From: Streptacidiphilus anmyonensis
Lineage (GTDB): Bacteria; Actinomycetota; Actinomycetes; Streptomycetales; Streptomycetaceae
DNA: 61,376 nucleotides
NCBI RefSeq assembly: GCF_000787855.1
Contig: NZ_BBPQ01000048.1
Span: 1-61,376, forward strand
Reading direction: 5' to 3'
Shown: one piece after another, positions 1 through 61,376 of the stretch
How positions within the stretch are numbered: position 1 is the first letter of the stretch
Layout: each line of letters begins with the position of its first letter
The notes under the pieces: model-generated
Database searches by the model: none
What the model saw: only the letters and a program-made list of their open reading frames with translations
What the model was told of the DNA's origin: nothing
Translations under genes and position numbers: made by a program

Positions 1-45
1 AGGACAGTCATGGCGTATGTGGTCCCTCGGGTCGGAGGTCGGTCG

Positions 46-423
46 TCAGCCGCCGTACTGGGCGGTGTACTCGTCGGCGGAGAGCAGCCCCTCGGGCTCG
101 CCCGCCAGCCGGAGCTTGAACAGCCAGCCGCCCTCGAAGGGGGCGGAGTTGACCAGGGCCGGGTCGTCGATGACGGCCTGGTTGACCTCGACGACCTCAC
201 CGGAGGCCGGGGTGTAGAGGTCGCTGACGGACTTGGTCGACTCCAGCTCGCCCACGGTCTCGCCGGCGGCGATGCTGCGGCCGACCTCGGGCAGGTCCAC
301 GTAGACCACGTCACCGAGGGCGTCGGCGGCGAAGGCGGTGATGCCCACGGTGGCCACGCCGTCCTCGGCGGCCGTCAGCCACTCGTGCTCCTTGCTGTAC
401 GTGAGGTGCTGGGGGTTGCTCAT
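46..423 (-). CDS. gcvH: Glycine cleavage system H protein
   Basis: Carrier protein of the glycine cleavage complex: its lipoyl arm shuttles the aminomethyl group from the P protein to the T protein and is reoxidised by the L protein. The 125-aa length is normal for GcvH. The lipoyl-lysine motif ESTKS is present (Lys64), followed by the typical S-D-L-Y-T-P stretch. It lies downstream of gcvT on the same strand, about 150 bp away with a hairpin between them, and shares gcvT's upstream glycine riboswitch. gcvP and lpd are not in the window. Identity is secure. Confidence 0.97.
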
Positions 424-491
424 GACGCGATTCTCCCGGAGAGGTATGGGTACGGCGAAACGGGGGTCGACGACCCCTGGTCAGGTCTTGC

Positions 492-530
492 CAGGTGAGA
501 CGCCCGCTGCCCGACGGGCGGGCTCACCTG
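492..530 (-). terminator. Hairpin between gcvT and gcvH
   Basis: An 8-bp perfect outer stem (492-499 with 523-530) encloses a 6-bp GC stem (501-506 with 515-520). No U-tract follows. It may partially terminate or stabilise the gcvT transcript and so set the gcvT:gcvH ratio. The structure is read from sequence; the function is inferred. Confidence 0.5.
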
Positions 531-570
531 TGGAGTGGGCTAGCTGTCGGTGGCGACTGGGCCGCCAGTA

Positions 571-1689
571 TCAGCGTGCGCGCTTGTAGAACGGCAGGGC
601 GACGACCTCGACCGGCTCGTGCGTGCCGCGCACGTCCACGGCGACCTGCGCGCCCGCCGTGGCGTGGGCGGCGTCGACGTAGGCGATGGCGATCGGCTTG
701 CCCAGCGTCGGGGAGGGCGCGCCGGAGGTGATCGAGCCGATGACGGTGCCCTCGGCGTCCACCACGTTCATCTCCGCGCGCGGCACCCGGCGGCCGGGGG
801 AGACCAGGCCGACCAGGACGCGGGGCGGGTGGGCGGCGGCCTGCTCGGCGGCCTTCTCCAGCGCGGCGCGACCGACGAACTCGCCGCCGTTGGTCGTCTT
901 GTCGAAGCGGACCACGCGGCCGAGCCCGGCGTCGAACGGGGTGAGCGAGGTGGTCAGCTCGTGCCCGTACAGCGGCATCCCGGCCTCCAGGCGCAGGGTG
1001 TCGCGGCAGGAAAGACCGCAGGGGATCAGGCCGTACTGCGCGCCCGCCTCGGTCAGCGCCTGCCACAGGGCCTCGGCGTGCTCCGGGGCGACGAACAGCT
1101 CGAAGCCGTCCTCACCGGTGTAACCCGTGCGGGCGAGCAGCGCGGGGCGGCCGGCCACGGTGGCGGGCAGGCAGGTGTAGTACTTCAGGCCCGGCAGGTC
1201 GGCGTCGGTGAGCGAGCCGAGGATGGCGGGGGAGTCGGGGCCCTGGACGGCGATCAGCGCGTAGGCGTCGCGGTCGTCGCGGACGGTGGCCTCGAAGCCC
1301 GGGGCGCGGGCGGTCAGCTCGTCGAGGACCAGCTGCGCGTTGGAGGCGTTGGCGACGACCATGAAGGCGTCCTCGCCGGTGCGGTAGACGATGAGGTCGT
1401 CCAGGATGCCGCCGTCGGCGGCGCAGATCATGGTGTAGCGGGCCTTGTTCACCGCGAGCGCGGAGACGAAGCCGACCAGCGCGTGGTCCAGCATCTCGCC
1501 GGCCTGCGGGCCGGAGACGGTGATCTCGCCCATGTGGGAGAGGTCGAACAGACCCGCCTTGGTGCGGACGGCGTTGTGCTCCTCGCGCTCGCTGCCGTAG
1601 CGCAGCGGCATGTCCCAGCCGGCGAAGTCGGTCATGGTGGCGCCGAGAGAGCGGTGGACGGAGTCCAGCGCGGTCAGGCGGAGAGACAT
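571..1689 (-). CDS. gcvT: Glycine cleavage system T protein (aminomethyltransferase)
   Basis: Tetrahydrofolate-dependent aminomethyltransferase. It releases ammonia from the aminomethyl-lipoyl arm of GcvH and forms 5,10-methylene-THF. The open frame extends upstream to 1989, but that part is the riboswitch leader. I place the start at the ATG at 1689 (MSLRLTALDSVHRSLGA), which has a GGAG-like site just upstream and gives 372 aa, the usual GcvT length. The N-terminal folate-binding landmarks (GWDMPLRYG, FDLSHMGE) and the C-terminal aminomethyltransferase domain are present. It is probably transcribed with gcvH under glycine control. Confidence 0.96.
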   Translation of the reverse strand: MSLRLTALDSVHRSLGATMTDFAGWDMPLRYGSEREEHNAVRTKAGLFDLSHMGEITVSGPQAGEMLDHALVGFVSALAVNKARYTMICAADGGILDDLIVYRTGEDAFMVVANASNAQLVLDELTARAPGFEATVRDDRDAYALIAVQGPDSPAILGSLTDADLPGLKYYTCLPATVAGRPALLARTGYTGEDGFELFVAPEHAEALWQALTEAGAQYGLIPCGLSCRDTLRLEAGMPLYGHELTTSLTPFDAGLGRVVRFDKTTNGGEFVGRAALEKAAEQAAAHPPRVLVGLVSPGRRVPRAEMNVVDAEGTVIGSITSGAPSPTLGKPIAIAYVDAAHATAGAQVAVDVRGTHEPVEVVALPFYKRAR

Positions 1690-1737
1690 CGGTGATCTCC
1701 TAGCAATCAGGGCATGCTGCGGCGGGGCTTGCAGGGC

Positions 1738-1946
1738 CCCTCCCCGTCTGTCGCTGCAACCTGAGAGCTTCACCGCATGCTGCGGCTTGCACCGTGGGTG
1801 GACCAGCCCCGTACTCCAGGATGACTGGTCGCTTTCCAGAACTGCCTCGCCCGTGCGGTGTGGTGCCTGAGAGATTCGGGGGAGGGCTTGCTCCTTCGGC
1901 GCCGGCGGACATCTCGCGAACGAGAGTGTCGCCGAGCTCTCCCGCG
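1738..1946 (-). promoter_or_regulatory. Tandem glycine riboswitch upstream of gcvT
   Basis: On the minus strand this leader holds two copies of the glycine-aptamer signature. The first aptamer begins with GGGAGAG (about 1943-1937), has GCCGAAGGAGCAAGC in its core and closes with CTCUCAGGCACC. A linker with CUGGAAAGCG follows. The second has GGUGCAAGC and AGCUCUCAGG and closes into GACAGACGGGGAGG, about 50 bases from the gcvT start. Tandem cooperative glycine aptamers ahead of gcv genes are well established. In actinobacteria they usually activate gcv expression when glycine is abundant. The edges are approximate. Confidence 0.9.
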
Positions 1947-2030
1947 CGGGTTCGATCGGCCGGTATGCGATTGTGGACGGGCTCATCATGGCACGACGCC
2001 GGGAGCTGTGGCGAACAGGTGGAGGACAGC

Positions 2031-2801
2031 GTGCACGAGTACGGGGGCGTCCCGCAGCAGAGTCAGCAGGGCCCGCAGGGTCTGCAGGCGGGGGTGTGGC
2101 CGGAGAACGAGCTGGAGCTGGCCCTCGCCGCCTCCGTCGGCGATCCGGGCGCGACGCCGCGGGTGATGGAGGTGCTGAGCCGCAGCCACGTCTGGGTGCC
2201 GATGCCGGGCGGCCCGACCCGCGACGGAGTCACCCTCGACCTGCCCACGACCGAACTCGCCGGTCAGCCCTTCGTGCCCGTCTTCAGCTCGGAGACGCAG
2301 CTGCGCGCGGTCGCGGGCCAGGCGATGTCGTACGCCATCGCCCCGGTCAAGGAGCTGGCGCGCGGCCTGCCGCAGGGCGTCGGCATCGCGGTCAACCCGG
2401 AGGGCGCGGTCGGCCTGCCCGTCCCTGCGGCCGGTGTCCCCGACCTCTGCGGCGACCCCGCCGAGGAGGGCGTGCGGATGACGGCCTGGGAGCCCGAGCC
2501 GCACGAGGACCCCTACGAGTACCTCGCCGCCGCGGCGGGCGAACTGGCGGTCCTGCCGGTCGTGCTGACGGCCCGTCGCGCGTTCGTCCAGGTGGAGGGC
2601 GACCCGGTCAAGCTCTTCGTGGGCGTCCAGTTGGCCCGCTACGAGCCGGAGGACCACCAGGCCGTCGGTCTGGCGCTCGGCCGCGCGCTCGGCGCGGTCC
2701 CGCTGCCGTGCGAGGTCTCCCTCGTCCTCCTGGACGTCGTGGCGGAGGATCCGACGGCGCGTTGGATGCTCCAGACCGTGGCCCCGTTCTTCGCCCGCTG
2801 A
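2031..2801 (+). CDS. SseB family protein
   Basis: 256-aa soluble protein with an SseB N-terminal-type domain (ENELELALAASVGDP, then the F-V-P-V-F-S-S-E core) and a second half typical of streptomycete proteins annotated 'enhanced serine sensitivity protein SseB'. The biochemical role of SseB is unknown; the E. coli name comes from a serine-sensitivity phenotype. I chose the GTG at 2031 because GGAGG lies 6 bases upstream. The open frame reaches back to 1794, but that part is antisense to the glycine riboswitch. It is divergent from gcvT and convergent with the cysteine desulfurase gene. The locus resembles the second SseB-like gene at 12402. Confidence 0.8.
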   Translation: MHEYGGVPQQSQQGPQGLQAGVWPENELELALAASVGDPGATPRVMEVLSRSHVWVPMPGGPTRDGVTLDLPTTELAGQPFVPVFSSETQLRAVAGQAMSYAIAPVKELARGLPQGVGIAVNPEGAVGLPVPAAGVPDLCGDPAEEGVRMTAWEPEPHEDPYEYLAAAAGELAVLPVVLTARRAFVQVEGDPVKLFVGVQLARYEPEDHQAVGLALGRALGAVPLPCEVSLVLLDVVAEDPTARWMLQTVAPFFAR

Positions 2802-2835
2802 GGCGGAGCCCGCCGCCGGCGGGGCCCGCCCCGGG

Positions 2836-4014
2836 CTACCGGCGCTGGGTCTGTCCGGCGAGGCGGGCGCGTTCGACGACGGGGCCGATGGCCTCCGCGA
2901 GCGCCTTGACGTCCGCCTCGGTGGAGGTGTGGCCGAGGGAGAAGCGCAGCGAGGACCGGGCCAGCGCCGGCTCCGCCCCCATCGCCAGGAGGACGTGGCT
3001 GGGTTGCGGCACTCCCGCCGAGCACGCGGAGCCGGTCGAGCACTCGATGCCGCGGGCGTCGAGCAGCATCAGCAGCGCGTCCCCCTCGCAGCCGGGGAAG
3101 GAGAAGTGCGCGTTGGCGCCGAGCCGTCCCGCGGGGTCGGGATCGCCGTTGAGGATCGCGTCCGGGACGGTCGCGCGCACCGCCGCGACCAACTGGTCGC
3201 GCAGCGCGGCGACCTCCGACGCGAAGGACGGGCGGCGCTCCTCGGCCGCGGCGGCCGCCGCGGCGAAGCCCGCCGTCGCGGGGACGTCGAGCGTGCCGGA
3301 GCGGACGTCCCGCTCCTGCCCGCCGCCGTGCAGCAGCGGGACGGGCGTCGCCGCGCGGGACAGCACCAGCGCGCCGACGCCGTAGGGGCCGCCGATCTTG
3401 TGGCCGGTCACCGTCATCGCGTCGAGGCCCGACTCCTCGAAGGAGAGCGGGAGCTGGCCGAACGCCTGGACCGCGTCGGCATGCATCGGGATGTCGAACT
3501 CGCGCGTGACGGACGTGAGTTCATGGATCGGCTGGACCGTTCCGACCTCGTTGTTGGCCCACATCACGGTGACCAGGGCGATGTCGGCCGGGTTGGCGGT
3601 CACGGCGGCGCGCAGCGCGTCCGGGTGGACCCGGCCGAGCCCGTCGACGGGCAGCCACTCCAGGACCGCGCCCTCGTGCCGCTCCAGCCAGAGCACCGCG
3701 TCGAGCACGGCGTGGTGCTCGACGGGGCTGCACAGGATGCGGCGTCGGGCCGGATCGGCGTCGCGGCGGGACCAGAACAGCCCCTTGACGGCGAGGTTGT
3801 CCGACTCCGTCCCGCCTCCGGTCAGCACGATCTCACTGGGCCGCGCGCCGAGCACCGCGGCGAGCTGCTCGCGCGACTCCTCCACCACGCGGCGCGCCCG
3901 CCGACCTGCGGAGTGCAGGGACGAGGCGTTGCCGACGAGGCTCAGCTGCGCGGTCATCGCCTGGACCGCTTCCGGCAGCATCGGAGTCGTGGCGGCGTGA
4001 TCGAGATACGGCAT
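2836..4014 (-). CDS. Cysteine desulfurase (IscS/NifS family)
   Basis: PLP-dependent enzyme that converts L-cysteine to alanine and passes persulfide sulfur to acceptors. It has 392 aa, normal for the family. The PLP lysine lies in TGHK (Lys206) and the sulfur-carrying cysteine in STGSACSAG (Cys331). The N-terminus ([11 protein letters not shown]) is canonical. There are no iscU or iscA neighbours, but mnmA lies 9 kb away on the other strand. That fits a role supplying sulfur for tRNA 2-thiouridine. The start is the ATG at 4014. It is divergent from the IclR gene. Confidence 0.93.
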
Positions 4015-4092
4015 GGCCCACCAAGTCTAGAGCCTTGGCATCCGGCGCTCGGAGCCGACCGTCCGTCCACTGATTCCTTTGGCCGGACACCC

Positions 4093-4109
4093 GTTGCAGA
4101 GGCTGCAAC
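4093..4109. promoter_or_regulatory. Palindrome in the IclR / cysteine desulfurase divergent promoter
   Basis: GTTGCAG-AGG-CTGCAAC is a perfect 7-bp dyad with a 3-bp spacer, centred 73 bp upstream of the IclR start and about 80 bp from the divergent cysteine desulfurase start. IclR proteins often bind such short palindromes in their own divergent promoters. Operator function is inferred. Confidence 0.45.
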
Positions 4110-4174
4110 AGCTTCCTATGATCCCGGCATCCTGCGACCACAGGGGCGCGCAGCGGAACGGGAGCCGGTGGGGC

Positions 4175-4921
4175 ATGTCGCAGTCCGTGGACCGGGCACT
4201 CACGGTGCTCGCCTCGCTCGCCGACGGACCGGTCTCGCTGGAACAGGCCGCCGCGTTGCTCGGGGTCCACAAGTCCACCGCGCTGCGACTGCTGCGCACC
4301 CTGGAACAGCACGGCTTCGTGCACCGGCAGGCGGACTACCGCTACCGGCTGGGCGGGCGCCTCTTCTCCCTCGCCCAGCTGGCGCTGGAGAGCCTCGACG
4401 TCCGGCAGGTCGCGGCCCCTCATCTGGCGGCGCTGAACGACCGCTGCGGACACACCGTCCATCTCGCCGTCTACGAGGACGGGGAGGCCACCTATGTGGA
4501 CAAGCTGGAGAGCCGCTATCCGGTGCGGATGTACTCCCGGATCGGCAAGCGCGCGCCGCTGGCCGCGACGGCCGTGGGCAAGGTGCTCCTGGCCGGCCTG
4601 CCGCCCGCGCACTGCGCGGAACTGGTCGGCGGGCTGGAGCTGCCGAAGTACACCCCGCGCTCGGTGCGGACCAGGGAGGCGCTGCTCGCGGAGGTCGAGT
4701 CGGTCCGCCGGCAGGGCTGGGCGGTGGACCGGGGGGAGTACGAGGAGGGGGTCAACTGCGTCGCCGTGCCGGTCCACGGCATCGACGGCCGGGTGATCGC
4801 GGCCTGCTCGATCTCCACGGCGACGGTGGTCGCCCCGCTCACCGCGCTCCGGCGCCTGCTGCCGGACCTGCAACTCACGGCGGAGGCCATCTCCCGCGAG
4901 TACGGCGGCGGGGCCGGCTGA
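4175..4921 (+). CDS. IclR family transcriptional regulator
   Basis: 248-aa regulator. An N-terminal winged helix-turn-helix (about residues 1-65; SLEQAAALLGVHKSTALRLLRTLEQHGF spans the recognition region) precedes the IclR effector-binding domain (about 75-245), with the family's typical GKVLLAGL and GVNCVAVPV segments. IclR proteins are usually local repressors responding to small organic acids; the ligand here cannot be read from the sequence. The start at ATG 4175 puts the HTH at the usual distance from the N-terminus. An upstream in-frame ATG at 4079 would add 32 residues and cover the palindrome. The divergent cysteine desulfurase gene is a possible target. Confidence 0.9.
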   Translation: MSQSVDRALTVLASLADGPVSLEQAAALLGVHKSTALRLLRTLEQHGFVHRQADYRYRLGGRLFSLAQLALESLDVRQVAAPHLAALNDRCGHTVHLAVYEDGEATYVDKLESRYPVRMYSRIGKRAPLAATAVGKVLLAGLPPAHCAELVGGLELPKYTPRSVRTREALLAEVESVRRQGWAVDRGEYEEGVNCVAVPVHGIDGRVIAACSISTATVVAPLTALRRLLPDLQLTAEAISREYGGGAG

Positions 4922-4993
4922 GAGCGCGGGCCGAGGGGGCCGGTTGCGGGGGCCGGCCGCGGGGGCGGGTGTCGGTGGCAGGCCCCGCCGAGG

Positions 4994-5653
4994 TCAGTGC
5001 TCTCCCATGTTGGAACTGCCCCGGTGCCAGGCCCGCGGCGCCCGCCAGTTGTAGTGGAGCGCCAGCATCCGGAAGAGGAAGGCCAGCAGCGCGGCGGTGC
5101 TGCCGGTGACGGTGTTGAGCGCGCCGGCGCTGATGAGCAGCGCTGTCAGGGTGCCGCCGACAAGTGCGGGGACCGCGTAGAGGGAGCGGTCCCAGCGCAG
5201 CAGGGAGGGCGTCTCCATGGCCAGCACGTCGCGGATGACGCCGCCTCCGACGGCGGTGACCATGCCGAGGGCGATGGAGGGGACCACGCCGAGCCCGTAG
5301 TCGTGGGCCTTGGCGGTGCCGGTGACGCAGAAGAGGCCGAGGCCGAGGGCGTCCAGGGTCTGCACGGTCCGGTTGATGCGGGCGACCTCGGGGTGGAGGA
5401 AGAAGACCACCAGCGTCGCGACCAGCGGTGTGACGAAGTAGCCGAGGTTCGTGAAGGCCGCCGGGGGGATCGCGCCGATCAGGACGTCACGCAGCACGCC
5501 TCCGCCCAGCGCCGTCGCCTCGGCCAGCACCGCGATGCCGAAGACGTCGAAGTTCTTGCGGATCGCGAGGAGGCCGCCGGACAGGGCGAAGACGAAGATG
5601 CCGGCCAGGTCCAGGACCTGCTCGACGTCGGGACTGAAGATCTGCGAGGTCAC
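4994..5653 (-). CDS. Trimeric intracellular cation (TRIC) channel family protein
   Basis: 219-aa polytopic membrane protein of the UPF0126/TRIC family, prokaryotic homologues of TRIC potassium channels. It shows the two-fold repeat expected of the family: the first glycine-rich hairpin has LGGGVLRDVLIGAIPP and the second AVGGGVIRDVLAMETPS, each flanked by hydrophobic helices (about seven in all). The start is ATG 5653. It is a single gene, convergent with the IclR gene. The physiological ion and role in actinomycetes are unknown. Confidence 0.88.
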   Translation of the reverse strand: MTSQIFSPDVEQVLDLAGIFVFALSGGLLAIRKNFDVFGIAVLAEATALGGGVLRDVLIGAIPPAAFTNLGYFVTPLVATLVVFFLHPEVARINRTVQTLDALGLGLFCVTGTAKAHDYGLGVVPSIALGMVTAVGGGVIRDVLAMETPSLLRWDRSLYAVPALVGGTLTALLISAGALNTVTGSTAALLAFLFRMLALHYNWRAPRAWHRGSSNMGEH

Positions 5654-6072
5654 CCGGCATTTCTACCTGGTTTCCACCGGTTTGTGGGCTGCCTGTGGAC
5701 GGCTCGGAGCCCCCGAGGCTGCATAGATCTCTTCAGTTCATCGTGGGACCACCGGGATCATTCGCCCAAGTACCCCCACGTCTTACATTTCAGACACCTG
5801 GTCAAGCGGAGGCAAAATACACCCCCGGAGGGGGTGGCGGATATCCCGGTCAATTCGGGCTGATGAACGATCAAAGTCCGGGAAGCGTCGGGTGCTCAAG
5901 TTGCACTTACAGGGGCAATTCGGACATAAGGGCGTCTTTATGGATCTTGCATGATCTCATTCTGGTCTCATGTGAAGGTCGGCCCTTGAGGCTCGAAAAA
6001 CGGTTTGCATAGAGTCCCCCTCACCGCGCAGCGACTTGAACACCTGAACCAACTTCCGGGGATGTCCGCACG
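5654..6072 (+). promoter_or_regulatory. Intergenic region with promoter for the peptide ABC operon
   Basis: This 419-bp gap has lower GC than its surroundings. A vegetative-type promoter is visible at its 3' end: TTGAGG (5986-5991), an 18-bp spacer and TAGAGT (6010-6015), predicting a start near 6022 and a leader of about 50 nt. Further upstream, CACCCCC-GGA-GGGGGTG (5820-5836) is a perfect 7-bp dyad that could be an operator or hairpin. No RNA gene or convincing ORF was seen. Confidence 0.6.
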
Positions 6073-7116
6073 ATGACCCAGCAACCCCACTCGACCGGGA
6101 CCACCGGTGACTCGACTGTCTTGGAGGCCGAGGTGACCACTGCCACCGCAGACACCGAGACCACGGCGGCAAAGGAGATCGTCGGGCGTTCCCCCGCGAG
6201 GATGGCGTTCCTGCGCCTCCGGCGTGACCGTGCGTCCGTGGTCGCTCTCACCGTCGCCCTGCTCTTCGTTCTCGCTGCCGTCCTCTCGCCGGTGCTGTCC
6301 GGCATCGAGGGCTGGGGGCCGGCCACGCCGGACCTGCACGGGATCGACCCGGACAAGGGCAACTTCCCGATCGGCGCTTTCGGCGGCATCAGCGGCAGCC
6401 ACTGGCTCGGCATCGAGCCCGGCACCGGTTATGACGTCTTCTCCCGGCTGGTCTACGGTCTGCGCACCTCGCTGATGGTGGCGCTGATCGCGGCGCTGCT
6501 GTCGACGCTGCTCGGCGTGGTCGTGGGCCTGGCCTCGGGCTACTTCGGCGGCAAGGTCGACGCGGCCCTGAACTGGGTCATGAACATCATGCTGGCCTTC
6601 CCCCAGCTGCTCTTCATCATCGCGCTCACCCCGGTGCTGACCAGCGCGTTCTCGACCAACGCGCACGGCGGCACGAGTGAGACCCTCCAGCTCGGCTCGA
6701 TCATCGTGATCATCGCCCTGTTCGCCTGGGCCTACACCGCCCGTCTCGTCCGCGGCCAGGTCCTCTCCCTGCGTGAGCGCGAGTTCGTCGACGCGGCCCG
6801 CATCATGGGCGCCGGCTGGAAGCACATGCTGTTCAAGCAGCTGCTGCCCAACCTCTGGGCGCCCATCCTGATCTCCTTCGCGCTCGCGGTGCCGACGAAC
6901 ATCGCCACGGAGGCGGCCCTCTCCTACCTGGGTGTCGGCGTCGTCCCGCCCAACCCCGACCTCGGTTCGATGCTCGACGCGGCGACCCAGTACTACCTCT
7001 ACGACCCGACCTACATGGTCGTGCCGGGTGTGGCGCTGCTGCTGGTCGTCCTGTCGCTGAACCTGCTCGGGGACGGCGTCCGCGACGCTCTGGACCCGCG
7101 GGCCAACCGCGCCTGA
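6073..7116 (+). CDS. Peptide ABC transporter permease (DppC/OppC type)
   Basis: 347-aa inner-membrane permease. A 45-residue cytoplasmic N-terminal tail precedes a first transmembrane helix (VVALTVALLFVLAAVLSPVL), an extracytoplasmic loop of about 60 residues, and the BPD_transp_1 domain with the EAA signature (REREFVDAARIMGAGWKHMLFKQLLPN). It pairs with the DppB-type permease at 9038. It is the first gene of a five-gene operon encoding permease, lipoprotein, permease and two ATPases. I recall an equivalent cluster beside gcv and mnmA in other streptomycetes. The substrate is probably oligopeptides. Confidence 0.93.
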   Translation: MTQQPHSTGTTGDSTVLEAEVTTATADTETTAAKEIVGRSPARMAFLRLRRDRASVVALTVALLFVLAAVLSPVLSGIEGWGPATPDLHGIDPDKGNFPIGAFGGISGSHWLGIEPGTGYDVFSRLVYGLRTSLMVALIAALLSTLLGVVVGLASGYFGGKVDAALNWVMNIMLAFPQLLFIIALTPVLTSAFSTNAHGGTSETLQLGSIIVIIALFAWAYTARLVRGQVLSLREREFVDAARIMGAGWKHMLFKQLLPNLWAPILISFALAVPTNIATEAALSYLGVGVVPPNPDLGSMLDAATQYYLYDPTYMVVPGVALLLVVLSLNLLGDGVRDALDPRANRA

Positions 7117-7133
7117 ACCACCACGAGTTGCGT

Positions 7134-7149
7134 CCCGTCCTCGGACGGG
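7134..7149 (+). promoter_or_regulatory. Hairpin before the binding-protein gene
   Basis: CCCGTC-CTCG-GACGGG tetraloop hairpin in the 82-bp gap between the permease and binding-protein genes. Such stems often stabilise the downstream segment of a processed mRNA, which would help produce more binding protein than permease. Function is inferred. Confidence 0.35.
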
Positions 7150-7198
7150 GGCAGGTCGCTGGCTGATCCATCAGTTCTCTCAAGGAGACTAGAAAACA

Positions 7199-8887
7199 AT
7201 GATGCGCAACAAGCGCGCGATGGCGTTGACGGCCATCGCCATCTCCGTCGCGATGGGCGCCACGGCTTGCGGTGGCTCCAAGGGCGGCTCCGCCGGGTCC
7301 TCTTCGGACCAGGTGACCAAGGGCGGCACGCTGGTCTACTACGCGCCCAGCGACTTCGACCACATCGACCCGCAGCGCACCTACACCACCCAGGGTCAGA
7401 ACATCGGTCGCGAGATCTACCGCTCGCTGACCGGCTGGTCGCAGAGCGCCAGCGACCCGACCGGCGCCCCGAAGCTCGTCGGCGACCTGGCCACCGACAC
7501 CGGCACCCCGAGCAACGGCGCCAAGACCTGGACCTTCCACATCCGCCCGGGCGTGAAGTGGCAGGACGGCACCACCGTCACCTCGCAGGACGTCAAGTAC
7601 GGTGTCGAGCGCTCCTTCGACCCGGACCTGTCCGGCGGCCCGCAGTACGCCTCGCAGTGGCTCGCCAACGACAAGGGCTACAAGGGCCCCACGAAGTCGG
7701 GCGACCTGGCCTCCATCCAGACCCCGGACGCCAGCACCATCGTCTTCCAGCTGAGCCAGCCGGTCTCGGACTTCAACGAGACCACCGCCATGGAGACCTT
7801 CTCCGCGGTTCCGAAGGCCCACGACACCGGCGTCACCTACGACACCTCGGTGTACTCGGACGGCCCGTACGAGATCAAGTCCTACACCAAGAACAAGGAA
7901 CTGATCCTCGTCCGCAACCCGCAGTGGACCAAGGCGGTCGACCCGCTCCGTGACCAGAACGTCGACGAGATCGACGTCAAGATGGGTCAGGACCAGGCCG
8001 CGATCGACCAGCTGATGAAGGCCGACGTCGGCGAGGCGCAGAACGCCATCATCGAGGACCCGATCGCGGGCACCGACCTGACGCCGTTCTCGCAGGACCC
8101 GACCCTGAAGTCGCGTTGGCACGCCATCGCCGCCCCGGGCACCAACTACCTGGCCATCAACACCACCACGGTGAAGAGCCTCCAGGTCCGCCAGGCGATC
8201 GAGTACGCGATCAACAAGCAGACCGTCCGTGGCGCCTTCGGTGGTTCGGCCTACGGCCAGTACGCCACCGTCTTCCTGCCCCCGGGCACCGACGGCCGCC
8301 AGGCCTCGGCCGCCCCGTACGGCACCAACCCGACCGGTGACGTCGCCAAGGCCAAGGCCCTGATGCAGCAGGCCGGCGCCTCCAACCTGACGATGTCGCT
8401 GGCCGTCGAGGCCACCCCGACCCAGGAGAAGGTCGCCGACGCGATCCGCGACTCGCTCGCGCAGATCGGCATCACGGTCAACATCCAGAAGATCGACCGC
8501 GGTTCGTACTTCAACAACATCGGCAACACGTCGAACAAGTACGACCTGATCTGGGCCGACTGGATCGCCGACTGGCCGAACGCCTCCACCATCCTCCCGC
8601 CGCTGTTCGACGGTCGCCAGATCATCCCCCAGGGCAACCAGGTCTTCTCGCAGCTGCAGGACAAGGCCGCCGAGGCCGCGATGGACAAGGCCGCCGCCGA
8701 GCCGGACGCCGCCACCGCGAACCAGGAGTGGGGCGCCCTCGACGTCCAGATGCTGCAGAACGACGCCGCCGCCGTTCCGCTGGTCTACATGACCTTCAAC
8801 GAGCTCCAGGGCTCGAAGGTCGGTGGCCTCACCGATGACACCGTGCTGGCCGAGATGAACCTGGCCCACGTCTACATCAAGAAGTAA
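7199..8887 (+). CDS. Peptide ABC transporter substrate-binding lipoprotein (SBP family 5)
   Basis: 562-aa extracytoplasmic lipoprotein of the DppA/OppA family, which captures peptides for the importer. The signal peptide (MMRNKRAMALTAIAISVAMG) ends in ATAC with the lipidated cysteine at residue 24; alanine at -3 is slightly atypical. The SBP_bac_5 core follows (WTFHIRPGVKWQDGTTVTSQDVKYGVERSF split by short loops). AAGGAG lies 12-17 bases before the ATG at 7199, and a second ATG follows immediately. It is flanked by hairpins on both sides, consistent with higher expression than the permease and ATPase genes. Confidence 0.94.
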   Translation: MMRNKRAMALTAIAISVAMGATACGGSKGGSAGSSSDQVTKGGTLVYYAPSDFDHIDPQRTYTTQGQNIGREIYRSLTGWSQSASDPTGAPKLVGDLATDTGTPSNGAKTWTFHIRPGVKWQDGTTVTSQDVKYGVERSFDPDLSGGPQYASQWLANDKGYKGPTKSGDLASIQTPDASTIVFQLSQPVSDFNETTAMETFSAVPKAHDTGVTYDTSVYSDGPYEIKSYTKNKELILVRNPQWTKAVDPLRDQNVDEIDVKMGQDQAAIDQLMKADVGEAQNAIIEDPIAGTDLTPFSQDPTLKSRWHAIAAPGTNYLAINTTTVKSLQVRQAIEYAINKQTVRGAFGGSAYGQYATVFLPPGTDGRQASAAPYGTNPTGDVAKAKALMQQAGASNLTMSLAVEATPTQEKVADAIRDSLAQIGITVNIQKIDRGSYFNNIGNTSNKYDLIWADWIADWPNASTILPPLFDGRQIIPQGNQVFSQLQDKAAEAAMDKAAAEPDAATANQEWGALDVQMLQNDAAAVPLVYMTFNELQGSKVGGLTDDTVLAEMNLAHVYIKK

Positions 8888-8894
8888 TCGTCCA

Positions 8895-8935
8895 CCGGCG
8901 CGGGTCGGCGGCCACAAGCCGCCGGCCCGCGCCGG
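8895..8935 (+). terminator. Strong hairpin after the binding-protein gene
   Basis: An 18-bp nearly perfect GC stem with one G-U pair (8895-8912 with 8918-8935) and a 5-nt loop, 8 bp after the lipoprotein stop. There is no U-tract. It is probably a partial terminator or 3' stabiliser separating the highly expressed lipoprotein from the downstream genes. Confidence 0.6.
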
Positions 8936-9037
8936 AGACACCCCGTCCTTGTCCTCACCACACCGCGCGCAGGTCCTTACCCGCCGGCCCACAGCGAGAG
9001 GGAGGCGGACCAGGCTCCGTCCCGGTCCCAGCACCAC

Positions 9038-10030
9038 ATGACTCGTTATCTGATTCGACGCCTGCTGAGCGCCTTCACCGTCATCGCGGTGGTCAGCCTC
9101 GTCACCTTCCTCATCTTCTTCGCCCTGCCGAGCGACCCCGCGGTCCTCGCCTGTGGCAAGGCGTGTACGCCGGACCGCATCGCGGCCATCCACCACTCCC
9201 TCGGCCTGGACAAGAACATCTTCGTCCAGTACGCGGACTACGTGACCGGCTTCTTCGCCGGCCGGACCATCGGCGACGGAGCGAACGCGATCCACTGCGC
9301 CGCGCCGTGCCTGGGCATCTCCTTCCACGACGACTCCAACGTCTGGGACACCATCTGGGGCCGTTTCCCCGCTGACCTCTCGCTGGCGCTCGGCGCCGCG
9401 GTGGTCTTCATGGTCGTCGGCGTGGCCCTCGGCCTCGCCGCCGCGGTCCGCAAGGGCAAGCTGGTCGACAAGTTCGCCGTCGGCCTCGCCCTCTTCGGCA
9501 TCTCGACGCCGATCTACTTCAGCGCGCTCGTGCTCCAGTTCTTCTTCGTGGACAAGTGGCAGTGGCTGCCCGCGCCGAACTACACCCCGATCACCCAGGA
9601 CCCGGCCGGCTGGTTCCAGGGCCTGATCCTGCCGTGGGCCGCGCTGGTCCTCGGCTCGATGGCGTACTACACCCGCCTGACCCGTTCCACCGCGCTGGAC
9701 GTCATGGGTGAGGACTACGTCCGCACGGCCCGGGCCAAGGGCCTCTCCCGCGGCAAGGTGATCCTCAAGCACACGCTCCGGTCCGCGATCACCCCGATCG
9801 TCACCATCTTCGGCATGGACTTCGGCGCGCTGATCGGCGGTTCGGCGATCATCACCGAGACCGCGTTCGGCATCCCGGGCATCGGCCAGCTGGCCGTCCA
9901 GTCCGTGCTGAACGTCGACCTGCCGGTGATCATGGCCACCAGCCTCTTCGCCGCCACCGCCGTGGTTCTCGCCAACGTCCTTGTCGACGTGGTGTACGGC
10001 ATCATCGACCCCCGCGTCCGCTACGCCTGA
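9038..10030 (+). CDS. Peptide ABC transporter permease (DppB/OppB type)
   Basis: 330-aa permease. The N-terminal MTRYLIRRLLSAFTVIAVVSLVTF helix is typical of DppB/OppB, followed by a periplasmic loop and the BPD_transp_1 domain with an EAA-loop (GEDYVRTARAKGLSRGKVILKH, about residues 226-247). The extracytoplasmic loop contains CGKAC and CAAPC cysteine pairs (about residues 44-48 and 87-91), which could form disulfides. It forms the translocation pore with the DppC-type subunit at 6073. Its 150-bp distance from the lipoprotein gene is mostly hairpin. Confidence 0.93.
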   Translation: MTRYLIRRLLSAFTVIAVVSLVTFLIFFALPSDPAVLACGKACTPDRIAAIHHSLGLDKNIFVQYADYVTGFFAGRTIGDGANAIHCAAPCLGISFHDDSNVWDTIWGRFPADLSLALGAAVVFMVVGVALGLAAAVRKGKLVDKFAVGLALFGISTPIYFSALVLQFFFVDKWQWLPAPNYTPITQDPAGWFQGLILPWAALVLGSMAYYTRLTRSTALDVMGEDYVRTARAKGLSRGKVILKHTLRSAITPIVTIFGMDFGALIGGSAIITETAFGIPGIGQLAVQSVLNVDLPVIMATSLFAATAVVLANVLVDVVYGIIDPRVRYA

Positions 10031-10102
10031 TCCTCGCTCAGGTCCAAGAAACATCCGGCGCGGGTCGGTGACCCCGACCCCCCGTCGACTTAGGAAGTAC
10101 CC

Positions 10103-11173
10103 GTGGCCATCGAACTCTCGCCGCAGTCCGTGGACGTCAACCCGGCGTCCTCCTTCCTGGAGGTCCGGGACCTGCGCGTCCACTTCCCCACCGAGGACGG
10201 CCTCGTCAAGTCGGTCGACGGCGTCTCCTTCTCCCTGGAGAAGGGCAAGACGCTCGGCATCGTCGGCGAGTCCGGCTCCGGGAAGTCCGTCACCTCGCTG
10301 TCGCTGCTCGGCCTCCACAAGGGCAGCCGCGCCCGGGTCTCCGGTGAGGTCTGGCTTGACGGCGAAGAGCTCGTGGGCATGACCGAGGCGCAGATGCGCG
10401 CCCTGCGCGGGCAGAAGGTCTCCATGATCTTCCAGGACCCGCTGTCGGCCCTGCACCCGTTCTTCACCGTCGGCTCGCAGATCGCCGAGGCGTACCGGGT
10501 GCACCACAAGGCGTCGAAGAAGGAAGCGCACGAGCGCGCCGTCGAGATGCTCAAGCGTGTGGGCATCCCCCAGCCGGAGCGCCGGGCCAAGGACTACCCG
10601 CACCAGTTCTCCGGCGGTATGCGCCAGCGCGCGATGATCGCCATGTCGCTGGTCTGCGACCCCGAGCTGCTGATCGCCGACGAGCCGACCACCGCCCTGG
10701 ACGTGACCGTCCAGGCCCAGATCCTGGACCTGATCCGGGACCTGCAGGAGGAGTTCGGCTCCGCGGTCATCATCATCACGCACGACTTGGGCGTCGTCGC
10801 CGAGATCTCCGACGACATCCTGGTGATGTACGGCGGTCGCCGCATCGAGTACGGCTCGGTGCACGACGTGCTGAAGGCGCCGGAGCACCCCTACACCTGG
10901 GGTCTGCTCCAGTCGATGCCGCACCTCGGCGGTGACGTCTCGCAGCGCCTCAACCCCATCCCGGGCTCCCCGCCGAGCCTGATCAACCTGCCCTCGGGCT
11001 GCGCGTTCAACCCGCGCTGCGCTTTCAAGGACCAGGTTGCGGACGGTCGTTGCCTCAGCGAGCGACCGGAGCTGCTGCCGGTTCTGGACAGCGACAAGCA
11101 CATTGCGGCCTGCCACCTGACCGGTGACGCCAAGGCCGAGATCCGCAGCGCCAGTGCGCGAGGCACCAAGTGA
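10103..11173 (+). CDS. Peptide ABC transporter ATP-binding protein (DppD/OppD type)
   Basis: 356-aa ATPase starting at a GTG. Walker A is GESGSGKS, the signature is FSGGMRQR, Walker B is [12 protein letters not shown], and the switch histidine lies in IITHDLG. The C-terminal oligopeptide/dipeptide region carries cysteines (GCAFNPRC and the AACHL end) typical of DppD/OppD, some members of which bind an Fe-S cluster there. Its stop overlaps an alternative GTG of the next ATPase gene. It powers peptide uptake through the two permeases. Confidence 0.94.
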
Positions 11174-11214
11174 CGGCCCGCGACGCGGCAGCGGCGGACG
11201 AACAGGAGAAGGGC

Positions 11215-12309
11215 ATGAGCACCACCAAGAGCATCCCGGCCCAGCAGTCCGGGGAGAAGTCGACGTCCGGGGAGAACCTGCTGGAGGTCGAGGACCTCCA
11301 GGTCCACTTCCCGATTCGGCAGGGCATCGTCTTCCAGCGCCAGATCGGCGCGGTCCGCGCCGTCGACGGCGTGAGCTTCCAGGTGAAGCCCGGTGAGTCC
11401 CTCGGCCTCGTCGGCGAGTCGGGCTGTGGCAAGTCCACCACCGGTCGTGCGGTCACCCGCCTGCTGGAGCCGACCGGCGGCACCGTCCGCTTCGACGGCG
11501 AGGACATCACGCACAAGAAGGTCGCCTCCATGCGGGCGGCCCGGCAGAACCTCCAGATGATCTTCCAGGACCCGTACTCCTCGCTGAACCCGAGGCACAC
11601 GGTCGGCACGATCATCGAGACCCCGATGAAGCTCAACGGGATCAACCCGGAGCAGGGCCACAAGAAGCGGGCCCAGGAGCTCCTGGAGATCGTCGGTCTC
11701 AACCCGGAGCACTACAACCGCTACCCGAACGAGTTCTCCGGCGGCCAGCGCCAGCGCATCGGCATCGCCCGCGCCCTGGCCCTCAAGCCGAAGCTGATCG
11801 TCGCCGACGAGCCGGTCTCCGCGCTCGACGTGTCGATCCAGGCGCAGGTGGTCAACCTGCTCCAGGACCTGCAGCGCGAGTTCGGCCTGGCGTTCCTGTT
11901 CATCGCCCACGACCTGGCCGTCGTGCGGCACTTCTCCGAGCGCGTCGCGGTCATGTACCTCGGCAAGATCGTGGAGATCGCGGACCGGGAGACCCTCTAC
12001 AGCCGCCCGCAGCACCCGTACACCCACGCGCTGCTGTCCGCGGTGCCGGAGGTCGACCCGGACGGTGCGGACAACCGCGAGCGGATCCGCCTCACCGGCG
12101 ACGTGCCGAGCCCGATCAACCCGCCGTCGGGTTGCCGCTTCCGCACCCGCTGCTGGAAGGCGCAGGACATCTGCGCCTCGGAGGAGCCGCCGCTGGTGCA
12201 GCTGATCGGCTCGGCCGACGGCCACCAGGCCGCGTGCCACTTCCCGGAGGTCAAGCAGGTCGTCGCTCCCGAGGAGATCCCGGCCGCGCCGGCCTCGGCC
12301 GCCGAGTGA
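11215..12309 (+). CDS. Peptide ABC transporter ATP-binding protein (DppF/OppF type)
   Basis: Second ATPase subunit: Walker A GESGCGKS, signature FSGGQRQR, Walker [13 protein letters not shown], switch FIAHDLA. The oligopeptide C-terminal tail has GCRFRTRC and a CHF end. I prefer the ATG at 11215 because AGGAG lies about 7 bases upstream. An in-frame GTG at 11170 overlaps the dppD stop (GTGA) and would add 15 residues with a weaker ribosome site. This is the last gene of the importer operon and is followed by a strong terminator. Confidence 0.93.
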
Positions 12310-12336
12310 CCAGGGCCTGACGCTCGCTCACCTCAC

Positions 12337-12373
12337 CGAAGGGCCGCCCCGCCGTGCGCGGGGCGGCCCTTCG
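12337..12373. terminator. Terminator of the peptide transporter operon
   Basis: A perfect 15-bp GC-rich stem (12337-12351 with 12359-12373) with a 7-nt loop, 28 bp after the last transporter gene. It lies between convergent genes and could serve both strands. Confidence 0.85.
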
Positions 12374-12401
12374 GCGTCTCCCCGGCCGGCGGCGCGCTCT
12401 C

Positions 12402-13241
12402 TCAGGCCGGCTGGGCCTCTCTGCTGTAGAACGCCGGGACCCGGGCCCACAGCCACATCGCCACCGGGTCGTACGGGTCGGCCATGGTGACGCTGGAGAC
12501 GGGCAGACCGCCCGGCGCCGCGGCGACGGCCTCCAGCATCATCCGACGGGTGGCCGCCACCGCCGCCTCGGAGACGTCGTCGAGGTCCAGGCCGATGGTG
12601 AGGCTCGGCTCGCCGAACGCGGGCTCGACCCAGGCGCGGCGCAGCGAACGGATCGCCGGATTGCGGCCGGCGCCGTCCACCAGGGCCCGGTAGAACGACG
12701 AGGTGGCGTCGGGACTCCCGACCGAGGGGTTGACCGAGGCGGGCGGCCGGTCCGCGGGGGAGAAGCCCAGCGGCCCGGCGGGGAGGCGGTCCAGGCCGCC
12801 GGCGACACGGCGCAGGTCGGGCCACGGGATGCCGAGACCCCCGCCCGGCTGGTGCGGGTTGAGCCACAGCCCCCAGCGCTCGCGGTACAGCGCCGCGGCC
12901 ACCTCCGCACCGGAGATCACCTGGTGCTGCCGCGCCCAGCCGCTCGCGGACAGCTCCTCCTGCGAGGTCACACAGGGCGCGTAGCCGTAGCCGCCGACCT
13001 CCAGGTTCCCGTACTGCGCGTCGGGATCACCGGGCATGCCGTGCCACAGCAGCATCCAGAGCCGGCCTTCGGCGACGGCGCGCAGCAACTCCTCGTACCG
13101 GTCGTACCGGCCCGGGGCGACCCCCCGCAACGCCGCTTCGATCACCGCGTCCGTCCTCCTCGTCCACTGCGGGCTCGTCCGCCCCAGGCCATCCGAGCCT
13201 AGTGAGATCCTCTCGCGCCCACTATCGGCGGAGATACTCAT
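12402..13241 (-). CDS. SseB-like protein
   Basis: 279-aa cytoplasmic protein. The first half (RYEELLRAVAEGRLWMLLWHG, then a glycine- and tyrosine-rich strand region ending in CVTSQEELSAS) looks like a divergent SseB N-terminal domain. The C-terminal part (LTIGLDLDD) resembles the SseB C-terminal domain. It is the second SseB-like gene in 11 kb. Streptomycete homologues are usually named for serine sensitivity but lack a known activity. The assignment rests on family resemblance only. The ATG at 13241 faces mnmA divergently. Confidence 0.6.
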   Translation of the reverse strand: MSISADSGRERISLGSDGLGRTSPQWTRRTDAVIEAALRGVAPGRYDRYEELLRAVAEGRLWMLLWHGMPGDPDAQYGNLEVGGYGYAPCVTSQEELSASGWARQHQVISGAEVAAALYRERWGLWLNPHQPGGGLGIPWPDLRRVAGGLDRLPAGPLGFSPADRPPASVNPSVGSPDATSSFYRALVDGAGRNPAIRSLRRAWVEPAFGEPSLTIGLDLDDVSEAAVAATRRMMLEAVAAAPGGLPVSSVTMADPYDPVAMWLWARVPAFYSREAQPA

Positions 13242-13314
13242 GCGACCAAGGTGAGACCTGGGTGGAAGAACTCAGCGGAGGCCCGGGAGGCCCGGCCGTA
13301 TCCTGGTAGGCACT

Positions 13315-14496
13315 ATGTCTGACTTCCCCGGCGCCCCCGCACCCGATTCCTCCGCCCTGCCGGGCGGGAAGCTGCGCGTCCTCGCGGCGATGTCCGGCGG
13401 GGTCGACTCCGCCGTGGCCGCCGCGCGCGCCGTGGAACAGGGGCACGAGGTGACCGGCGTGCACCTGGCGCTGGCGAGCAACCCGCAGAGTTTCCGCACC
13501 GGAGCCCGCGGCTGCTGCACGCTGGAGGACTCGCGCGACGCCCGCCGCGCCGCGGACGTGCTCGGCATCCCGTTCTACGTCTGGGATCTCGCCGAGCGCT
13601 TCCGCGAGGACGTGATCGACGACTTCGTCGCCGAGTACGCCGCCGGACGCACGCCCAACCCCTGTCTGCGCTGCAACGAGAAGATCAAGTTCGCGGCGTT
13701 GCTGGACAAGGCGATCGCCCTCGGCTTCGACGCCGTCTGCACCGGCCACTACGCCCGGATCGTCGACCACCCCGAGCGCGGCCGCGAGCTGCACCGCGCC
13801 GTCGACCCGGCCAAGGACCAGTCCTACGTGCTCGGCGTCCTCGACGCGCCCCAGCTCGCGCACGCCATGTTCCCGCTGGGGGACACCACCAAGGACCAGG
13901 TCCGCGTCGAGGCCGAGCGCCGCGGCCTCGCCGTGGCGCAGAAGCCGGACAGCCACGACATCTGCTTCATCGCCGACGGCGACACCCAGGGCTTCCTCGC
14001 GCAGCGCCTGGGCACCGCGCCCGGCGAGATCGTCGAGGTGGACGGCACCGTGGTCGGCGAGCACAGCGGCGCCTACGGCTTCACCATCGGTCAGCGCAAG
14101 GGCCTGCGCATCGGCCGCCCGGCGGCCGACGGCAAGCCCCGCTACGTGCTGGACATCTCGCCGGTGGACAACCGCGTCACCGTCGGCCCGGCCGAGGCGC
14201 TGGAGATCACCGCGCTGACGGGCGTCAAGCCCCGCTGGTGCGGCGCCGAGCCGCCGTACGGCACGGCGCGGTACCTCGCGCAGATCCGCGCGCACGGCGA
14301 GCAGGTGCCGGTGACCGCCGAGGTGGCCGGGGACGGCGGTCTGCGCGTCGTCCTGGACGAGCCGCTGCGGGGCATCGCGCCCGGCCAGGCCGTGGTGCTG
14401 TACGACGGCACCCGCGTCGTCGGGTCGGCGACCATCGCCGCCACCGAGCGCGCCGAGAGTGCCGCCACCGAGCGCGCCGCCGCCGCACAGCTCTGA
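13315..14496 (+). CDS. mnmA: tRNA-specific 2-thiouridylase MnmA
   Basis: ATP-dependent thiolase that makes 2-thiouridine at U34 of tRNA-Lys/Glu/Gln using persulfide sulfur. It has 393 aa. The PP-loop SGGVDSAVA is near residue 25, and the two catalytic cysteines lie in NPCLRCNE and SHDICF. A candidate -10 TATCCT (13300-13305) sits just upstream of the ATG, so the mRNA may be leaderless or nearly so. The cysteine desulfurase at 2836 is a plausible sulfur donor. A LOG-family gene follows 28 bp downstream. Confidence 0.95.
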
Positions 14497-14524
14497 GACT
14501 TCGAGTAACCCTGGGGGAACCCGC

Positions 14525-15103
14525 ATGAACATCACTGTCTTCTGCTCGGCCAACGCCCTCGAGGAGCGCTACACCGCGCCCGCGCGCGACTTCGCCCGTG
14601 CGCTCGGCGAGCGTGGCCACACGCTCGTCTGGGGCGGCTCCTTCGCCGGTCTGATGGGCGTCGTCGCCGACGAGGCGAAGGCCGCGGGCGCCAAGCTGGT
14701 CGGCATCTCCGTCGAGATGCTGGCGCACAAGGCGTACTCCGGAGCCGACGAGCTGGTCACCACGGCCAACCTGGCCGAGCGCAAGGCGCAGCTGCTGGAG
14801 CGGGCCGACGCGCTGGTCGTGCTGGTGGGCGGCCTCGGCACGCTCGACGAGGTGACCGAGGTGCTGGAGCTGAAGAAGCACGGCCTGCACGACAAGCCGG
14901 TGGTGCTGCTCGACACCGAGGGCTTCTACGACGGGATGCGCACCCAGCTGCGGCGGATGGAGCTGGAGGGCTTCCTGCCCCGCCCCCTGGACGAGCTGGT
15001 GCGCTTCGCGCCCGACGGCGGGACCGCGCTGCGCTACGTCGAGGATGCCGGGTTCACCGAGCCCACCGAGCCGACCGGGGTCGCCGCGGACGCGTCGGCC
15101 TGA
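14525..15103 (+). CDS. LOG family (TIGR00730) nucleotide-binding protein
   Basis: 192-aa Rossmann-fold protein. The family motif appears as VGGLGTLDEVTEVLELKK, matching PGGxGTxxE except that glycine/valine replace the leading P-G. Some LOG proteins are cytokinin-riboside 5'-monophosphate phosphoribohydrolases; others act on different nucleoside monophosphates or are uncharacterised. The start is ATG 14525; the open frame extends back into mnmA without support. It is probably co-transcribed with mnmA. The last 70 bp overlap the 3' end of the convergent channel gene in antisense. Confidence 0.85.
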   Translation: MNITVFCSANALEERYTAPARDFARALGERGHTLVWGGSFAGLMGVVADEAKAAGAKLVGISVEMLAHKAYSGADELVTTANLAERKAQLLERADALVVLVGGLGTLDEVTEVLELKKHGLHDKPVVLLDTEGFYDGMRTQLRRMELEGFLPRPLDELVRFAPDGGTALRYVEDAGFTEPTEPTGVAADASA

Positions 15104-16977
15104 GCCGGAACCACGGGCCGTCCGTCCGAGGTCCTTCCGCCCGCCGACTGTTCGTCCGAGGCCCGTTCGTCCGCCGGTGGCGTGTCCGCCGGTGGCGTGT
15201 CCGCGCGGCGCAGCAGCCGGCCGAGGCCGGCCCGGGTGGCCACCACGACGACCCGGTCCTCCGCGTGGAGGGTGCGGGTCGCCTCCGGGCTCCAGTCGAA
15301 GTGCTGGCCGCGCCCGGCCGATCGGACCGCGACGACGCGCCAGTCGCCGGGCGCGAACGCCTCGGTGACGGTCCGTTCGGCCAGGGCGTCGCCCTCGGCC
15401 ACGGTCACCTCCGCGAGCAGCAGGATCTCGCGGCGCGCGGGGATCGCGGCCAGCACCCGGCGGCCCATCATCGCGGCGGCGAACGCGGGCGCGGCCAGGT
15501 AGGAGACGCTGCGGCTGCGGGTGCGCGAGTTGGGGTGCGCCTCGCGCAGCGCCTTGTAGACGGTCCTGGCGAAGCCCTCGTCGAAGAGCCGCAGCACGAC
15601 CGGCACGTCCGGGCGGCGTTCCCGGGCGAAGAGGACGGCCTGGAGGTTGGCGCTGTCGTTGTTGGTCAGCGCCATCACCGCCGAGGCCCGGTCGCCGCGC
15701 GCCGCCTGCCAGACGGCGTCGCTGGTGAACTCGCCGAGGACGACCGGCACGCCGCGCGCCCGCACCGCCGCGAGGTTGCGGGCGCCCGGGTTGCGCTCGA
15801 CGACGACCACCTGCCGCCGCATGTCCACCAGCCGTGACACGACGGCCGTCCCCGCGCTGCCGATCCCGATGAGCAGGATGTGGTTGTTCAGGGTCCGCCG
15901 CACGCGCCGGGTTCCGTCGGCCGGCCGGACCGCGCCGACGCTGTCCAGCACGATGGCGGCGACCAGGCCGAGGATGAGCATCCCGGTGAACATGGTGACG
16001 ATCTGGAGCACCTGACGGGCCACCGGCTGGCCGAAGGCCGGGTTGCCCGCCGAGGAGAGGTCCAGCAGCACCAGGTAGAGCGACCGGCCCAGGTCGGTGC
16101 CGGTCAACTGCCAGGTGAGCACGGTCAGCAGGGCCACCACCACCGACAGCGCGGCCGCCGCGACCTGGAGCTTGCGCGAGACGAACGCGCGCACCACCGC
16201 CATCACGCGCGCCCAGAGGGGCGGACCCTGCGGCGTGGCCGACTCCTGGTGGTGGCGCAGGCGGACGACGGTGACCCGCTCGTCCGTCGGCGGCCGCCAG
16301 GTCTCCGGATCGGGCAGCAGCACGCCCTCGGCCTCGGTCAGCACCGCGATCGGGATGTCCGGGCCCGGCAGCAGCCTTTCCGCGCCCTCCGGGAGGTCCC
16401 TGGAGACGACGGTGCAGGTGCCGTTGTTGACCGCGATCACCCGCTCCTGGTCCGGCAGCGCGGAGGAGACCAGTGCCGGCGCTGCCGTCTCCGAGGCCGA
16501 GGCCACGGTGGTCGGCGCGTCCGGGCGGTCCAGCAGCCGCCGCAGCCGCTTGCCGAGGGCTCCGCTGTGGACCCGCAGCGCCAGCCGCACGTGCGGGTTG
16601 ATGCTGCGCGCGGTCAGCGCGGCCGCGGTGACGGCCTGGTCGTCGTCGAGCACGATGGCGAGCGCGTCCGCCGCGGCGACGCCCGCCTGCCGCAGCGTCG
16701 CCTCGTCCGGACGGCGTCCGGCGATGACGCTGATCGGGCCCGACTCCTGGTGCAGTTCCAGCAGTTGCGGCCCGTGCTCCTGGCCCGGTTCGGGCACGAC
16801 GACGACCACGCGTTCCTGGTAGAGCTTGGCCAGGTCGCCGGCCAGGCGCTGGGTCAGCGCGTCGTTGCCGACCACGACCATGTGCCGGCGGAACTCCTCG
16901 GGGCGCGTCCCGCCCCGGGCCTCGCCCGGCGTCGTGTCGTCCGTCCCCCTCGGCCGCAGCCCCGCCTCGTCCGGCAC
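15034..16977 (-). CDS. RCK/TrkA-N domain channel-like membrane protein
   Basis: 647 aa with an unusual order: a TrkA-N-like nucleotide-binding region (about 32-150), a long linker, two transmembrane helices (about 272-292 and 323-346), a second TrkA-N domain (about 365-485; ILLIGIGSAGTAVVSRL) and a TrkA-C-like domain (about 518-585), then a low-complexity tail with a duplicated DTPPA. The loop between the helices (LDLSSAGNPAFG) lacks the potassium filter TVGYG. It is related to NAD-binding potassium-channel regulators or Castor/Pollux-like channels; ion specificity is unknown. The tail overlaps the LOG gene by 70 bp, convergently. Confidence 0.8.
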   Translation of the reverse strand: MPDEAGLRPRGTDDTTPGEARGGTRPEEFRRHMVVVGNDALTQRLAGDLAKLYQERVVVVVPEPGQEHGPQLLELHQESGPISVIAGRRPDEATLRQAGVAAADALAIVLDDDQAVTAAALTARSINPHVRLALRVHSGALGKRLRRLLDRPDAPTTVASASETAAPALVSSALPDQERVIAVNNGTCTVVSRDLPEGAERLLPGPDIPIAVLTEAEGVLLPDPETWRPPTDERVTVVRLRHHQESATPQGPPLWARVMAVVRAFVSRKLQVAAAALSVVVALLTVLTWQLTGTDLGRSLYLVLLDLSSAGNPAFGQPVARQVLQIVTMFTGMLILGLVAAIVLDSVGAVRPADGTRRVRRTLNNHILLIGIGSAGTAVVSRLVDMRRQVVVVERNPGARNLAAVRARGVPVVLGEFTSDAVWQAARGDRASAVMALTNNDSANLQAVLFARERRPDVPVVLRLFDEGFARTVYKALREAHPNSRTRSRSVSYLAAPAFAAAMMGRRVLAAIPARREILLLAEVTVAEGDALAERTVTEAFAPGDWRVVAVRSAGRGQHFDWSPEATRTLHAEDRVVVVATRAGLGRLLRRADTPPADTPPADERASDEQSAGGRTSDGRPVVPAQADASAATPVGSVGSVNPASST

Positions 16978-17064
16978 CGTTTCCCCGTCCCTCGCCCGCG
17001 CGTGCCCTGATGATCACCATGGTGGCGCACGGAGCGGGGTCGCGGGCGTGGTACTGATGAACCC

Positions 17065-17754
17065 ATGGGAACGCATGTGATCACCGGAGCGGGTTCCGGC
17101 ATCGGCGCGGCCGTCGCCGCCAGGCTCGACGAGCGCGGCGAGGAGTTGTGGCTGCTCGCCCGCGACGCCCGCCGCGCGGCGGAGCTGCGCGAGCGCTTCC
17201 CCGGCGCGCGCACGCTGGTCGGGGACCTGGCCCAGCCGGAGCGGCTCAGCTGGGCGCTCAGCCACCAGCCGCAGCCGGACCGGATCGACTCGCTGCTGCA
17301 CGTCGCCGGCGTGGTGGAGCTCGGCACCATCGGCGACATGACGCCGAAGGTCTGGCAGGAGACCCTCGCGGTGAACCTCCTCGCGCCGGCCGAGCTGACG
17401 CGTCTGCTGCTGCCGACGCTGCGCGTCTCGGGCGGCCATGTCGTCTTCGTCAATTCCGGCGCGGGCCTGCGCGCCGACGCGGAGTGGGGCGTCTACGCGG
17501 CGTCGAAGTTCGGCCTCAAGGCGCTCGCCGACTCGCTGCGCGCCGAGGAGCACGGCAACGGCGTGCGGGTCACCACCGTCTACCCGGGCCGCACCGCCAC
17601 CCCGATGCAGGCCAAGGTGCACGCGCAGGAGGGCCGCGCGTACGACGCCGAGGCGTGGATCGCGCCCGAGTCGGTGGCCAAGGCCGTGCTGACCGCGATC
17701 GACCTGCCGCGGGACGCGGAGATCACCGACGTGACGGTGCGGCCGGGGCGGTGA
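17065..17754 (+). CDS. SDR family oxidoreductase
   Basis: 229-aa short-chain dehydrogenase/reductase. The cofactor motif TGAGSGIG is at residues 6-13, the structural motif is HVAGV (in place of NNAG), the active-site serine lies in FVNSGAG and the catalytic dyad is YAASK. The PGRT strand follows. The substrate cannot be deduced. Its TGA is 2 bp from the ATG of the MetE-like gene, so the two are translationally linked. Confidence 0.9.
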   Translation: MGTHVITGAGSGIGAAVAARLDERGEELWLLARDARRAAELRERFPGARTLVGDLAQPERLSWALSHQPQPDRIDSLLHVAGVVELGTIGDMTPKVWQETLAVNLLAPAELTRLLLPTLRVSGGHVVFVNSGAGLRADAEWGVYAASKFGLKALADSLRAEEHGNGVRVTTVYPGRTATPMQAKVHAQEGRAYDAEAWIAPESVAKAVLTAIDLPRDAEITDVTVRPGR

Positions 17755-17756
17755 CG

Positions 17757-18754
17757 ATGAAGGAGGTGGGCACGTTCCCCACACTCTCCGGCCCCGCCGC
17801 GACCGGCGTCGGCTCCATGCCCGGCACGGACGCCCGCGAGGCGGCCAAGACCGTCACCGGTTCGCTGGAGGCGCTCCCGCACCTCCCCGAACTGCCCGCG
17901 CGCGGCCCCGGCGCCGACATGATCGGCCGCACCCTGGGCCTGCTGGTCGAGCTCTACGCCCGCGTCGAGCCCTCCGGCTGGCGCCTCGGCGACCACCCCG
18001 GCCGCGACACCCGGCGCGCCCACTCCTGGCTCGGGGAGGACCTCGACGCGCTGGAGGAGTTCACCCAGGACTACACCGGCCCGCTCAAGGTCCAGGCCGT
18101 CGGCCCGTGGACGCTGGCCGCCTCGGTCGAGCTCCCGCGCGGCGAGAAGGCGCTCGCCGACCCGGGCGCGGTCCGCGACGTCTCCGCCTCCCTCACCGAG
18201 GGCCTGCGCCTCCACCTCGCGGAGGTCCGCCGCCGCATCCCGGGCGCCCAACTGCTGCTCCAGCTCGACGAGCCGTCCCTCCCTGCGGTCCTGGCCGGCC
18301 AGGTGAAGACCGCCAGCGGCTGGCAGCGGCTGCGCGCGGTGGACCGCGGCGTGGGGGAGGAGATCCTGCGCGGCGTGATCGACGGCGTCGACGCGCCGGT
18401 GGTCGTCCACAGCTGCGCCCCCTCGGTCCCGATCCCGCTGCTGCGCCACGCGGGCGCCTCGGCGGTGTCGCTGGACGCATCCTTGCTGACGGAGCGTGAC
18501 GACGAGGCGATCGGCGAGGGGGCCGAGAGCGGCACCGTCTTCCTGCTCGGTGTCGTGCCCTCCACGGATCGGAAATTGTCAGACCCGGCCGGTAGTGTCA
18601 GCGGTGTGAGGACGTTGTGGCGGCGTCTGGGCCTGTCTCCCGCGCTGCTGCCGCGCTCCGTCGTGGTCACCCCCACCTGCGGCCTGGCGGGGGCGTCCCC
18701 GGCCTACGCGCGCACGGCGTTGTCACACAGCGTCATCGCGGCGCAGAGCCTGGC

Positions 18755-18770
<16 letters not shown>
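17757..18770 (+). CDS. Cobalamin-independent methionine synthase-like (MetE C-terminal type) protein
   Basis: 337 aa, corresponding to only the catalytic C-terminal half of MetE. Landmarks are GVGSMPG near the N-terminus, QLDEPSLPAVL, and the zinc-ligand positions in VHSCAP (His, Cys) and TPTCGLAGASP (Cys). Such short proteins are common in actinomycetes; their methyl donor and acceptor are unproven, and a full-length MetE or MetH is usually encoded elsewhere. The ATG at 17757 follows the SDR stop by 2 bp; a GTG at 17751 overlapping that stop is possible. Its stop lies in an 18-bp duplication. Confidence 0.85.
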
Positions 18771-20981
<2,211 letters not shown>

Positions 20982-21009
20982 GGCGGGAGCGCCCGGTCAC
21001 CACGCGGGG

Positions 21010-21022
21010 TGACCCTGGGTCA
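21010..21022. promoter_or_regulatory. BldD-type operator upstream of the GGDEF-EAL gene
   Basis: TGACCCTGGGTCA fits every position of the published BldD consensus TNACNC(A/T)GNGTNA and is a 13-bp palindrome. It sits 29 bp after the ligA stop and about 250 bp before the rmdB-like start, in the intergenic region. BldD is the c-di-GMP-responsive developmental repressor of streptomycetes. Binding is predicted, not shown. Confidence 0.65.
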
Positions 21023-21269
21023 GGTGACGCGGGGTCGCCTCGCGGGTGCGGTCCGTGGCGGTCTGTCACGTTTCTCTGCCCGTCCGGATGTAGGGCAAGT
21101 TTGGACAATCAGCTCATTTGTCCATCGGTTGAGGACACCACTCGGTCACAGCCTCGCAGATTGCCACTCTCCGCAGGGGCAGTCGGCCTAGGCTGGATGC
21201 AGCCCGATCCTGTCGGTCCGTATGTCCTGTGCGGCGCATCCGGCGAGCGGGGAAGCAAGAGGAAAACCG

Positions 21270-22772
21270 ATGGAGCGCACGCCTCGGTCAGTGCTGGGTC
21301 CTGACCGTGCCGGGTTTGCCGTCAGAACGGCGGTCTTCCTCGGCGTGGGTTTCGCCGGGGCGGCGCCGTTGGTGCCGCTGGCCGATGTGGTGGCGGAACA
21401 TGAGCCCCTGCTGCTCCCGCTGTTCGGCGTGCCCATCGCCGTGCTGTTCGCGGCGTGGTGGTTCGGGCGGCAGCGGCTGCGCGAGGGTGTGACCGACCAG
21501 CTCACCGGTCTGCCGAACCGGGCCGCGCTGCATCTGGCCGCCGTGCAGGCGGCCACCGCGCGGGCCCGGCACGCGCTCGTCCTGATCGACCTGGACCGCT
21601 TCCGCTCCCTCAACGACACCCTCGGGCATCTCGCCGGTGACCGCCTGCTGGTCCAGGTCGCCCAGCGTCTGCAGTCCCTGGCGCTCGACACCGGCGCGCT
21701 GGTGGCGCGCCTCGGCGGGGACGAGTTCGCGGTGCTGGTGCCCGAGCCGCCGCAGGAGTCCGCCGCGCTGCTGGGGCTCGCCCGCGCCTTCGCCGCGGAG
21801 GTCGCCGCGCCGATCCAGTTCGGCGGCCTGCAGCTGATCCTGGATTCCAGCACCGGTATAGCGGTCCTGCCCGACCACGCGGCCGACGCCGAGTCGCTGC
21901 TGCGCCGCGCCGACATCGCCATGGCCCACGCGCAGCGCAGCCGGGCCGGGGTGACGCTCTATCAGCCGGGCCAGGAGGAGGACACCCCGCTGCGCCTGGG
22001 CCTGCTGGGCGAGCTGCGCCGCGCGCTGGACCAGCGCGAGGTGCAGGTGCACTACCAGCCCAAGGTCGCCTTCGACGGCAGCGTCGTGGGCCTGGAGGCG
22101 CTGGTGCGCTGGTCGCGCGCCGGGCGCGGACCGGTCAGTCCCGAGGAGTTCGTCGGCCTCGCCGAATCCAGCGGCCTGATGCCGCAGCTGACGGACTACG
22201 TGCTGGAGGCCGCCGTCTCCCAGCTCGCGCGCTGGCGCGCCGACGGCATCGAGGTGCCCGTCGCGGTCAACATCTCCCCGCGCGACGTGCTGCGTCCCGG
22301 CTTCGCCGCGGGCGTCGCCGGGCGACTGGCGCGGCACGGCGTCCCGGCCGGAGCGCTCCAACTGGAGATCACCGAGCGGCTGCTGCTGGAGGACGGCCAG
22401 CGGGCCGCCGAGACGCTGGAGGAGCTGCGCGGCCATGGTGTCGGGATGTCCCTGGACGACTTCGGCACCGGCTACTCCTCCCTGGTCCGCCTGCGCCGCC
22501 TGCCGGTCGCCGAGCTGAAGATCGACCGTTCGTTCGTCAGCCGCATGGTCGCCGACGACCACGACGCGGCTGTGGTGCGCTGCAGCGTCCAGCTCGCGCA
22601 CTCGCTCGGCCTGACCGTCGTCGCCGAGGGCGTCGAGGACGACGAGACCTGGAAGCGGCTCCAGGGCATGGGCTGCGACGCGGTTCAGGGCTGGCTGGTC
22701 TCCAAGGCGATGCCCGCCGACCAGGCCACCGCCTGGCTCCGCAGCCGCGTCACCGCTCCGCACCAGCGCTGA
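21270..22772 (+). CDS. rmdB: Membrane GGDEF-EAL protein (c-di-GMP turnover), RmdB-like
   Basis: 500 aa. Two N-terminal membrane helices (about 15-60) are followed by a GGDEF domain (active motif GGDEF 149-153; no RxxD inhibitory site at the usual position) and an EAL domain with E-A-L at 276-278 and the catalytic segments DDFGTGYSS and LKIDRSFV. Both domains look catalytically competent. The place next to ligA and the membrane-anchored GGDEF-EAL order match RmdB of S. coelicolor as I recall it, a phosphodiesterase affecting development. The start is ATG 21270 (AGAGGA upstream); an in-frame ATG at 21222 is possible. A BldD-type box lies upstream. Confidence 0.85.
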   Translation: MERTPRSVLGPDRAGFAVRTAVFLGVGFAGAAPLVPLADVVAEHEPLLLPLFGVPIAVLFAAWWFGRQRLREGVTDQLTGLPNRAALHLAAVQAATARARHALVLIDLDRFRSLNDTLGHLAGDRLLVQVAQRLQSLALDTGALVARLGGDEFAVLVPEPPQESAALLGLARAFAAEVAAPIQFGGLQLILDSSTGIAVLPDHAADAESLLRRADIAMAHAQRSRAGVTLYQPGQEEDTPLRLGLLGELRRALDQREVQVHYQPKVAFDGSVVGLEALVRWSRAGRGPVSPEEFVGLAESSGLMPQLTDYVLEAAVSQLARWRADGIEVPVAVNISPRDVLRPGFAAGVAGRLARHGVPAGALQLEITERLLLEDGQRAAETLEELRGHGVGMSLDDFGTGYSSLVRLRRLPVAELKIDRSFVSRMVADDHDAAVVRCSVQLAHSLGLTVVAEGVEDDETWKRLQGMGCDAVQGWLVSKAMPADQATAWLRSRVTAPHQR

Positions 22773-22880
22773 CCGGGCAGGATCCGGCCGATCCGGTGCC
22801 AAACATTCCGGCTGGAAACTGACCTGAATGCGTGGCCGAAAATCGCGTGACCTGGATCACTTAACCCTTGACCGTGTACA

Positions 22881-22889
22881 TGCTAGATT
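22881..22889 (+). promoter_or_regulatory. Candidate extended -10 promoter for the lasso precursor gene
   Basis: TGC-TAGATT matches an extended -10 element and predicts a start near 22896, about 50 nt before the precursor ATG. TTGACC at 22868-22873 is too close (10 bp) to be its -35. The surrounding bases (22795-22960) have lower GC than the flanking genes. Confidence 0.4.
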
Positions 22890-22947
22890 CGGCCGCGCCT
22901 GGGAATTCCCGGGCCCGCAATGGCGGATTCGGATCCGGGAGGCTCCC

Positions 22948-23076
22948 ATGGATGACACCATCGAGCAGTCGAACGCGTACATGGCACCGGCACTTGTCGA
23001 GGTCGGCGAGTTCAATGAGGACACCCTCGGTGGCTGGGGCACCGTTCCGGACTGGTTCTTCAACATGAAGTGGTAA
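22948..23076 (+). CDS. Lasso peptide precursor
   Basis: 42-aa ribosomal peptide precursor. The leader has the class II lasso signature: Tyr11-x-x-Pro14-x-Leu16 then Gly20-x-Phe22, which binds the B1 recognition element, and Thr26 at the -2 position. Cleavage after Leu27 would give the core GGWGTVPDWFFNMKW (residues 28-42), with a Gly28-Asp35 macrolactam (8-residue ring) and a 7-residue tail. The core matches RES-701-1 (GNWHGTAPDWFFNYYW) at 11 of 15 positions with one ring residue removed. A clear GGGAGG site precedes ATG 22948. The cyclase gene follows 88 bp downstream behind a strong hairpin. Confidence 0.9.
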   Translation: MDDTIEQSNAYMAPALVEVGEFNEDTLGGWGTVPDWFFNMKW

Positions 23077-23100
23077 TTCCTGGAACCAAGGTGAACCGCC

Positions 23101-23134
23101 CCGCGGACCGGGTCTTTTCGGGCCCGGTCCGCGG
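23101..23134 (+). terminator. Hairpin between lasso precursor and cyclase genes
   Basis: A perfect 12-bp GC-rich stem (23101-23112 with 23123-23134) and a 10-nt loop containing TTTT, 24 bp after the precursor stop. It is probably an intercistronic partial terminator or 3' stabiliser giving much more precursor mRNA than enzyme mRNA, a common arrangement in RiPP operons. Confidence 0.75.
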
Positions 23135-23164
23135 TCGATCCGGAAACGGTGGTCGCAAGCGCAG

Positions 23165-24994
23165 ATGAGATCCGGATTCGTGCTCCTTCCGGACCGGCCG
23201 TCGGCCGAGCAGCTCCCCCCTCGCATCCCGCTCGACGACGCCGTGGTCGTCCCGCACGCCTCCGGCCGGCCCTGGATCGTCGGCCACTGGCCGGTCGACG
23301 CGGTGACTGTCGCCGAGGCCGGTCCGGTGCGGCTCGCGGTCATCGGCCACGCGCCCCTCAGTCGGGCCCGGCTGACGGCGATCGCCGGGCGCATCAGCGG
23401 CCCGGCCGACGCCGCCCGCGCCCTCGACGACCTGCGCGGCAGCTGCCACCTGGGCGTTTCCCTGCCCGACTGGTCCCGGTTCCAGGGCACCGCGTCCGGG
23501 CTGCGCCGGCTGTTCCACGCCAGGGTCCGCACCAGTGCGGGCACCGCCTCCCTCGCCGCCGACCGCGCCGACCTGCTCGCGGCGATCACCGGCGCGGGCC
23601 TGGACGAGGAGGCGCTCGCGCTGCGCGCCGTCTGCGGGCTGCAGCTGCCCTACCCGGCCAACGCCCGCAGCCTCTTCTCGGGTGTCACCGCGCTCGCGCC
23701 CGACCACGCGCTGGAGTGGGACGCGGACTCCGCCAAGGAAGTCCGCTGGTGGCAGCCGCCCGCGCCCGAGCTGTCCTTCCTCGGCGGGGTGGCACAAGTG
23801 CGGGAGGCGCTGCTCGCGGCCACACACGGGAAAAGCCCGCAACGGGGAAGGCTGAGTTCGGACCTCTCCGGCGGGCTCGATTCGAGCTCCGTCTGCTTTC
23901 TCGCGGCCAGGGAGGAACCGGAAATCCTCACCTTCCGCTGGGGCGAGGCCGAGGCGGGGAACGACGACACGCTTTTCGCGGAATCAGCCATGATGGAACT
24001 CCGCCGCGCCGAACACCTCGTCGTGCCGCAGAACGAACTCCCGGACATGTTCGCGGAGGCCGAAAAGCCACTGAGTCGGGAAATGCCGAGCCCGCTCACC
24101 CGGGCCACCGCGCGGATCCGGCGCAGCGTGGAACTGCTGGCCGAACACGGCTCGGTCCGCCACCTGTCCGGCCACGGCGGCGACGAGCTGTTCACGCCCA
24201 TGCCCGGCTACCTGCGTCCGCTGCTGCGCCGCCGCCCGGGAGCCGCGCTGCGTCACCTGCGCGCGCACGCGGCCCTGCGGCGCTGGCCCCTGCGGGCCAC
24301 GCTCGCCGACCTGTTGCGCCCGAGCTCCTTCGCCGGATGGTGGGCCGCCGAAGCGGCCGCCCTCACCGAGCCGCATCCGCCGCTGCGACGCGCCGCCCTC
24401 GGCTGGGGCCTCGGCCCGATCCGCGCCCCCGGCTGGATCACCCCCGCCGGCGCGGAGCTCGCCCGCACGGCGCTGCGCCGGACCGCGGAGCACGCGTCGC
24501 CGCTCGCCGCGCAGCTGGGCACCCACCAGACGCTGGTGGTGGTCCGCTCCAACACCAGCACCTACCGCCTGCTCGGCGACCTCTACGCCGAGCACGCCAT
24601 CGCCCTCGACGCGCCCTTCCTCGACGACCGGGTCGTCGACGCGGTGCTGCGGGTGCGCCCCGAGGAGCATGCCGGGCCGTGGCGCTTCAAGCCCCTGCTG
24701 GCGGACGCGATGCACGGCATCGTCCCCGAGCCGGTCCGCACCCGCGCCACCAAGGGCGAGTTCGGCGAGGACGTCCGCCGCGGCCTGCGGACGCACCTGC
24801 CCGCGCTGCTCGACCTGCTGGGTCCCGACTCCCGGTTGGCCGCGCGCGGCCTGCTCGACCCGGACGCCCTGCGGATCCGCCTCACCGGCCCGCAGGCCGA
24901 CAACGGCGCGGTCCAGGCGCTGGAGAGCCTCGTCGGCTGCGAGACCTGGCTCCGCTCCCTCACCCCTCCTCCCCGTCCCGGCGCTAAGGACTGA
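23165..24994 (+). CDS. Lasso peptide cyclase (asparagine synthetase-like, C protein)
   Basis: 609 aa. The N-terminal part resembles the glutaminase domain of AsnB but lacks the catalytic Cys at position 2. The C-terminal synthetase domain has the PP-loop SGGLDSS (residues 235-241) for ATP binding, plus the downstream motif HLSGHGGDELF. Family members adenylate the Asp/Glu side chain of the core and close the ring with the N-terminal amine; here Asp8 and Gly1. The start is ATG 23165 without a strong ribosome site. A stretch around 23815-24080 uses more A/T-ending codons (AAA, CAA, GGA) than the rest of the gene. The next gene starts 3 bp after the stop. Confidence 0.92.
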   Translation: MRSGFVLLPDRPSAEQLPPRIPLDDAVVVPHASGRPWIVGHWPVDAVTVAEAGPVRLAVIGHAPLSRARLTAIAGRISGPADAARALDDLRGSCHLGVSLPDWSRFQGTASGLRRLFHARVRTSAGTASLAADRADLLAAITGAGLDEEALALRAVCGLQLPYPANARSLFSGVTALAPDHALEWDADSAKEVRWWQPPAPELSFLGGVAQVREALLAATHGKSPQRGRLSSDLSGGLDSSSVCFLAAREEPEILTFRWGEAEAGNDDTLFAESAMMELRRAEHLVVPQNELPDMFAEAEKPLSREMPSPLTRATARIRRSVELLAEHGSVRHLSGHGGDELFTPMPGYLRPLLRRRPGAALRHLRAHAALRRWPLRATLADLLRPSSFAGWWAAEAAALTEPHPPLRRAALGWGLGPIRAPGWITPAGAELARTALRRTAEHASPLAAQLGTHQTLVVVRSNTSTYRLLGDLYAEHAIALDAPFLDDRVVDAVLRVRPEEHAGPWRFKPLLADAMHGIVPEPVRTRATKGEFGEDVRRGLRTHLPALLDLLGPDSRLAARGLLDPDALRIRLTGPQADNGAVQALESLVGCETWLRSLTPPPRPGAKD

Positions 24995-24997
24995 TCC

Positions 24998-25249
24998 ATG
25001 CGGCTCCACCCCGACGTCTCGATGACCGACACCGACGACGGCACCGTCCTCCTCCACGGCCGCACCGGCCGCTACTTCCAGCTCAACCTCACCGGCCGCG
25101 AGGTCCTCCACGGCCTCCTCGACGGCCGGGCCCCGGCGGAGGTCGCCCACGGGCTCGCGGTCGCGCACGGCATCGGCGCGACGCGCGCGAAGGACGACGT
25201 GAAGGCCGTTCTCGCGCAGCTGGCGCTGGCGGAGCTGGTGCTGCCGTGA
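24998..25249 (+). CDS. Lasso peptide biosynthesis PqqD-like protein (B1, RiPP recognition element)
   Basis: 83-aa PqqD-fold protein. Strand landmarks are VSMTDTDDGTVLLHGRTGRYFQL, interrupted by LNLTGREVLHGLLDGR, and a helical C-terminus, as in lasso B1 proteins. B1 binds the precursor leader (Tyr/Pro/Gly-Phe motif) and presents it to the B2 protease. It starts 3 bp after the cyclase stop, and its TGA overlaps the GTG of the B2 gene. Confidence 0.9.
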   Translation: MRLHPDVSMTDTDDGTVLLHGRTGRYFQLNLTGREVLHGLLDGRAPAEVAHGLAVAHGIGATRAKDDVKAVLAQLALAELVLP

Positions 25250-25671
25250 GCGTGCAGATGTCCCTCGACCACCGGTCGGTCCTGCCGCCGCACCGCCGCC
25301 CGCTGCCGCTGCTCGCCGTCGCCGCGGCGCGCGTCCTGGCGCGGGTCAAGCCCGCGGCCCTGCGCAGGGTCCTTGAGTTCGCGCGCCGGGGCGGCAGGCC
25401 CGCGAGCGGGGAGGAGGCGCGACGGGCACGGGACGAGGTCGTGGCCGTCAGCATGCGCTGCGCGGGCAACAACTGCCTCCAACGCTCCATCGCCGCCGCG
25501 CTGCTGTGCCGGGCCCGGGGTGCCTGGCCCACCTGGTGCACCGGGGTGCGCACGCACCCGTTCGCGGCCCACGCCTGGATCCAGGTGGACGACGAGCCGG
25601 TGGGCGAGCCGCACCCCGCCGGGTTCTTCCGTCCGCTGCTGAGCGTCGGACCCGTGGGGGAGTGCGGCTAA
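25246..25671 (+). CDS. Lasso peptide leader peptidase (B2, transglutaminase-like cysteine protease)
   Basis: 141-aa bacterial transglutaminase-like protein. The probable catalytic residues are Cys77 in AGNNCLQRS, His109 in AAHAWIQV and Asp115 or Asp116 just after. B2 cuts the leader from the core, normally after the residue following the conserved Thr. GTG 25246 overlaps the B1 stop (GTGA), so the two are translationally coupled. The N-terminal 70 residues are Arg/Ala-rich and helical. The cluster ends here; gatC begins 100 bp further on. Confidence 0.9.
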
Positions 25672-25700
25672 CGCGGCTGCGGCCGGGTGGCGGACCTCCG

Positions 25701-25706
25701 TAGGAT
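25701..25706 (+). promoter_or_regulatory. Candidate -10 element for gatCAB
   Basis: TAGGAT lies about 66 bp upstream of gatC, with a second possibility, TAGACT, at 25726-25731. No good -35 is seen for either. This suggests gatCAB has its own promoter separate from the lasso operon. Confidence 0.35.
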
Positions 25707-25771
25707 GGGGACACCTCCGTGTCAATAGACTCGGCCAGGTCCGTTTTCTTCACCCACCAGAGGATCGCTGC

Positions 25772-26068
25772 ATGCCTGGCATTACGCGCGAGGAGGTCGC
25801 CCACCTCGCCCGGCTGTCGCGGCTGGAGCTCAAGAGCGAAGAGCTTGACCACTTCGCCGAGCAGCTGAACGACATCGTGGACGCGGTCGCCCGCGTCAGC
25901 GAGATCGCCGCCGAAGACGTCCCGCCGACCTCGCACCCGCTGCCGCTGACCAACGTCATGCGCGCCGACGAGGTCCGGCCCTCGCTCAGCCCCGACGAGG
26001 TGCTGGCCGCCGCGCCCGCCGCGGAGGAGCAGCGCTTCCGCGTCCCCCAGATCCTCGGGGAGGACTGA
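25772..26068 (+). CDS. gatC: Aspartyl/glutamyl-tRNA amidotransferase subunit C
   Basis: 98-aa small subunit that wraps around GatA and stabilises the GatAB complex. Typical features are the N-terminal [17 protein letters not shown] and the conserved [16 protein letters not shown]-type segment. Its stop is 7 bp before gatA. The complex makes Gln-tRNA and/or Asn-tRNA by transamidation. Confidence 0.96.
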
Positions 26069-26075
26069 GCCCGCC

Positions 26076-27569
26076 ATGGCCGATCTGATCCGCTGCACCG
26101 CCGCCGAGACCGCCGCGGCCATCGCCTCCGGCGAGGTCTCCGCCGTCGAGGTCGCGCAGGCGCACCTGGACCGCATCAACGCCGTGGACGAGAAGGTGCA
26201 CGCCTTCCTCCACGTCGACACCGACGGCGCGCTCGCCGCCGCCCGCTCCGTGGACGCCAGGCGCGCCGCGGGCGAGGAGCTCGGCCCGCTCGCGGGCGTG
26301 CCGCTCGCGCTGAAGGACGTCTTCACCACCAAGGGCGTGCCGACCACGGCCGGTTCGAAGATGCTCGAGGGCTGGCGTCCGCCGTACGACGCGACCCTGA
26401 CCCGCCGCCTCAAGGAGGCGGGCGTGGTGATCCTCGGCAAGACCAACATGGACGAGTTCGCCATGGGGTCCTCCACCGAGAACTCCGCCTACGGCCCGAC
26501 CGGCAACCCCTGGGACCTCTCCCGCATCCCGGGCGGTTCCGGCGGCGGCTCCGCCGCCGCGCTCGCCGCGTACGAGGCGCCGCTGGCGATCGGCACGGAC
26601 ACCGGCGGCTCGATCCGCCAGCCGGGCGCCGTCACCGGCACCGTCGGCGTCAAGCCGACCTACGGCAGCGTCTCCCGCTACGGCCTGATCGCCTTCTCCT
26701 CCTCCCTCGACCAGGGCGGTCCCTGCGCCCGCACGGTCCTGGACGCGGCGCTGCTGCACGAGGCCATCGCCGGGCACGACCCGATGGACTCCACCTCCAT
26801 CGACGCCCCCGTCCCCGCGGTCGTGGCCGCGGCCCGGCAGGCGGACGTCAAGGGCATGCGCGTCGGCGTCGTCAAGGAGTTCGGCGGCGAGGGCTACCAG
26901 GCCGGCGTGATGCAGCGCTTCCACGAGTCGGTGGAGCTGCTCCGCTCGCTGGGCGCGGAGATCGTCGAGATCTCCTGCCCCTCCTTCACCTACGCGCTCC
27001 CGGCGTACTACCTGATCGCGCCGTCCGAGTGCTCCTCCAACCTGGCCCGCTTCGACGCCATGCGCTACGGCCTGCGGGTCGGCGACAACGGCGCGCGCTC
27101 GGCCGAGGAGGTCACCGCGCTGACCCGCGAGGCCGGCTTCGGCCCCGAGGTCAAGCGCCGCATCATGCTCGGCACCTACGCGCTGAGCTCGGGCTACTAC
27201 GACGCCTACTACGGCTCGGCGCAGAAGGTCCGGACGCTGATCACCCGGGACTTCGACCGCGCCTTCGGCGACGTCGACGTCCTGATCTCGCCGACCACCC
27301 CGACCACCGCCTTCCCGATCGGCGAGCGCGCCGACGACCCGATGGCGATGTACCTCGCGGACCTGTGCACCATTCCGTCGAACCTGGCCGGCAACGCGGC
27401 CATGTCGGTGCCCTGCGGCCTCGCCCCGGAGGACAATCTCCCGGTCGGCCTGCAGATCATCGCGCCCGCGCTGGCCGACGACCGGCTGTACCGCGTGGGT
27501 GCGGCGGTCGAGGCAGCTCTCAACGACAAGTGGGGACACCCCCTGCTGGAGGAGGCACCGGCACTATGA
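26076..27569 (+). CDS. gatA: Aspartyl/glutamyl-tRNA amidotransferase subunit A
   Basis: 497-aa amidase-signature enzyme that hydrolyses glutamine and channels ammonia to GatB. The Ser-cisSer-Lys triad is visible: Lys in ALKDVF (about residue 80), Ser in GGSGGGSA and Ser in [10 protein letters not shown]. Its stop overlaps the ATG of a small membrane-protein gene (ATGA). The operon order is gatC-gatA-small ORF-gatB. Confidence 0.97.
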
Positions 27570-27805
27570 GCAAGCTGGACACCGCTAAGGGCTTCAAGCA
27601 CAGCAAGCCGGGCCTGATGCTGGGCATCGGCGGCAGCGCCTTCGGCGCCTTCGGGATCGTCAAGGACATCCGCAGGGCCCGAACCGAGGCGGACACGCTC
27701 AAGCTCATCAACGCCGCCGTCGGTGCCCTCGCCCTGGTCACCAGCACGCTGCTGCTCGTCCGCGAGCTGCGCCGGCTGGGCCAGGACGACGTCCTCGCCG
27801 ACTGA
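27566..27805 (+). CDS. Small two-helix membrane protein between gatA and gatB
   Basis: 79 aa. The start ATG 27566 overlaps the gatA stop and follows GGAGGAGG. Two hydrophobic segments (about residues 16-34, [16 protein letters not shown], and 48-65, [19 protein letters not shown]) are separated by a basic/acidic loop ([11 protein letters not shown]) and followed by a basic C-terminus. I recognise no family. I recall a similar unannotated ORF at this spot in other streptomycetes. Translational coupling suggests co-expression with the amidotransferase, perhaps as a membrane anchor; that is speculation. Confidence 0.8.
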
Positions 27806-27841
27806 CCTCAGACCGCAAGCCTTACCCGAAAGGACGCCTTT

Positions 27842-29353
27842 GTGAGCGTCATTGACCTGGTCCCGTACGAGGAGGCCCTGGCCTCGTACGACCCGGTGAT
27901 GGGCCTTGAGGTCCACGTCGAGCTGGGTACCAAGACCAAGATGTTCTGCGGCTGCGCGACCGTCCCGGGCGCGGAGCCGAACAGCCAGGTCTGCCCGACC
28001 TGCCTGGGTCTGCCGGGCTCGCTGCCGGTCGTCAACGCGATCGGCGTGGAGTCCGCGATCCGCATCGGCCTCGCGCTCAACTGCGAGATCGCCGAGTGGT
28101 GCCGCTTCGCCCGGAAGAACTACTTCTATCCGGACATGCCGAAGAACTTCCAGACCTCGCAGTACGACGAGCCGATCGCCTTCAACGGCTACCTGGACGT
28201 CGAGCTGGAGGACGGCGAGGTCTTCCGCGTGGAGATCGAGCGCGCCCACATGGAGGAGGACACCGGCAAGTCCACCCACGTCGGCGGCGCCACCGGCCGC
28301 ATCCACGGCGCGGAGTACTCGCTGCTGGACTACAACCGGGCCGGCATCCCGCTGATCGAGATCGTCACCAAGCCGATCGTCGGCGCCGGTGACCGCGCCC
28401 CCGAGGTGGCCCGCGCCTACGTGGCCGAGCTGCGCGAGCTCATCCGGGCCCTCGGCGTGTCCGAGGCCCGCATGGACATGGGCCAGATGCGGTGCGACGT
28501 CAACCTCTCGCTCATGCCCAAGGGCGCGGACAAGTTCGGCACCCGCAGCGAGACCAAGAACGTCAACTCGCTGCGCAGCGTCGAGCGTGCGGCCCGGTTC
28601 GAGATCCAGCGGCACGCCGCGGTCCTGAACGAGGGCGGCAAGATCGTTCAGGAGACGCGCCACTTCCACGAGGACAACGGCACCACCACCTCGGGCCGGA
28701 TCAAGGAGGAGGCGGAGGACTACCGCTACTTCCCCGAGCCCGACCTGGTCCCGGTCGCGCCCGCGCGCGAGTGGGTCGAGCAGCTGCGGGGCGAGCTCCC
28801 GGAGCTGCCGCGGCTGCGCCGTCAGCGCCTGCAGAGCGAGTGGGGCATCTCGGCCGTCGAGATGCAGTCCGCGCTCAACGCCGGTGCCATCGACCTGATC
28901 CTGGCCACGATCGACGCCGGTGCGCCGGCCGACCAGGCCCGCAAGTGGTGGCTGGGCGAGCTGGCCCGCCGTGCCAACGAGGACGGTGTCGAGCTCGCCG
29001 AGCTGCCGATCACCCCGGCCCAGGTGGCCCGGGTCTCGGCGCTGGTCGCCGAGGGCAAGCTGACCGACAAGCTGGCCCGCCAGGTCATCGAGGGCGTGCT
29101 GGCCGGCGAGGGCGAGCCGGACGAGGTCGTCGCCAAGCGCGGCCTGGCCGTCGTCTCCGACGACTCCGCGCTCGGCGACGCGATCGACGCGGCGCTCGCG
29201 GCGCAGCCGGACGTGGCCGACAAGATCCGCTCGGGCAAGTTCGCCGCGGCGGGCGCCCTGGTCGGCGCGGTCATGAAGGCCACGCGCGGCCAGGCCGACG
29301 CCGCCCGCGTCAAGGAGCTGATCTTCGAGAAGCTGGGCGTGACGCCGGAGTAG
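27842..29353 (+). CDS. gatB: Aspartyl/glutamyl-tRNA amidotransferase subunit B
   Basis: 503-aa kinase-like subunit that activates the misacylated tRNA and transfers ammonia. The N-terminus has GLEVHVEL, a zinc-type cysteine set (CGC and CPTCLG) and the [14 protein letters not shown] signature. The C-terminal GatB/YqeY domain occupies about residues 355-500. The start is GTG 27842 after AAAGGA. The stop lies in a 14-bp near-perfect duplication, and a terminator follows. Confidence 0.97.
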
Positions 29354-29370
29354 GCACGCCGGAGTAAGCA
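29343..29370 (+). repeat. 14-bp tandem duplication over the gatB stop
   Basis: CGCCGGAGTAGGCA (29343-29356) is followed at once by CGCCGGAGTAAGCA (29357-29370), 13 of 14 identical. The first copy carries the gatB stop codon TAG. Confidence 0.8.
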
Positions 29371-29394
29371 CCCCGTGAGGGGGTCTTATCCCGT

Positions 29395-29442
29395 ACGGAC
29401 CGCCGGTCTGAGTACTTAGGTGTGCTCAGGCCGGCGGTCCGT
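29395..29442 (+). terminator. Terminator after gatB
   Basis: A perfect 12-bp stem (29395-29406 with 29431-29442) with an inner CTGAG/CTCAG helix, 42 bp after gatB and followed by CGTTTCT. It marks the end of the gat operon. Confidence 0.8.
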
Positions 29443-29570
29443 CGTTTCTAAGGACCCCGGGGCCTTCAAGATCGGGCAAGCGCCCGATGCCGGGCACCCC
29501 CCTGGGAGAGGAGATTTGAGGTCGTCAGGGAGAGAAGAACCGACGACCCGATCACCACAGGGGGAACACC

Positions 29571-29747
29571 ATGTTCGAGTACCAGCTGATCGTCGCCCGC
29601 ACCGACGAGCTGATGGCGCAGGCCGAGCACGAGCGCCTGGTCCGCGAGGTCCGGCGCGCCAACAAGGCACGGAGGGCGGGTGAACGCGGGGGCAAGGACC
29701 GGAGCGGCAGCCCGGCGCGCCGCTTCCTCCACGCGACCGCCCGATGA
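29571..29747 (+). CDS. Short conserved-type hypothetical protein
   Basis: 58 aa: MFEYQLIVARTDELMAQAEH then a strongly basic helical tail (RLVREVRRANKARRAG). It is preceded by AGGGGGAAC about 8 bases before ATG 29571. The pattern, an amphipathic helix with basic C-terminus, resembles a short ORF family I recall in many streptomycetes upstream of LuxR-type genes. It is soluble with no catalytic motif, and no function is known. It lies just before the LAL regulator. Confidence 0.6.
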   Translation: MFEYQLIVARTDELMAQAEHERLVREVRRANKARRAGERGGKDRSGSPARRFLHATAR

Positions 29748-29783
29748 CGGCTTAATCCGTGCTGACCAGCGGGGTTCTGTGCG

Positions 29784-32700
29784 ATGCTGCCGATCGTGGA
29801 GCGGATATCAGTCAGTCCCGTGTTCATCGGACGCGGATCCCAGATGGCCGCCCTCACCGACGCGCTGGAGCGTGCCGACGGGGGTCAGCCACAGGTCCTG
29901 CTCATCGGGGGAGAGGCAGGCGTCGGTAAGTCCCGCCTGCTGGAGGAGTTCCAGACCGCGGCCGAGGCACGGGGGTCCACGGCCGTGGTCGGGAACTGCC
30001 TCGAAGTGGGCGCGGAGGGCCTGCCCTACGCGCCCTTCGCCACGATCCTGCGGCGGCTGCACCGGGCTCTGGGGACCGAGCTCGACGCGGCCGCCGTCGG
30101 ACGTGAGAGCAGCCTGGCCCGGCTGCTGCCGGACATGGGCGAGGCACCGCCGGAGGCGCACGACGAGTACGCGCGCGCCCGCCTCTTCGAGCACACCGCC
30201 CAGCTCTTCGAGCAGTTGACGGCGGACCGCACGCTCGTGCTCGCGGTCGAGGACCTGCACTGGTCGGACCGCTCCACGCGCGAGCTGTTCGCCTACCTGA
30301 TCCGCACCCTGCACCGGGCACGGCTGGTGCTGGTCGCCACCTACCGCAGCGACGATCTGCACCGCCGCCATCCGGTCCGGCCCTACCTCGCCGAACTGGA
30401 GCGGCTGCGCACCGTCCAGCGGCTGGAGCTGCCACGGCTCGGCCGCCGCGAGGTGGGCCGCCAGCTGGCCGGCATCCTCAGCCCCTCCCGGCCCAGCCCC
30501 GAGCTGGTCGGGCAGATCTTCAAGCGCTCCGAGGGCAACCCGTTCTTCGTGGAGGAGCTCGCGGTCGCCTCCCAGCAGGGCTGTCGCACCGGCCTGACCG
30601 AGACGCTGCGCGACCTGCTGCTGGTGCGCATCGAGGCGCTGCCCGAGCCCACCCAGACGATGCTGCGCATCCTCGCCCAGGGCGGCTCCCGCGTCGAGCA
30701 CGGCCTGCTGGCCGCCGTCGTCGAGGCGACCGGCACCCTCGACGAGGACGAGCTGATCGACGCGCTGCGCACCGCGGTCGGCGCCAACATCATCCAGCAG
30801 ACCTCCGACGGCGACGGCTACCGGTTCCGGCACGCGCTGGTCCGCGAGGCCGTCTCCGACGACCTGATGCCGGGCGAGGTCACCCGCGCCAACCGCCGCT
30901 ACGCCATGGCCCTCGAGGCCGACGCGTCGCTGGTCTCCAGCGACCAGCGGGCCTCCCGCCTGGCCGGGTACTGGTACTGCGCCAACGACGCGGCGCGCGC
31001 CATGCCCGCCGTGCTGAACGCCGGTCGCGAGGCCCGCCGCCGCAACGCCTTCTCCGAGCAGCTGCGCATGCTGGACCGCGCCCTGGAGCTGTGGGAGGAC
31101 GTCCCGGCGGAGATCCGCGACTCGCTGCGCGACTACGACCACGCCGACGAGAGCTATCCGGCGTGCTCCTGCGAGGGCGAGTGCACCTGCGACGGGGACT
31201 GCATGGCGATCCAGCTCGTCGACCTGCTCGCGGAGGCCACCGTCGCCGCCCGCCTGAGCGGCGAGACCGACCTCGGCCTGCGTTACACCAAGCGCGCGCT
31301 GCGCCTGATCGACGAGAAGAAGACCCCGGAGCGCGCCGCCTGGTTCATCCTCGCCCGCGCCCGGGCCCTGCGCTACGACGTCGGCGCGACCAACCTCCCG
31401 GACATGGAGCACGCGCTCGCGCTCCTGGAGGGCCGCAAGCCGTCGGCGGTCCTGGCCGAACTGCTGCACCGGCAGGCGTGCGACGGGATGCTGGGCATCC
31501 CGCGCCGCGAGCACCTCGACATCGCCCGGCGGGCCGTCACGATCGCCGAGCAGGTCGGCGCCACCTCGCTGCAACTGCACGCGCAGCTGACGCTGGGCAT
31601 GCTGCACTGCGCGTTCGGGGAGCTGGACGAGGGCGCGGCGCTGCTCGCGCAGATCCGTGAACGGGCCGAGGCCAGCGGCGACGTGGACCTGATCAGCCGC
31701 GTCTACACCAACCTCTCCAGCCACCACGAACTGCAGGGCCGCTCCCGGGAGGCCGCGGAGGTGGCCCGCACGGGGCTGGCCATGATCCGCGCCAACGGCA
31801 TGACCGGGTACTCGGGCACGATCATCCTCGGCAACCTCGCCGAGCCGCTGATCTCGCTCGGCGAGCTCGACGAGGCGGAGCGGCTCCTCGCGGAGGAGCC
31901 GGACTGGGCCGGTCAGCGCGCCCACCGCGACTTCATGCACCGGCTCCGCGGCGAGATCGCGCTGCTGCGCGGCGACGTCGCGGGAGCGGCCGAGCACCTC
32001 GCCGAGAGCAGACGGGTCGGCCTGGTCTGGCAGCCGCAGAAGTACGTCCCGGCGGCGCTGCTGGCGATGCGGATCGCCGCCGCGCAGGGCCGGTACGCGG
32101 AGGCGCGGGCGGAGCTCGTCGCCGTCCTGGACGGCGACCGCCCCGAGGGCCACGACCGCGTCTGGTGGGCGCTGCTCGCCGCGGGCGCGGCCGTGGAGGC
32201 GGACGCCCGCTACCTGCCGGCGATGTCCGCCGGGCGCGCGGAGGTCCTCGCCCGCATCCGGAGCACGGCCGCCGGCCTCACCGCCGAACTCCCCCTCTAC
32301 GTCGGCTGGCGGGCCGTGCTCGACGCCGAACTCGCCCGCGCCGAGGGAACGGCGACGACCGCCGACTGGCGCCGGGCGGTCGACGCGCTCTCCGTGCTGG
32401 AATGCCCCTTCCCGCGCGGCCTCGCGCACTTCCGCCTCGCGGAGTCCCTCGCCGCGGAGGGCGACCGGGCGGCCGCGGCGCAGGCCGCGTCCCAGGCGGA
32501 GGAGCTCGCCCGCCGACAGGGCAACCAGCTCCTCCTCGACGACCTCCGCGCGCTGACCGGACGCGCCCGGCTGGCGCCGGTGACGACCCCGGACCCGGAG
32601 CCGGAGGACGGGGCCATCCACCTCACCCCGCGTGAACGCGACGTCCTGGGGCTGCTCGCGCTCGGGCGCACGAACCGCCAGATCGCGGAGGAGCTGTTCA

Positions 32701-32816
32701 TCTCGCCGAAGACGGCGAGCGTGCACGTCTCCAACATCCTGGCGAAGCTGGACGTGACGGGCCGAGGCGAGGCCGCGGCGGTGGCCCACCGGCTCCGGCT
32801 GATCCCGGCGGGGTAG
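29784..32816 (+). CDS. LAL-type transcriptional regulator (AAA ATPase plus LuxR HTH)
   Basis: 1010-aa large ATP-binding LuxR-family regulator. Walker A is GEAGVGKS (43-50) and Walker B-like LAVEDLHWSD is around 152-161. A long helical TPR-like middle precedes the C-terminal LuxR HTH (about 947-1005; LTPRERDVLGLLALG and RTNRQIAEELFISPKTAS). An unusual cysteine cluster CSCEGECTCDGDC spans residues 461-473. LAL regulators are typically activators with a signal-responsive ATPase. The target genes are unknown. Confidence 0.9.
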   Translation: MLPIVERISVSPVFIGRGSQMAALTDALERADGGQPQVLLIGGEAGVGKSRLLEEFQTAAEARGSTAVVGNCLEVGAEGLPYAPFATILRRLHRALGTELDAAAVGRESSLARLLPDMGEAPPEAHDEYARARLFEHTAQLFEQLTADRTLVLAVEDLHWSDRSTRELFAYLIRTLHRARLVLVATYRSDDLHRRHPVRPYLAELERLRTVQRLELPRLGRREVGRQLAGILSPSRPSPELVGQIFKRSEGNPFFVEELAVASQQGCRTGLTETLRDLLLVRIEALPEPTQTMLRILAQGGSRVEHGLLAAVVEATGTLDEDELIDALRTAVGANIIQQTSDGDGYRFRHALVREAVSDDLMPGEVTRANRRYAMALEADASLVSSDQRASRLAGYWYCANDAARAMPAVLNAGREARRRNAFSEQLRMLDRALELWEDVPAEIRDSLRDYDHADESYPACSCEGECTCDGDCMAIQLVDLLAEATVAARLSGETDLGLRYTKRALRLIDEKKTPERAAWFILARARALRYDVGATNLPDMEHALALLEGRKPSAVLAELLHRQACDGMLGIPRREHLDIARRAVTIAEQVGATSLQLHAQLTLGMLHCAFGELDEGAALLAQIRERAEASGDVDLISRVYTNLSSHHELQGRSREAAEVARTGLAMIRANGMTGYSGTIILGNLAEPLISLGELDEAERLLAEEPDWAGQRAHRDFMHRLRGEIALLRGDVAGAAEHLAESRRVGLVWQPQKYVPAALLAMRIAAAQGRYAEARAELVAVLDGDRPEGHDRVWWALLAAGAAVEADARYLPAMSAGRAEVLARIRSTAAGLTAELPLYVGWRAVLDAELARAEGTATTADWRRAVDALSVLECPFPRGLAHFRLAESLAAEGDRAAAAQAASQAEELARRQGNQLLLDDLRALTGRARLAPVTTPDPEPEDGAIHLTPRERDVLGLLALGRTNRQIAEELFISPKTASVHVSNILAKLDVTGRGEAAAVAHRLRLIPAG

Positions 32817-32897
32817 CCCCCGGCCGGCCGGTCGGCCAGGCCGCCGGGCTTCACCCACGGCAGAACGCCGCTCCCTTCCCTCCGCGCCCCCGATGCC

Positions 32898-32903
32898 TAC
32901 GCT
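32898..32903 (+). promoter_or_regulatory. -10 element suggesting a leaderless popR mRNA
   Basis: TACGCT ends 6 bp before GTG 32910, the spacing seen in streptomycete leaderless transcripts. No matching -35 was found, so this is tentative. Confidence 0.35.
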
Positions 32904-32909
32904 GAAGAG

Positions 32910-33317
32910 GTGAGCACTCCAGCGCCGAACGAACGCCGCGTCATCCCGCTGCGCCCGCAGCCCTCGTCGCCCGGCTCGGGTGGCGCGACCCCCGCGCCGA
33001 GGGAGCCACTGTGGCGCGACCTCGTCGGCGACGTCCTGCGGCGTGAGCGGCTCGCGCAGGAGCGCACGCTCAAGGACGTCGCGGAGGCGGCGCGGATCTC
33101 GATGCCGTACCTGTCGGAGCTGGAGCGCGGACGCAAGGAGGCGTCGTCCGAGGTGCTCGGAGCCGCCGCCAGGGCCCTCGGGCTCGGGCTCGCCGACCTG
33201 CTCTCGCTCGCCCAGGCGGAGTTGGCCCGGACCACCCGCAGCCGGGTGGTCCGGGGTCGCACGTCGTCCCGCACGTCGCTGGCGGCGCGGCACGACGGTC
33301 TCTGCCTCGCCGCCTGA
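32910..33317 (+). CDS. popR: XRE-family regulator, PopR-like, ending in Ala-Ala
   Basis: 135-aa Cro/CI-type DNA-binding protein. The HTH lies at about residues 40-95 (RTLKDVAEAARISMPYLSEL, with ERGRKEAS after it), as in ClgR and PopR. It ends CLAA; in S. lividans the terminal Ala-Ala of PopR is a degradation signal for ClpP proteases, and PopR activates clpP3-clpP4. The clpP3-clpP4 pair is encoded next door on the opposite strand, which supports the name. ClgR paralogues share the HTH, so the symbol is likely but not certain. Tandem repeats begin at its stop codon. Confidence 0.75.
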   Translation: MSTPAPNERRVIPLRPQPSSPGSGGATPAPREPLWRDLVGDVLRRERLAQERTLKDVAEAARISMPYLSELERGRKEASSEVLGAAARALGLGLADLLSLAQAELARTTRSRVVRGRTSSRTSLAARHDGLCLAA

Positions 33318-33399
33318 GACCCGCCGCCTGAGACCCGCCGCCTGAGCTCGCCGCCTGAGACCCGCCGCCTGAGCTCGCCGCCTGGGACCCGCCGCCTGA
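33309..33399 (+). repeat. Tandem 13/14-bp repeats at the end of popR
   Basis: Seven copies of a unit containing GCCGCCTGA or GCCGCCTGG start at 33309, 33323, 33337, 33350, 33364, 33377 and 33391. The spacings are 14, 14, 13, 14, 13 and 14. The first copy encodes the last two alanines and stop of the PopR-like protein. The array fills the gap between popR and clpP4. Confidence 0.9.
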
Positions 33400-33426
33400 C
33401 CGGACCGTCGGCCGTGGCCGCGCGGG

Positions 33427-34029
33427 TCAGACGAACGCGAGCCGCCGGCTGAGCACCTCGTCGGCGAGCCCGTAGGCGACGGCCTCCGCGGCGGTGAGCA
33501 CCTTGTCCCGGTCCATGTCCGCGCGCAGCGTGGCCACGTCGTGGTGCGTGTGCCGGGACAGCACCTCCTCCACCTGCGAGCGGACGCGGGCCATCTCCTT
33601 GGCCGCGAGGCTGAGGTCGGAGACCGTCCCCCGGCGGCCGTCGCTGGCGGGCTGGCCGAGCAGCACGCGCGCGTGCTGGAGCACGAACCGCCGCCCGGGA
33701 TCGCCGCCGGCCAGCAGCACCGCCGCTGTCGACGCCGCCTGCCCGACGCAGAACGTGGAGATCGGCGCCTGCACGAAGGTCATCGTGTCGTAGATCGCCA
33801 TCAGCGAAGTGAACGATCCACCCGGCGAGTTGAGGTAGATCGAGATCTCCTGCTCCGGGTTGGCCGACTCCAGGTGCAGCAGCTGCGCGATGACCACGTT
33901 GGCCACCCCGTCGTCGATGTCGGTGCCGAGGAAGATGATCCGCTCGTTGAGCAGCCGGCTGAAGACGTCGAAGGACCGCTCGCCCTGCGAGGTCCGCTCG
34001 ATGACGTAGGGAACCGTGTACGACCCCAT
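33427..34029 (-). CDS. clpP4: ClpP-family protein lacking the catalytic histidine (ClpP4-like)
   Basis: 200-aa ClpP-fold protein. Ser100 (GQAAS) and Asp175 (DRDKV) occupy the normal catalytic positions, but the position of the catalytic His, in a motif normally read HQP, is Gly125 (RVLLGQPAS). The usual N-terminal processing region is short. It probably cannot cleave peptides itself and may act as a structural or activating ring in a hetero-tetradecamer with ClpP3. It starts 1 bp after the clpP3 stop. The symbol follows the streptomycete clpP3-clpP4 arrangement. Confidence 0.9.
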
Positions 34030-34030
34030 G

Positions 34031-34669
34031 TCACAACCCCATCCGTCGGCGCGACGCGGCCGGGCGGATGTCGGCGAGCGACTCCACCACCCGGTCCACG
34101 ATCCCGTACTCCCTGGCCTGTTCGGCCGTGAACCAGCGGTCGCGGTCGCCGTCGCGCGCGATCGCCTCCTCGGTCTGCCCGGTGTGCTCGGCGGTGATCC
34201 GCTCGATGGCCTTCTTGGTGAACTCCAGGTTCTCGGCCTGGATCTCGATGTCCGCGGCGGTGCCGCCGATGCCCGCCGAGGGCTGGTGCATCATGATCCG
34301 CGCGTTCGGCAGAGCGAACCGCTTGCCGGGCGCGCCGACGGTCAGCAGGAACTGGCCCATGCTGGCGGCGAACCCCATCGCCAGCGTCGAGACGTCGTTG
34401 GGGATGAGCCGCATCGTGTCGTAGATGGCCAGGCCCGCGGTGACCGAACCGCCGGGGCTGTTGATGTACAGGCTGATGTCGGTGCGCGGGTCGTCCGCCG
34501 ACAGCAGCAGCAACTGCGCGCACACCCGGTTGGCCGACACGTCGTCGACCTGGGTGCCGAGCAGGACGATCCGCTGGTCGAGCAGCTGGGCCGCGAGGTG
34601 GTCGTCGAAGCGGCTGGGCGGGGTGTCGCCCTCCTCCGCGCGGGGAGGGAGCGGGGCGAGTGGAGTCAT
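34031..34669 (-). CDS. clpP3: ATP-dependent Clp protease proteolytic subunit ClpP3
   Basis: 212-aa serine protease subunit with an intact triad: Ser103 in GFAASMGQ, His128 in MMHQPS and Asp177 in GDRDRW. It works with an AAA+ unfoldase such as ClpX or ClpC. I chose ATG 34669 because GGGAG lies 8 bases upstream; an in-frame GTG at 34708 would add 13 residues. It is the first gene of the clpP3-clpP4 operon. A 9-bp dyad lies upstream between it and the divergent dehydrogenase gene. Confidence 0.93.
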
Positions 34670-34740
34670 CTGGTCTCCCGGTCGAGGCGGTGATGCCGTC
34701 GAATCCACTGTCGGCCCCGGACGGTCCCCGGTCGCGGTCT

Positions 34741-34772
34741 CTCTGCCCGCCGCAGATTCGCCACGGGCAGAG
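34741..34772. promoter_or_regulatory. Inverted repeat upstream of clpP3
   Basis: CTCTGCCCG (34741-34749) and CGGGCAGAG (34764-34772) form a perfect 9-bp dyad with a 14-bp centre, between divergent genes. It is a candidate regulator site, possibly for the PopR-like protein, although it does not obviously match a known ClgR or PopR motif. Confidence 0.4.
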
Positions 34773-34821
34773 CGCCGGGGCAGTGCCCCCGGCCCGAGCC
34801 CGGGTGCTGCGACCCGCTGGC

Positions 34822-34827
34822 TAAGGT
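34822..34827 (+). promoter_or_regulatory. -10 element for a leaderless dehydrogenase mRNA
   Basis: TAAGGT ends 6 bp before ATG 34834, suggesting transcription starts at the start codon. The GGAG between them is too close to the ATG to be a useful ribosome site. Confidence 0.4.
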
Positions 34828-34833
34828 CGGAGC

Positions 34834-35745
34834 ATGAGTGCTCGCTATCTGCTCCCCTACGCCCCCGACGCCGTCGGCGGTCTGCCCGCCGGCCTGGACG
34901 CCCTCGTCTGGGACGGCGACGGACCGCTGCCGTCCGACGACGCCCTGCGGCACGTGGAGTTCTTCTGCCTGCCCTACATGCGGCACGCGGTCGCGGTCAC
35001 GGTGATCCCGCACCTTCCGTCGCTGAGGGTGGTCCAGACCCTCACCGCCGGGATGGACGACGTGCTGCCGCACGTCCCGGCCGGCGTCGTCGCGTGCAAC
35101 GCGCGCGGGCTGCACGACGCGAGCACCGCCGAGCTGGCGGTGACCCTGGTCCTCGCCTCGCTCCGCGGCGTCCCGCACTTCACCCGGCTTCAGGACCAGG
35201 GGCGCTGGAGCCAGGAGTTCCACGAGTCGCTCGCCGACAAGACCGTGCTCATCCTCGGGTACGGCTCGATCGGCCGCGCGCTCGCCGCGCGTCTGGAGCC
35301 CTTCGAGTGCGACGTCGTCCGGGTCGCGCGTCGCGCGCGCCCCGAGGAGGAGGTGCACGGCGCGCAGGAGCTGGCGGCTCTGCTTCCGTCCGCCGACGTC
35401 GTCGTCCTGTTGACGCCGCTCACCCCTGAGAGCCGTCATCTCGTCGACGCGGGTTTCCTCTCCCGGATGAAGGACGGCGCGCTGCTGGTGAACGTCGCCC
35501 GCGGGCCCGTCGTCGACACCGAGGCGCTGCTGGGGGAGCTCGCCACGCGGCGGCTGCGTGCCGCGCTCGACGTCACGGACCCGGAGCCGCTGCCCGCCGA
35601 CCACCCGCTCTGGCATGCGCCCGGGGTGCTGATCACGCCTCATGTGGGCGGGCCCAGCAGCGCGTTCCTGCCCCGGGCCAAGCGCACGCTGCGCGAGCAG
35701 ATCCGGCGGTACGAGAGCGGGGAGCCGCTCGCCAACCGGAGTTGA
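34834..35745 (+). CDS. D-isomer specific 2-hydroxyacid dehydrogenase
   Basis: 303-aa NAD(P)-dependent oxidoreductase. The Rossmann motif ILGYGSIGRALAARLEP (about residues 135-150) is followed by the family signature (VVLLTPLTPESRHLVDAGFLSRM split by family residues), the catalytic Arg in NVARGP, Glu in DPEPLP and His in TPHVGG. It lacks the ACT domain of SerA. The substrate is unknown; glyoxylate, hydroxypyruvate or a phosphoglycerate-like acid are options. It is divergent from clpP3. Confidence 0.9.
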   Translation: MSARYLLPYAPDAVGGLPAGLDALVWDGDGPLPSDDALRHVEFFCLPYMRHAVAVTVIPHLPSLRVVQTLTAGMDDVLPHVPAGVVACNARGLHDASTAELAVTLVLASLRGVPHFTRLQDQGRWSQEFHESLADKTVLILGYGSIGRALAARLEPFECDVVRVARRARPEEEVHGAQELAALLPSADVVVLLTPLTPESRHLVDAGFLSRMKDGALLVNVARGPVVDTEALLGELATRRLRAALDVTDPEPLPADHPLWHAPGVLITPHVGGPSSAFLPRAKRTLREQIRRYESGEPLANRS

Positions 35746-35880
35746 CGGGGAGCCGACCGGAGCTGACGCGTGAGGGGCGCTCGTGCGCCCCCGGCGTGCG
35801 CCCAGGGCACCCCCTTCCTGCGCAGCAGCACCGGAAGGTTTCCTTCGAATCGGGTACAGCTACCTCGACAGTGGCCATTA

Positions 35881-35909
35881 CTCTGAGTTGAGTGTGCATG
35901 TCTCTGAGT
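35881..35909 (+). repeat. Direct repeat in the promoter region of the GGDEF gene
   Basis: CTCTGAGT occurs at 35881-35888 and 35902-35909, exactly 21 bp apart (two helical turns). TAGGTT (35923-35928) could be a -10. The rest of the 258-bp gap (35746-36003) shows no gene. Confidence 0.35.
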
Positions 35910-36003
35910 GACGACTGTGGTGTAGGTTCCCGACCGGGAGACCCGGTACGGAGTTGTCCGCCCCGCTGGTCCGATCGCACCCGGGGCCGGAGGGGGATTG
36001 CCC

Positions 36004-38982
36004 ATGCTGAGCACTGAGCTGAGCAACGAGCTGAGCACCGAAACGCTGCTGCCCGGGCAGTCCCGCCGCGGCAGGCCCTGGGCGGCCGAGGAGCACGACA
36101 GATCCGCCGCGTCGCCCTTCGCCTACGGCGAGGGCGACCAGGAGGAGATGGGGCACCCCGACGACCTCGTCACGGAGCCGCCCGAGGGCGGCGCTGCCCG
36201 GGACGCCCACCCGCCGGGGCCGCTCCGGCTCTCGCACGCCGCGGCGCGGCTGCCGCGGATACTCGCGATGCTGGTCTGCCTGCTGTACGTCGCGGGCGCG
36301 GCCTACGGCTGGGGTTCGCCCGCGGTGGCGGACTTCATGGGCGACTTCGGCCTTGCCGGAGCCGCACTGACGGCCTCGCTCTCCTGCTTCGGCTACGGCG
36401 TGCTCTCCGGCGGGCGGCACCGCAGCGCCTGGGTCTGCTTCGGCCTGAGCTCCCTCATGGTCGCCGTCGGCAACGGCATCTGGGGCTGGTACGAGTGCGT
36501 GCTCCGGCAGTCGCTGCCGTCGCCGTCGATCGCCGACTACGTCTTCCTCTTCTTCGCCCCGCCCGCCATCCTCGGGCTGCTGATGCTCTCCAACCGGCCC
36601 CGCAACGCCGCCGGTTGGCTCTGCCTCGCGCTCGACGCCTGGCTCATCGCCGGCTCGCTGCTGACGCTCAGCTGGTCCCTCGCTCTCGGCCGGACGGCGC
36701 AGGGCGACCAGCACAGCCCGCTGCGGCTGGCGGTCGGCCTGGCCTACCCGCTGCTGGACATCCTGCTCATCAGCATGGTCCTCGGCCTGCGCTTCCGCCG
36801 TCAGGACAGCAACCGGGCGGCGGTGCACACGGCCATAGTGGGCCTCGCCCTGACGGTGCTCTGCGATGCCGTCTTCACCAGCCAGTCCTTCAAGGACGCC
36901 TACCACTCGGGCGAACTGCTCGACGCGGGCTGGTTCTGCGGCTCGATGCTGCTGGCCTGGGCCCCGTGGGCCGGGGGCGGCCGCGCGCTCACCCGCGAGT
37001 CCGTCCGGCGGCCGCGCGTCGCGTCCACCTTCAGCGCGCTGACCCCGTACGCCGCCACCGGCGTCTGCACCATCGGCCTGCTCTACAACGCGCTCGGGCA
37101 GCACCATCTGGACCGGCTGGTCCTGATCATCAGCTGCACCGTGGTGATGGCGCTGATCCTGCGTCAGGGCGTGATGCTGCTGGACAACCTGGCGCTGGCC
37201 CAGCGGCTCAGCCACCAGGAGCGGCACTTCCGCTCGCTCGTGCAGGGCTCCAGCGACGTCATCATGATCGCCGACCCGGACGGTGTGCTGCGCTACGTCA
37301 GCCCCGCCGCGGCCGGCGTCTACGGGCGCCCGGCCGAGGAGCTGGTCGGCACCAGGCTGCCGGAGATGGTCCACCCGGACGACCTCGGCCATGTGCTGTG
37401 GGAGGTGCAGCGCTACCTCGCCAAGGCTCCCGCCCACGCAGCCCAGGGGGCCCAGGGGGCCCGCGGAGCCCACGGATCAGCCGGGGCTCACGGCCCCACG
37501 GCGGAGCCGACCGCGCGGATCGAGTGCCGGGTCCGCTCGGGCGCGGGGGAGTGGCTGGACGTGGAGTCCACCGTCAACCGCTACCGCGACGGGCTGATCT
37601 TCAACTGCCGCGACATCTCCGAACGCGTGCGCCTTCAGGCGCAGTTGGAGCACAACGCGTTCCACGACGCGCTGACCGGCCTGCCCAACCGGGCGCTGTT
37701 CCTCAAGCGCGGCCGCGACGCGCTCACCCCCAGGGCCGAGAAACGTCCCGACGTCGCGGTGCTCTTCGTCGACCTCGACGGCTTCAAGGCCGTCAACGAC
37801 ACCGCCGGCCACCAGGTCGGCGACGAGCTGCTGGTGCTGGCGGCGAAGCGGCTGCGCGAGTCCGTGCGCGAGGGCGACACGGTCGCCCGGCTCGGCGGCG
37901 ACGAGTTCGCGGTGCTGCTCGTGGGCGAGGTCGACCGGGAGCGCGCCTTCGCCATCGCCGAGCGGCTACGCCTCGCCGTCTCCGCGCCCTACGCGCTGGG
38001 CAACGAGGAGCACGCCGTCGCCGCCAGCATCGGCATCGCCTTCGCCGAGCCGGCCGTAGGGCCGGAGAGCGCCGCCGACCTGCTGCGCAGCGCGGACCTG
38101 GCGATGTACCAGGCGAAGAGGCGCGGCAAGGACCGCGTCCACGAGTACTCGCCCGAGCTGCGCACGGAGCTGCGCCGTCGCACCGAGCTGGACCAGCGGC
38201 TGCGCACCGCCGTGCGCGAGGGCGAGTTCACCCTCGTCCACCAGCCGATCGTGGACCTGCGCAGCGGCCGGATCAGCGGCCTGGCAGCGCAGGCGCGGTG
38301 GCGCTCCGCGCAGGGGCTGCTGCTCACCCCGGCGGAGTTCCTGCATGCCGCGGGCGGCGGCGAGCGGGCGCTGCGGCTGTCCCGCTGGATGGTCGAGCAC
38401 GCCGTCGAGGAGGCCGCAGGGCGCGGCGGCACGCTGCCGGTGACGGTCCGGCTCTCGCCGCGCGCGCTGACCGCGCCGGGGGTGGTGGAGGCCGCGGAGA
38501 CGGTGCTGCGCCGCTGCCGCCTTCCCGGCGGCCGGCTGGTCGTCGAGCTCGGCGACAGCGGGCCCGGCCCCGGCCCCGTCGACGGACGCAGCCACGGCGT
38601 CGACGAGCTGGTGCAGCGTCTCGGCCGACTCAAACAGCTCGGCATCGGCCTGGTCCTGGACGGGCTCGGCGGCGGCGCGACCCCGCTCAGCGAGCTGCGC
38701 CGGCTGCCGGTGGACGCGCTCAAGCTGGAACGCGGCGTCGTGGACGGTCTGCTCGACTCGGCCTTCCTGCGGACCCTCGCCTCGTCCGTCCTGCGGATCG
38801 GTCACGAGCTCGGCCTGGAGACCGTCGCCGACGGGGTGGACCGCGTCGAGCAGGTCCGCATCCTGCGGGATCTCGGCTGCTCACGAGGGCAGGGCCTGCA
38901 CTTCGCGCCGCCGATGCGGGAGGATGAACTGAAGGAACTGCTCCTGGCGGATACCAGGACGTCCGAGGAAGATCCCGCATGA
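36004..38982 (+). CDS. Membrane PAS-GGDEF protein with degenerate EAL domain
   Basis: 992 aa. About ten membrane helices (roughly 75-390) lead into a PAS domain (about 395-545). The GGDEF domain is intact (GGDEF 631-635) with an RxxD inhibitory site (R622-E-G-D625). The C-terminal EAL domain is degenerate: EAL is replaced by A-A-Q, the DDFGTG loop by DGLGGG and K-D-R by K-L-E-R. It is predicted to be a product-inhibited diguanylate cyclase without phosphodiesterase activity. The start is ATG 36004 after GGAGGGGGA. Location next to ilvB recalls the S. coelicolor GGDEF-EAL gene there (possibly named cdgE). Confidence 0.88.
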   Translation: MLSTELSNELSTETLLPGQSRRGRPWAAEEHDRSAASPFAYGEGDQEEMGHPDDLVTEPPEGGAARDAHPPGPLRLSHAAARLPRILAMLVCLLYVAGAAYGWGSPAVADFMGDFGLAGAALTASLSCFGYGVLSGGRHRSAWVCFGLSSLMVAVGNGIWGWYECVLRQSLPSPSIADYVFLFFAPPAILGLLMLSNRPRNAAGWLCLALDAWLIAGSLLTLSWSLALGRTAQGDQHSPLRLAVGLAYPLLDILLISMVLGLRFRRQDSNRAAVHTAIVGLALTVLCDAVFTSQSFKDAYHSGELLDAGWFCGSMLLAWAPWAGGGRALTRESVRRPRVASTFSALTPYAATGVCTIGLLYNALGQHHLDRLVLIISCTVVMALILRQGVMLLDNLALAQRLSHQERHFRSLVQGSSDVIMIADPDGVLRYVSPAAAGVYGRPAEELVGTRLPEMVHPDDLGHVLWEVQRYLAKAPAHAAQGAQGARGAHGSAGAHGPTAEPTARIECRVRSGAGEWLDVESTVNRYRDGLIFNCRDISERVRLQAQLEHNAFHDALTGLPNRALFLKRGRDALTPRAEKRPDVAVLFVDLDGFKAVNDTAGHQVGDELLVLAAKRLRESVREGDTVARLGGDEFAVLLVGEVDRERAFAIAERLRLAVSAPYALGNEEHAVAASIGIAFAEPAVGPESAADLLRSADLAMYQAKRRGKDRVHEYSPELRTELRRRTELDQRLRTAVREGEFTLVHQPIVDLRSGRISGLAAQARWRSAQGLLLTPAEFLHAAGGGERALRLSRWMVEHAVEEAAGRGGTLPVTVRLSPRALTAPGVVEAAETVLRRCRLPGGRLVVELGDSGPGPGPVDGRSHGVDELVQRLGRLKQLGIGLVLDGLGGGATPLSELRRLPVDALKLERGVVDGLLDSAFLRTLASSVLRIGHELGLETVADGVDRVEQVRILRDLGCSRGQGLHFAPPMREDELKELLLADTRTSEEDPA

Positions 38983-39003
38983 TGAGACACGAATCGAGTG
39001 GGC

Positions 39004-39009
39004 TTGACA
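39004..39009 (+). promoter_or_regulatory. -35 element for the ilvB leader
   Basis: Perfect TTGACA. The nearest -10-like hexamer, GAGGAT (39025-39030), is 15 bp away, slightly short. Transcription would begin close to the leader-peptide ATG at 39041, which may be leaderless. Confidence 0.45.
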
Positions 39010-39040
39010 CCCCCCGGGGCGTCGGAGGATGGTCGTCAGC

Positions 39041-39082
39041 ATGCGCACCCGAATTCTCGTACTTGGCGGGCGCGTCGGCTGA
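39041..39082 (+). CDS. ilvB leader peptide (attenuator)
   Basis: A 13-residue ORF, MRTRILVLGGRVG, containing consecutive Ile-Leu-Val-Leu and a later Val: the codons expected of a branched-chain amino acid attenuator. An in-frame ATG at 39029 would add four residues. A terminator with a T-run follows 40 bp downstream, ahead of ilvB. Ribosome stalling at the Ile/Leu/Val codons when these amino acids are scarce should favour read-through. Confidence 0.8.
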   Translation: MRTRILVLGGRVG

Positions 39083-39121
39083 GCCGGGAGTCAACTCCCG
39101 AGCTGACCTGGCTGACGCGCT

Positions 39122-39159
39122 ACCCCTCGCATGCCCACACGGGCACGAGGGGTTTTTTG
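39122..39159 (+). terminator. ilvB attenuator terminator
   Basis: CCCCTCG (39123-39129) pairs with CGAGGGG (39146-39152), and TGCCC (39132-39136) with GGGCA (39141-39145), followed by TTTTTT (39153-39158). This is a classical intrinsic terminator, rare in such GC-rich DNA. Upstream, GCGCGTC near 39071 and GACGCGC near 39115 can pair as the alternative structure. Confidence 0.85.
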
Positions 39160-39250
39160 TTGCCGCGAGGCAGCCAGCGCAGCGCGCTCAGCGCGAACCG
39201 CCCTAGAGACCCCCCTCCGAGAAGTCCGAGCAGCCGAGAAGGAACAGCAG

Positions 39251-41086
39251 ATGACCGAGCAGGCAGCAGCGCCCGTCCCGCACCATGCGGGCCCCGAACC
39301 GATGACCGGTGCCCAGTCGCTCATCCGCTCCCTCGAGGCGGTCGGCGCGGACACCGTCTTCGGCATCCCGGGCGGCGCGATCCTCCCGGCCTACGACCCG
39401 CTGATGGACTCGACCCGGGTGCGCCACATCCTGGTCCGCCACGAGCAGGGCGCGGGTCACGCGGCCACCGGCTACGCGCAGGCCACCGGCAGGGTCGGCG
39501 TCTGCATGGCGACCTCCGGTCCGGGTGCGACGAACCTGGTGACGCCGCTGGCGGACGCGTACATGGACTCCGTGCCGGTGGTCGCGATCACCGGCCAGGT
39601 CTCCTCCAAGGCGATCGGCACGGACGCCTTCCAGGAGGCGGACATCTGCGGCATCACGATGCCGATCACCAAGCACAACTTCCTGGTCACCGACGCGGAC
39701 GAGATCCCGCGCGTGATCGCGGAGGCGTTCCACATCGCGAGCACCGGCCGTCCCGGCCCGGTCCTGGTCGACATCGCCAAGGACGCGCTCCAGGCCCGGA
39801 CCGTCTTCCGCTGGCCGGTCGAGCCGCAGCTGCCCGGCTACCGCCCGGTCACCAAGCCGCACGCCAAGCAGATCCGCGAGGCCGCACGGCTGCTGGCCGG
39901 TGCCAAGCGCCCGGTCCTGTACGTCGGCGGCGGCGTGCTGAAGGCCGGCGCCACGGCCGAGCTGCGCATCCTGGCCGAGCTGACCGGCGCCCCGGTGGTC
40001 ACCACGCTGATGGCGCTGGGCGCCTTCCCGGACAGCCACGACCAGCACCTGGGCATGCCCGGCATGCACGGCTCGGTCGCCGCGGTCACCGCGCTGCAGA
40101 AGGCCGACCTGCTGTTCGCGCTCGGCACCCGCTTCGACGACCGCGTCACCGGCAAGCTGGACACCTTCGCGCCGAACGCCAAGGTCGTCCACGCCGACAT
40201 CGACCCGGCCGAGATCGGCAAGAACCGCGCCGCGGACGTCCCGATCGTCGGCGACGCCCGCGAGATCATCGCGGACCTGATCGTCGCGGTCCAGCAGGAG
40301 CAGGCCGCCGGCCAGGCGGCGGGCGAGCACCGCTTCGACTACGGCCAGTGGTGGGAGCAGCTCAACGCCTGGCGCAAGACCTACCCGGTCGGCTACGAGC
40401 CGGCCCCGGAGGGCATGCTCAGCCCGCAGCAGGTCATCGAGCGCATCGGCCAGAAGGTCGGCTCCGACGCGATCTACGCCGCGGGCGTCGGCCAGCACCA
40501 GATGTGGGCCTCGCAGTTCATCTCCTTCGAGAAGCCCGCCACCTGGCTGAACTCCGGCGGCGCCGGGACGATGGGCTACGCGGTCCCGGCCGCGATGGGC
40601 GCGAAGGCCGGCTGCCCCGACACCCAGGTGTGGGCGATCGACGGCGACGGCTGCTTCCAGATGACCAACCAGGAGCTGGTCACCTGCGCGCTGAACAACA
40701 TCCCGATCAAGGTCGCGATCATCAACAACGGCTCGCTGGGCATGGTCCGCCAGTGGCAGACCCTCTTCTACAACCAGCGCTACTCCAACACCGTCCTGCA
40801 CGACGGCCCGGAGAACGACGGCCGCGGCCCCGCCGCCGGCACCCGGATCCCGGACTTCGTCAAGCTGTCCGAGGCCATGGGCTGCCACGCGCTGCGCTGC
40901 GAGCGCCCGGAGGACCTGGACGCGGTGATCGACAAGGCGATGTCGCTCAACGACGCGCCGGTCGTCATCGACTTCATCGTCCACCAGGACGCGATGGTCT
41001 GGCCGATGGTCCCGGCCGGTGTCAGCAACGACGAGATCCTGGCCGCACGCGACGTCCGTCCGGACTTCGGCGACGAGAACGACTGA
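39251..41086 (+). CDS. ilvB: Acetolactate synthase large subunit
   Basis: 611-aa ThDP-dependent catalytic subunit, the first common step of Val/Leu/Ile synthesis: two pyruvate to acetolactate, or pyruvate plus 2-oxobutyrate to acetohydroxybutyrate. The PYR domain has the catalytic Glu in RHEQGAGH, and the PP domain has the [12 protein letters not shown]...NN motif near residue 460. The start is ATG 39251 after AAGGAA. It is controlled by the upstream leader-peptide attenuator and paired with ilvN 16 bp downstream. Confidence 0.97.
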
Positions 41087-42826
<1,740 letters not shown>

Positions 42827-42849
42827 GCCGTCTCGTCAGCAGTCGAGCC

Positions 42850-42879
42850 GGGGTGGCCGAGCGGTCGAGCGGCCACCCC
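42850..42879 (+). terminator. Terminator after ilvC
   Basis: GGGGTGGCCG (42850-42859) pairs with CGGCCACCCC (42870-42879), loop 10 nt, 23 bp after the ilvC stop. No long T-run follows. Confidence 0.75.
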
Positions 42880-42912
42880 TGTCGCATTACAGCATTCCTG
42901 TAGGGATCGTTT

Positions 42913-42925
42913 GTACGGTCCGTAC
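42913..42925. promoter_or_regulatory. Palindrome upstream of serA
   Basis: GTACGG-T-CCGTAC is a perfect 6-bp dyad in the 295-bp ilvC-serA gap, about 200 bp before serA. It could be an operator; no regulator match is known to me. The rest of the gap shows no gene. Confidence 0.4.
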
Positions 42926-43121
42926 CATCCCCGGCGGGTGATTCTTCCGCAGGGGCGCTCGGCGGAAGCACCTCCGCCGATAGACTCAATCTGCGCGTCA
43001 GGCTCACAGCGTCGTGCGTCTCCAACGCGGCATGCCACCGTCCCCTCCATGCCGTCCAAGCAACGCGGGTGCGCCCCCATTCGCACGGCTTCGGGGAGAA
43101 CCGGACAGTAAGGAAACTGTC

Positions 43122-44714
43122 GTGAGCAGCAAGCCTGTAGTCCTCATCGCTGAAGAGCTGTCTCCTGCCACCGTCGACGCGCTCGGGCCGGACTTCGAGA
43201 TCCGGCACTGCGACGGCGCCAACCGTGCCGAGCTCCTTCCCGCGATCGCCGACGTCGACGCGATCCTGATCCGCTCCGCCACCAAGGTGGACGCGGAGGC
43301 GATCGCCGCCGCGAACAAGCTGAAGGTCGTCGCCCGCGCCGGCGTCGGTCTCGACAACGTGGACGTCCCGGCCGCCACCAAGGCGGGCGTGATGGTCGTC
43401 AACGCGCCGACCTCCAACATCGTCACCGCGGCCGAGCTCGCCTGCGGCCTGCTGCTCTCGACGGCCCGTCACATCCCGGCCGCCAACGCCTCGCTGAAGG
43501 GCGGCGAGTGGAAGCGCAGCAAGTACACCGGCGTCGAGCTGGCCGAGAAGACCCTCGGCGTGGTCGGCCTCGGCCGCATCGGCGTGCTGGTCGCGCAGCG
43601 CATGTCCGCCTTCGGCATGAAGATCGTCGCCTACGACCCCTACATCCAGGCCGCGCGCGCCGCGCAGATGGGCGTCAAGCTCCTCTCGCTGGACGAGCTG
43701 CTGGAGGTCGCCGACTTCATCACCGTCCACCTGCCGAAGACCCCGGAGACCATCGGTCTGATCGGCGACGAGGCGCTGCACAAGGTCAAGCCGACCGTCC
43801 GCATCGTCAACGCCGCGCGCGGCGGCATCGTCGACGAGGAGGCGCTGGCCGCCGCCCTCAAGGAGGGCCGGGTCGCCGGCGCGGGCCTGGACGTCTTCGT
43901 CAAGGAGCCCTGCACCGACTCGCCCCTCTTCGGCTTCGACAACGTCGTGGCCACCCCGCACCTGGGCGCCTCCACGGACGAGGCGCAGGAGAAGGCGGGC
44001 ATCTCCGTCGCCCGCAGCGTCCGCCTCGCCCTCGCCGGCGAGCTGGTGCCGGACGCGGTCAACGTCCAGGGCGGCGTCATCGCCGAGGACGTCCGTCCGG
44101 GCCTGCCGCTGGCCGAGAAGCTCGGCCGCATCTTCACCGGGCTGGCCGGCGAGGTCGCGGTCCGCCTCGACGTCGAGGTGCGCGGTGAGATCACCCAGCA
44201 CGACGTGAAGGTACTGGAGCTCTCCGCCCTCAAGGGTGTCTTCGAGGACGTCGTCGCGGAGACGGTCTCCTACGTCAACGCCCCGCTGTTCGCGCAGGAG
44301 CGCGGCCTCGAGGTCCGCCTCACCACGCTGAGCGAGAGCCCCGAGTACCGCAACGTCATCACCGTCCGCGGCACCCTCACCGACGGCCGCGAGATCTCGG
44401 TGGCGGGCACGCTGACCGGCCCGAAGCGCCAGCAGAAGATCGTCGGCGTCAACGAGTTCGACGTCGACGTCGCCCTCACCGACTTCATGGGCTTCTTCCG
44501 CTACGTCGACCGCCCGGGCGTCGTCGGCACCCTCGGCAAGCTCCTCGGCGACGCCGGGATCAACATCGCCGGCATGCAGGTCTCCCGCGACGAGCAGGGC
44601 GGCGACGCCCTGGTCTCCCTCACGGTCGACAGCGAGATCCCGCAGGAGCTGCTGAACGAGATCTCCGCGGAGATCGGCGCGAAGTTCGCCCGCAGCGTGA
44701 ACCTCTCGGCCTGA
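43122..44714 (+). CDS. serA: D-3-phosphoglycerate dehydrogenase
   Basis: 530-aa NAD-dependent first enzyme of serine synthesis, of the long type with three C-terminal regions. The Rossmann motif VVGLGRIGVLVAQRM is at about residues 147-161; the catalytic Arg (NAARGG), Glu (KEPC) and His (TPHLGAST) are present. The intervening domain is followed by a C-terminal ACT domain (about 455-528), which in homologues mediates serine inhibition. GTG 43122 follows AAGGAAA. A strong terminator lies just downstream. Confidence 0.97.
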   Translation: MSSKPVVLIAEELSPATVDALGPDFEIRHCDGANRAELLPAIADVDAILIRSATKVDAEAIAAANKLKVVARAGVGLDNVDVPAATKAGVMVVNAPTSNIVTAAELACGLLLSTARHIPAANASLKGGEWKRSKYTGVELAEKTLGVVGLGRIGVLVAQRMSAFGMKIVAYDPYIQAARAAQMGVKLLSLDELLEVADFITVHLPKTPETIGLIGDEALHKVKPTVRIVNAARGGIVDEEALAAALKEGRVAGAGLDVFVKEPCTDSPLFGFDNVVATPHLGASTDEAQEKAGISVARSVRLALAGELVPDAVNVQGGVIAEDVRPGLPLAEKLGRIFTGLAGEVAVRLDVEVRGEITQHDVKVLELSALKGVFEDVVAETVSYVNAPLFAQERGLEVRLTTLSESPEYRNVITVRGTLTDGREISVAGTLTGPKRQQKIVGVNEFDVDVALTDFMGFFRYVDRPGVVGTLGKLLGDAGINIAGMQVSRDEQGGDALVSLTVDSEIPQELLNEISAEIGAKFARSVNLSA

Positions 44715-44730
44715 TCCGCCCGGTAGTGCC

Positions 44731-44763
44731 GAAACCCCGCCGGGCTTCGCCCGGCGGGGTTTC
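44731..44763 (+). terminator. Terminator after serA
   Basis: A perfect 14-bp stem (44731-44744 with 44750-44763), loop CTTCG, with the A-run/T-run arrangement GAAACCCC...GGGGTTTC. It can work on both strands. Confidence 0.9.
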
Positions 44764-44802
44764 GTGCTGGAGCGGACTGTGGTGATGCGGAAGCATGGCG
44801 CC

Positions 44803-45363
44803 ATGAGCCCCACGGACGAGGACTGCGAGCGCGGGAGACTCGAAGCCGCCTGGGAGTCGTTCGAGTGTCCGGACGGCCTTGTGGCACAGTGCTTCGGCGG
44901 CGCGATCGTGATGGAGGTCCACCCCCGGACCCTGCACGATCTGCCGATCCGCACCATGGTGCGCCAGGCCTGGCCGCGGCTGGAGGCGTGGGGGGAGTGC
45001 GGCTTGGACTGCGGGGCCGACGGCAAGCCCCGCGCGGATGTCGTCTTCGCGCGTCCCGACGACATCGACCTCGCCTGGGAGGACTGGCCGGCCGGCGCTG
45101 TCCAGGGGGTCTGCGAGGTCATCTCGCCGAGCAGCAAGAACCACGACCGGCGGATCAAGGCGGAGATCTATGCTCGCGCCCGTATCCCGGTCTACCTGAT
45201 CGTGGATCCGACGCAGGGCCTGTGGGAGATCTTCACGCTCGGTCCCGCCGACGCCTATCAGCTGGTCGGCAAGGGCGGCTTCGGCGAGCCGTGTGAGCTC
45301 CCCTTGCCTGCGGGGGCCGTGGTCGTCGACACCACCGCCTGGAGGCCGTACTCCTCGACATGA
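44803..45363 (+). CDS. Uma2 family (DUF820) endonuclease-like protein
   Basis: About 186 aa with the PD-(D/E)XK-like core of Uma2 proteins: PRADVVF (Asp), then EVISPSSKNHDRRIKAEIY with Glu and the lysine, and the YLIVDP strand. Restriction-endonuclease-like nuclease activity is predicted by fold; biological roles are unknown. The start is uncertain: ATG 44803 was chosen for its natural N-terminus (MSPTDEDC), but ATG 44785 and GTG 44764 are in frame. Uma2 genes are common accessory genes in streptomycetes. Confidence 0.75.
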   Translation: MSPTDEDCERGRLEAAWESFECPDGLVAQCFGGAIVMEVHPRTLHDLPIRTMVRQAWPRLEAWGECGLDCGADGKPRADVVFARPDDIDLAWEDWPAGAVQGVCEVISPSSKNHDRRIKAEIYARARIPVYLIVDPTQGLWEIFTLGPADAYQLVGKGGFGEPCELPLPAGAVVVDTTAWRPYSST

Positions 45364-45428
45364 TCGATCCGAAAAGCCTAGCGCTGCAAGGATCTTGTCC
45401 TCGCGGGGTTCGCTGTTGGATGCTGTGC

Positions 45429-45473
45429 ACTCGTTGAACACGAGTTGTTCGTCCGTTGGACAGAGGATAGGGC
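45429..45473 (+). promoter_or_regulatory. Candidate promoter and dyad of the methyltransferase gene
   Basis: ACTCG (45429-45433) and CGAGT (45441-45445) form a dyad. It overlaps a possible promoter TTGTTC (45445-45450), 17 bp, TAGGGC (45468-45473), which would start transcription at or very near ATG 45480. Confidence 0.35.
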
Positions 45474-45479
45474 GCCGCC

Positions 45480-46187
45480 ATGCACAGGTCTGCGTACGAG
45501 CACATGGAACTGTGTGTGCGGGAGTACATGCCGAAGGACGGTCGGCACCGGGTGGTCGACCTGGGGTCGAGGATCTCCCCGAAGCAGACGCTCACCCACC
45601 GGAGCCTGCTCACCGAGTACGACATCGAGTACGTCGGGGTGGACATCCAGGACGGCCCCAACGTCGACAAGGTCATGAAGAAGCCGTACCGGATCCCGGT
45701 GAAGTCCGGGAGCGCCGACTTCGTCTTCTCCGGCCAGGCGTTCGAGCACATCCCCTTCCCCTGGGCGTCGATGCTGGAGATCGCGCGCATCCTGAAGCCG
45801 GGCGGCCACGCCTTCATCACCGCCCCGTCGCGCGGCCACGTCCACGACGCCCAGGACTGCTGGCGCTACTACCCGGACGGCTACCGGGCCATGGCCGCCT
45901 ACTCCGGGCTGGACCTGCGCGAGGCGTACACCGACTTCCCGCCGAAGAACGGCATCTGGCACCAGTACGGTGAGATCGACACCAAGAACGCCTACTGGGG
46001 CGACAGCGTGGGGGTCTTCCGCAAGGGCGACCGGTACCACCCCTTCCCGCTCTTCGTGCTCCGCGAGGTCACGCTCCTGTGGGCCAACCGCATCGGCGGC
46101 GTCAAGCGCGTCCCCCTCCCGAAGCCCCACCCGGACCGCCCCCTCTGCGGCCGCCCGAAGGAGCCGACCGAGGCTCCGGCGAGCTGA
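45480..46187 (+). CDS. Class I SAM-dependent methyltransferase
   Basis: 235 aa. The SAM-binding motif is VVDLGSR (about residues 25-31), with an acidic residue after the second strand (YVGVDIQDG), DFVFSGQAFEHIPFP at the motif II/III position and LKPGGHAFITAPS, as in Methyltransf_11 enzymes of glycan or lipid pathways. The substrate is unknown. Close spacing with the surface-glycosylation genes at 47662-51671 hints at cell-envelope glycan modification, but the strand is opposite. Confidence 0.8.
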   Translation: MHRSAYEHMELCVREYMPKDGRHRVVDLGSRISPKQTLTHRSLLTEYDIEYVGVDIQDGPNVDKVMKKPYRIPVKSGSADFVFSGQAFEHIPFPWASMLEIARILKPGGHAFITAPSRGHVHDAQDCWRYYPDGYRAMAAYSGLDLREAYTDFPPKNGIWHQYGEIDTKNAYWGDSVGVFRKGDRYHPFPLFVLREVTLLWANRIGGVKRVPLPKPHPDRPLCGRPKEPTEAPAS

Positions 46188-46239
46188 GCGGCCCGGGGAG
46201 GAACGGAACGCCCGTCCGGCCTCCCCCTGGGCCGACCGC

Positions 46240-46377
46240 TCACATCTCCAGCAGCTCCAAGGCCTGTGCGGCGGCTTCCGTCACGCCGCCCCAGGCGTCG
46301 TCGTGCTCGTGAGCGTCAGCCCCACGCCGATTTGGGCGCATGTGCGGCAGTTCGACTTCGTGGGTCACGGCGCGCAC
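46240..46377 (-). CDS. Possible 45-residue ORF after the DUF2461 gene
   Basis: GTG 46377 lies immediately after the TAG of the DUF2461 gene with no spacing, and the frame runs 45 codons (MRAVTHEVELPHMRPNRRGA...) to TGA. No ribosome site is evident. It could be a coupled small ORF or a gene remnant. No homologue is recognised. Confidence 0.25.
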   Translation of the reverse strand: MRAVTHEVELPHMRPNRRGADAHEHDDAWGGVTEAAAQALELLEM

Positions 46378-47004
46378 CTATGCTGCGCCGACGTGGTCGG
46401 CGAGCCAGTCGTTGAGCGGCCTGGTGGCCTTGAGGAACCCGACGACGTGCTGCTTGGCCTCCGCCGTGCCGAGCCACGGCTCGACCGGCCACTGGCGCCA
46501 GGCCGCGAGGCTCTTGTGGCGCAGGAGTTCGATGCGCGGGTGGTCCTTGGGGTAGCCGCGCGGCGCGCTCTTGAGGCGGTTGTGGGCCATGATCTCGATG
46601 TCCGCCTTCGTCAGCTTCGCGATGACGGACTCCAGGGCCTTGCCTGACTTCTCGTCAGCCGCCGCCTCGCGGAAGCGGGCCAGCTGGTCGGGCGTCATCA
46701 CGTAGCAGCCGCTGCCCGCGCCCAGGCCGTCGGCGGAGAACTGGACGTAGCCGCCGCCCTCCAGGGCCGCGCCGATGTGCGTCTTGTACGGCGACTTGTC
46801 CGCGGAGAAGCGGATGTCGCGGTTGGGGCGGAAGACCTTCGCCTCGCCGAAGCGCGGCGCGAGCTCCTCAAGCAGGGCCTCCATCGGCTCGCGCACGCAG
46901 CGCTCGTAGACGTCCTTGTGGGACGTCCAGTAGTCCTTGCTGTTCTCCGCCTCCAGGCCCTCGTAGAAGTCGAGGGCCTCGGCCGGCCAACCCTGGAAGC
47001 TCAT
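46378..47004 (-). CDS. DUF2461 domain-containing protein
   Basis: 208-aa conserved protein of the TIGR02453/DUF2461 family. Signature elements are DFYEGLEAENSKDYWTSHK, the central FRPNRDIRFSADKSPYKTHIGA stretch in pieces, and RGYPKDHPRIELLRHKSLA. The function is unknown. A TAGGCT -10-like element on the minus strand (47016-47011) ends 6 bp before ATG 47004, suggesting a leaderless mRNA. Confidence 0.88.
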   Translation of the reverse strand: MSFQGWPAEALDFYEGLEAENSKDYWTSHKDVYERCVREPMEALLEELAPRFGEAKVFRPNRDIRFSADKSPYKTHIGAALEGGGYVQFSADGLGAGSGCYVMTPDQLARFREAAADEKSGKALESVIAKLTKADIEIMAHNRLKSAPRGYPKDHPRIELLRHKSLAAWRQWPVEPWLGTAEAKQHVVGFLKATRPLNDWLADHVGAA

Positions 47005-47077
47005 GGTCCGAGCCTAGTCACCCCGCGTGGTCCGGGCACGTCTCGACCGCTTGACTGCGCCGGACGCCGGTGCTGGC

Positions 47078-47335
47078 ATGCGCGGCGTGGGGGAGACGGA
47101 GGCACTGCTGTCCACCGGGTGCCTGCCGCCGGCCGAGCGGTACGAGTGGTGGCGCGAGATGGCGGCCCGTTCGTCGATGCCGACCTCGATCCGCAGCGCG
47201 GCCGAGCACCTCGCCGATCCCGCGCTCCGCGCGGCCTCGGTGGCCGGGGCGCACCATGTCGCGCCGCGCACGGCGCTTTCCGCTGCGCGCACTGCGGCGT
47301 CGGCAAGCTGTCCGGGTGAGGTCCGTCTCGGATAG
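47078..47335 (+). pseudogene. Remnant of an AraC-type regulator N-terminus
   Basis: 85-codon frame. The first 30 residues (LPPAERYEWWREMAARSSMP) match the start of streptomycete AraC-family regulators with an AraC-binding-like N-terminal domain. After TSIRS the similarity stops, the sequence becomes Ala/Ser-rich and ends at TAG; no HTH follows. I read it as a decayed or deleted regulator gene. It lies in an accessory patch with lower GC (47336-47450). Confidence 0.45.
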
Positions 47336-47516
47336 TAGGAAATCCAAGTATCTGTGGAGACAGTTGGAGAACCTTGTCGTAACGTGAAATGGCAAGAGCA
47401 GTCGGATCGTCTGCCGTATCCACGGCCATGTCCGGCTCGGCCTTCGCGCAGGAGACCCCTGTCCGGCCCGCATTCCCCACAAGAAACCGGACCGTACTCT
47501 CCCCAGGAGTCTCCCC

Positions 47517-47678
47517 ATGCATGCCGTGAAGACGCGTACCCGTCGTACCTCCGCCACCGCCAAGGACCGCGCCCAGGCGGCCGCCGCCCTGCAGCGCGCC
47601 TTGGACCGCCGCGACAATGGCGGCTCCACCGGCCACGAACTGCAGGCGCAGGCCGTGCCCGCTACGCCGTCCTGGTGA
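47517..47678 (+). CDS. Short basic hypothetical protein
   Basis: 53 aa (MHAVKTRTRRTSATAKDRAQ... ending PATPSW). It is Ala/Arg-rich and helical, with the recognisable segment ALQRALDRRDNGG. AGGAG lies about 9 bases before ATG 47517. Its last 17 bp overlap the convergent GtrA stop. Family unknown; small basic ORFs like this are frequent in streptomycetes. Real but of uncertain role. Confidence 0.5.
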   Translation: MHAVKTRTRRTSATAKDRAQAAAALQRALDRRDNGGSTGHELQAQAVPATPSW

Positions 47679-48108
47679 GGATCTTCCGCGACAGCACGAA
47701 GGTGAACGGGATCGCAGCGAGCGCCGCCACCAGCGGGGCGATCTTGTCGCTCATGTGGATCCCGCTCACCAGTGCCACCGTCCCGACGCTCGTGATCACG
47801 TAGTTGGTCACGTTGGTCAGCGGGAACCGGACGAACTTCGCCCAGGTGGGCTTCGTCCGGTAGGTGAAGTAGGTGTTCATGAAGAACGACCCGATCATGC
47901 TCAGCACGAAGGCGATCGTGTAGGCCAGGAAGTACGGCATGTGCGGGTGCAGCAGCAGGTACGACGCGTAGAAGGTCGCCGTGTTGACGCCGCCGACCAT
48001 GCCGAACTTGATGATCTGCCACAGGTCCTTGCGGCCGACCCGGCCGACCCGGGCGGGGCCGCGCTCCGCGGCCCCCTCGCTCGTCTCCTCGGTGGTCACC
48101 GTCGTCAC
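47662..48108 (-). CDS. GtrA family membrane protein
   Basis: 148 aa with four membrane helices (about 28-50, 55-80, 94-115 and 120-140) and the N-terminal KFGMVGGVNTATFYASYLLL typical of GtrA/DPMS. GtrA proteins are thought to flip or help flip undecaprenyl-phosphate-linked sugars. The start GTG 48108 overlaps the stop of the GT2 gene (GTGA); GTG 48099 is an alternative. It forms a three-gene unit with GT2 and YfhO. Confidence 0.88.
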   Translation of the reverse strand: MTTVTTEETSEGAAERGPARVGRVGRKDLWQIIKFGMVGGVNTATFYASYLLLHPHMPYFLAYTIAFVLSMIGSFFMNTYFTYRTKPTWAKFVRFPLTNVTNYVITSVGTVALVSGIHMSDKIAPLVAALAAIPFTFVLSRKILTRTA

Positions 48109-49043
48109 CGCCGGTCCAGCCGATCCCCGGCGCGTTCCTTGACGAGGAAGTGCGGCCGGCGCTTGGTCTCGTAGTAGATGCGCCCGATGTACTCGCCGAC
48201 CAGGCCGATCATGGCCATCTGCAGGCCGCCGAGGCCGACGATCGCCACGATCAGGGTGACGTAGCCGGGCGCGGTGATGCCGTTGACGATCGCCAGCACG
48301 GTGATGAACGCGGCGTAGACGACCGCCAGGGCGCTCAGCATCAGGCCGAAGTAGATGCCCAGGCGCAGCGGGCGGTTGTTGAACGAGATCAGACCGTCGA
48401 TGGCGTAGTTCAGCAGTGAGCTGAAGCGCCACTTGGTCTCGCCCGCCTCCCGGCCCGCGTTGCGGTAGTCGAAGGTGACGGTGTCGAAGCCGATCCAGGA
48501 GAACAGGCCCTTGGAGAAGCGGTTGTACTCCGGCAGCGCCAGCAGCGCGTCCACGGCCTGCCGCGACAGCAGGCGGAAGTCGCCCACGCCGTCGGTCAGC
48601 TCGACGTCCACCGCGCGGTTGATCAGGCGGTAGTACATCTTGCTGAACAGCGTCCGCACGAACTTGTCGCCCTCGCGGGTGCGCCGCGCGATGACCTGGT
48701 CGTGGCCGAGCTGGTAGAGCTCCAGCATCTTCGGGATCAGCGCCGGCGGGTGCTGCAGGTCGGCGTCCATCAGCACGACCGCGTCGCCGGTGGCCTCCTT
48801 GAGGCCGGCCAGCATGCCCGCCTCCTTGCCGAAGTTGCGGCTGAAGGAGACGTACTTGGTGGTCTCCGGGTTGTCCTTCGCCAGCGTCCGCAGCTGGTTG
48901 AGCGTCCCGTCACGGCTGCCGTCGTCGACGTAGCAGAGCTCGTACTCGATGGGCAGCTCGTCGAGCGTCTCCCGGATCTTGGCGTCGAACAGCGCGAGGA
49001 CGGCTTCCTCGTTGTAGCAGGGGACGACGATCGACAGTCTCAT
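48105..49043 (-). CDS. GT2 polyprenyl-phosphate glycosyltransferase
   Basis: 312 aa. The GT-A domain starts MRLSIVVPCYNEE with a DxD-type MDADLQHPP and the D-G-V-G-D-F-R-L-L acceptor loop. Two C-terminal membrane helices (about 235-260 and 266-290) follow, as in DPM1/ArnC/CsbB-type enzymes that make undecaprenyl-phosphate-sugar on the cytoplasmic side. It lies 18 bp after the YfhO gene and overlaps gtrA. Confidence 0.92.
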   Translation of the reverse strand: MRLSIVVPCYNEEAVLALFDAKIRETLDELPIEYELCYVDDGSRDGTLNQLRTLAKDNPETTKYVSFSRNFGKEAGMLAGLKEATGDAVVLMDADLQHPPALIPKMLELYQLGHDQVIARRTREGDKFVRTLFSKMYYRLINRAVDVELTDGVGDFRLLSRQAVDALLALPEYNRFSKGLFSWIGFDTVTFDYRNAGREAGETKWRFSSLLNYAIDGLISFNNRPLRLGIYFGLMLSALAVVYAAFITVLAIVNGITAPGYVTLIVAIVGLGGLQMAMIGLVGEYIGRIYYETKRRPHFLVKERAGDRLDRR

Positions 49044-49061
49044 GGGCGTTTCCGGGTCTGG

Positions 49062-51671
49062 TCAGGCGCGGGCGCGGGGGAGAGGGGAGCGGCGACGGAG
49101 CCAGGCGTAGCCCGGCAGGGAGAGCAGTCCGAGCAGACCGACGCCGGAGCCGGCGAGACCGGTCTTGAGCCCGGGAGGAGTGTACGAGCAGGACAGCGTC
49201 CTGGCCCCGCCCGACCCGAGCGGGATGCCGAAGAGGCCGTCGTAGTCGACGGGCTTCACACTGCGGCCGTCCACCGTGCAGCTCCAGCCGGAGCGGACGG
49301 TGGTGGCCATGACGGCGTAGCCGGTGCTGCCGCCGGGGAGGGTGGCGCTGAAGCTGTGGCCGCCGACCTTGATGCCGGTCGGAGCGGCGGACTTCTGCGC
49401 CGTGACGGCGGAGGCGAGCTTGCCGGAGTCGAGGCAGCCGACGACGCCCGTCGGAAGGTTCTGCGGGGTGCTGAAGCCGAAGGCCAGCTCGAGCTTGCCG
49501 TCGGCTCCGGGGGTGATCTCGCGCAGGCCCGCCTTGGTCAGCGGGTAGGAGCCGGCCAGGTCGAGGACCTGGCCGCCCTTGCCGCCGACCTGCACGGCGC
49601 CCCTGGCGTACGCGGTGTTCAGGTACGGGGTGGCGCCCGGTGCGCAGCTCGCGGTGAACTGCGACCAGGCGGTGCCCTTGGGGTGGCCGGGGACGTGCAG
49701 CTGGCCGTCGGCGCGGGTGGTGGCGACGGGGCCGCCGGTCTGGGTCAGCGCCGGGACGGTCCACACGTCGGCGCCGAGCAGGTCGTTCATCAGCGCGAAG
49801 GCGTTGCCCGCGGCCTTGGCGCCCTGGGGCGCCGCGGTGTGCACGGTCATCAGCGGCGAGGCGGCCTGGTGCTGCTGCACGAAGCCGTTCCTGTCGTCCT
49901 TGGCCGGCTCCAGGGAGGAGGTGACGCCGAAGATCGCGCGGGCGGCCGGGTTGTCAGGGCTGAAGGTGTGGCGTCCGGCCAGGGTGAAGGCGAAGCCGAG
50001 GTTGTCCAAGGCCTTGGCGGTGGCCGCCGGGGTGTAGCTGCTGTAGTAGTCGCCGCCCTGCCCGTTCAGCAGCTCGGAGTCGTTGTCGGCGAACAGGTGC
50101 GGGCCGGGGTCCGTGCGCGAGACGGGGAAGTCGTCCGTCGCCTTGAGCGCCGCCATGGCCGCCTTGGTCTGGGCGTTGACGGTGGCGTGCGGGGCGAAGA
50201 AGGGACGGATCCGGTCGCGCAGGGTGTCGATGGCGTAGACCGACAGCGTGCCGCAGGCGAAGACCGAGAGCGCCAGCACCGCGCCGACGGCGCGGGTCGC
50301 GCCGACCCTGCCGCGGGTGCGGCTGAGCGCCAGCAGTCCACCGAGGGTGAGCACGCCGCACAGGGCCAGCGTGATCCACATGTACTTCTGCGAGCCGTTG
50401 TGGTGCGAGACCTTGCCGAAGGCGGCGCAGAGCACGACCAGGAGCAGCAGCCCGGTGCCGCCGAGCAGCTCCTTGGGCCGCGGACGGCGGCTCAGCGCGA
50501 GCCAGGCCACCATGATCGTCATCGCGCTGAAGACGAAGACGTCGCGGAAGGGGCTGCCGTTCGGCTTGGCGCCGCCCTGCCACAGGATCAAGGTGGCCGG
50601 GATCATCATCGAGGCCCAGGTCACGGCCATCATGACCAGCCAGGCCACCCGCTCGCGCACCGGGACGCGCTTGATGAACGGGAAGGTCAGCAGCAGGATC
50701 AGCCCGAGCATGCCGACGGCGATGTTCGGCACCGAGTAGGTGTAGCGCGAGGCCGGCAGCAGCATCGCCGCCTGGTCGAAGACCGACGGCATGTGCAGCA
50801 CGGTGTCCGGCATCGGCGCGGACGCCTTGCTGGACTTGAGCGACACCATCATCACCGGCGCCGCCAGGGCCACGCCGACGACGACCATCCCGGCCGCGCG
50901 CGCCAGCGCGAGCAGCTTCTCGCGCCGGGTGTCCTCGCGCAGGTAGACGCGGACGAGGGTGACCAGGCCGATCGCCAGGGTGGCCATCGCCGCGGTGTAG
51001 AAGTTGCCGAACCAGCACAGGGCGACCGCCAGCGAGCCCAGCACCCAGCGGCGGCCCTGGAGCGCCCAGTCCGCCGCGATGCCGATCAGCGGCACCGAGA
51101 CCAGGCCCCAGCACCACATCGGGTCGGGGGAGGCGTCGTTGATGGCCCAGGCGCACAGACCGAAGCCGACCGCGAGCAGCGCCCGCAGCCAGGGCGAGCC
51201 CTGACGCAGCCGGCCCAGGTAGTGCGTCATCAGCCCGGTCCCCAGCCCGATGCTGAGCAGGGTGGTGAGGAACACGGGCAGGTTCACCATGTCGCGCGGG
51301 AAGGCGAGGGTGAGCCAGGAGAACGGGTTGGCGAGGTAGGTGAACGCGTCGCCGAGGAATGGGACGCCGAAGGCGCTGTTCCAGTTGTAGAAGAGGTCGC
51401 CCTGGGCGGTGCCGTGGGCGAGGTCCCACAGGTGGGCGTGGAACGGCACGAACTGGTTGCCCAGGTCGTTGATCGCGCGGCCGCGGGCGCCGAACGGGTA
51501 GGTGCCGCGGGCGGCCATGGCGACGCAGTAGGCGGCCATGGCGAGCGCCGCGGCCAGCAGACCGGCCAGCAGCTCCGTCCGGGGCCGCAGGGAGGGCACG
51601 GGGGACGACGCCGTGACCGGCGTTCCCGTTATGCCGCTCGCCTCGGTGGTGGAGTCGGCGGTGGCGGACAC
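49062..51671 (-). CDS. YfhO family membrane protein (GT-C-like glycosyltransferase)
   Basis: 869-aa polytopic protein. An N-terminal helix is followed by a long first outer loop containing the typical NDLGNQFVPFHAHLWD, then about ten more helices, a large extracytoplasmic C-terminal domain (about 480-840) and a last helix near the end. YfhO proteins of Firmicutes transfer sugars from undecaprenyl-phosphate to teichoic acids outside the cell, together with CsbB (GT2) and a GtrA flippase. The same trio is encoded here. The acceptor in this organism is unknown. Confidence 0.88.
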   Translation of the reverse strand: MSATADSTTEASGITGTPVTASSPVPSLRPRTELLAGLLAAALAMAAYCVAMAARGTYPFGARGRAINDLGNQFVPFHAHLWDLAHGTAQGDLFYNWNSAFGVPFLGDAFTYLANPFSWLTLAFPRDMVNLPVFLTTLLSIGLGTGLMTHYLGRLRQGSPWLRALLAVGFGLCAWAINDASPDPMWCWGLVSVPLIGIAADWALQGRRWVLGSLAVALCWFGNFYTAAMATLAIGLVTLVRVYLREDTRREKLLALARAAGMVVVGVALAAPVMMVSLKSSKASAPMPDTVLHMPSVFDQAAMLLPASRYTYSVPNIAVGMLGLILLLTFPFIKRVPVRERVAWLVMMAVTWASMMIPATLILWQGGAKPNGSPFRDVFVFSAMTIMVAWLALSRRPRPKELLGGTGLLLLVVLCAAFGKVSHHNGSQKYMWITLALCGVLTLGGLLALSRTRGRVGATRAVGAVLALSVFACGTLSVYAIDTLRDRIRPFFAPHATVNAQTKAAMAALKATDDFPVSRTDPGPHLFADNDSELLNGQGGDYYSSYTPAATAKALDNLGFAFTLAGRHTFSPDNPAARAIFGVTSSLEPAKDDRNGFVQQHQAASPLMTVHTAAPQGAKAAGNAFALMNDLLGADVWTVPALTQTGGPVATTRADGQLHVPGHPKGTAWSQFTASCAPGATPYLNTAYARGAVQVGGKGGQVLDLAGSYPLTKAGLREITPGADGKLELAFGFSTPQNLPTGVVGCLDSGKLASAVTAQKSAAPTGIKVGGHSFSATLPGGSTGYAVMATTVRSGWSCTVDGRSVKPVDYDGLFGIPLGSGGARTLSCSYTPPGLKTGLAGSGVGLLGLLSLPGYAWLRRRSPLPRARA

Positions 51672-51823
51672 CTCTTGCCTACCTGCTTCCTGCGTCTACG
51701 TCTGCGTAAGGCCCGTCGTGCGAGTCGTACGAGCCGCGGCGCTCGGGGGTGCTGTGGGAGGGGTGTGAGCGACACGCTAACAGCGGTCGCTCACGGCCCA
51801 AACTCCGAAGCCTACCCGAGTGC

Positions 51824-54088
51824 TCAATTCGAATGACTTATCGGTGCTGCCGTCGGCCAGTCGGTCAACGGCGAGTCGGCGCCGGCGCGGGTCTTGCGCA
51901 CCGAGGTGAGCTGCCCGTCGGCGCCGAGGGCGACGACCACGGCCCGGCCCTGGGCGTCCAGGGCCACGCCGGGGACGTGGAGGTGGAAGCGCGGGGCGTC
52001 CACCCAGCTGTCGGGGACCCCGGAGGCGGCGGCGACGGAGACGCCGCCGTCGTTGTTCCGGGTGGCCAGCACCAGGCCGGGGGTCGTGCTCGCGTTCACC
52101 TCGACGCCGACGACGCGGCCGTAGCCGCCGACGGTGTCGAGGGTGTCGGTCACCCGCCAGCTCTGGGTGCCGACCGGCAGGTCCGCGACGATCACCTGGG
52201 CGCTGCTGGGCTCCCGGTACAGCAGCCGGATCGTGCCGTCCTGGAGGGCCAGGGCGGTGACGGGCGTGCACGAGGCCGGCAGTCCGGTCGGCTGGGCGGG
52301 ACGCAGCGGGGTGCCGGGGCCGTTGGTCGACCACTGCACGACGGCCGCGGCGGCGGCCGCGAAGACGTGCAGGTTGCCGTCGGGGGTGGCGGCCAGGGCG
52401 ATGCCGTCCTGGATGCCGACGTAGGGCTGGTGCGGTGCGGCGCCGGAGCCGGCCGGGGCGGCGACGGAGGTCCAGGCGGACCAGGCCCCGTTCGCGGGCT
52501 GCCGGCGGTAGCTGATGGAGCCCGACCAGTTGCGGACCGCCATCGTGGTGGTGCCGCCGGCTTCGACCAGGACGGACGGGAAGCCCATCTCCATCGACTT
52601 GAGCGGGTCGCCGTCCGGCGAGCCGAGGCTCTGCCAGGGCCCGAAGGCGGGCGCCTGCGAGGCGGTCCAGCCGGTCTGCTGGCAGGTGACGACCTCGCGG
52701 AACTGCCCGTTGTGGTCCGGCGCCAGCGTGGTGCGCACCGCGAAGAGCACCAGCTTGCCGTCCGGGCGCCGCACGGCGGAGACCTGACCGAACAGGCCGC
52801 TGCCCGCGAGTGGCGTCGGGCCGACCCAGAAGTCCTGGCCCGCCTTCTGCTCGGTCCACACCAGGACGGTGCCGTTCATGACGGCGAAGGCGGCGAGTCG
52901 GCCGTCGCTCAGCTGCGCGACCCAGTCCGTCGCGCCCGGCGCGGTGGTGCGGGTCGAGCGGGACCACGGGCCGCTGGCGTAGGTGCTGACCTTCAGGTCC
53001 CCGCAGCCGGCCGGGTCGCCGCAGTCGCGGCCGTCGTTCCAGGCGTAGATGTTCGAGGCGGCCTGCTTGGGCGCGAGCAGCACCGGGCCCAGGTTGTAGG
53101 GCAGGTTCGCGTTCATGTAGCCGCGGTAGTGCTCGACCGAGGTGCGCCGCAGGCTCTGTTGGGTCTGGGCCTGGGTCTGGATCTGCGACTGGGCCCAGTA
53201 CTCGGTGAGGGCCTGCTGGGCGAAGTACGTGGAGTAGGTGTGGTCCTGGTGGTCCAGGTACTCCGGCAGCCGCAGCGAGGGGACCGGCGGCGTCTTGCCG
53301 TTGCCGAAGTCCCGGTCCTGGTCCGGCCGGTGGACCGGGCTCGGGTCCAGGGTCCGCACCACGGTGGGGTTGTACTGGGAGAAGAGCTTGACCAGGGAGT
53401 CGACCACGTCCTGGCGGGTGTAGGCGTAGGCGGCCTCGACCGGGCTCTCCGTGGGGAGCAGCGTGGGCAGGGTCTGGGTCGCGCCGACCCACAGGCCGCG
53501 CAGGCTGACCGGTCGCGGCGCGACCAGGGCCCGCGCCTCCTGCAGCTCCATCCAGTAGATCTTGACGTTGGGGAAGTCGCGCAGCGTGTTCTTCTCGACC
53601 TGGAAGCCGGGGATCAGCTCGACGGCCTCGATCGTCCACGGGGCGTCCCAGCGGCCGGTCGCCATGTAGGCGTGCGCGGCGCGCAGGCCGTTCATCCGGG
53701 CGCGGACGAAGTTGGGCCGGTTGGGCAGGAACTTCTTCTTCTTGTCCTTGCGGCGCACCACCAGCGGCTCGTTGATGCCGTCGGACTCGCCGCCGGTCAG
53801 GCAGACCGTGACGGCGGGCGCGCCGGAGGCTATCGCGAGCTTGAGCTCGGGGTTCTGGAAGAACAGCCCGTCGTCGGCGTGGGCGATGACGTGGACGTAG
53901 GAGGCGGCGCGCACCTCGGACGCGTTCTGGGCGTGCGAGGCGCCCCCGGAGGCGTCGTCCTGGGCTCCCGAGCCCGACGGCAGCAACTGCCAGACTCCCG
54001 CGGCTCCCAGCACCGTGGCGGCGGCTCCGCCCGTCAGCCACACGGCCTGACGGCGGGTGATGGGTGCCATCTCCTGAATGTTCCTCAT
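51824..54088 (-). CDS. Secreted PIG-L family deacetylase with beta-propeller-like region
   Basis: About 754 aa. The N-terminus ([21 protein letters not shown]) looks like a Tat-type signal or anchor. The PIG-L/LmbE domain follows with a metal motif AHADD (AHPDD in most members) and [11 protein letters not shown]. The C-terminal half is repetitive with Trp/Gly-rich blades ([19 protein letters not shown]), resembling a secreted beta-propeller. Deacetylation of an N-acetyl sugar on a surface glycan is the likely role. The start is uncertain: ATG 54088 was chosen, with ATG 54070 and TTG 54109 as options. It lies upstream of the YfhO trio on the same strand. Confidence 0.82.
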
Positions 54089-54180
54089 TTGCGGGGGGAG
54101 CCCTACCAACTCCGGTGCACGTCTCTGGTCTCGCTGACAGGTTGCCGCTGCACGATAGACCAGGCGTGCAAGAGCATGCG

Positions 54181-54207
54181 GTAAGAGGGGGTTTCTTCCC
54201 CCCTTAC
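54181..54207. promoter_or_regulatory. Hairpin in the PIG-L / leuB divergent region
   Basis: GTAAG-A-GGGGG, loop TTTCTT, CCCCC-CTTAC: a 10-bp stem with one bulge in the 263-bp divergent gap. A second dyad GAACATGTTC lies at 54234-54243. Functions are unknown. No gene was seen in the gap. Confidence 0.45.
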
Positions 54208-54351
54208 ATGGTGTTCACCGGTACGACGCCAATGAACATGTTCTGGTTCCGCGTGCCCGTTCGCCCCGGACGCCGCCTGACGGGGCGCCACCTGCGTCCG
54301 GATCGCGGACAAGGAGTGTCAGCTGCTGGACGGCGGAGTATGGTCGATCAC

Positions 54352-55398
54352 ATGTCTCGCACTCTCCGCCTCGCAGTGATCCCTGGTGACGGTATCGGCC
54401 AGGAGGTCGTGGCCGAAGGGCTGAAGGTCCTGATCTCGGCCCTCCCCGCCGACGTGAAGGTGGAGACCGCCGAGTACGACCTCGGCGCGCGCCGCTACCA
54501 CGCCACGGGCGAGACCCTGCCGGACAGCGTCCTCGCGGAACTGAAGGGCGCGGACGCGATCCTGCTGGGCGCGATCGGCGACCCCTCCGTGCCCTCCGGC
54601 GTGCTGGAGCGCGGGCTGTTGCTGAAGCTGCGCTTCGCTTTCGACCACCACGTCAACCTGCGCCCCGGCAAGCTCTTCCCCGGCGTCGCCTCGCCGCTCG
54701 CGGGCAACCCGGAGATCGACTTCGTCGTGGTGCGCGAGGGCACCGAGGGCCCCTATGTGGGCAACGGCGGGTCGCTGCGCACCGGCACCGACCAGGAGAT
54801 CGCCACCGAGGTCAGCCTCAACACCGCGTTCGGCATCGAGCGCGTCGTCCGCGACGCCTTCGCTCGTGCCCAGGCGCGCCCGCGCAAGAAGCTGACCCTG
54901 GTCCACAAGAACAACGTGCTGGTCCACGCCGGCCACCTGTGGAAGCGGATCTTCGACGCGGTCGCCGCGGAGTACCCCGAGGTCACCACCGACTACCTGC
55001 ACGTCGACGCGGCGACGATCTTCTTCGTCACCCAGCCCGAGCGCTTCGACGTGATCGTCACCGACAACCTCTTCGGCGACATCCTGACCGACCTCGCCGC
55101 GGCCGTCACCGGCGGCATCGGCCTGGCCGCCTCGGGCAACATCAACCCCTCCGGCCAGTTCCCGTCCATGTTCGAGCCGGTCCACGGCTCCGCCCCGGAC
55201 ATCGCCGGCCAGGGCAAGGCCGACCCGACCGCCACGATCCTGTCGGTCGCCATGCTGCTCGGCCACCTCGGCTACACCGACGAGGCCGCGAGGATCGAGG
55301 CCGCCGTCGCCGCCGACCTGGCCGAGCGCGCCTCGCTCACCGCGCCGCGCAGCACCTCCGAGATCGGCGACGCGCTCGCCGCCCGAGTAGCCGGCTGA
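54352..55398 (+). CDS. leuB: 3-isopropylmalate dehydrogenase
   Basis: 348-aa NAD-dependent enzyme oxidising and decarboxylating 3-isopropylmalate in leucine synthesis. Features are [11 protein letters not shown], the substrate arginines in LLLKLRF and VVREGTEG, the [11 protein letters not shown] metal aspartates and [12 protein letters not shown]. The start is ATG 54352 ([14 protein letters not shown]); ATG 54340 in frame would add four residues. It is transcribed away from the PIG-L gene and upstream of ilvE. Confidence 0.95.
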
Positions 55399-55588
55399 CC
55401 CGCCGGCTCCCGTAGCAGTTCCACCCAGCACCGGGCCGGCGACGGCCCGGTGCTGCGCGTTTGCGCTCCTCACCCGCCGGGGCCGTCGCACCTGGCTGTC
55501 GCTCACGGCCCGATCAGTGCGACTATCGACCCTGGGGACTCGCCCGCCGAGCACCCCGCCAAGACGACACGGTGAAGGACAAACGTCG

Positions 55589-56686
<1,098 letters not shown>

Positions 56687-56700
56687 GCATCTCGTAGGAC

Positions 56701-56733
56701 GGCCGCGTATCTCGCATCGCAAGATGCGCGGCC
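56701..56733 (+). terminator. Terminator after ilvE
   Basis: GGCCGCG (56701-56707) pairs with CGCGGCC (56727-56733), with an inner CATC-GCAA-GATG hairpin, 14 bp after the ilvE stop. Confidence 0.6.
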
Positions 56734-56752
56734 CGTGCCGCTCCGTCTGTGC

Positions 56753-56758
56753 CAGACT
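56753..56758 (+). promoter_or_regulatory. Candidate -10 for a leaderless cimA leader
   Basis: CAGACT ends 6 bp before the leader-peptide GTG at 56765, suggesting transcription starts there. Confidence 0.3.
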
Positions 56759-56764
56759 GCGAAT

Positions 56765-56809
56765 GTGCCCAAGCTCGCACTGATTATTAGCTGCAGCGCG
56801 CAGGTCTGA
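56765..56809 (+). CDS. cimA leader peptide (attenuator)
   Basis: 14-residue [17 protein letters not shown]. It contains two consecutive Ile codons after two Leu codons and ends in Val. Its end segment AGGTCTG (56802-56808) is exactly complementary to CAGACCT (56837-56843) in the 5' arm of the downstream terminator, forming an antiterminator. The arrangement is a textbook transcription attenuator for isoleucine/leucine. Confidence 0.8.
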
Positions 56810-56837
56810 GTTCCCGAGCAGGAACCGACCAGCGTGC

Positions 56838-56868
56838 AGACCTCTCGCATCCGCGAGGGGTCTTTTTC
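56838..56868 (+). terminator. cimA attenuator terminator
   Basis: GACCTCTCGC (56839-56848) pairs with GCGAGGGGTC (56853-56862), one G-U pair, loop ATCC, followed by TTTTT (56863-56867). Confidence 0.85.
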
Positions 56869-56905
56869 GTTGAAACGGGCAGCCACCGACAGGAGACCAC
56901 CGGCC

Positions 56906-58495
56906 ATGAGTTCCCTCTCCGACGAATTCCACGTCTTCGACACCACGCTGCGCGACGGCGCGCAGCGCGAGGGCATCAACCTCACCGTCGCGGACAAGCT
57001 CGCCATCGCCCGCTACCTGGACGAGTTCGGCGTGGGCTTCATCGAGGGCGGCTGGCCGGGCGCCAACCCGCGCGACACCGAGTTCTTCGCCCGCGCCGCC
57101 GCCGAACTCAAGCTGGAGAACGCCCAACTGGTCGCCTTCGGCGCGACGCGGCGGGCCGGCGGCACCGCCGAGGAGGACCAGCAGCTGCGCGCGCTGGTCG
57201 CCTCCGGCGCACCCGTGGTCACCCTCGTCGCCAAGGCCCACGACCGGCACGTCGACCTGGCGCTGCGCACCACGCTGGAGGAGAACCTCGCCATGGTGCG
57301 CGACAGCGTCGCGTACCTGGTCGCCCAGGGGAAGCGGGTGTTCATCGACTGCGAGCACTTCTTCGACGGCTACAAGGCCAACCGGGAGTACGCCCTGTCG
57401 GTCGTCCGCGCCGCCCACGAGGCGGGCGCGGACGTGGTCGTGCTGTGCGACACCAACGGCGGCATGCTGCCCGCCGGCGTCCGCGAGATCGTCGCGGACG
57501 TGCTCGCGGAGACCGGTGCGCGCCTCGGCATGCACGCGCAGGACGACACCGGCTGCGCCGTCGCCAACACCCTCGCCGCGGTGGACGCGGGCGCGACGCA
57601 CGTCCAGTGCACCGCGAACGGCTACGGCGAGCGGGTCGGCAACGCGAACCTCTTCCCGGTCGTGGGCGCGCTGGAGCTGAAGCACGACCGGCGGGTCCTA
57701 CCCGAGGGCCGCCTGGCCGAGATGACCCGGATCTCGCACGCGATCGCCGAGGTGGTGAACCTCACCCCGTCCACGCACCAGCCCTACGTCGGGGTCTCCG
57801 CGTTCGCCCACAAGGCCGGCCTGCACGCCTCCGCCATCAAGGTCGACCCCGACCTCTACCAGCACACCGACCCGGCCCTGGTGGGCAACACCATGCGGAT
57901 GCTCGTCTCCGACATGGCGGGCCGCGCCTCGGTGGAGCTCAAGGGCAAGGAGCTCGGCTACGACCTGTCCACCGACCGCGATCTGGCGGGGCGCGTCGTC
58001 GACCGGGTCAAGGAGAAGGAACTCGCCGGCTACACCTTCGAGGCGGCGGACGCCTCCTTCGAACTCCTGCTCCGCGCCGAGGTCCAGGGCGCCCCGGACC
58101 GCTTCTTCACGCTCGAGTCCTGGCGCGCCATCGCCGAGCAGCGGGCCGACGGGTCGACCGCCAACGAGGCCACGGTGAAGCTCTGGGCCAAGGGCGAGCG
58201 CATCGTCGCCACCGGCGAGGGCAACGGCCCCGTCGACGCCCTCGACGCAGCCCTGCGCGCCGCGGTGGGCCGCTTCTACCCCCAGCTGGCCAAGCTGGAA
58301 CTGGCGGACTACAAGGTCCGCATCCTGGAAGGCCAGCACGGCACCGGCTCCAAGACCCGCGTCCTGATCGAGACCACCGACGGCGAGTCCACCTGGTCCA
58401 CGGTCGGCGTCGCCGAGAACGTCATCGGCGCCTCCTGGCAGGCCCTGGACGACGCCTACACCTTCGGCCTCCTCCGCGCGGGCCTCACCCCCTGA
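56906..58495 (+). CDS. cimA: (R)-citramalate synthase
   Basis: 529 aa. The HMGL-like TIM barrel has the [13 protein letters not shown] motif, metal-binding residues in [15 protein letters not shown] and [12 protein letters not shown], and a C-terminal LeuA dimer domain (about 390-525). Length and GWPGANP fit the citramalate synthase (CimA) family rather than LeuA. It condenses acetyl-CoA with pyruvate, giving a threonine-independent route to 2-oxobutyrate and isoleucine. Control is by the leader-peptide attenuator. AGGAG precedes ATG 56906. Confidence 0.9.
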
Positions 58496-59210
58496 GCACG
58501 ACCCCCTCCGGGAGGGCCGCCGCAGCGACGGCGGCGGCCTCCCGCGCATCTTGGCTCTTTCCGAGTAGCACGCCCCCTCGCTTTCCGCGCCAGACCCGGA
58601 AGAACCCGTCCCCGCACGGCTGGATGAGCGCGCCCACCCAGTCGTACGGGAACGTGGTGCAGCTGCTGAACCGCAGCATCAGGTGGCTCGTGCCCGGGTA
58701 GAGCCCGCGCAGCCTCGGCTCGGCGTACGCGGCGGCGACCATCTCGCCGAAGAGCTGCACCCAGCGCTGGCCCCCCAACGCCCGGAGCGCCTCTCCACGG
58801 TCCGCGAGCTCCTGCCAGCGGTATTTCGCGCCGTCCTGCGGCCCACGGGCCAGCGCCTCTTCGAGCAGCGGCAGCCTGACGAACGGCGCGAGCGCCTTCA
58901 CCTCGCGGGTCGTCGCGCCGTGCCGCCAGGCTGCGGCGGCGGTGACCGCGGCGTGCAGGTCGTCGGTCAGCCCGGAGACGCGGTCCACGCCTCGGGGGGA
59001 CGTGTCGAGGCTGAAGCACCGTATGCGTGGCAGAAGCTGGAAGTAGCACTCCTCCCGACCGGGCACTGCTCCGACGAGTCGGACACGCTCCCCGTCGAAG
59101 GGCTCCACCTCCCCTACGTCGAGCCCGAGTTCGGCCGCGACCGCCCGCACCGCCGGACCGAGGCCGCCCGCGGCGGCGATGTCCGGGTAGAGCTCCCTGT
59201 GTGAGGTCAC
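58485..59210 (-). CDS. Hypothetical protein (DUF6193-like)
   Basis: 241-aa soluble protein. The C-terminal part has [36 protein letters not shown] and a V-W-R-G-K segment that remind me of DUF6193 proteins found near natural-product genes. That assignment is from memory. No catalytic motif is clear. Its 3' end overlaps the convergent cimA stop by 11 bp. It lies 62 bp from cvnD on the same strand, separated by a strong terminator. Confidence 0.7.
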
Positions 59211-59225
59211 CGCGGGGGAACGCCG

Positions 59226-59255
59226 AAGGGCGCGGGGAGAGTTCCCCGCGCCCTT
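59226..59255. terminator. Terminator of the cvn operon
   Basis: A perfect 13-bp stem (59226-59238 with 59243-59255) with loop GAGT, of the GGGCGCGGGGA family also seen at 41643. It lies 17 bp after cvnD in the direction of transcription. Confidence 0.75.
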
Positions 59256-59271
59256 TCGACGGTCGTGCAGG

Positions 59272-59868
59272 CTAGCGCAGGCGAGCCAGCAGGGCGTGCT
59301 CGACGAGCGTGATCAGCGCGGACTTGGCGCTGTCGCGGCGCCGGGCGTCCGTGGTGATGATCGGGGTGTCGTGGCCCAGCTGGAGGGCCTCGCGGACCTC
59401 GTCCGGGGTGTGGGTCTGGCTGCCGTCGAAGGCGTTGATCGCGACGATGAACGGCAGGCCGCTGTTCTCGAAGTAGTCGATGGCCGGGAAGCAGTCGGCG
59501 AGGCGGCGGGTGTCGACCAGGACGACGGCGCCGATGGCGCCGCGGACCAGGTCGTCCCACATGAACCAGAAGCGGTCCTGTCCGGGCGTGCCGAACAGGT
59601 AGAGGATCAGGTCCTCGTCGAGGGTGATGCGGCCGAAGTCCATGGCGACCGTGGTGGTCGTCTTGCCGCTGACGTGGCTGAGGTCGTCGATCCCGGCCGA
59701 GGCCGAGGTCATCACGGCCTCGGTACGCAGCGGGTTGATCTCGGAGACCGCGCCGACGAGGGTCGTCTTGCCCACGCCGAAGCCGCCCGCCACCACGATC
59801 TTCGCGGAGGTCGTGCTGCGGCCCCCGGTCGCGGCCGGGGCAGTCGGCCTAGAGCTTGCGAAGTCCAC
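59272..59868 (-). CDS. cvnD: Conservon GTPase CvnD
   Basis: 198-aa Ras/Rab-like ATP/GTP-binding protein. The P-loop GGFGVGKTTL is at about residues 30-39, then DFGRI and the GTPGQDRF switch II-like motif; the guanine motif NKxD is replaced by NAFDGS. CvnD is the fourth component of conservons, signalling modules that act with CvnA-C in development. It overlaps cvnC by 20 bp. Confidence 0.9.
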   Translation of the reverse strand: MDFASSRPTAPAATGGRSTTSAKIVVAGGFGVGKTTLVGAVSEINPLRTEAVMTSASAGIDDLSHVSGKTTTTVAMDFGRITLDEDLILYLFGTPGQDRFWFMWDDLVRGAIGAVVLVDTRRLADCFPAIDYFENSGLPFIVAINAFDGSQTHTPDEVREALQLGHDTPIITTDARRRDSAKSALITLVEHALLARLR

Positions 59869-60424
59869 TGAGCACCCTTTCGAGCAGTGTCACATCAGGC
59901 GTTCCGCCGGTTTCGCCCCCGGCGGCAGGCTGGTGGATCGCGACGAGGCCGGACTCGGCCAGGTCGGCGACGAGGATGCGGGCCACCCCGAGCGGCATCG
60001 ACAGCAGGGCCGAGATCTCGGCGACCGACTTGATGTCGGTGCACAGGCTGCAGATGCGCTGGTGCTCGGGCAGCAGGGAACCGATCCGCTCCGGGGCGGC
60101 GGTGGTCGACACCAGCGCCTCGATGGCGAGCTGGTAGCGCGGACGCGTCCGGCCGCCGGTCATCGCGTAGGGGCGGATGAGCGGCTCGTCGTCCTGGTCC
60201 TGCTCGACCGGCGTGTGGGGACGGCCGAGAGGCTGGGACTGGGGCTGCCACTCCTGCGGCTGCTGGTCCTGCCAGTAGCCGGACTGTCCGGCAGAGGGCG
60301 CCTGGTTGTAACCGGCGTACCCAGGAGCCGGGGCATAGCCGCCGGCGGGACCGCCGAACGCGTCGTGGCCTGTCCCCGGATAGGCAGCGCCGTACTGGCC
60401 GTTCTGGTCCTCGGGCGGTGTCAC
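59849..60424 (-). CDS. cvnC: Conservon DUF742 protein CvnC
   Basis: 191 aa. The N-terminus is Pro/Gln/Tyr-rich and low-complexity (QEWQPQSQPLG), and the DUF742 domain occupies about residues 80-185 (LIRPYAMTGGRTRPRYQLAIEAL, with LPEHQRICSLC). In conservons CvnC binds CvnB and CvnD. It is followed by cvnD with a 20-bp overlap. Confidence 0.9.
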   Translation of the reverse strand: MTPPEDQNGQYGAAYPGTGHDAFGGPAGGYAPAPGYAGYNQAPSAGQSGYWQDQQPQEWQPQSQPLGRPHTPVEQDQDDEPLIRPYAMTGGRTRPRYQLAIEALVSTTAAPERIGSLLPEHQRICSLCTDIKSVAEISALLSMPLGVARILVADLAESGLVAIHQPAAGGETGGTPDVTLLERVLSGLRKL

Positions 60425-60491
60425 GGTTCCTCCTCACAGTCGAAGTGGTGCGGACGTGGTTCATGGTGACGTCACCAGCTGTGACGTCTGA

Positions 60492-60914
60492 TCAGTGCAG
60501 AAGGCTCCCCTGGAGTTCGGCGCGGAGGGCCGGGGTGAGCACGGTGCCGGCGCGGTCGACCAGGAGGGCCATCTCGTAGCCGACGAGGCCGATGTCGCTG
60601 TCGGGGGAGGCGAGGACGGCGAGGGAGGAGCCGTCGGAGACCGCCATGAGGAAGAGGAAGCCGCGCTCCATCTCGACGACGGTCTGGGTGACCTTGCCGC
60701 CTTCGAAGATCCGGGAGGCGCCCTGGGTCAGCGAGGTGAGGCCGGAGGCGACGGCGGCGAGCTGGTCGGCACGGTCGCGGGGGAAGCCCTCGGACATGGC
60801 GAGCAGCAGACCGTCGGCCGAGACCACCACGGTGTGCGAGACCCCGGGGGTGTTGTCGACGAAGTTGGTGATCAACCAGTTGAGGTTCTGGGCCGCCTGG
60901 CTCATCTGACTCAT
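60492..60914 (-). CDS. cvnB: Conservon Roadblock/LC7 protein CvnB
   Basis: 140-aa single-domain Roadblock/LC7 protein (NLNWLITNFVDNTPGVSHTVVVSADG at the start, then SGLTSLTQGASRIFEGG), a small dimerising scaffold that probably acts with CvnD as a GAP-like partner. It lies 67 bp before cvnC and 6 bp after the cvnA stop. Confidence 0.9.
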   Translation of the reverse strand: MSQMSQAAQNLNWLITNFVDNTPGVSHTVVVSADGLLLAMSEGFPRDRADQLAAVASGLTSLTQGASRIFEGGKVTQTVVEMERGFLFLMAVSDGSSLAVLASPDSDIGLVGYEMALLVDRAGTVLTPALRAELQGSLLH

Positions 60915-60920
60915 CTTGGA

Positions 60921-61376
60921 TCAACGCTCCTGGGGGTTGGTGCCGTACGGGCCAGAGCCCTGGTGGGGGTTGTCGCCCACGTTGTGTCCTTGCTGGATGC
61001 CGCGACGCAGGTTGGTCAGCCTGCCCCGGACCTCTTCGGGGGAGCGGGACAGCTGGGGCTGGGACGCGGTCGGGTCGGGGGTGACTGCCGCGTCCGGGTC
61101 CTGGATCTGACCGGGCAGCAGGTTCTGTCGGGGGACGCGGCGGGGCAGCCCGGAGACCGTCTTCCCGCCGTCGACGATGTCCCGGGCCGAGGCGCCGGCC
61201 TGGCCGGCCGCCGGCAGTGCGGCCGCGGGGCGGCCGTTCGCGGGCGGCATGACCGGCATGGCGCTGGTGGTCTGGCCGATCTCCTTGGCGCCGGTGAACC
61301 AGTTGGGCCGCTCGCCGGTCCCCTGGCTGCCGATCGCGCCGCCGCCGAGCGCGGCGCCGGGCCGCCGGGTCGGCAG
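60921..61376 (-). CDS. cvnA: Conservon sensor histidine kinase CvnA, C-terminal part
   Basis: Partial: the frame is open from the right window edge to the TGA at 60921. The visible 151 codons are the disordered C-terminal tail of a CvnA kinase: Pro/Gly/Ala-rich, with NWFTGAKEIG, LPRRVPRQNLLPGQ and SPEEVRGRLTNLRRGIQQG, the last typical of CvnA and related streptomycete nitrate-sensor-like kinases. The membrane, HAMP and ATPase domains are outside the window. Confidence 0.85.
   Translation of the reverse strand: MPTRRPGAALGGGAIGSQGTGERPNWFTGAKEIGQTTSAMPVMPPANGRPAAALPAAGQAGASARDIVDGGKTVSGLPRRVPRQNLLPGQIQDPDAAVTPDPTASQPQLSRSPEEVRGRLTNLRRGIQQGHNVGDNPHQGSGPYGTNPQER

Follow-up and report, generated by a model that had tools for sequence, protein, structure and literature searches.

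The nearest studied relatives of the accessory ClpP3P4 pair are the ClpP1P2 cores of Streptomyces and mycobacteria, the rings of which are reported to be homoheptameric (PMC9765437; PMC4416901). In S. hawaiiensis, a Ser-to-Ala mutant of ClpP2 was fully active while the ClpP1 triad was essential, and three ATPases were all found to depend on the ClpP2 pocket (PMC9765437). Similarly, docking has been described on ClpP2 only in M. tuberculosis ClpP1P2 (PMC4416901), and the LGF loop of ClpC1 has been located in the ClpP2 pocket (PMC11005422). In Synechococcus, each ClpP3/R ring is reported to consist of three ClpP3 subunits together with four of the inactive ClpR (PMC4673316), and Listeria ClpP1, with Asn for the triad Asp, is described as having a triad that is ordered only in the complex (cited in PMC9765437). 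In a survey from 2008, 21 of 121 Clp protease-like proteins were classed as putative inactive homologues (PMC2605481). Inactive ClpP paralogues such as ClpR, asymmetric heteromeric cores and dead ClpPs as such are already known.

In S. lividans, PopR degradation depends on ClpP1 and ClpP2, failure of ClpP1P2 leads PopR to turn on clpP3 clpP4, and at least one of the two clpP gene pairs is essential (PMC9765437). ClpP3P4 has been reported to be insensitive to ADEP, and the resistance subunit ClpP-ADEP to disrupt ClpP1 complexes and to pair with ClpP2 (PMC12607617).

The window, that is, the whole stretch of 61,376 nucleotides of Streptacidiphilus anmyonensis DNA that was analysed (contig NZ_BBPQ01000048.1), carries such a pair on its minus strand. 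The clpP4 gene (33427..34029) runs from an ATG at 34029 to a stop at 33427 and encodes 200 amino acids in a frame that is open along its full length; on the plus strand, no such gene is present at 33427-34029. A single base separates its start from the stop of clpP3 (34031..34708, minus strand), for which the start is uncertain and may be the GTG at 34708 or an internal ATG at 34669. Upstream of clpP3 lies a PopR box (34742..34771, minus strand) that matches the search pattern without mismatches, one base being open, and that differs by one mismatch, compared by eye, from the site printed in PMC9775585; in a control of 100 shuffles with three mismatches allowed, the box gave no matches. A popR-like activator gene (32910..33317, plus strand) is convergent with clpP4 and encodes an HTH protein ending in Ala-Ala, for which the best NCBIfam match is ClgR, at 86 bits against a cut-off of 170 and so below it. 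The tandem position behind clpP3 together with the upstream PopR box is the arrangement that marks the Streptomyces ClpP4 of the PopR regulon, and the window gene corresponds to that of the PopR-controlled clpP3 clpP4 operon in gene order, PopR box, convergent popR-like gene and complete ClpP3.

The same setting recurs in 80 named loci from Streptomyces, Streptacidiphilus, Kitasatospora and Actinacidiphila, in which strain CBMA156 is counted twice. In 79 of them the strand opposite to clpP4 carries a PopR homologue, with a C terminus of AA in 69, VA in nine and IP in one, and in all 80 a PopR box (zero to five mismatches) is found no more than 500 bases upstream of the ClpP3 domain, compared with 8-12 mismatches in letter-shuffled controls. 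The S. anmyonensis genome holds four ClpPs; the ClpB_D2-small domain of Clp-ATPases is matched four times in it, once on the clpP1P2 contig, about 1.3 kb from these genes. Another genome of the genus (G010, contig C1) has at least two clpP3 clpP4 pairs, at 4573204 and 4914953, one on each strand with about 340 kb between them. Within the window, a 14-base unit, CGCCGCCTGAGACC, is repeated imperfectly in tandem from the popR stop onwards, in the interval that separates popR from clpP4 (33306-33399), and the unit is similar to the final codons and stop of popR. Beside popR, a large regulator of 1010 amino acids is encoded at 29784-32816, with C-terminal matches to LuxR-type HTH families and one N-terminal match to a kinase/cyclase fusion family, all of them below cut-off.

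The window ClpP4 is a member of peptidase family S14 by profile, matching Pfam CLP_protease (PF00574) with an E value of 8.2e-68, and is predicted to adopt the ClpP fold. The best of five AlphaFold2 models reached a pLDDT of 84.4 (the remaining four 42.6-56.4), and in Foldseek this one confident model of five gave M. tuberculosis ClpP1P2 entries as top PDB matches, with a TM of 0.87 to ClpP2 (4u0g_A). The protein begins only a few residues away from the point at which mature E. coli ClpP starts, from which it appears that little or no self-processing may be needed. The nucleophile Ser100 (codon at 33730..33732, minus strand) and the triad Asp175 (33505..33507, minus strand) are kept, and the codon at which the catalytic His is expected (codon 125, 33655..33657, minus strand) is GGC, for Gly, within the motif RVLLGQP. 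At least two base changes are required to reach GGC from a His codon (CAY). These residues are as given in the first-pass annotation, as is the complete triad of ClpP3, in which Ser, His (in the motif MMHQP) and Asp are all present. Consequently, ClpP4 lacks the Ser-His-Asp triad of ClpP and, with one of the three residues lost, is a ClpP paralogue without a catalytic triad, of the type represented by ClpR.

The Gly is a family trait. A Streptomycetaceae set of 140 clpP4 loci, made up of the 80 named loci and 60 from 55 further genomes with some strains occurring in both parts, contained 121 distinct sequences, and Gly stands at position 125 in every locus and every distinct sequence, the window's included, so that chance can be set aside along with an assembly error. 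All four Gly codons are in use (GGC 83, GGG 42, GGA 8 and GGT 7, the window-locus copies L003 and L004 being left out of the codon counts). In a sample of the order, at least 41 of 84 Streptomycetaceae genomes had a ClpP4 match at an E value of 1e-100 or better, and all 41 proteins were read and carry Gly, which rules out a strain-specific loss of the His. A pattern search for the Gly motif gave off-target matches in three genomes, missed the true locus in another (G005) and was not used for any count. The alignment of streptomycete ClpP4 proteins that had been proposed as a check on lineage specificity is thereby supplied: the His is lost in every Streptomycetaceae ClpP4 read, and other families are broken in other ways.

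Ser100 is likewise kept in all 140 loci. At position 175, 128 loci have Asp and 12 have Glu; a DNA tree shows eight switches between the two residues, and starred branches force three of these. A full ClpP3 domain adjoins ClpP4 in 139 of the 140 loci, and in each of the 139 its Ser, His and Asp are all kept. In the exceptional locus (L021, from G007), ClpP3 is split over two frames, which may be a frameshift or an assembly error, and the ClpP4 match beside it spans residues 49-198 only. Over 2489 of 2500 random pairs, the median dN/dS (Nei-Gojobori) was 0.145 in ClpP4 and 0.157 in ClpP3; the other 11 pairs were dropped as outside the range of synonymous differences, and partial saturation of synonymous sites is likely in these estimates. 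On these codon comparisons ClpP4 is evidently under purifying selection similar to that on ClpP3. Among 174 positions, 68 are invariant in Streptomycetaceae ClpP4, including Ser100 and Gly125, and the fixed Gly may have a structural role of its own.

Related subunits are broken differently in other actinomycete families. Loci were chosen among the matches listed for their resemblance to the ClpP4 of the window, and the numbers of broken types are accordingly no estimate of their share across actinomycetes. The 243 loci gave 479 ClpP domains, of which 423 were distinct, at least 150 amino acids long and placed in a FastTree tree; two ClpP3 fragments of L021, each under 150 amino acids, were left out. 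With midpoint rooting and the triad columns kept in, this tree splits into a ClpP1/ClpP3 side of 207 sequences and a ClpP2/ClpP4 side of 216. On the ClpP1/ClpP3 side, 206 of 207 sequences have Ser-His-Asp and all 207 have the His. Among 235 same-strand pairs within one locus, which include housekeeping pairs and repeated loci, the ClpP1/ClpP3-type partner was broken in none and the ClpP2/ClpP4-type partner in 182. Breakage of the ClpP4-type subunit takes the form of Ser to Ala, Glu, Trp or Gly, of Asp to Asn, His, Ser or Thr, and of His to Ala or Asp, alongside the Ser-Gly-Asp/Glu state of the Streptomycetaceae. Ala-His-Asp is found in family f3, in two Streptomycetaceae genomes and in one f6 and one f30 genome, and Ser-Ala-Glu in one f3 genome (G035); f21 has Glu-His-His/Asn, Ser-His-Asn and Ser-His-Ser, f28 has Trp-His-Thr/Asp and Ser-Asp-Asp, f38 has Gly-His-Asp, and f19 has Ser-His-His and Ser-His-Ser in one genome each. 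The triad is intact in the majority of f19 rows and also in part of those from f28, f6, f44 and f47. Two loci of the window's own family (L157 from G014 and L158 from G016) contain an accessory pair of the f3-like Ser-to-Ala type, which suggests transfer or differential loss. Two orphans were also seen: a ClpP3-type protein (L159, G033, 1244-1837) with Gly for the nucleophile Ser, the sole broken triad among the 207, in a genome with no ClpP4 relative among the matches listed, and a ClpP-like protein on a very long branch (L160, G023, 427-1896) in which all three triad residues are changed (Gly-Arg-Gly).

A more careful IQ-TREE analysis was made of 107 rows, omitting L160, 108 of the 121 Gly-type sequences and nine alignment columns, made up of the three triad positions with their neighbours. 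On this tree there are five changes between intact and broken states, four of them forced by starred branches. A single clade of all broken ClpP4 types was rejected: it occurred in 0% of 200 bootstrap trees, from a bootstrap that had not fully settled, and the AU test gave p 2.6e-10, a test that presumes a group named before the tree, the group here being defined by triad state when a tree had already been seen. Parsimony by itself cannot separate loss from regain; separate losses are favoured because the residues that are broken differ among clades and because all 29 rows of the ClpP2/ClpP5 side are intact. The same subunit therefore appears, from these alignments and trees, to have been silenced several separate times in related bacteria.

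The faces on which an ATPase would dock differ between the two subunits in the opposite direction. Three positions were scored, E. coli mature 60, 62 and 82, at which docking was knocked out in the S. hawaiiensis work. All 121 distinct ClpP4 sequences have Ser or Ala, Tyr, and Phe or Tyr at these positions, much like ClpP2. By sequence, the docking aromatic (E. coli Phe82) is present in 121 of 121 distinct ClpP4 and in none of 119 distinct ClpP3, which have Leu (118) or Met (one) instead. An N-terminal axial-loop motif was found in 118 of the 121 ClpP4 and in two of the 119 ClpP3, and among the housekeeping subunits in seven of seven ClpP2 and none of seven ClpP1; its absence from all seven ClpP1 means that it does not single out ClpP3 and follows the older ClpP1/ClpP2 division. 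ClpP4, and not ClpP3, thus looks like the docking ring as judged from these residues. Exceptions are known in other families: in 12 loci of f3 and f38 the ClpP4-type subunit has His at position 82, non-aromatic by the rule used, and several f19 partners keep Phe82 and have lost the Tyr at 62. When pocket loss, scored at position 82 alone, was set against triad loss on the careful tree (four of the 107 rows had no readable partner and were dropped), 51 rows combined pocket loss in the ClpP3-type with triad loss in the ClpP4-type subunit, 38 had neither, 13 pocket loss only and one triad loss only. The co-occurrence depends on few events, with two pocket-state changes on the tree, and an independent-pairs test of association between pocket loss and triad loss was not significant (p 1). 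Of the 64 rows with an aromatic-less partner, these 13 keep a full triad, so that docking specialisation does not force triad loss.

Taken with the described asymmetry of ClpP1P2, which it would extend, these features make it probable that ClpP3P4 is a split core, with the cutting done by ClpP3 and the ATPase received by ClpP4. In this proposal clpP4 encodes a conserved and presumably catalytically silent ClpP paralogue, produced with ClpP3 from behind a PopR box; a ClpP4 ring would stack on a ClpP3 ring and receive the Clp-ATPase on its own face, with LGF/IGF loops in the ClpP4 pocket and the axial loop at the pore, and the unfolded substrate would thread the ClpP4 pore to be cleaved solely at the Ser-His-Asp sites of ClpP3. 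We infer the assembly of ClpP3 with ClpP4, the one-sided docking and the inactivity of ClpP4 from sequence. If the asymmetry of ClpP1P2 was inherited by ClpP3P4, the active sites of ClpP4 would have been free to decay. The invariance of both Ser100 and Gly125 is more than pure site decay would demand and counts against the proposal. The stand-by role of ClpP3P4 fits with a core that has a single cutting ring. More broadly, the balance tips slightly towards a complementary decay in accessory cores, in which the ClpP3-type ring lost the docking aromatic and kept the triad in all pairs read, the ClpP4-type ring kept docking and repeatedly lost catalysis by way of different residues, and the silencing of one ring would be a selected and recurrent consequence of docking on one side. 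The first-pass annotation had suggested that one ring is structural: a non-catalytic ring or component paired with ClpP3 is indeed the most likely role of ClpP4 on present comparisons, but "structural" is too weak a term for a subunit in which both the docking aromatic and the axial-loop motif survive.

Among other explanations, ClpP3 and ClpP4 might share each heptamer, with ClpP4 diluting the active sites. ClpR of cyanobacteria and plastids, compared by description only, is like ClpP4 a non-catalytic ClpP paralogue with an active partner, and the mixed Synechococcus rings offer a model (PMC4673316). Such an arrangement is nevertheless unlikely, since the homoheptameric ClpP1P2 cores are the nearer relatives (PMC9765437; PMC4416901) and a ClpP3 devoid of the aromatic would be expected to spoil docking on a mixed ring; separate rings are more likely for ClpP3P4. 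It is quite improbable that ClpP4 has an altered activity, in which Ser100 would work with another base or with a His supplied by the complex. Ser100 is present in 140/140 loci, and Listeria monocytogenes ClpP1, a heteromeric partner with an imperfect triad like ClpP4, is a precedent, although there the Asp alone is altered and the site is aligned in the complex (cited in PMC9765437). Against this, Asp175 has repeatedly become Glu and the serine has been lost outright in other lineages, and the near-invariant His residues of ClpP4 (52, 119, 160 and 163) have no demonstrated place in the active site, two of them (119 and 160) having counterparts in full-triad subunits. The eight Asp-Glu changes and the vanished serines also speak against the earlier suggestion that the kept serine marks an altered and not a decayed site.

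ClpP4 could instead act under stress as a regulator, joining housekeeping ClpP1 or ClpP2 so as to dampen or redirect these subunits, in the manner of ClpP-ADEP, which breaks up ClpP1 complexes and pairs with ClpP2 (PMC12607617); the induction of clpP3 clpP4 by PopR upon ClpP1P2 failure would suit such a function (PMC9765437). This is very improbable, since a full ClpP3 domain adjoins ClpP4 in all of the 140 loci except L021, and since S. lividans needs one or the other of the two gene pairs to live, which implies that ClpP3P4 can work as a core (PMC9765437). Finally, the chance that the Gly reflects a sequencing error or a pseudogene is practically nil: an error concealing a His codon, named at the outset as an observation that would overturn the finding, is refuted by the Gly shared by all 121 distinct relatives and the dN/dS of 0.145, and is further opposed by the two or more base changes needed and by the open frame.

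The housekeeping ClpP2 of Streptomyces and mycobacteria is one of the known systems closest to ClpP4. ClpP2 lies on the same side of the tree as ClpP4, is among the closest folds to its model, and shares with it the axial-loop motif as well as the residues of the docking pattern (Ser or Ala, Tyr, aromatic). It differs from ClpP4 in that all 27 sequences of its FastTree clade, and 29 of 29 once two ClpP5-like rows are added, retain the complete triad, and in its long propeptide, with maturation reported at Val37 (PMC3258218), whereas ClpP4 begins almost at the mature end. One published experiment could count against the split core. E. coli BL21(DE3)/pLysS has a ClpP of its own. In that host, ClpX together with single subunits of what we take to be the S. 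cattleya accessory pair was reported to reduce the half-life of RelB (PMC4989188), and these single-subunit effects are read here as confounded by the host ClpP. In the parts of the literature searched, no mention was found of the catalytic loss in ClpP4, which the founding papers (Viala 2000; Viala 2002) may carry, and neither its recurrence in one subunit nor the complementary pattern was met with.

The absence of the docking aromatic from ClpP3 may partly explain the ADEP insensitivity of ClpP3P4. If ClpP4 is silent, beta-lactones and similar active-site agents could hit only the ClpP3 ring of the backup core. A single odd residue thus makes it possible to ask, by comparison across lineages, why a double-ring protease should need both of its rings active: the breakage of Ser, His or Asp according to lineage, with the partner spared in 235 of 235 pairs, predicts that one ring cuts and the other is a platform for the ATPase. 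The recurrent silencing of one subunit suggests such a division between a ring that cuts and a ring that receives the feeder motor and, if this is true, would yield natural proteases with one cutter and one docker.
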